Shown: positions 1 to 22,240 of the stretch, piece after piece
Layout: each line of letters begins with the position of its first letter
Numbering within the stretch: position 1 is the stretch's first letter
IMG/VR virus record: IMGVR_UViG_3300047476_000544
Coordinates: 1-22,240 of that record
Direction: 5' to 3' (one strand)
Source: a virus
Length of the DNA: 22,240 nt
Program-made: the position numbers and the translations under genes
The notes under the pieces: generated by a model
Databases searched by the model: none
What the model was told of the DNA's origin: nothing
What the model saw: the letters and a program-made list of their open reading frames with translations, nothing else

Positions 1-488
1 ACCAGACTATTAGTAAAATGCTTAAAATTAGGACATGCGAAAAGCTTGGCATGGTAAACATTAGGTATCTTTCTATCAACAACGAATTTCTTTATAGCGT
101 TATCAGGATGAAGTTGACTAACCTTCTTCAATCCCTTAAGAGGACCAGAAGTCATAAAGACTGGTTTCTTCATCTTCTCTACGAACTTCTCATAATCATC
201 TTGCTCTGGCGTTTTCTTATCTGCCAACTTTTCTAACTGGTACTCATTATATAGGTTCTGGTCCAACATCTTAATAAAGTTAGGAATACCCATTGTTGCA
301 CCACAGTTGTGACAATGGAATAACATCTTACCTTCTTTCGAGTAGATGTATCCTCTGGCTTTATTAGAGTTGTTTTCTGAGTCTCCACAGATGGGACAAC
401 GAAAGTTGTAAAGGTTTGGACCCTTACGCTTGAACCTATCGAGTCGAGTGGAAACAATACCAATATACTTGTGAGCTAACCAATCCAT
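1..488 (-). CDS. 61: DNA primase, T4 gp61-like (3' part beyond the window)
   Basis: This is the N-terminal part of a T4-type primase, which makes RNA primers for lagging-strand synthesis together with the gp41 helicase encoded in the same window. The reading frame is open from the ATG at 488 to the left edge (about 162 residues). The visible segment holds a zinc ribbon: C31-P-I-C34-G-D about residues 31-36, and H58-C-H-N-C62-G. The first half is followed by an N-K-A-R-G stretch, the same arrangement as T4 gp61 (CPVCGD, NKARG, HCYNC). The catalytic Toprim-like part lies outside the window. TGAGGA six bases before the ATG is a good ribosome binding site, and a strong sigma70 promoter lies just upstream. 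Family assignment is firm; the gene is incomplete only because the window ends. Confidence 0.9.
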   Translation of the reverse strand, partial: MDWLAHKYIGIVSTRLDRFKRKGPNLYNFRCPICGDSENNSNKARGYIYSKEGKMLFHCHNCGATMGIPNFIKMLDQNLYNEYQLEKLADKKTPEQDDYEKFVEKMKKPVFMTSGPLKGLKKVSQLHPDNAIKKFVVDRKIPNVYHAKLFACPNFKHFTNSL

Positions 489-517
489 GATTTATCCTCA
501 TTATGACCTCACGAATG

Positions 518-545
518 ATTATACTGGTATCATCAAAAATGTCAA
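518..545 (-). promoter_or_regulatory. sigma70-type early promoter for primase
   Basis: On the minus strand the -35 is TTGACA (540-545) and the -10 is TATAAT (518-523), separated by 16 bases; both hexamers are perfect consensus. The -35 begins one base after the stop codon of the preceding gene. It should let host RNA polymerase transcribe the primase independently of the late genes upstream. Seen directly; activity is inferred. Confidence 0.8.
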
Positions 546-546
546 A

Positions 547-936
547 TTAATTTTTTAGTAGTATCTTGGCTACATCGCCCCAGTTAGCAATAACGAATGC
601 AGCGAGAGCGAAACCTCCACCATATACCCACATCATTTTTTCTAGATCGCTTATCTTTTTAGATAGTCTTTCATATGATTCATTTGTCTTTTCGATTATA
701 AGCTTATCTTCTTTTTCAATAGTAGAATAAATTTCTTTTTCTCGAGCGTCAAATTCGTCTCTTCTTTTTTCCAAAATTATTTCAAAAGAATCCATATTCT
801 TTTCTTGCTGTGTCAAACGTAGTTCGTGAACAGCAATCATTTTATTTAAATCAGCTGAAATTTCTGTTAATTTAGTTATAGCATCTTCTATTTTGGTCTG
901 ACGATTCTCGAGAATAGTTACCTGTTTGTCATCCAT
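547..936 (-). CDS. coiled-coil protein with C-terminal membrane segment
   Basis: 129 residues. Residues 1 to about 100 are charged and heptad-like (rich in E, K, I, L) and should form a long helix or coiled coil. Residues about 101-119 (MMWVYGGGFALAAFVIANW) form one hydrophobic segment, followed by a short basic tail ending in KN. The layout recalls small XhlA-type haemolysin or holin-accessory proteins and other phage membrane-anchored coiled coils, but I see no diagnostic motif. The start overlaps the end of the metalloprotease gene by 8 bases, with GGAAAG upstream. As the last gene of the late block it might act in lysis or be a membrane-linked structural protein; this is inference. Confidence 0.65.
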   Translation of the reverse strand: MDDKQVTILENRQTKIEDAITKLTEISADLNKMIAVHELRLTQQEKNMDSFEIILEKRRDEFDAREKEIYSTIEKEDKLIIEKTNESYERLSKKISDLEKMMWVYGGGFALAAFVIANWGDVAKILLKN

Positions 937-1468
937 TTCTAGCTTTCCTATCGTTCTTTAACTCGTCTCTAAGGGATAAAGCTTTATGCCCGACTATATC
1001 TCTGAGTTTCTTTTTCTTAACAGTAGCTAGTAAAGGATCAATCTTATCAATAGCTCCAGTTCCTTGAGTCGAACTGGAATTGCCAATAATATTAGCAGGA
1101 ACTAATGACTCTGTTTCTGCTATATTGGATGGTATAGGTTTTGTTTTAAAAACGTCTGGATAAGAACTATTATATTTTCTCATTATTCTTCCTGCTAATG
1201 CGTTAGCTTCGTCTTCTCTGAACTGTTTACCTTTTTTACCCATAATATTTTGCTTGAAATGTATCATTTCATGAGCTATAGTTCTCATGACATCGCCTGG
1301 ATGCCTATCTGTAATTCGAACATATATTTCATCGCCAATAGAATGTCCGAAAGCTAGTTTTGAATTTTGTGATTTACCTACAAAGCGTATTTTTGGAAGT
1401 TTACTCAAACCAAGTTCTTTTGCTGCAAATTTAACAAATATTTCTAATTGTTTTACTGGCGATAACAT
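929..1468 (-). CDS. putative zinc metalloprotease (HExxH zincin)
   Basis: 179 residues. The N-terminal half has a zincin core: H66-E-M-I-H70 with a preceding helix, then E85-D-E87-A-N about 17-20 residues later, a probable source of the third zinc ligand. The residues around it (G-K-Q-F-R-E-D-E-A-N and a following G-R-I-M-R) fit SprT/WSS1-like or other small phage zincins. Residues about 105-179 are a basic, probably flexible tail without a recognised fold. It overlaps its upstream neighbour in a TAATG junction (stop TAA shares the A of ATG) and lies among virion genes, so a role in virion maturation, host wall or host protein cleavage is possible. Substrate unknown. Confidence 0.7.
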   Translation of the reverse strand: MLSPVKQLEIFVKFAAKELGLSKLPKIRFVGKSQNSKLAFGHSIGDEIYVRITDRHPGDVMRTIAHEMIHFKQNIMGKKGKQFREDEANALAGRIMRKYNSSYPDVFKTKPIPSNIAETESLVPANIIGNSSSTQGTGAIDKIDPLLATVKKKKLRDIVGHKALSLRDELKNDRKARNG

Positions 1469-1857
1469 TATACTTTCCTTAACTTTGATACTATAAAAGA
1501 ATCCATTTCGATTAAATCAGTATCTATTATCTTTTCTTCGCCAACATTATAAATTCTTGGTGGTAATATTTGTAATAATACAAGAAAAGGTTTCAGATAT
1601 TTCATTTGATCTTTTAGTTTTAAATATAATATTCTACATAAAACATCTGGACCAAAACAATTATTTAATATTATAATATGATTTAATATTAATCTTTCTT
1701 TTAAATCGCCATACTCAGTATATCGGGTGATTAACTTTTTTATATACTTTAAACGATTCATGTCTTCAACAAAATCTTCAGTCGAAACGTACTGAGAATT
1801 GTCATAATGAGAAGCACAATATATCAAAAAATTTTTATCAGTCAATTTTTCTTTCAT
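1468..1857 (-). CDS. conserved phage protein of unknown function, late cluster
   Basis: 129 residues, mostly helical by composition. Features include C-A-S-H-Y-D-N near residue 14, T-E-D-F-V-E-D about residues 26-32, a K-Y-I-K-K-L-I segment and R-L-I-L-N-H-I-I-I-L-N-N in the middle, and L-K-P-F-L-V-L-L toward the end. I recognise this pattern as a family common beside structural genes of marine T4-like phages, with no function I can name. Both ends use TAATG stop/start overlaps with the neighbouring genes, so it is translationally coupled in the late operon. No Shine-Dalgarno close to the start, which fits coupling. Confidence 0.75.
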   Translation of the reverse strand: MKEKLTDKNFLIYCASHYDNSQYVSTEDFVEDMNRLKYIKKLITRYTEYGDLKERLILNHIIILNNCFGPDVLCRILYLKLKDQMKYLKPFLVLLQILPPRIYNVGEEKIIDTDLIEMDSFIVSKLRKV

Positions 1858-2129
1858 TACCAGGAATCAAGTCCTGCTCTTTTCCACGTATTATTTGCAA
1901 CACAAACGTAGATATAGTTTGTATCTCTAGCAATGGATCCGACCAATCCACTTGAAGATGAATTGGCCGGAACTGTGTTTGATATGACTAGGTTAGCAGC
2001 AAAAATGTTTGCATTAACAGTGCGAACTGATGGAGCCCCAGAGGGATCTCGGAGGACTAAGATCCTGTCAGTAGGCGCAACGTTTGCGGCTGTTGGTAAT
2101 TCTGAAACCTTTTTGCTGTTATCTGCCAT
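1857..2129 (-). CDS. small putative virion/fibre-associated protein
   Basis: 90 residues. The N-terminus (K-K-V-S-E-L-P-T-A and T-D-R-I-L-V-L-R-D) and the C-terminus (G-S-I-A-R-D, Y-I-Y-V-C-V-A-N-N-T-W-K-R) match a short module often found at the ends of phage fibre or baseplate-adaptor proteins, where the tail sequence is usually a small beta unit. Here the module stands alone as a gene. AGGTGA lies five bases before the ATG. It follows the Ig-like protein by 10 bases and overlaps the next start (TAATG), so it is part of the same late transcript. Virion location is inferred from family and context. Confidence 0.65.
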   Translation of the reverse strand: MADNSKKVSELPTAANVAPTDRILVLRDPSGAPSVRTVNANIFAANLVISNTVPANSSSSGLVGSIARDTNYIYVCVANNTWKRAGLDSW

Positions 2130-2139
2130 AAATCACCTA

Positions 2140-2769
2140 TTAGCTTGTTACTGTAAGTTTTGCAGATGCAGAATTGACGCTTGCTCCACCAGTAACAGAA
2201 ACAACTGCCTTGACCCAAACGTTGGCAGCAAGAGTTGCTGAGTTTGCAGTTAGGGTGTCTGTTGTCTGACCGCTGAATCCAGAAACGGCTGCTGTTGTAT
2301 TGAATCCAGTAGTACCACTAGTAGTTGAGTAGTACCATAGATAAGTTGGAGTAGCTGATGTTGGAACCTTATCAATCACAACTGAGAATGTTCTAGATTC
2401 ATTATTTGAAGAGTTAGCAGAAACTGCAACAGGATCAGTGGTAATAGCTAGTACTGCATCAGGGAAAACTGTATCTTCTGAATCGCTACCAATTCCTCCA
2501 GCGACTAGAACTTCGTGCATAACACGGCCAGCACGACCACCCGAACCTACTGTACGTAGAACCCAACCAGTGTGAGCAACTTCTGGGTTAACTGCGATTT
2601 CGTTACTATCAACACCAAACTGACCAACTGTAACACCAGTAATAAAAGCGTCAGCTGTTGTGTTGTTAAAAAGGTTATCTCTATTTGCGCTGTTTGGTGC
2701 TAACTTTACGCTTGTTGGCGCATAGATAGTTGAGTTAGAAGCAGCGTCATTTTTACCCCATAATGGCAT
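2140..2769 (-). CDS. virion decoration-type protein with Ig-like C-terminal domain
   Basis: 209 residues. The start (M-P-L-W-G-K-N-D) and the R-D-N-L-F-N-N-T-T segment are typical of an abundant small virion protein of marine T4-like phages. Residues about 30-100 contain G-W-V-L-R-T-V-G-S-G-G-R-A-G-R and H-E-V-L-V-A. From about residue 115 the sequence is Ser/Thr/Val rich with Y-L-W-Y-Y, then N-V-W-V-K-A-V-V-S-V-T and a terminal A-K-L-T-V-T-S, a bacterial Ig-like fold such as those in T4 Hoc and many capsid or tail decorations. A strong TAGGAGG site precedes the ATG and a late promoter box lies 27 bases upstream. Probably exposed on the particle; exact location unknown. Confidence 0.7.
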   Translation of the reverse strand: MPLWGKNDAASNSTIYAPTSVKLAPNSANRDNLFNNTTADAFITGVTVGQFGVDSNEIAVNPEVAHTGWVLRTVGSGGRAGRVMHEVLVAGGIGSDSEDTVFPDAVLAITTDPVAVSANSSNNESRTFSVVIDKVPTSATPTYLWYYSTTSGTTGFNTTAAVSGFSGQTTDTLTANSATLAANVWVKAVVSVTGGASVNSASAKLTVTS

Positions 2770-2795
2770 TTGTTATCCTCCTAAAGAATTTATTT

Positions 2796-2803
2796 TATTT
2801 ATT
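2796..2803 (-). promoter_or_regulatory. T4-type late promoter box (AATAAATA)
   Basis: Minus-strand AATAAATA in the short gap between the 74-residue gene (stop at 2802-2804) and the Ig-like virion gene (ATG at 2769). It differs from the T4 consensus TATAAATA only in its first base, a variant accepted in T4-like marine phages. In AT-rich DNA the box could be fortuitous, but its placement matches the other late boxes in the window. Confidence 0.55.
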
Positions 2804-3026
2804 AATCTTTTAAACCTATCATATCAGTAAGATATGATGACTTATTGTTTATCATTTTCTTAAGTTCACCATCATGAACTTCTGAATATTTTGGTTTTTC
2901 TTCAACAACCTCTGTTTTGGGTTCTTCATGAATATCTTTGAATGATTTTTGAACAATCTTTTCTTGTTTGACGGGAGGGGGCGTTTCCCCTCCCCTCACA
3001 ATAATATTTTTAGCAAAAACGCCCAT
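2802..3026 (-). CDS. small charged hypothetical protein
   Basis: 74 residues with no recognised domain. The N-terminal 15 residues (M-G-V-F-A-K-N-I-I-V-R-G-G-E-T) are followed by a Pro/Lys/Glu-rich linker and a C-terminal region with E-L-K-K-M-I-N-N-K-S. The start overlaps the stop of the 700-residue gene in a TAATG junction, so it is coupled to it. I cannot name a function; as part of the late block it is probably a virion or assembly protein. Confidence 0.55.
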   Translation of the reverse strand: MGVFAKNIIVRGGETPPPVKQEKIVQKSFKDIHEEPKTEVVEEKPKYSEVHDGELKKMINNKSSYLTDMIGLKD

Positions 3027-5128
3027 TAAATCTTTAGACCTTCAGAGCTAGCATGCATTTTGTTTACAGCAGCCTGACGTTCAGCTGGCTTTAGTCCCTG
3101 AAGATGAGAAGTAATCTTTCTTCCCATTGCTGGTGTAATCTTTGACTTCGAACCATCGTTGTGCGGGAAGTCAAGAGTATTACCAGCAGCAGCACGACCA
3201 GCAATTACCTGAATATGCTGACGAGCATCACGTTCAGTTGTTTCTGGCTGTGGATTCTTCTTTGGGCGACCTTCTTCAAGAGTTTCATCAGTAAGATCAA
3301 TGTTCTTAACTGATGGGTTTACGCCCTTTGTAGGTTCTGGTCTACTTGGTGCTACCTGTTCGAAAAAAGAATTGATATGATCAATTTCTGCCTGAGAGAA
3401 TTCTACAGTTTCTTCTTCAGTCATGCCCTGCTTTTGTAGTTTACGACCAAGCACTAGTGCTGAGTGCTGCTTATTTGTTCTTGGATTCCAATCTGGATGA
3501 TCCTGATTGTTCTTACCAAGGCGCATCTGAACTGCTTTACGCTTACGAGCAGAAGAACCCTTTTCGCCCTTACGAGCAGGTTCCCAAAGTTCGTCAACCT
3601 GGGTTTCTTCCTTAACACGTACTGGCTTACCACCCATAGTTACTTCGCCTGAACCCTGATAAGATGGATCGCCATCAACCTTCTTAGGAGCCTTAGCTGG
3701 CTTTTCTGGGGTTGATGAAACATCGCTACCACCCTGAACTGAAGGATCCTTTGGGTCCATCATGGTTCCCTCAGTAGCTGCTACTTTAGGTCCACGTATC
3801 TTTGCTTTAGCTAAAGTGATACCTTCGATACGCTTTCTATCTCTTTTTTCATCATTCTGATATTGGGCAATTCTTGCATCATGTTGTGCTTTTGGAACAT
3901 ATTTTTTTAAGAGTTCCTTAGAGACTTCGTCAAGATTTTCTTCTTCCATTTTACCAGCAGCCTTAGCAGCCTTAAAACGTGATCCCCAAACTTCATCCTT
4001 TGATGATTCTACTTTACCATCGCCGTCATAATCTTTCTTGGCTTTCTTTGCTGCTTCAAACATATTAGCAGCCTTTGTTTCCTGAAGCTTTAGGAAAGCT
4101 GCGATTAGTGGGTTTGTTTCTTCTGACATTTTTTTCTTCTTTCCTCCGCTTTCGGATTCTTCTGGATTACCTGGTTTGTTATTTGGATTACCATACCATC
4201 TAGCGTTAGATGGCCCTTGGTCTTCTGGACCAGTTAATTTAGTTGGACCCATAGTAGAAGTATCTACAGGTTTTAATGTATCGCTATTAGTTGAAGTGGT
4301 ATTAGAGGTGCTGGTTTTTGGTTCTGGAGCAGATTTAGTAGAATAAGAACGTTCAACATTGTCTCCGCCCTTCCATTTAAATTCACTAGCGCCAGCAGCC
4401 TTTTGGGCAGCAAATGTATCTCTGAAACTTTTAGCAGAACTGCTATCTTTTTGATAAATTGCATATTTGTTTTTATCAAGAGCAACAGGTTTGTCAGATG
4501 CAGCCGCTGGCTTTGTTTCATTAGATTTGTTGGTGTCTGTTTTTGTAACTGCTGTTGTTGCAGGCGCAGGAGTAGGTTTTGGTGTATTGTCTCCTGATGT
4601 CGAAGAAGCAGTATTAAATTTAGAATCTTTATATAAATTCTGATATCCAGCTTTTAACGAATCACCAACACCAGGAACTTTACCTAGATAATCAGCAACT
4701 TTTTCTCTACCACTAACCATTGCTTGTGCTGCTGGCTGTGCTCCTGGTAATTTACCAACCCATTTACCGACAGCCCTACCAGTTTCAGTGCCAGTTGCTA
4801 ATTCTTTGGCTCCTTGAGAAGCAGCTGCACCAAATCCAGCGCCAATTGCAGCAGGAGCAACAATATTTTTTGCTATACTCTTAATACCTTTACCAGGAGT
4901 AAAAAATGGTTCTTTTGGTGTTGAGGATTTAGGAGTTGCTTTGGATGTTGATGTTTCTGGCGCAAGTTTAATATCAGGTATTGGACCTCCTGGCTTGCTT
5001 GTGTCAAGCTGCGGTTTTTTTCTAAAACCTCCAGAAGGATCTTTTTCAAAAGGCGGAGAAACCGCTTCGTTAACATTACGTTGAACTTCGGCAAGAGCTT
5101 CCTGAATTGTTTTTGGTTTATCTGTCAT
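3026..5128 (-). CDS. large modular low-complexity late protein, candidate internal head protein
   Basis: 700 residues. The first half is rich in Lys, Pro, Ser, Thr and Ala with an Ala/Gly hydrophobic patch (about 88-108) and long S/T/P linkers (about 55-75 and 180-215). The second half is a string of short charged modules divided by acidic linkers such as E-E-N-L-D-E (about 396-401), E-E-T-Q-V-D-E and T-E-E-E-T. Residues 366-375 (K-D-Y-D-G-D-G-K-V-E-S region) resemble a calcium-binding loop. The N-terminus contains I8-Q-E10 and L12-A-E14, possible prohead-protease sites. AGGAAAC precedes the ATG and a late box lies 25 bases upstream. Function unknown; basic composition and position suggest a packaged virion protein. 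Confidence 0.65.
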   Translation of the reverse strand: MTDKPKTIQEALAEVQRNVNEAVSPPFEKDPSGGFRKKPQLDTSKPGGPIPDIKLAPETSTSKATPKSSTPKEPFFTPGKGIKSIAKNIVAPAAIGAGFGAAASQGAKELATGTETGRAVGKWVGKLPGAQPAAQAMVSGREKVADYLGKVPGVGDSLKAGYQNLYKDSKFNTASSTSGDNTPKPTPAPATTAVTKTDTNKSNETKPAAASDKPVALDKNKYAIYQKDSSSAKSFRDTFAAQKAAGASEFKWKGGDNVERSYSTKSAPEPKTSTSNTTSTNSDTLKPVDTSTMGPTKLTGPEDQGPSNARWYGNPNNKPGNPEESESGGKKKKMSEETNPLIAAFLKLQETKAANMFEAAKKAKKDYDGDGKVESSKDEVWGSRFKAAKAAGKMEEENLDEVSKELLKKYVPKAQHDARIAQYQNDEKRDRKRIEGITLAKAKIRGPKVAATEGTMMDPKDPSVQGGSDVSSTPEKPAKAPKKVDGDPSYQGSGEVTMGGKPVRVKEETQVDELWEPARKGEKGSSARKRKAVQMRLGKNNQDHPDWNPRTNKQHSALVLGRKLQKQGMTEEETVEFSQAEIDHINSFFEQVAPSRPEPTKGVNPSVKNIDLTDETLEEGRPKKNPQPETTERDARQHIQVIAGRAAAGNTLDFPHNDGSKSKITPAMGRKITSHLQGLKPAERQAAVNKMHASSEGLKI

Positions 5129-5152
5129 TTTAGTTTCCTGTTAGATTTTAGT

Positions 5153-5160
5153 TATTTATT
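5153..5160 (-). promoter_or_regulatory. T4-type late promoter box (AATAAATA)
   Basis: Minus-strand AATAAATA placed between the stop of the 451-residue gene (5164) and the ATG at 5128, 25 bases before the start. Same spacing and base change as the box at 2796-2803. Confidence 0.55.
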
Positions 5161-5163
5161 GTA

Positions 5164-6489
5164 TTAATCTTTTGGAATCTTTTCGCCACTATCAACGTCC
5201 AAATCTACTCTTCTTTGATCTGGATTTATGAGTAGTATGTCTTTTCCGTAATCAAAAACCTTAGTATTACCGCTTTCGAAACTGCTTTGTTTCTTAGCAG
5301 CAATTTGTTTCTTAGCTTCATCAATTACGTTTTTAATAGTTGCCAATCTAGATGTTTTCTGTTTAATAGATTTAGGATCAGAATCTTTTCTACCAACATA
5401 CTCAATTGATTTACGATCGCCCTTACGTGGCATATTTTCAATTTCTTCTCTAGATTTTGTATCTTCATGCATTCTATGTTTCATGGCTTTATGAACTTTA
5501 GTTTTAACAGGAACACCATGCATTGCATCATAAGCTGAATTATGACCTACTCCTGAAATACCAGGAAAAGAAAACTTTTTCTTTTCGTTATCTTTTGTGT
5601 CTGTCGCAGTATCAGTAGCAGCCTTTGTAGCTGCAGCAGTTTGCGTAGCAGGAGCAACATCAGTTTTTGATTGAGCTCCAGTATCTACTGCAGTTGCTGT
5701 TGCAGGAGCTACTGCAGTTTGTGTGGCAGCAGCGGGTTTGGCTGGCACCGCCATCGGAGCAGGAAGTTCGGTAGGTTTAGTTTTAGGTAATTCTTTTGTA
5801 ATTTCTGCTGCCTTTGGTGTAGGAGCAGATGGCTCAGCAACTTTAGTTGGTGGAGCAGTTGTTGGTTCTTCTTTTTTCTTTTTCTCTGGTTCTGTTGAAA
5901 CTTCGATAGGTTTATCGATGACAGGAGCAGAAACAGATTTCATAATTTTCATACGTTCAGCAGAAGTTTTGAACGAATCGTTTTGTTTTGCTGCTTCCGG
6001 ATCATAAGAACTTGAACCAGTCATTTTCTTTAATAGTTTTGAACCATAATAACCAGCCATTCCAGCTGCAGCTGCAGCGCCTGTTGCTATAGCAGGACCA
6101 GCATATGGCGCTAAAGCAGCAATTGCTGGTGCGATTTCATCAATATGTTCTTCTTCAGTAACCTTACCATGCATAGTCATGCTACCCTTTTCTTTTGCAA
6201 GGGTGCGCTGACGAGAAGCGTTTTCTGGAGCCTGTGAATGACCATCAGGACCAGCTGGTGGTTTAATGTGTGGAGTTGCTGTTCTTACTGACTTAAACTG
6301 ATTGCCTTGATAATCATCAGTTCCAATAGAGCCGACAGCTTCTTCAACTGGCTTGCCATCTTTTGCGCCAAAAGAAGATTCTGATTCGCCCTTCATTACT
6401 TTTCTGATAGAACCCTCAAGGGATTTCTTGCCACCCTTTTCGGCTTTACCTTCGCGAATTTCTCTGATGATGTGCTCTAAACTTTTCAT
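5164..6489 (-). CDS. Ala/Pro/Thr-rich late protein, candidate internal head protein
   Basis: 441 residues from the ATG at 6489. A longer frame starts at 6522 but lies 31 bases inside the Dps-like gene; the internal ATG has AAAGG seven bases upstream and falls 2 bases after the Dps stop, so I prefer it. The N-terminus (M-K-S-L-E-H-I-I-R-E-I-R-E-G) has I8-R-E10 and I11-R-E13. About residues 110-150 form an Ala/Gly-rich hydrophobic stretch after an E-E-H-I-D-E linker, about 180-310 is a Pro/Ala/Thr/Lys linker region, and the C-terminus is basic then acidic, ending K-I-P-K-D. No known domain. Built like the 700- and 570-residue neighbours, and cotranscribed with the Dps homologue; function unknown. 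Confidence 0.65.
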   Translation of the reverse strand: MKSLEHIIREIREGKAEKGGKKSLEGSIRKVMKGESESSFGAKDGKPVEEAVGSIGTDDYQGNQFKSVRTATPHIKPPAGPDGHSQAPENASRQRTLAKEKGSMTMHGKVTEEEHIDEIAPAIAALAPYAGPAIATGAAAAAGMAGYYGSKLLKKMTGSSSYDPEAAKQNDSFKTSAERMKIMKSVSAPVIDKPIEVSTEPEKKKKEEPTTAPPTKVAEPSAPTPKAAEITKELPKTKPTELPAPMAVPAKPAAATQTAVAPATATAVDTGAQSKTDVAPATQTAAATKAATDTATDTKDNEKKKFSFPGISGVGHNSAYDAMHGVPVKTKVHKAMKHRMHEDTKSREEIENMPRKGDRKSIEYVGRKDSDPKSIKQKTSRLATIKNVIDEAKKQIAAKKQSSFESGNTKVFDYGKDILLINPDQRRVDLDVDSGEKIPKD

Positions 6490-6491
6490 TT

Positions 6492-6938
6492 TTATGCCTT
6501 TATGAAAGAACGAAGCATCCAACCATGTTTCTGGTGGACTGTTAAACGGTCTTGTAGCATATTTGAAACTGCATAATGCTTATGTTTCTCGCACATCTCA
6601 TATGCTTTGGTAAGAGAATCTATTACTCTCTCGTTATCAGCTGCTAACTTACTCATCATAACTAAACCATCAGGAATATTAGTTGCTTCTTCAATAGTAG
6701 TAAGTTCAAGGAATCTTTTCATTGAACCTGGAGAAAATGCATCAAATGTTCTGATTGATTCTGCAATAAGATCAGCTGCTGCATTTACTTCTTCGTAAAG
6801 TCCGCCAAAGAAAGCATGATACTCAGAGAAATGAGGACCAGTAACATTCCAGTGATAATGTTGAGCCTTTACTGCAAACACATAAGTGTCAGCTAATGCT
6901 ACCTTTAAAGTTTCTACTGGTTCAATCTTGCCAATCAT
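6492..6938 (-). CDS. dps: Dps-like ferritin-family protein
   Basis: 148 residues, close to bacterial Dps (about 150-180). Dps forms a 12-subunit shell that oxidises and stores iron, and many members bind DNA. The inter-subunit ferroxidase signature is clear: Y-H29-W-N-V-T-G-P-H-F then H41 and D56-L-I-A-E60, matching E. coli H51, H63, D78 and E82. The position of E. coli D67 is Gly45, so one iron ligand seems missing. The N-terminus is short with no lysine-rich DNA-binding tail. GGAGGAG precedes the ATG, which overlaps the stop of the 570-residue gene (TAATG). Lying between two candidate internal head proteins, it may act on DNA or iron during infection or be packaged. Family firm; role inferred. 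Confidence 0.9.
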   Translation of the reverse strand: MIGKIEPVETLKVALADTYVFAVKAQHYHWNVTGPHFSEYHAFFGGLYEEVNAAADLIAESIRTFDAFSPGSMKRFLELTTIEEATNIPDGLVMMSKLAADNERVIDSLTKAYEMCEKHKHYAVSNMLQDRLTVHQKHGWMLRSFIKA

Positions 6939-8650
6939 TATTCATCTCCTCCGCCTTTGTTGATTTGATTTTCACCTAAACCAACTGCTGCCATTTGTCT
7001 GGCTTTATTGCGTGCCATACGAGCTTCTCTGGCTTCAGGAGTTTCATCCTTTGGCCCAGGAACTTTCATATTTTTAATTACGTCTTTAACTTTTGCTCTT
7101 TGTTCAGGAGTTGCATCTGCATCTCTTTTTCCTAAAGTAAAAGATCTACGTTGTGGCGCTGTGCTCCAAACTTCATCAATCTGTTTTGCTTCACGTTCTT
7201 TCTGTTTGCGTTCTGCCCACTTTTGTGTCTCTGTCTTACCATCTTTATCTTTTGGACCCTGAAAGAATTTCTTCTTTTTTTCACCAGGCCAATTTTGATA
7301 ACCTTGGACCTTTTTGGTTTCATCAACCTGAGTTTCTTCGCAATTCCATGCACGTCTTGACCAATAGTTAGCAGAAGTTTTATCTGTTAGATTACCTTGA
7401 CCGCCTGATCTTGCACAATATGACTTCTTACGGGCAGGAATATGCTTCTTAATAGAAAGATTCTTATCTCCAAAGTTTACCTTCTGAGCCTTGCCATCAC
7501 CATCTGGATCAACGAACACTTTTGATTTCTTAACATCGCCCTTCATTGGCTTATTCAAAGGAACTGTTTTGCCCTTATAGGTTGCTTCATCAACAACATC
7601 TTCTTGCATCTTTTTATTTTTTAGATACTGATATGCTTGTCCTGCCTTATCAGCGGCATAAGCAGTCCAACCTTTTGTACCAGGTAGTGTAGAAGCTGCA
7701 GCTACAACATCTTTCATAGGATTACCTACGCCTTGTTGTGCTCTTGAAGCAACGTCACCAGCTGTATATAAATTTGCAACCGTCATACCTGTTGCTACTG
7801 CTTTTTTAATTTTCGAACCAGCTGGTTTCTTATCTTCAGTAGATTCTTTTACTATTCTCTTGATAATCTGACCTGGAGTCTGCTGCTTGTAAATGTCTGT
7901 CAATTCATCGCTCCCTATAAATCTGGATGACGGTTTTGTGAAATCTTTTGAATGCTTCTCAGCGTTTTCTTCTAAACCAGCTTTTGATAATTTTTTATAA
8001 TAGTCTGGTCTTTCGCTGACATGAGCCTTAGCGATACGCTCTGCTGTTTTTTGATCTTTTGTATGTTCTTTTTCTACAGAAGCGCCTGACTTAATTGCTT
8101 TTTTGACATCAGACATAGATTTATCGAATTTATCTGATATTTTATCTACTGAAGGAAGAGGAGCGTTTAATTTGGCCTCTTTTACTGGTACGCAATTAGG
8201 AACGGATTTTCCTTTTTTAGTTTTCATACCAATCTGCTTATAACCTGTCCAACATGGATCAGCATCTTCGTTCTGCGAAGCTTTTAATGCTGCATCAGTT
8301 GGTGCGCCTTCAGAACCTGGCTTGCGCATACGTTCTCCGGATCCAGCTTTAATTCTTGCACGTTTTGCATGGATATTATCCCACAAACCACGTTTTTCGT
8401 TTAATAAATCTTCGTCTAACATTTCAGCAAAACCTCCAGCAATGAATGAATTTACACGATCGAATGCAAATGAATCTGGAGTTCCACCAAAGGATTCATT
8501 CCAGGTTGAATGACCTCTACGATATACTTCTTCAAGAATATCGATTGAATAGCCTGAATTTTGGGATTTTTTGTATAGAGATAATTTGGCCTTGTCAGTG
8601 AGTACGACAGACTCGCCTAGCTGAGTTTCAAATGTAGTAAAATTCTTCAT
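6938..8650 (-). CDS. large basic modular late protein, candidate internal head protein
   Basis: 570 residues, strongly basic. The N-terminus has L11-G-E13-S (possible prohead-protease site). Residues about 24-75 (S-L-Y-K-K-S, Y-S-I-D-I-L-E-E-V-Y-R-R-G) and 88-126 (G-L-W-D-N-I-H-A-K-R, G-S-G-E-R-M-R-K-P-G) are modules I recognise from marine T4-like phage proteins. So are C133-W-T-G-Y-K-Q to V-P-N-C153-V-P, and 400-437 (I-P-A-R-K-K-S-Y-C412-A-R to W-N-C437). Acidic linkers Q-V-D-E and Q-I-D-E separate modules. The paired cysteines could bind metal but this is not shown. The start follows a TATAAATA box by 66 bases, with AAGGGA upstream of the ATG. Function unknown; packaging with DNA is a hypothesis. 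Confidence 0.65.
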   Translation of the reverse strand: MKNFTTFETQLGESVVLTDKAKLSLYKKSQNSGYSIDILEEVYRRGHSTWNESFGGTPDSFAFDRVNSFIAGGFAEMLDEDLLNEKRGLWDNIHAKRARIKAGSGERMRKPGSEGAPTDAALKASQNEDADPCWTGYKQIGMKTKKGKSVPNCVPVKEAKLNAPLPSVDKISDKFDKSMSDVKKAIKSGASVEKEHTKDQKTAERIAKAHVSERPDYYKKLSKAGLEENAEKHSKDFTKPSSRFIGSDELTDIYKQQTPGQIIKRIVKESTEDKKPAGSKIKKAVATGMTVANLYTAGDVASRAQQGVGNPMKDVVAAASTLPGTKGWTAYAADKAGQAYQYLKNKKMQEDVVDEATYKGKTVPLNKPMKGDVKKSKVFVDPDGDGKAQKVNFGDKNLSIKKHIPARKKSYCARSGGQGNLTDKTSANYWSRRAWNCEETQVDETKKVQGYQNWPGEKKKKFFQGPKDKDGKTETQKWAERKQKEREAKQIDEVWSTAPQRRSFTLGKRDADATPEQRAKVKDVIKNMKVPGPKDETPEAREARMARNKARQMAAVGLGENQINKGGGDE

Positions 8651-8715
8651 TCGGAGTTTCCCTTGGGCTTTCCTAATATATGCGAGTCTGCCGTAGCCTT
8701 ATCGCACTGACGTTG

Positions 8716-8723
8716 TATTTATA
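8716..8723 (-). promoter_or_regulatory. T4-type late promoter (TATAAATA)
   Basis: Perfect minus-strand TATAAATA in the 80-base gap between the 435-residue gene and the 570-residue gene (ATG at 8650). The rest of this gap shows no terminator or small gene. It should start a late transcript covering the 570-residue protein, Dps and the 441-residue protein. Confidence 0.75.
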
Positions 8724-8730
8724 AAATATA

Positions 8731-10038
8731 TTATCTTGAAATTTCTTCCCAGTCCATCGATGCATAAATGTCAGCAGTCGCAAGATCAGAAGCAGCAACC
8801 AATGTTAATTCAAACGGAGAAGAAGTAAGACCATTTCTTTCTAATTGGAACGAAAACAGAGCTTCTTTTAGAATATCAACAGGCGTTGATCCTTGTGCAG
8901 AACCATTAGTCCACCCAGAAGCTAATATTCTGCCTCCTGAAAAACTTGTTCCTGTAATGTTGTATTCTACTGCCGAATCTGTACCAGCAGAAGTCCAAGT
9001 TCCACCAGTGGTTGTTCCAGAAGCCACAACTCGCCAATTATAATTGGCATTATTAGTAATACCCAACAAAGAAATAGCAGTAAGAATGACAATAGCATCT
9101 AGTCTATCTGGTGACGCTTTTAGTCTGATTGAAACAACAGGATAATATGTATTGACTGAAGTTAAATCTCTTGGAGCACCAATTGTTGTACCAACAGCCT
9201 GTTGTAACCCTCTTAATTCATACCCACCTTCAGAAATAACAGAAGTACAAATTTGTTTTAGAATACTAGAACTTGCAGTTGTTCCTGTATTCTTAATTTC
9301 GTATCGACAAGGCAATGAAGCTGAAGTAATATAAGCTGTTGTTACAAGATTCGAATGAAAGAATGTATGACAGTGAATAAATTTACCATCAATAACAAAT
9401 CCCATTCTAACAGCGCCGACGCCAAGCCATTCAATATCCATCCATAAAATTTGAGCTTTTGAGATATCTAGGGTAAGTAAAGAAGGTCCAGCGCCGTCTA
9501 GTTTATCAATGTTCCAATTTGCTTGTGTTACTCTTGTTTCTTGCATAGAACCAGTGACATAAGTTCTTTCAACCAAAGAAAGTGATGTACCATCTAATTC
9601 AAGATAATATCCGTTTTGAGCACCATAATATCCAACACGCTGTCTTAGGTTTGCTTTTGCTGTATTGAAAGAAAAAGTATTCATAATCTGAAGAGATTTG
9701 CCTGGCTGATAGGCAAAAATCTTAGTTGTTTCACGGACAACTTCAGCATCTGCAACTGTTGATACATTAAGATTAACAAGACCTTCATTGGTAGAAAAGG
9801 CGTACGTTCCACCAGCAGTATTTGAAGTAGACCAAAGGTTATTATCACGATATCTGTGAGAGGAATCAAAAAGAGTAAGAGGGGTTGAAACTCTTGCTCT
9901 ACCAAAAGCATCAACTGCTACGCCAGAAGGATTAGCAGCGCCAACCATATTTCCATATTCATCAGCTATCTGAACAACTTCGAATAATGTTTTGTTGTCG
10001 CCTAAAAATTGATGGGTATCTTTACGAAACTGTGCCAT
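8731..10038 (-). CDS. putative virion structural protein (fibre/appendage type)
   Basis: 435 residues. After an N-terminal stretch (F-L-G-D-N-K-T-L-F-E-V) comes N-P-S-G-V-A-V-D-A-F-G-R-A-R-V-S-T-P-L-T-L-F-D-S, a pattern I associate with large structural proteins of T4-like marine phages. The body is beta-rich with alternating Val/Thr/Ser/Gly and repeated short aromatic strands, ending in Y-A-S-M-D-W-E-E-I-S-R. No enzyme motif is visible. AGAGGT lies five bases before the ATG and the gene follows the ligase/nucleotidylyltransferase gene by 2 bases. A tail fibre, whisker or capsid-surface protein are all possible; I cannot choose. Confidence 0.65.
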   Translation of the reverse strand: MAQFRKDTHQFLGDNKTLFEVVQIADEYGNMVGAANPSGVAVDAFGRARVSTPLTLFDSSHRYRDNNLWSTSNTAGGTYAFSTNEGLVNLNVSTVADAEVVRETTKIFAYQPGKSLQIMNTFSFNTAKANLRQRVGYYGAQNGYYLELDGTSLSLVERTYVTGSMQETRVTQANWNIDKLDGAGPSLLTLDISKAQILWMDIEWLGVGAVRMGFVIDGKFIHCHTFFHSNLVTTAYITSASLPCRYEIKNTGTTASSSILKQICTSVISEGGYELRGLQQAVGTTIGAPRDLTSVNTYYPVVSIRLKASPDRLDAIVILTAISLLGITNNANYNWRVVASGTTTGGTWTSAGTDSAVEYNITGTSFSGGRILASGWTNGSAQGSTPVDILKEALFSFQLERNGLTSSPFELTLVAASDLATADIYASMDWEEISR

Positions 10039-10040
10039 AA

Positions 10041-12176
10041 TTAACCTCTGGTTGCATTGTTGTTTTTGCCTCTGTTCTTTATCTTATCGCGAAGAAGAAG
10101 ATCTCCATTAGGATCGGCTTCGTAATAAGGCAGAGACTTATCTCTTGTATTATGTTTTATTGGATCAAAGGCTTTGAATCCCAACAAATCGTGTTTGCTA
10201 TCTTTCATCATTTTTAGAATAGCACCATTTTGTTTATCTGCTGCCAGAGAATTAACACCAAAATACTGTTGTAATGGGTCAACTTGAATTGCTGGATTGC
10301 CAGAGACATCGCCAAAACCACGAACCATTTCTCCACCAGCAACTGTTTCTTCTTTTAGTTTCTTTGGTTTAACAAATTTAGCGAGGCCAGCTTGAACGTC
10401 TTTCATCATTTTAGTTTTATCAGCAGGAGTCATATGAGGCGAAGCCATTGCATGAAATGTTTCTGAATCTCCTGCAACCGCTGCTTTTTTCATAGCAGTT
10501 CCTGATGCGCCTTCGATTCCTTCTGCATCCGGATCTCTGTCGCCTGACGAAGCTAAATTGATGTTATTAAACTTATAATAACCATGCGGTCCTTTAACTC
10601 CATTATACGAATTTAGTAGTTTCTCGTAGCTTGGTAATCTCTCCGGGCCAGCAAAAACAGTAAAGTTTCTGATACCATTATTATACAATTTAGAAGCATG
10701 ATGTAATAAAGATGGCGATTCAGGGCTGGTCATTTCTACATTAGCACCAGGAAAAGATTTCTGGGCGTATGTTAATTTCTGTTCTGGAGTCAAAGGATTA
10801 TCTTTATTATGAGTATGAGTCAATAATATTGAATGAGATGCTCCAATTTTATTGGCATGATCGATAACGCCTTGAACTGCATGTAAATGACCTGCGTGCG
10901 GTGGCTGAGTTCTACCAATAAAGGTAACATGACTATTTTCAGGAGTCTTTAGCGATTCATAAAGAGATTCTTTGATGTTCTGTTTAGCCTGTTGAACCAT
11001 ACCATAAGCAGAGTTATTTCTAGTAAAATCGTCTTGATTTACTAATTTGATTCCACCATCAGTCATATAACCTTCATGATTTGTAGGCTGTCCATTAGGA
11101 AGTTCTACGTGCGAAGGAGCGTTCTTGTTCATAACGCCAACCAGAACGTTCTTGGCTTTCTGGATATGATCGTGAATCTTAAATAACTTATCAAAGTGTT
11201 CTTTATTTCTCATGATCTCATTAACTTTTTCTGAATGAGCCTGAGACTTTTTATCAACAGTTCCTTGAGTTTTATATTTTTCTAAATCTTTTTTGTGTTT
11301 CTGAGTTAGGAAATCAACATAACCTTCTGTTGTTAAAGGTTCGTTAGTTCCTCTTCTGACAACATCATTAGCATAAGCTCTCATGTCCATGTTATGATGT
11401 CCAACAGCATCATATGCTTCTGGTTTCAAACGCTGGTATTCAGTTCTAGCGTTTTCCATATGAGTATTAAATTCTCTTTGCTCGTCGGGAGTATAATTTG
11501 ATGGGTTAACTTGAACATCAGGATTTAAATTAAATACATCAGGATGACTACGAAACTTACCACGCTGTTGTGGTGTAATAGCCGAGGCTCTACCCTTCTT
11601 ATCATAATATGTGTGTAATGCGATACCGACTTTTGATTTATCAATCTGATCTGATTCGCCAGAACCTCTAGGAAATTTATATCTTAGAAGATTACTATGA
11701 AGTACAGAATGACCGTCGCTTCTGCCTGCTTTTTTAAGAACGTCACCTTTATACATTTCTCCTGGTTTCATATCAGGTGGAAGAATTTTATGACCATGAT
11801 CCAACATTGTGTGCATAACTTCCTGTAAACCAGGAGCATGACCATAATGTTTATCTACGTCTTCATGAGTCCATGCAATCTTAGGGTTTTTATTGAACAC
11901 GCCTTTTGTTGCGATACCAATTCTACCGTTTTCATCTTTAAGGAAATGAATAGCTGGAGCGCCATCAATTTTAGTTGAAACGAGTTTAGGGATATTGTTT
12001 TTTCTACCAAGAAGATAATTGTGCATCCTTGTCATAGTATCATGAACTTGCGCCATAGCTTCATGGCCATCAAACGGTAGATGATTAACGTGTTCAGAGT
12101 GAGTTCTTTGCTCAGTTGTCTGTTGAACAGATTTACCAGCTTCTGTTAGATAAGTCTTGAAATCCATTCTCATCAT
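10041..12176 (-). CDS. ligase-like adenylation domain fused to HxGH nucleotidylyltransferase domain
   Basis: 711 residues. The N-terminal half resembles the phage DUF6267-type, nucleic-acid-ligase-like family. K69-I-D-G72 is the lysine-adenylation motif I, followed by A-T-K-G-V-F-N-K-N-P-K (89-99) and Y-K-G-D-V-L (142-147). E368-G and G-I-K377-L-V are placed like motifs IV and V. From about 415 a cytidylyltransferase/NMNAT-like domain starts: F-I-G-R-T-Q-P-P-H427-A-G-H430, later G-A-S-G-T-A-M-K-K (556-564), a relaxed ISGTxxR motif. So two different nucleotidyl-transfer activities are predicted: polynucleotide ligation or protein adenylation, and a second AMP/CMP transfer. The N-terminus (F-K-T-Y-L10-T-E12-A) resembles a capsid targeting sequence. 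AAAGG precedes the TAATG-coupled start; ATGs at codons 2 and 4 are alternatives. Substrates unknown. Confidence 0.75.
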   Translation of the reverse strand: MMRMDFKTYLTEAGKSVQQTTEQRTHSEHVNHLPFDGHEAMAQVHDTMTRMHNYLLGRKNNIPKLVSTKIDGAPAIHFLKDENGRIGIATKGVFNKNPKIAWTHEDVDKHYGHAPGLQEVMHTMLDHGHKILPPDMKPGEMYKGDVLKKAGRSDGHSVLHSNLLRYKFPRGSGESDQIDKSKVGIALHTYYDKKGRASAITPQQRGKFRSHPDVFNLNPDVQVNPSNYTPDEQREFNTHMENARTEYQRLKPEAYDAVGHHNMDMRAYANDVVRRGTNEPLTTEGYVDFLTQKHKKDLEKYKTQGTVDKKSQAHSEKVNEIMRNKEHFDKLFKIHDHIQKAKNVLVGVMNKNAPSHVELPNGQPTNHEGYMTDGGIKLVNQDDFTRNNSAYGMVQQAKQNIKESLYESLKTPENSHVTFIGRTQPPHAGHLHAVQGVIDHANKIGASHSILLTHTHNKDNPLTPEQKLTYAQKSFPGANVEMTSPESPSLLHHASKLYNNGIRNFTVFAGPERLPSYEKLLNSYNGVKGPHGYYKFNNINLASSGDRDPDAEGIEGASGTAMKKAAVAGDSETFHAMASPHMTPADKTKMMKDVQAGLAKFVKPKKLKEETVAGGEMVRGFGDVSGNPAIQVDPLQQYFGVNSLAADKQNGAILKMMKDSKHDLLGFKAFDPIKHNTRDKSLPYYEADPNGDLLLRDKIKNRGKNNNATRG

Positions 12177-13666
12177 TAAAGACCTTTCATTAATGATTTT
12201 TCTTGTGGTGTGTAGAAACTATGTTGTCCATGCTGAGCGTCTGGGTTTAATCCAGGCCTTGGAGCAGTAGCCATTGGAGAATCTGATTGTGGTAATCTTC
12301 CTGAACTTGGACGGTTATAAGGTAATTTTGTTCTTGGTAATGGAGCAGCGGTTGGTTGAACGGCTGTAGTTTTTTTAGGTTGTTTTTTAATTGTAGGAGT
12401 TTTAACAACTGGTGTATTACTTGGTTCCATTGTTTTTTTAACTTGCGCCTTACTAACTGTTACGTTAATAGGCCCAGAAAGAGGATCTTGTCTTGTCGTT
12501 GGTCTAGTATCTAATCCTAAACTAAATGGACCTACTGAAAACGTAGAGGCTCCTCCATGTTTATGACCTTGAAGGCCATTTTTTTCTATGTGGTTTCCCA
12601 AATAATCTGACATATTAAATATATCAGCTTCAGGTTTCTGTCTGTTCGTAGAAGTCAAAAATGTTGGTAATTTATCTTTGTGTAAATTACTGATCGATCT
12701 CAACAAAGATTCTTTTAATTCGTTATGTTCTGGATTTCCAGGTTCGTGATCTAAAACTTGAGCAATTCTACCATGTATGGCGGCGGCCAATTCGTTTTTC
12801 ATTTTAAGATTTTCATCAGATACAGAATCATATATGTATCTTAATTCTGGGTTATCTCTAATATGACTCATTGCTTTTTGAGAAAGATTTCCACCAACAA
12901 CTCTTCCGTTTTCTCTTATTGGAACGTAAGATGGGTTTTTTGAATTATTTTCTTCATCATATTTTTGAAAATAATCTTGTAATTTTTTATGATGGTTTTT
13001 CAAAGAAGATCTCTGATTATTTAAACCATTATCAGCAATTTCTCTTAGTTTATCCCTAAGAGAACTGTTCGATCCGAACAGTCTGCTGTGATGATCATCG
13101 ACAATATCTGCCATGGTATTAACACCAGGAGCATAAATTTTCATGGAGCTTTCTTTACCTTTTGAATATTTCAAAGAAGCTCCAAGATGTTCCAGGAACG
13201 CATGAGCGTAATCTTGATTACCTGTGCCTTGATGACGAATTTTAAAAGCTAAATCTGCTTCAGATGGTTTGCCGGCATAAGCTTCAACTGCAGCTGGACC
13301 GCCAATTCCCATATGTTTAGATTCATCAATACCGTATCCCATATTTCTAACGTGATTTATGATACCACGAGCGGTTTTCTTAGAGTCTTCATGCATACTT
13401 TGCATTTCTGGGTTTTTAAAATGTTCTACTGATGGAGCTAAACCAGGATGATTTTGCCAATCTTTTTTATTATAGGTTCTGTTGTTTAAAAAATCAATTG
13501 CTTTTTCGTGCGCTTCTTCCGGAGAAGCGCCTGAAGATAAATGCTCTCTAGAATGGTTGATATAATCTTTAATAAATTCATTAGTAAAATGTTCATTAGA
13601 ATGACCAGAAAGGGCTGTTTCTTTACCAGAAGCCTCTACTAATAAAAATGAATTAAACCCTAGCAT
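12176..13666 (-). CDS. first late-operon protein, unknown function, possible nuclease-like core
   Basis: 496 residues. The N-terminus M-L-G-F-N-S-F-L-L9-V-E11-A again ends in L-x-E, as in T4 internal proteins. Residues about 110-190 are the most domain-like part: G-I-G-G-P-A-A-V-E, then S-E136-A-D138-L-A-F, about 26 residues later G-A-S-L-K166-Y-S and N-T-M-A-D-I-V-D. An acidic pair before a beta strand and a x-x-K strand recall PD-(D/E)xK nucleases, but the catalytic Glu before Lys is Ser, so this is weak. About 395-480 is a Pro/Thr/Lys linker. GAGGGT lies six bases before the ATG, 38 bases after a late box. It is coupled by TAATG to the ligase/nucleotidylyltransferase gene, so the two may work together. 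Function not recognised. Confidence 0.6.
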   Translation of the reverse strand: MLGFNSFLLVEASGKETALSGHSNEHFTNEFIKDYINHSREHLSSGASPEEAHEKAIDFLNNRTYNKKDWQNHPGLAPSVEHFKNPEMQSMHEDSKKTARGIINHVRNMGYGIDESKHMGIGGPAAVEAYAGKPSEADLAFKIRHQGTGNQDYAHAFLEHLGASLKYSKGKESSMKIYAPGVNTMADIVDDHHSRLFGSNSSLRDKLREIADNGLNNQRSSLKNHHKKLQDYFQKYDEENNSKNPSYVPIRENGRVVGGNLSQKAMSHIRDNPELRYIYDSVSDENLKMKNELAAAIHGRIAQVLDHEPGNPEHNELKESLLRSISNLHKDKLPTFLTSTNRQKPEADIFNMSDYLGNHIEKNGLQGHKHGGASTFSVGPFSLGLDTRPTTRQDPLSGPINVTVSKAQVKKTMEPSNTPVVKTPTIKKQPKKTTAVQPTAAPLPRTKLPYNRPSSGRLPQSDSPMATAPRPGLNPDAQHGQHSFYTPQEKSLMKGL

Positions 13667-13703
13667 ATTAGACCCTCATGATGGAATTTGAGTTAATTTA
13701 TTA

Positions 13704-13711
13704 TATTTATA
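13704..13711 (-). promoter_or_regulatory. T4-type late promoter (TATAAATA)
   Basis: Perfect minus-strand TATAAATA 38 bases before the ATG at 13666, starting six bases after the T-run of the terminator at 13717-13745. This is the probable main late promoter for the whole left block. Confidence 0.8.
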
Positions 13712-13716
13712 AATGC

Positions 13717-13745
13717 AAAAAGGGCAAGCCCTTGCGAGCTTGCCC
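13717..13745 (-). terminator. Rho-independent terminator (minus strand)
   Basis: On the minus strand an 8-bp perfect stem GGGCAAGC/GCTTGCCC with an 8-base loop is followed by five T. It would stop minus-strand transcription just before the late promoter, separating the replication block from the late block. The opposite strand has no T-run, so it should not end plus-strand transcripts. Confidence 0.8.
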
Positions 13746-13786
13746 CGATACCTTTCTGACAAAAATACGGTCTGGCGGAACGTTTA

Positions 13787-13794
13787 TATAAATA
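13787..13794 (+). promoter_or_regulatory. T4-type late promoter (TATAAATA) for the HNH gene
   Basis: Perfect plus-strand TATAAATA 55 bases before the HNH ATG. It lies inside an inverted repeat CGTTTAT-ATAA-ATAAACG (13781-13798). The 103-base stretch 13747-13849 also contains a GTAGGT...ACCTAC inverted repeat (13798 to about 13825) and the AAGGAG ribosome site, and no other gene that I can see. Confidence 0.7.
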
Positions 13795-13849
13795 AACGTA
13801 GGTCACGGATGGCAGTCCTACCTACTCTAACGCTAAAAGGAGCATCAGC

Positions 13850-14353
13850 ATGAATATTTATCACAATCATCACATAATCCCTAAACATATGGGTGGAACA
13901 GACGATTCGTCTAACCTCGTTCGATTAACCCTCGAAGAGCATGCAGCAGCCCATAAAAAATTATGGGAAGAACATGGTAAACACGAAGATTTTTTAGCTT
14001 GGCAAGGTTTAAGTAATCTACTAGACAAAAAACAAATTTTAAAAAGTTTAGGAAAAGAGAAAAAAGGAAAAATATGGGTTACGAATGATATTATTCACAA
14101 ACTCATACACCCAAACGAATTAGAAAAATATCAAAAAATGGGGTTTCGTAAGGGCAGACTTCCGATGTCAGAACAAGGTAAAGCTAATGTAAAGGCAGCT
14201 TCGCCTAAGAAACGTAAACCTTTAACAGAAGAACATAAGAAAAATATAAGCAGGTCTCTAGAGGGAAATATTAACGCAGGTTCAGGACCAAGAAAAAAGA
14301 TATATAAAACTTCATGGTATTCATACGAAAAGTATCTACAAAAAAGAGGGTAG
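13850..14353 (+). CDS. HNH homing endonuclease (free-standing)
   Basis: 167 residues, the only plus-strand gene. The HNH core is at the very N-terminus: N6-H7-H8-I-I-P-K-H-M-G-G, S-S-N22-L-V, then E-E-H31-A-A-A-H. The middle has G-K-I-W-V-T-N...K-M-G-F-R-K-G-R (about 73-104), a module repeated in phage HNH homing enzymes. Next comes K-P-L-T-E-E-H-K-K-N-I-S-R-S-L (about 123-137), a NUMOD3-like DNA-binding motif. The tail is basic. Such enzymes cut DNA lacking the element and spread it by repair. AAGGAG lies seven bases before the ATG. The flanking genes are both intact, so this is an intergenic insert and not part of an intron in them. Its stop codon lies inside the hairpin of a terminator serving the opposite strand. 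Confidence 0.9.
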   Translation: MNIYHNHHIIPKHMGGTDDSSNLVRLTLEEHAAAHKKLWEEHGKHEDFLAWQGLSNLLDKKQILKSLGKEKKGKIWVTNDIIHKLIHPNELEKYQKMGFRKGRLPMSEQGKANVKAASPKKRKPLTEEHKKNISRSLEGNINAGSGPRKKIYKTSWYSYEKYLQKRG

Positions 14354-14367
14354 GTTTTCACCTACCC
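14340..14367 (-). terminator. Rho-independent terminator of the replication operon (minus strand)
   Basis: On the minus strand an 8-bp perfect stem GGGTAGGT/ACCTACCC with a 4-base loop is followed by TCTTTTTT. It lies downstream of the last gene of the replication operon. It overlaps the 3' end and stop codon (14351-14353) of the plus-strand HNH gene; on the plus strand the stem is not followed by a T-run. Confidence 0.75.
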
Positions 14368-14392
14368 CCGAATTTCTTCTAGCGCAATATGT

Positions 14393-14473
14393 GTCGGGTG
14401 GAACCCCACCATTTACTCCCGACTATTCCGTTGCCCTTCTATTGTGGCTCGTGCCGCTGATGCTATAAGCATC
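14393..14473. other. structured non-coding stretch with nested hairpins
   Basis: Between the HNH stop and the 63-residue gene no frame looks coding. The DNA holds a perfect 6-bp pair GTCGGG (14393-14398)/CCCGAC (14418-14423) enclosing a GGTGG-AACC-CCACC hairpin (14397-14410). A second perfect 6-bp hairpin, GATGCT-ATA-AGCATC (14459-14473), abuts the stop codon of the 63-residue gene. I tested it by eye for a tRNA and found no acceptor or T-arm pattern. Could be mRNA 3'-end structure, a small RNA or a remnant of the inserted element. Confidence 0.4.
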
Positions 14474-14665
14474 CTACATATTTTTGCTAACATTATTTAG
14501 TAAAAATGAAGGAGTCCAGCCCGAAAAACCACCGCCTAAATTCAAAAATTTCATAACTTTTTTTGCTTCTTCTCGTGTATCAAAGGTTTTAATGATATAA
14601 TCGGTGGCCTGTTCCTTAACACAGAACTTACCATCCTTCTCAACAATCTTATAATCAACCGACAT
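14474..14665 (-). CDS. small conserved hypothetical protein, end of replication operon
   Basis: 63 residues. Pattern Y-K-I-V-E-K-D-G-K-F-C-V-K-E-Q then I-I-K-T-F-D-T-R-E-E-A-K-K-V-M-K-F-L-N, a short beta-beta-alpha unit like small phage proteins of unknown role; the C-terminus is a flexible F-S-G-W-T-P-S-F-L-L tail. AAGGAG lies seven bases before the ATG, which overlaps the Bfd-like gene by 11 bases. It is the last gene before the terminator at 14340-14367. Function unknown. Confidence 0.7.
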   Translation of the reverse strand: MSVDYKIVEKDGKFCVKEQATDYIIKTFDTREEAKKVMKFLNLGGGFSGWTPSFLLNNVSKNM

Positions 14666-14840
14666 CAGTCATCTCCTTGATACACCTGTTAATTTCGTTA
14701 ACAATGAGTTCTTTACAATATGAACATTCTGGAGTCCAGGCCAGCATATTCAGTACTTGTTGGTGATTTGGTTCTGTGGCATAGTTCAGAACTGCTTTAA
14801 TGTCTTTAGTGTCTATGTAATTACAAGAACAGACTATCAA
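14655..14840 (-). CDS. Bfd-like [2Fe-2S] ferredoxin domain protein
   Basis: 61 residues. Cysteines C4-x-C6 and C39-x-x-C42 match the four ligands of bacterioferritin-associated ferredoxin (E. coli Bfd C4, C6, C38, C41), and the length is similar (64). Bfd passes electrons to bacterioferritin to release stored iron; the domain also occurs in assimilatory reductases. The start is TTG directly after the TAA of the 66-residue gene, with AGGGGGAG upstream. No in-frame ATG would keep the first cysteine pair, so TTG is needed. Its place in the replication operon is unexplained; partner could be a host protein or the phage Dps homologue. Domain call fairly sure, role inferred. Confidence 0.8.
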   Translation of the reverse strand: MIVCSCNYIDTKDIKAVLNYATEPNHQQVLNMLAWTPECSYCKELIVNEINRCIKEMTDVG

Positions 14841-15041
14841 TTACTCCCCCTGTGATTGAGAAACTGCACGATGATAATATCGCTCAAAGATATCTAACCT
14901 ATCCTTTTCAGAATAGCAGTCAGGGATGGGATATCCCTTAACTTTTAACCAAACTTCTTCGGCCATTCGAAGGTCAAATTCCTTACTTGAATCCTTCGAA
15001 TTTTGATCTGTCGAATTTTGGCCTTGGCCTTCCTCGTTCAT
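14841..15041 (-). CDS. small hypothetical protein overlapping the helicase 3' end
   Basis: 66 residues. The ATG at 15041 lies inside the last 59 bases of the helicase gene in another frame and has a strong GGAGG six bases upstream, so I keep this long start. An ATG at 14966 has no good ribosome site. The first 22 residues are polar (Q, N, S, D, E), as expected of a tail read out of frame with the helicase. From F-D-L-R-M-A-E-E-V-W-L-K-V-K-G-Y onward it looks like a compact small domain with D-R-L-D-I-F-E-R-Y-Y-H-R. No known function. The stop touches the TTG of the Bfd-like gene. Confidence 0.65.
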   Translation of the reverse strand: MNEEGQGQNSTDQNSKDSSKEFDLRMAEEVWLKVKGYPIPDCYSEKDRLDIFERYYHRAVSQSQGE

Positions 15042-16389
15042 TTTCTTCCTCCATGAACTTGCCCTTATCCATCACTGGGCGATCATCAACCAATCCATCC
15101 TGACCAGATTGTTCCACATCGTATAGTCGCATTTTGCTACGGTCAATCCCAAGAACAAACCTACGATTAGACCCAGGATCAGAATAACGATTCTTGAGCT
15201 GCTTAACCATGATCTGGCTGAGACTTTCAAGTTCCTCTGAGCTAATGAGGGCAAACATAAAATCAGCTGTGGCTGGGAGTCCAAAGGATTCCGATGTATC
15301 TTCCAGTCCCACGTCGCTGTTCGAATATCCGCTTCGAGTTGTTTGAGTTGCCGAGACGATAGGTACGTCGTACTCAACTGCCAACCCACGGAGTTCTTCT
15401 GCGATTGCTTTGACAAGGGTATAAGAATTGACGTTGGCTCCATGCTTGATCCTCGATGACAGACAAATATTCAGATAATCAATATAGATAATATCTGGTT
15501 CAAAGTTCTTTTTAATACGCAGTTCATTAAGAAGATGTCTGAAGTTTGCGGATCCAGCACAAGCAGTCGGATACTCCTTGATGATTAACTTTCCTGTAAA
15601 CTTTTCCTTCAGTCTGTTAATCTTAGTATCGTATGACTGCTTGGGCATCATTTCTAGTTCATCAACTGCAGTGTCTAGTAGGTTTGCATCGATGCGCTCC
15701 GCAATGCGCTCTTCCGCCATTTCAAGTGTGATATACAGGACGTTAAGTCCTTTGGCAAGATTTGCTGCGGCGCAGTGACACATGAAGAGGGATTTACCAA
15801 CGCCAGTGCCGGCAAGTGCGATGTTAAGGGTTTTATTGGGTAATCCACCGTTTGTGATGGTATTGAAGTAATCAAGGTCAAATGCGACTCGTTTTTCTTT
15901 ACGGTGGTAAAATTCGTATCTCTCATTACTGTCAAGCAAAAAATCATGACCAATGTGGGTGTCAAAAGAGACACCGAGAGCGTCAGTAAGAATTGATGGT
16001 ATATTTCCTTTGGAGATTGATCCATTTTTTTCATCCATGATTTTGATGGACTGCATAATCGCCAGATATAACGCCTTGTCTTGACAAAACTTTTCTGTTT
16101 GATCTAGTAGCCAGTCCAACTTAGTGTTAGAATCGTGTTCAAGACCCGAAATAATCTCTTTCGCAATCTTGAACGTTGCTTCGTTTAGACCTTCCTTATT
16201 AGACAGGTCAATGGCTAGTGCCTCAATAGAAGGAAATGAATTATACTTCTTTACATAATTATCAATTAGGTCAAAAACAACCTTTTCATTATAATCCTGA
16301 AAATACTCTGACTTAAGAAAAGGAATTACTTTCCTATTATAATCGTCATTGAACAATAAATTAGTTAGTATTGTTCTTTCAATACTCAT
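14983..16389 (-). CDS. 41: replicative DNA helicase, T4 gp41-like (DnaB family)
   Basis: 468 residues, about the length of T4 gp41 (475). The hexameric 5'-3' helicase unwinds the fork and works with primase gp61. RecA-fold motifs are visible: Walker A A193-G-T-G-V-G-K-S200, catalytic T-L-E223-M, Walker B I-I-Y-I-D304-Y-L, and S-A-T-Q349-T. The N-terminal 130 residues are the helical DnaB N-domain, including a P-S-I-E-A-L segment. The C-terminus is a charged tail ending G-F-K. AAAAGG lies six bases before the ATG, which overlaps the preceding small gene by ATGA. The neighbours (UvsX, DNA polymerase, primase across the window) fit a T4 replisome. Confident. Confidence 0.95.
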   Translation of the reverse strand: MSIERTILTNLLFNDDYNRKVIPFLKSEYFQDYNEKVVFDLIDNYVKKYNSFPSIEALAIDLSNKEGLNEATFKIAKEIISGLEHDSNTKLDWLLDQTEKFCQDKALYLAIMQSIKIMDEKNGSISKGNIPSILTDALGVSFDTHIGHDFLLDSNERYEFYHRKEKRVAFDLDYFNTITNGGLPNKTLNIALAGTGVGKSLFMCHCAAANLAKGLNVLYITLEMAEERIAERIDANLLDTAVDELEMMPKQSYDTKINRLKEKFTGKLIIKEYPTACAGSANFRHLLNELRIKKNFEPDIIYIDYLNICLSSRIKHGANVNSYTLVKAIAEELRGLAVEYDVPIVSATQTTRSGYSNSDVGLEDTSESFGLPATADFMFALISSEELESLSQIMVKQLKNRYSDPGSNRRFVLGIDRSKMRLYDVEQSGQDGLVDDRPVMDKGKFMEEENERGRPRPKFDRSKFEGFK

Positions 16390-16526
16390 ATTTTACCTTT
16401 TCTCCAATCGTTAAAAAGAGCAACAGCTAAAGCAACTATAAAAATAAAGAACATAAAACCTAGTCCCAGAGCCAGTTCAGCAAAACCTCTGCCTACCTGA
16501 AACCAAAAACCATCTGATATACTCAT
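16386..16526 (-). CDS. 46-residue single-pass membrane protein
   Basis: A small gene found by reading the gap between the Cys-rich gene and the helicase. The start M-S-I-S-D-G-F-W-F-Q is followed by a hydrophobic segment (about residues 15-38, with M-F-F-I-F-I-V-A-L-A-V-A-L-F) and a short basic end N-D-W-R-K-G-K-I. ATGA overlaps join it to the genes on both sides: its ATG overlaps the stop of the Cys-rich gene and its TGA overlaps the helicase ATG. These couplings and a clean membrane segment support it as real. It has a probable N-out or N-in single helix. Function unknown; might tie replication proteins to the membrane. Confidence 0.75.
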   Translation of the reverse strand: MSISDGFWFQVGRGFAELALGLGFMFFIFIVALAVALFNDWRKGKI

Positions 16527-16798
16527 TTCTGCTCCCTTGGTTCAAACCAATACGCTTCTACGTCACATTTCTGTGGAGACTTAGTTCTCATAGTATCACA
16601 ATATGAGAAACTATCATACCCTGCTCTTTCGCCAGTGACTGGATCTATATAATTTTTGCTTTTAAGTAATGCATTTGGATGCAAACACTTAGCAAACATT
16701 AGTTTATTGTACGTGTTTTCGTAAGGCCCATATCTCCAGAACTGATACCATTTCTTTGGTTCATAAGAACAATACTTACAGTCTTTACAGAACTTCAT
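16523..16798 (-). CDS. Cys-rich hypothetical protein, probable metal binder
   Basis: 91 residues from the ATG at 16798. A GTG one codon earlier is possible, but GAGG is spaced seven bases from the ATG and four from the GTG. It begins M-K-F-C-K-D-C-K-Y-C and has further Cys near A-K-C-L-H-P-N, Y-C-D-T and Q-K-C-D-V-E-A-Y-W-F. Several cysteines and a histidine could bind zinc or an iron-sulphur cluster. The aromatic run K-K-W-Y-Q-F-W-R-Y is distinctive. I know this only as a small phage protein family with no function. The ATG shares its A with the uvsX stop (TGATG), so it is coupled to uvsX. Confidence 0.7.
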   Translation of the reverse strand: MKFCKDCKYCSYEPKKWYQFWRYGPYENTYNKLMFAKCLHPNALLKSKNYIDPVTGERAGYDSFSYCDTMRTKSPQKCDVEAYWFEPREQK

Positions 16799-17841
16799 CA
16801 CTCTTCCTCATCATAAACTAAAGTTCCTTCGGTGTCAAGAGAAAACTTGCGCTTAATAAATTCAGCGAAGTCTGTATTCTTGAATATATCCATCCAGAAG
16901 TCTTTATTATCAACTATGTCGGCTGCTCGGTAGTTTTTTCCTGCAACTTCTCCGGTTGCTCTGTCCACAACAGCATACCAGCCCACCTTGGGTTTTGCAA
17001 CATATCCACCGTCAATGGCAATATCGAGCAAGCCAGACCAGCGATTAATGCCGCCTTCATAGGATACAGTGACTGGAATCTTTGACTTCTCTCTAACATA
17101 CCTTGACTTCTCCACATTAATAACGAAATGATAACCCTGAATTTCAGCGCCATCCTTATCCTGCTGGCGACCAAGAATCCAAATATTGTCTGCTCCATAA
17201 TAAGCGCCAGTACCACCACCAACGACAGCCTTCGGGAACATACCAATTTCCATGTATGTATGATTGACAGCTACAAGAGGAATATCCTTCAATGTAAGAT
17301 GTGGTGTAATCATACGGAACAGAGACTTTAGCTGCTTAGCACGAGACATGTCGGCTACTGACTTCTCATTCATGGCATCTTCAACTTCCTTCTTAGAAGC
17401 TAGATTGCCAATAGAGTCAACAATAATCAGAACCTGATCTTCACGCTGAATTTCCTTCAGCTGTTTCATAATATCGAACTTCAGTTCTTCAACATCAGTA
17501 ATTGGTGTGTGAACAACCGAATCAAGAGGGATCTTGAACTTTGTAAAGTAAGACTGCGGAGTGCCAAACTCTGAATCGTAAAATAGAATAACGCCATCAG
17601 GATACTTCTTTAAGAAAGAAGATGCAAGTAGTAGAGCAAAGCCAGTCTTAAAGTGCTTGGATGGACCAGCAAGCATAGTAAGGCCAGGAGTAATACCACC
17701 ATCAATAGTTCCTGACAGCGCTACGTTAATCATAGGCACTGGCGTCTGGATCATATCCTTCTTGGTGTAGATCTTACTGTCTGTAAGAGTTGAGGTATAA
17801 TCAATAGTGCTGTTCTTAATCAAGCGTTCTTTTAATGACAT
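16798..17841 (-). CDS. uvsX: UvsX recombinase (T4 RecA-like)
   Basis: 347 residues (T4 UvsX about 390). It forms filaments on single-stranded DNA and catalyses strand exchange for recombination-dependent replication and repair. Walker A is the UvsX variant G59-P-S-K-H-F-K-T66 (T4: GPSKSFKS). Then come D89-S-E91-F-G with the likely catalytic Glu, Walker B L-I-I-V-D-S-I-G (138-145), and a G-G-G-T-G-A-Y-Y DNA-loop-like segment near 218-225. The C-terminus is acidic (V-Y-D-E-E-E). The ATG overlaps the end of the 53-residue gene by 10 bases. Family firm. Confidence 0.95.
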   Translation of the reverse strand: MSLKERLIKNSTIDYTSTLTDSKIYTKKDMIQTPVPMINVALSGTIDGGITPGLTMLAGPSKHFKTGFALLLASSFLKKYPDGVILFYDSEFGTPQSYFTKFKIPLDSVVHTPITDVEELKFDIMKQLKEIQREDQVLIIVDSIGNLASKKEVEDAMNEKSVADMSRAKQLKSLFRMITPHLTLKDIPLVAVNHTYMEIGMFPKAVVGGGTGAYYGADNIWILGRQQDKDGAEIQGYHFVINVEKSRYVREKSKIPVTVSYEGGINRWSGLLDIAIDGGYVAKPKVGWYAVVDRATGEVAGKNYRAADIVDNKDFWMDIFKNTDFAEFIKRKFSLDTEGTLVYDEEE

Positions 17842-17993
17842 TCCATTTCCTTCATCTTTTCGATCAACTTAGTAATCATATTCATCCAAGCTTCTCTATG
17901 TTTAGCTTGATAAAAATTTTTATCATAAAAGTTACCGCCGTTTAATGTTTCAGCAGCAAACTTCGCAAAGTCTTCAATTTGTTTATCTGTCAT
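17832..17993 (-). CDS. 53-residue hypothetical protein upstream of uvsX
   Basis: A short gene read in the gap between the 85-residue protein and uvsX. It starts M-T-D-K-Q-I-E-D-F-A-K-F and ends M-K-E-M-E-C-H, with a helical, charged sequence and Y-D-K-N-F-Y in the middle. A strong AAGGAGT lies six to seven bases before the ATG. Its stop lies inside uvsX in another frame (10-base overlap), suggesting coupled translation. No recognised family; size and place suggest a small regulatory or recombination accessory protein, which is a guess. Confidence 0.65.
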   Translation of the reverse strand: MTDKQIEDFAKFAAETLNGGNFYDKNFYQAKHREAWMNMITKLIEKMKEMECH

Positions 17994-18022
17994 AGTATAA
18001 CTCCTTCAAGCCGTAAAGTCAA
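17994..18022 (-). promoter_or_regulatory. possible sigma70-type promoter upstream of uvsX
   Basis: Minus-strand TTGACT (18017-18022) and TATACT (17994-17999) separated by 17 bases. The -10 ends at the ATG of the 53-residue gene and the spacer contains that gene's ribosome site, so a transcript from here would start inside that gene and serve mainly uvsX. It could be fortuitous. Confidence 0.4.
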
Positions 18023-18276
18023 GACTTAATATATGCATCCATCTTTTTGATGAAAGCATCAATATTCTTTACACGATCAGCGCCATTCCATTTAATAATA
18101 TCCTTATCTGGATTCTTCTTTAGATTCAAAAGAAGAGGCATGATCATTTTACGTAGACCTTCTAGTTTTACTTGCGTACTACCTAGCTGGTCTTGTAATT
18201 CTAGTTCTCCTGCTTTCAGTTCGTCTTCGCTAGTAAAACCGAAATCAAATTCAAAATCGTCGTTTAATTCGTTCAA
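18019..18276 (-). CDS. conserved phage hypothetical protein downstream of DNA polymerase
   Basis: 85 residues. It starts with an acidic F-D-F-G-F-T-S-E-D-E-L motif, then a helical region (about residues 25-50) and I-I-K-W-N-G-A-D-R-V-K-N-I-D-A-F. This pattern occurs in many T4-like marine phages beside replication genes; I know no function. The start must be TTG at 18276: an in-frame TAG lies immediately before it and the next ATG is at codon 44. AGAGGAG lies about eight bases upstream, and TTGA overlaps the polymerase stop. The F-D-F-G-F-T motif may be a binding peptide for a partner such as the clamp, but this is speculation. Confidence 0.75.
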   Translation of the reverse strand: MNELNDDFEFDFGFTSEDELKAGELELQDQLGSTQVKLEGLRKMIMPLLLNLKKNPDKDIIKWNGADRVKNIDAFIKKMDAYIKS

Positions 18277-20762
18277 CTAAAAAACTCCTCTAGTGTTGAT
18301 CTGTGTTCTGTATCCCAGCCAATAACACTGGTAATAGAATTTAGTGGTTCAAGAAACGACTTCTCAAATTGCGTTTCTCGGTCAATATACTTATCAATGA
18401 AATTTAATTCTTTTGGTAGTTCATCAGGAACAGCAATAACTGATTCCTGAACAGGATTAGGAACCTTCAGATAAGCAAACCTAATCTTATCGCCATCCTG
18501 AATTTTAGGAATTGATGTAATCTTATTTTTAGTAAGCAACCAATTAAAAATCAACGCACCCTTAACATGGATTGGCGAACCTTTATCGTAAATCTGAGAC
18601 TTATCCTTGTTATACTTCCACATTCCCTTCACGCCTCTTGGGAAAGCAACGTCTTCGAAAGGTAATGTCATAAACTCCTGGCGAAAATCAGCAATATATT
18701 TAATCAAATCTGCCTGTTCACCATTCATAATTATTCCGAGAGACTTTTTAATGTTTTCTCGACACGCTTTCGGAGTGCTTGAACGTACCGCCTCAATACC
18801 TTGGAGCTTGAGTTTTGGTTCAGAATATTGTACGCCTTCAACATTCCAAGCGTTGAGGATATACATCTTTTTGCCACGCCAGATACCTTTGTTCGCAATT
18901 GTTTCCCTCTTCATTTTCATCTTTTGCTGGTATGCATTCATATACACAGCAAGTTCTTCGTAACACTTGTCTAGATAAGGCTGAATCTTTTGTTCGCAAA
19001 ACTTATCGATAGCCGATACGATTTGTAACTCATCAGTAGTATCTAGGTGTTTTACAAGAGCTTCCATTTCTACGTAGATAGAATCTGTGTCAGAGGCAAT
19101 TACATAATCAACATTGTCAGTCTTAAGAGTCTTATTCATATACTCATTCATCTTTCTTTCGATCCAACGAATAGAAAGCTGACCAGACATGGTAATTGCT
19201 TCAGCATGGTCGAAGTTAAACCAACGGAAGAACTGATTAGCCATGGCACCATAAGCAGAATTTAGCTGAATCTTTTTGGCCATCTGCATATTGTGATAAC
19301 GAGCAACTAACTTCTCGTCTTCAGAATTAGGATTGTCCTCATAACGCTGCTTGGCTTCAAGCATCAACTTCTTATATTTGGTGCGGTCATTATACATACG
19401 CTCCATCAATGCAGGTAAGAAACCCTGTTGATCTTTGCGATAGAAACAACCATTAGCTGCATGAGAATACTGTAAACGAGGATCATATTCTCTCATATCA
19501 GAATTACCCTTCAGTAATTCGTCTACTGATGGAAAATCTCGTTCCTTACCAGCAAATGTTTCGTTACTGATATTGTATTGCATGATAAGATGAGGATACA
19601 GACTGTTAAGATCGAAACTTACCACCCACTTACTCAATCCAATTTTAGGTTCCTTTACGTGACCGCCAATGAGATTACCTTCCATTCTTTGGTTCTTCAT
19701 AGCAGGAATAACAATGTTCTGCTCGAGCAAGTAGTTATGAATGATAATATCCCATGGACGAACTGTTGTCATGACATCAGGGTAATTAACCTTGGCGTCA
19801 TATGACAATGCCATAGTTTGTTCAAGGAACTTTAGTTTATCCTCTAGACGATCAACAAGAACAGTATCGTGAATATTATACTCAATAAACTTTTGATAAT
19901 CATTCTTGTATAGTTCTAATAGATTACCATATTCAGAGTAATCAATCTTCTTTTCTCCCAGTTCTACTTGGGCAATGAAGTCGAGCTTATACGATTCCTG
20001 ATTACCAAACATGAACTTACGATACAGCTGGTAATAGTCAAGAACTGCAATGCCAGCAGGATTATAAGACTGATTTTCTTTGCCTCGGAACTCAACAATC
20101 TTTTCATCTAGAATATGCCAAGGAGATAAACGACGAGCTTCCTTTTCGTTAAATAGGTTTTTGATACGATTGACGATGTATGGAATATCGAAGAACTCAA
20201 TGTTCCAACCTGTAATAATATCTAGATCCAAACCATCCCAACAATCAAGAAACTGTTGAATTAATTCGTATTCATCTTTACACTGAACATAATGTGTGTT
20301 TGGATCTTGGTTGTGAAATTCTCCACAACCAAAAACATAATTACGATTGCGACTGCGAAGAGTAATAGCAGTAAGCGGCTTATCTGCCTTTTGAATATCA
20401 GGAAATCCTTCATCGGCGGCGCACTCAATATCGATCGTTGCGATGTTAACTAGCTTAGGATCGTAATCAATTTCGCCCTTGAACGTATCAAAAATATAAA
20501 GATATGAATATGTCGTTAGTCCATAGATCTCCATATTAGAGACCTGTTCGTAACGGCTAGAAAAATCTCTGGCTTCTGAAATAGAATCAAAATCTAGTTT
20601 TTCTACAGGGCGACCATCTAGTGTTTTATATTTACCGTTTTGTTTAGGAATAAACAAATAAGGAGTATAATTTACAACGTCAGTATATCTTAGACCCTTA
20701 TCAAAACCTCTTACATACATGCGATTTCCACGCATGAATACGTTTGTGTAAAACTTCGCCAT
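18273..20762 (-). CDS. 43: DNA polymerase, family B, T4 gp43-like
   Basis: 829 residues (T4 gp43 898). It has a proofreading exonuclease domain with D-I-E (about 111-113), N187-x3-F-D192 in G-W-N-I-E-F-F-D, and Y-x3-D299. The polymerase domain has D384-L-N-S-L-Y-P (motif A), K-I-Q-L-N-S-A-Y-G (about 497-505, motif B) and D558-T-D-S (motif C). It is the replicative polymerase and would use the phage clamp and loader, which are not in this window. A TTG codon precedes the ATG at 20762; I use the ATG, which has GGAGG four bases upstream. The leader carries a hairpin and a sigma70 promoter. Family certain. Confidence 0.97.
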   Translation of the reverse strand: MAKFYTNVFMRGNRMYVRGFDKGLRYTDVVNYTPYLFIPKQNGKYKTLDGRPVEKLDFDSISEARDFSSRYEQVSNMEIYGLTTYSYLYIFDTFKGEIDYDPKLVNIATIDIECAADEGFPDIQKADKPLTAITLRSRNRNYVFGCGEFHNQDPNTHYVQCKDEYELIQQFLDCWDGLDLDIITGWNIEFFDIPYIVNRIKNLFNEKEARRLSPWHILDEKIVEFRGKENQSYNPAGIAVLDYYQLYRKFMFGNQESYKLDFIAQVELGEKKIDYSEYGNLLELYKNDYQKFIEYNIHDTVLVDRLEDKLKFLEQTMALSYDAKVNYPDVMTTVRPWDIIIHNYLLEQNIVIPAMKNQRMEGNLIGGHVKEPKIGLSKWVVSFDLNSLYPHLIMQYNISNETFAGKERDFPSVDELLKGNSDMREYDPRLQYSHAANGCFYRKDQQGFLPALMERMYNDRTKYKKLMLEAKQRYEDNPNSEDEKLVARYHNMQMAKKIQLNSAYGAMANQFFRWFNFDHAEAITMSGQLSIRWIERKMNEYMNKTLKTDNVDYVIASDTDSIYVEMEALVKHLDTTDELQIVSAIDKFCEQKIQPYLDKCYEELAVYMNAYQQKMKMKRETIANKGIWRGKKMYILNAWNVEGVQYSEPKLKLQGIEAVRSSTPKACRENIKKSLGIIMNGEQADLIKYIADFRQEFMTLPFEDVAFPRGVKGMWKYNKDKSQIYDKGSPIHVKGALIFNWLLTKNKITSIPKIQDGDKIRFAYLKVPNPVQESVIAVPDELPKELNFIDKYIDRETQFEKSFLEPLNSITSVIGWDTEHRSTLEEFFS

Positions 20763-20778
20763 CAAACCTCCAAAATAC

Positions 20779-20804
20779 GCATCCGGTCAAAGACCCACAG
20801 ATGC
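20779..20804 (-). promoter_or_regulatory. leader hairpin before the polymerase gene, possible translational operator
   Basis: Minus-strand GCATC...GATGC (outer 5 bp) encloses GGTC-TTT-GACC (inner 4 bp, 20785-20795). It ends just before the GGAGG ribosome site, and begins about where a transcript from the promoter at 20813-20841 would start. T4 gp43 represses its own translation by binding an RNA hairpin next to its ribosome site, so this hairpin is a candidate operator. The sequence is not that of T4; function inferred. Confidence 0.5.
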
Positions 20805-20812
20805 AAAATAAT

Positions 20813-20841
20813 ATTATACTATATAATTCGTGAAAAGTAAA
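20813..20841 (-). promoter_or_regulatory. sigma70-type early promoter for DNA polymerase
   Basis: Minus-strand -35 TTTACT (20836-20841) and perfect -10 TATAAT (20813-20818) with a 17-base spacer. The predicted start lies near 20806, giving a leader of about 44 bases. Likely drives the whole replication operon early in infection. Confidence 0.75.
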
Positions 20842-20868
20842 GGCTCCATCTATAAACTAATGCGCACT

Positions 20869-20876
20869 TATTTATA
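20869..20876 (-). promoter_or_regulatory. T4-type late promoter box upstream of DNA polymerase
   Basis: Perfect minus-strand TATAAATA 107 bases before the polymerase ATG and upstream of its sigma70 promoter. The pair would allow early and late transcription of the replication operon. The remaining intergenic sequence (20877-20931) contains no gene and no clear terminator for ftsH. Confidence 0.5.
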
Positions 20877-20931
20877 GACACTCGGTTAATTCCGACGCTC
20901 TCGTGAAATTCAGAGGAGGGAGCCGACCCTT

Positions 20932-22240
20932 TTAATCCCTCAGCGGTACTTTGCCATCTAGAAGATCAACAATTTCTTGACCTGATAGAGTTTCATATTC
21001 AAGTAGTCCCTTAGCAAGGGTGTCTAAGTCTTTTCTCTTAGTGGTTAGGATTTTCTTTGCAGTATCATAACCTTCTTCAACTAGACGAAGCACTTCCGAA
21101 TCAATGATCTTCTGTGTATCTTCTGCAATCTTAGGAGCACGGAACATATCAGCATTTGGTTCAGAATATGCCATTCTACCAAGCTTTGGTGAGAAACCAA
21201 GTTGAGTAACCATAGCACGTGCCATCTTAGTTGCTTGTTGAATATCAGCAGCTGCACCAGATGTTACATTTTCCTTACCGAAAACAATTTCCTCAGCAAC
21301 ACGACCACCCATTGCCATTGCTAGATGAGCAATCATTTCCTTATATGACTGAGAAATTTGATCGCGTTCTGGTAGAGATTGAACCATACCCAATGCTCGT
21401 CCACGGGGTATGATGGTTGCCTTATGAATAGGGACAGAGCCTTCCATGTTGAGAGAAACAAGAGCATGCCCACCTTCATGGTATGCAGTCATCTTCTTCT
21501 CTTCATCGGTCATAAGGAGTGTTCTACGTTCTGCTCCCATAAGAATCTTATCGCGAGCATCTTCAAACTCTTTGGCGCATACAATTCTCTTACTGCGGCG
21601 AGCAGCAAGCAGAGCAGCTTCGTTTACTAGATTTGCTAGATCAGCGCCAGAGAAACCAGGAGTTCCCTTTGCTATTGTTCTTAGATCAACATCTGCAGCT
21701 GTAGGAACGCTCTTAGTATGAACCTTCAGGATCTTTTCACGCCCCGTAATGTCCGGATTACCAACAGTAACTTGTCGATCAAAACGGCCAGGACGAAGAA
21801 GAGCAGCATCAAGAATGTCAGCCCTGTTTGTCGCAGCAATGATAATAATACCTTGATTGTCATTAAATCCATCCATTTCAACTAGAAGAGCATTGAGAGT
21901 GTTATCACGCTCATCATTGCTACTCATAGAATTCTGTCGACTCTTACCAACGGCATCAATTTCGTCAATGAAAATAATGCATGGAGAATTCTTCTTGGCT
22001 TGGTCAAACATATCACGAACACGAGATGCACCAACACCAACAAACATTTCTACGAAATCTGAACCTGATAGGTGATAGAATGGAACACCTGCTTCGCCAG
22101 CAACTGCCTTGGCAAGTAGAGTCTTACCAGTTCCTGGAGGTCCAACAAGTAGAACGCCCTTTGGAATTTTACCACCAAGGCGATGAAACTTTTCTGGCGC
22201 CTGTAGAAACTCTACAACTTCCTGTAGGTCTTCCTTTGCT
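20932..22240 (-). CDS. ftsH: FtsH-like AAA+ zinc metalloprotease (5' part beyond the window)
   Basis: 435 residues of the C-terminal part; the frame stays open past the right edge, so the true start lies outside. It has Walker A G33-P-P-G-T-G-K-T40, the pore motif F-V-G-V-G, Walker B C-I-I-F-I-D-E93 and the second-region R-P-G-R-F-D-R. The zinc site H254-E-G-G-H258 is followed by [12 protein letters not shown] with the third ligand Asp. FtsH is a membrane-bound hexamer that unfolds and degrades regulatory and damaged membrane proteins. All catalytic motifs are intact, so it should be active. The sequence around G-K-E-N-V-T-S-G-A and [12 protein letters not shown] fits alphaproteobacterial FtsH as I recall it. 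The N-terminal membrane helices cannot be seen. Likely acquired from a host. Confidence 0.93.

Follow-up and report, generated by a model that had tools for sequence, protein, structure and literature searches.

In phage T4, the internal proteins IPI to IPIII carry one leader of 10–19 residues, with hydrophobic or aromatic residues at positions 4, 7 and 8 and Glu at position 10, on unrelated basic bodies that are expressed late. Residues 4, 7, 8 and 10 of IPIII were shown to be important, and Asp at position 10 blocks processing while targeting is still allowed (PMC9026906). T4 Alt, a large enzyme (ADP-ribosyltransferase), is also packaged in the head after N-terminal trimming. In phage P1, the large injected Dar proteins have an N-terminal head-targeting signal, and residues 1–30 of DarB are enough to target a reporter (PMC9024508). 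In SPN3US and phiKZ, the prohead protease cuts after Glu, and identical leaders are found on diverged paralogues (PMC5694885).

The locus described here lies in a stretch of DNA of 22,240 nt from a T4-related aquatic phage, which was analysed as a whole and is called the window below. It resembles the T4 internal proteins in its leader, in the unrelated basic bodies and in late expression, and in relatives of the window phage the tag coexists with gp21, gp22 and gp23. The T4 proteins are small (8–20 kDa) and gp21-processed, whereas the cargo here is 400–700 residues long, enzymatic and modular, belongs to phages of the Kyanoviridae type, and has a predicted processing step. Unlike in Alt, an ADP-ribosyltransferase domain was not found by Pfam in the window proteins; in one relative (L101), an ADPrib_exo_Tox domain (PF03496, 5e-16) occurs in the same gene cluster. 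The Dar proteins differ in having no shared leader consensus and no sequence relation to the leader in the window, and SPN3US and phiKZ differ in their A/S-x-E motif and mostly longer propeptides, often of >100 residues. The mechanism is known from T4, and its use for large modular enzyme cargo by phages of the Kyanoviridae type appears to be undescribed in the searchable literature.

Five late genes and their N-termini

The original prediction was that five large late proteins of 496, 711, 570, 441 and 700 residues begin with a T4-type capsid targeting sequence (CTS), which was read from an (L/I)-x-E near each N-terminus. The genes and neighbouring elements are as follows.

13721..13746, minus strand: terminator-like hairpin and T run, immediately ahead of the late promoter (read from the sequence)
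13704..13711, minus strand: T4-type late promoter element TATAAATA; the 496-aa gene follows 38 nt downstream
12176..13666, minus strand: 496-aa predicted cargo protein, pI 9.1
13634..13666, minus strand: MLGFNSFLLVE, the CTS leader of the 496-aa protein, with a cut predicted after E11 (gp23-trained matrix 0.5%; homologue in L001)
10041..12176, minus strand: 711-aa fusion of CTS, DUF6267, cytidylyltransferase-like and small C-terminal domain
12141..12176, minus strand: MMRMDFKTYLTE, the CTS leader of the 711-aa protein, with a cut predicted after E12
8731..10038, minus strand: 435-aa virion protein (phrog_1645) without the tag, low gp23-matrix score
8716..8723, minus strand: T4-type late promoter element TATAAATA; the 570-aa gene follows ~70 nt downstream
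6938..8650, minus strand: 570-aa basic protein with a DUF5661 segment, pI 9.6
8612..8650, minus strand: start of the 570-aa protein with its leader MKNFTTFETQLGE; the aromatics at positions 4 and 7 are conserved
6492..6938, minus strand: Dps/ferritin-like protein without the tag (PF00210, 7.8e-25)
5164..6489, minus strand: 441-aa basic, low-complexity protein, pI 9.3
6451..6489, minus strand: N-terminus of the 441-aa protein, MKSLEHIIREIRE, with a repeated SLExxIRxV element
3026..5128, minus strand: 700-aa basic, low-complexity protein, pI 9.5
5087..5128, minus strand: N-terminus of the 700-aa protein, MTDKPKTIQEALAE, a conserved leader of another type

The reading frames and all seven motif positions were confirmed, with sites ending at residues 10–14: LVE|A in the 496-aa protein (E11), LTE|A in the 711-aa protein (E12), LGE|S in the 570-aa protein (E13), IRE|I and IRE|G in the 441-aa protein (E10 and E13), and IQE|A and LAE|V in the 700-aa protein (E10 and E14). 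The start of the 441-aa protein is an inner ATG within a 452-aa TTG ORF, and this ATG agrees with the relatives. All five proteins are basic. The start of T4 IPIII given as the model, MKTYQEFIAE|A, was correct when checked against NC_000866. The description of the genes as late is supported by TATAAATA before the 496-aa and 570-aa genes. In L001, L093, L099, L101, L102, L105 and L107, the counterpart of the tagged 496-aa gene has this element at −35 to −42, and in ten relatives it lies at −72 to −79 of the 570-gene equivalent. Both operons are headed by these conserved T4-type late promoters, and the terminator-like hairpin would part the cargo operon from the helicase side.

The loose motif (L/I)xE was found in 7.5% of random internal segments of seven positions, so that five of five is nominally 2e-6; 2 of the 17 other genes in the window have it (Fisher 8e-4), and both values apply to proteins picked after the fact. 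Chance or composition would mean that ordinary N-terminal helices rich in L, I and E yield such motifs and that the five were chosen post hoc. The occurrence of the loose motif in ~10% of all proteins of a complete related genome agrees with this, and because of that background the loose motif alone was rejected as a test. A more stringent test scored the N-termini and random internal segments with a matrix built from gp23 maturation sites alone; the fraction of segments that scored as high as the protein was <2.5e-5 for the 711-aa, 0.005 for the 496-aa, 0.027 for the 570-aa, 0.038 for the 700-aa and 0.27 for the 441-aa protein, the last value being background. At the family level, Glu at exactly residue 10 was found in 18 of 610 gene families; at each of positions 40 to 200, the number was 0.50 on average and never above 3. 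This peak, ~36-fold above background, and the few strict-pattern matches per complete genome (4/279 in S-SCSM1, 3/276 in G001) make chance scarcely credible as a general explanation. For the 711-aa protein it is already refuted; for the 441-aa protein it remains the best reading.

The N-termini of the three downstream proteins fared differently in homologues. The (L/I)xE of the 570-aa protein is not conserved (QLVGES in L001, QLEAKS in L096, QLESAV in L115), and the protein is uncertain as tagged cargo. The site of the 441-aa protein is IRD in L102 and IRN in L096; with this variation and the background matrix score, its N-terminus is not supported as a CTS. The leader of the 700-aa protein is kept in relatives as KTIQEALAEV, with KTMSEALSEV in Melnitz and KTMAEAYREV in HTVC008M. 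The resulting pattern KT[IM]xEAxxE[VI] retains (I/M)xE|A and has no aromatic pair; it is plausible as a related targeting leader, and the 700-aa protein probably belongs to the core or is packaged.

The leader in relatives and in virions

The leader of the 711-aa protein has the counterparts MRMDFKTFLVE in L001 and MRIDFKTFLSE in L092. Among its DUF6267 relatives, the leader ends in a site in 59 of the 66 distinct N-termini, with the consensus M-x-x-F-x-x-(Y/F)-(L/I)-x-E and Glu usually at residue 10, as in T4 IPIII. The logo of these sites has M at P10, F at P7, Y/F at P4, L/I at P3, E at P1 and A/Q/S at P1', in agreement with the key residues 4, 7, 8 and 10 of IPIII. Among 30 aligned DUF6267 proteins, at least 90% retain E12, and the flanking sequence is variable. 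For the 496-aa protein, the homologue in L001 has the canonical form MLGFSQYLVE|A, from which the leader in the window departs by one extra residue; it misses the strict pattern. The C-terminal ~63 residues share 59% identity with this 479-aa homologue; the tag and the C-terminus are shared and the middles are different, as in swapped cargo. No relatives of the body of the 496-aa protein were found in phages, viral_contigs or genome_contigs.

The tag is common to ~20 unrelated gene families. It is optional, because some DUF6267 proteins are without it, namely those of 7 of the 66 contigs and of S-PM2, Syn9, P-HM1 and S-SM1. A possible link of tagless DUF6267 to phages lacking gp23 was looked for among the contigs, which are fragments and gave no matches; in G007, gp23 is present and DUF6267 has no tag. 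Of 84 genes upstream of DUF6267, 15 have the strict pattern, and a rule of constant tagging at this place was rejected. Further tag sequences, MQGFKTFLSE and MLTLINFSKYITE, occur in proteins of Melnitz or HTVC008M, and the cytidylyltransferase of Syn9 is another tagged homologue.

The gp23 maturation sites of 88 proteins from T4 and related phages are mostly F-(L/M)-x-E|A, and the tag matches the site of these phages. The residue at P1' is often Q, E, K or D in the tags, whereas gp23 has a small residue. A gp21-type protease, a core protein and gp23 are encoded in the near-complete relative G001 and in Melnitz, and gp21 of G001 itself carries VEYLSE|A. The window itself is fragmentary and contains none of gp21, gp22 and gp23; a search of it for PF03420 was empty and uninformative, as the control was silent too.

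Published proteomes place tagged enzymes in particles. In S-CREM2 virions, a SAM lyase (tag MKDFDSFLEE), a kinase (MKRFDAFLTE), a cytidylyltransferase (MKNFSSFLTE) and a Cas9-like protein (RFASFMAE) were detected (PMC10665884). Tagged cytidylyltransferases were detected in particles of S-SM1 (MKKFSAFLNE; PMC3037559) and of S-SCSM1 (MKSFLQFLKE). As a natural control, gp87 of S-CREM2, which is DUF6267-like and has no tag, is absent from the virion protein list. The tag pattern is found in 4 of 28 detected non-structural proteins of S-CREM2 versus 2 of 167 (p = 0.004), which is a moderate enrichment only. The authors of two proteome papers noted that enzymes in virions may be carry-over.

The proposal of a CTS on all five proteins is therefore narrowed. 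From leader conservation, unrelated bodies, the gp23-like site and the proteomes of relatives, a T4-type CTS is well supported for the 711-aa and 496-aa proteins. Their N-termini are conserved in homologues, that of the 496-aa protein via L001; the sites of the 441-aa and 570-aa proteins are not, and the 700-aa protein has a conserved but differently built leader. The idea of a packaged enzyme fusion is likewise well supported for the 711-aa protein by the leaders and virion proteomes of relatives. We are confident in the overall assignment, in which these two are CTS-bearing head cargo, the 700-aa protein is probably core or packaged, the 570-aa protein is uncertain and the 441-aa protein is unsupported.

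The leader might instead be a helix that docks to the prohead core or portal without being cut and places proteins in the particle, with the Glu as part of the helix. Targeting without processing by the Asp10 form in T4 (PMC9026906), the variable P1' and the retention of residues 4 and 7 in the 570-aa protein without a good site would fit this explanation, but P1 Glu and P3 Leu/Ile are the most conserved positions of the leader and copy the gp23 maturation site, which makes it unlikely. It is very improbable that the leader sends proteins elsewhere (tail, baseplate, host membrane or degradation) and that detection in virions reflects carry-over or tail association. Carry-over was raised by the proteome authors, and the neighbouring 435-aa protein is of virion type; however, the leader is like a head-maturation site whose only known user is the prohead protease, and T4 IPIII, which has this type of sequence, is proven to be in the head (PMC9026906). 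For the 570-aa, 441-aa and 700-aa proteins, we tentatively consider a role as scaffold-like core fillers that are degraded or trimmed by the protease and not injected. Their basic, low-complexity, fast-diverging bodies, conserved N-terminal helical elements and location in the same late cluster are consistent with this role, whereas (L/I)xE is not enriched (0.86–1.40 per 100 residues), unlike in a protein destined for shredding.

Proposed route into the next cell

For the two CTS-bearing proteins, the following route is proposed. Late in infection, both would be made from the T4-type late promoter, whose element was found and whose use we infer. The first 10–12 residues would form a short helix with hydrophobic or aromatic residues near 4, 7 and 8, which may dock in the prohead core as in T4 IPIII. 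A gp21-type prohead protease would cleave Y-L-T-E|A or L-V-E|A, a gp23-like site, directly behind the Glu. By analogy with T4, the freed protein would remain in the head and enter the next cell with the DNA, and it is in this sense that we infer packaging, cleavage and injection in the window phage. In the 711-aa cargo, a small third module would accompany a DUF6267 ligase-like nucleotidyltransferase and a cytidylyltransferase-like enzyme.

Because the tag is found on unrelated enzymes and several of them were found in purified particles, it is probable that T4-related marine phages deliver finished enzymes into the cell along with their DNA. Cyanophage proteome papers have repeatedly seen enzymes in virions and left undecided whether these are packaged or contaminants; the tag offers a mechanism. 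As a sequence rule that predicts injected proteins, it would allow the injected proteins of uncultivated phages to be read from their sequences, and it would extend the head-delivery signal of T4 to an abundant marine virus group and to large enzymes. These enzymes could take effect as soon as infection begins, in NAD/nucleotide metabolism, in anti-restriction by SAM lyase and in host modification.

Modules of the 711-residue fusion

Within the fusion, the following modules and candidate sites were distinguished.

11013..12104, minus strand: DUF6267 domain, residues 25–388 (Pfam PF19782, 1.4e-52)
10956..10970, minus strand: IKE403|S and LYE407|S, possible internal protease sites at a module junction, from position only
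10350..10955, minus strand: cytidylyltransferase-like module, residues 408–609 (phrog_3041, phrog_395)
10350..10352, minus strand: possible internal protease site LKE609|E at a module junction
10044..10349, minus strand: C-terminal module, residues 610–711

In the AF2 model, the leader forms a helix at residues 6–13, followed by a disordered segment at 14–24. In DUF6267, K69, D71, E368, G369 and K377 are invariant in 30 sequences and G72 is kept in at least 90%, and the domain has a motif I KxDG and a motif IV/V EGxV...K. The top Foldseek matches in the PDB were ATP-dependent ligases and RNA ligases, with weak scores (E 0.14 or worse, TM ~0.2), and no sequence match was found. As the matches are weak, a structure-proven ligase was rejected; from its motifs, the domain is a probable KxDG nucleotidyltransferase with a ligase-like fold.

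Each module of the fusion also occurs as a separately tagged gene in relatives. The cytidylyltransferase-like module is a separate gene in L107 with its own tag, MQKINFSNFLIE|S, and the C-terminal module is a separate tagged gene in G001/L095, where MLSFKDFFKE|ETISG aligns to KKLKE|ETVAGG of the 711-aa protein. A wider, joint reading is put forward as a conjecture that may well prove wrong. In a general plug-in system of T4-related marine phages, a single short tag at which the capsid protease cuts would load interchangeable large enzymes into the head for injection, and the 711-aa protein would be a head-processed polyprotein, cut at E12, E403/407 and E609 into three injected modules. The cargo of such a system would include the ligase-like DUF6267, cytidylyltransferase/NMNAT-like enzymes, ADP-ribosyltransferase, SAM lyase, adenylate kinase, zeta-like kinase, RimK-like ligase and Cas9-like nuclease. 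The sites at IKE403 and LYE407 are not conserved in other DUF6267-cytidylyltransferase fusions, and protease sites as a general linker rule were rejected, since the other fusions have none. At the 609 junction, LKE|E/D/Q is retained in most close relatives.

Frequency and conservation of the leader motif

The five proteins of the original prediction, named here by residue count, carry the (L/I)-x-E motifs exactly as claimed, as confirmed by a sequence check. The claim that five of five is unlikely by chance holds nominally (2e-6; Fisher 8e-4 against the other window genes), but the set was selected post hoc, and the loose motif at residues 8-14 is frequent: a random internal window contains it with 7.5% probability, and ~10% of all proteins in complete related genomes have it. 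Because the set had been selected afterwards, the training set of a scoring matrix was limited to 23 distinct peptides, none of them an N-terminus, from the sites at which gp23, the major capsid protein, is matured in related phages. The fraction of random windows reaching the observed score was <2.5e-5 for 711, 0.005 for 496, 0.027 for 570 and 0.038 for 700; T4 IPIII, the positive control, gave 3.5e-5. All five proteins have a basic pI, between 9.1 and 9.6, and in this they differ from gp41, gp43 and UvsX.

In L001, a 7.4-kb relative with 86% identity over 711, the counterpart begins MRMDFKTFLVE/G (the slash marks the predicted prohead-protease cut), and the gene upstream begins MLGFSQYLVE/A. 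The alignment between 496 and its 479-residue L001 counterpart is confined to the leader and the last ~63 residues, and BLAST found no similarity between their middles. This pair, with alignable leaders and unrelated middles, shows a swapped-cargo pattern like that of the T4 internal proteins, whose sole common part is the leader (PMC12373910).

For the other three proteins, the proposed capsid targeting sequence (CTS) fared unevenly. The 700 leader, KTIQEALAEV, is kept in close relatives while the body after it varies, and is recognizable in phages Melnitz (KTMSEALSEV) and HTVC008M (KTMAEAYREV); a CTS is plausible here. Relatives of 570 retain [FY]4 and [FY]7 and have lost the cut site; its assignment is uncertain. 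The N-terminus of 441 is a repeated SLExxIRxV element with an unconserved cut site; a fraction of 0.27 of random windows reached its gp23-matrix score, and a CTS is not supported.

DUF6267 and the modules of the 711 protein

In 711, DUF6267 is joined to two further modules, one cytidylyltransferase-like and one C-terminal.

Residues 25-388 of 711: DUF6267

A DUF6267 profile search of viral contigs gave 66 distinct N-termini, in 59 of which (L/I/M/V/F)xE closes the leader. The usual position of the Glu is residue 10, and the leader has F at P7, Y/F at P4 and L/I at P3; in T4, targeting was mapped to residues 4 and 7 and processing to 8 and 10 (PMC9026906). The other seven simply have no leader, which indicates that it is a separable element.

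The second module is a stand-alone tagged gene in relatives (MQKINFSNFLIE/S in contig L107), and the third in contig G001 (MLSFKDFFKE/ETISG, aligned with KKLKE/ETVAGG of the window). The few (L/I/M/F)xE sites in 711 are E12, E119, E403, E407 and E609, so that one or more sites fall at the leader and at each of the two module junctions, a layout that hints at possible processing as a polyprotein.

In the AlphaFold2 model of the DUF6267 part (pLDDT 89), residues 6-13 form a helix, residues 14-24 are a disordered linker, and the body is globular. The invariant residues K69, D71, E368, G369 and K377, together with weak best PDB matches to ligases, point to a putative KxDG nucleotidyltransferase.

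Tagged enzymes in relatives and their virions

In 18 of 610 gene families of the relatives' contigs, the strict pattern places its Glu exactly at residue 10; at any single position between 40 and 200 the mean is 0.50 families (maximum 3). Tagged bodies include HAD-like proteins, cytidylyltransferases, an adenylate kinase in L090 and, in L057, a DUF6267 fusion with a zeta-like kinase. The equivalent locus of Melnitz, a cultured relative, has MQGFKTFLSE/A, MLTLINFSKYITE/D and MKKFSEIIE/A, and its gp23 site is SAFLSE/A. Sites in 88 gp23 proteins of T4 and relatives are mostly A-F-L-S-E/A, with QTLTE/T in the window's nearest relatives; the gp21 homologue of G001 has VEYLSE/A near its own N-terminus.

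In L101 (3643-5430), an ADP-ribosyltransferase domain (PF03496) lies within the cluster's cytidylyltransferase gene, between the cytidylyltransferase and the C-terminal module, and is a possible Alt analogue.

Published virion proteomes provide a test beyond the reach of sequence. In S-CREM2 virions, a SAM hydrolase, a kinase, a cytidylyltransferase and a Cas9-like protein were detected (PMC10665884). The first three begin MKDFDSFLEE, MKRFDAFLTE and MKNFSSFLTE, respectively; in the Cas9/Csn1-annotated protein (OR473000 7704-10313), which has no Pfam match, a tag-like LRFASFMAE/A ends at residue 26. Of the 28 non-structural proteins detected, 4 have the strict pattern, against 2 of the 167 that went undetected (p = 0.004). 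The S-SCSM1 NMNAT (MKSFLQFLKE) is a virion protein, along with several syntenic-cluster neighbours, and the S-SM1 cytidylyltransferase (MKKFSAFLNE) was found in virions (PMC3037559). The leaderless DUF6267-like gp87 of S-CREM2 is absent from the virion list (PMC10665884). In S-PM2, the enzyme, which lies behind a tagless DUF6267, was not seen in virions; this is weak evidence because genuine structural proteins were likewise missing from that older dataset. The proteome authors could not exclude enzyme carry-over into virion preparations.

The proposed mechanism is that of T4; no description appears to exist of members beyond the T-even phages that carry large enzymes as cargo. A literature search of partial coverage found no work applying the T4 signal to cyanophage-type phages, with both terms co-occurring in one review and DUF6267 named in none of the papers covered.

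Surroundings of the cargo cluster

The window is an IMG/VR fragment of 22,240 bases. Its DNA polymerase is ~50% identical to cyanophage gp43, and its genes run in the order gp43, uvsX, gp41, cargo cluster; this identity and the gene order place the phage, by sequence, among T4-related phages close to Kyanoviridae. Both operons of the five-protein set are preceded by T4-type late promoters with conserved spacing.

Between the 570- and 441-type genes lies an untagged Dps/ferritin-like gene (6492-6938), which many relatives retain in their late cluster. A 435-residue virion protein (8731-10038) is 68% identical to its counterpart in Puniceispirillum phage HMO-2011 (55-kb genome) and thus moves between very different phages. 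An FtsH-like protease is encoded near the window end (20932-22047; AAA and peptidase M41, E 3e-65) and also in L099. At the edge of the cargo operon, an HNH-type gene lies on the opposite strand (13850-14353, +); since L092 and L095 have HNH-like genes of other kinds close to this position, this suggests a homing-endonuclease hot spot. A small ORF (14655-14840) with a weak BFD-like [2Fe-2S] match is conserved in relatives directly before the cargo operon.
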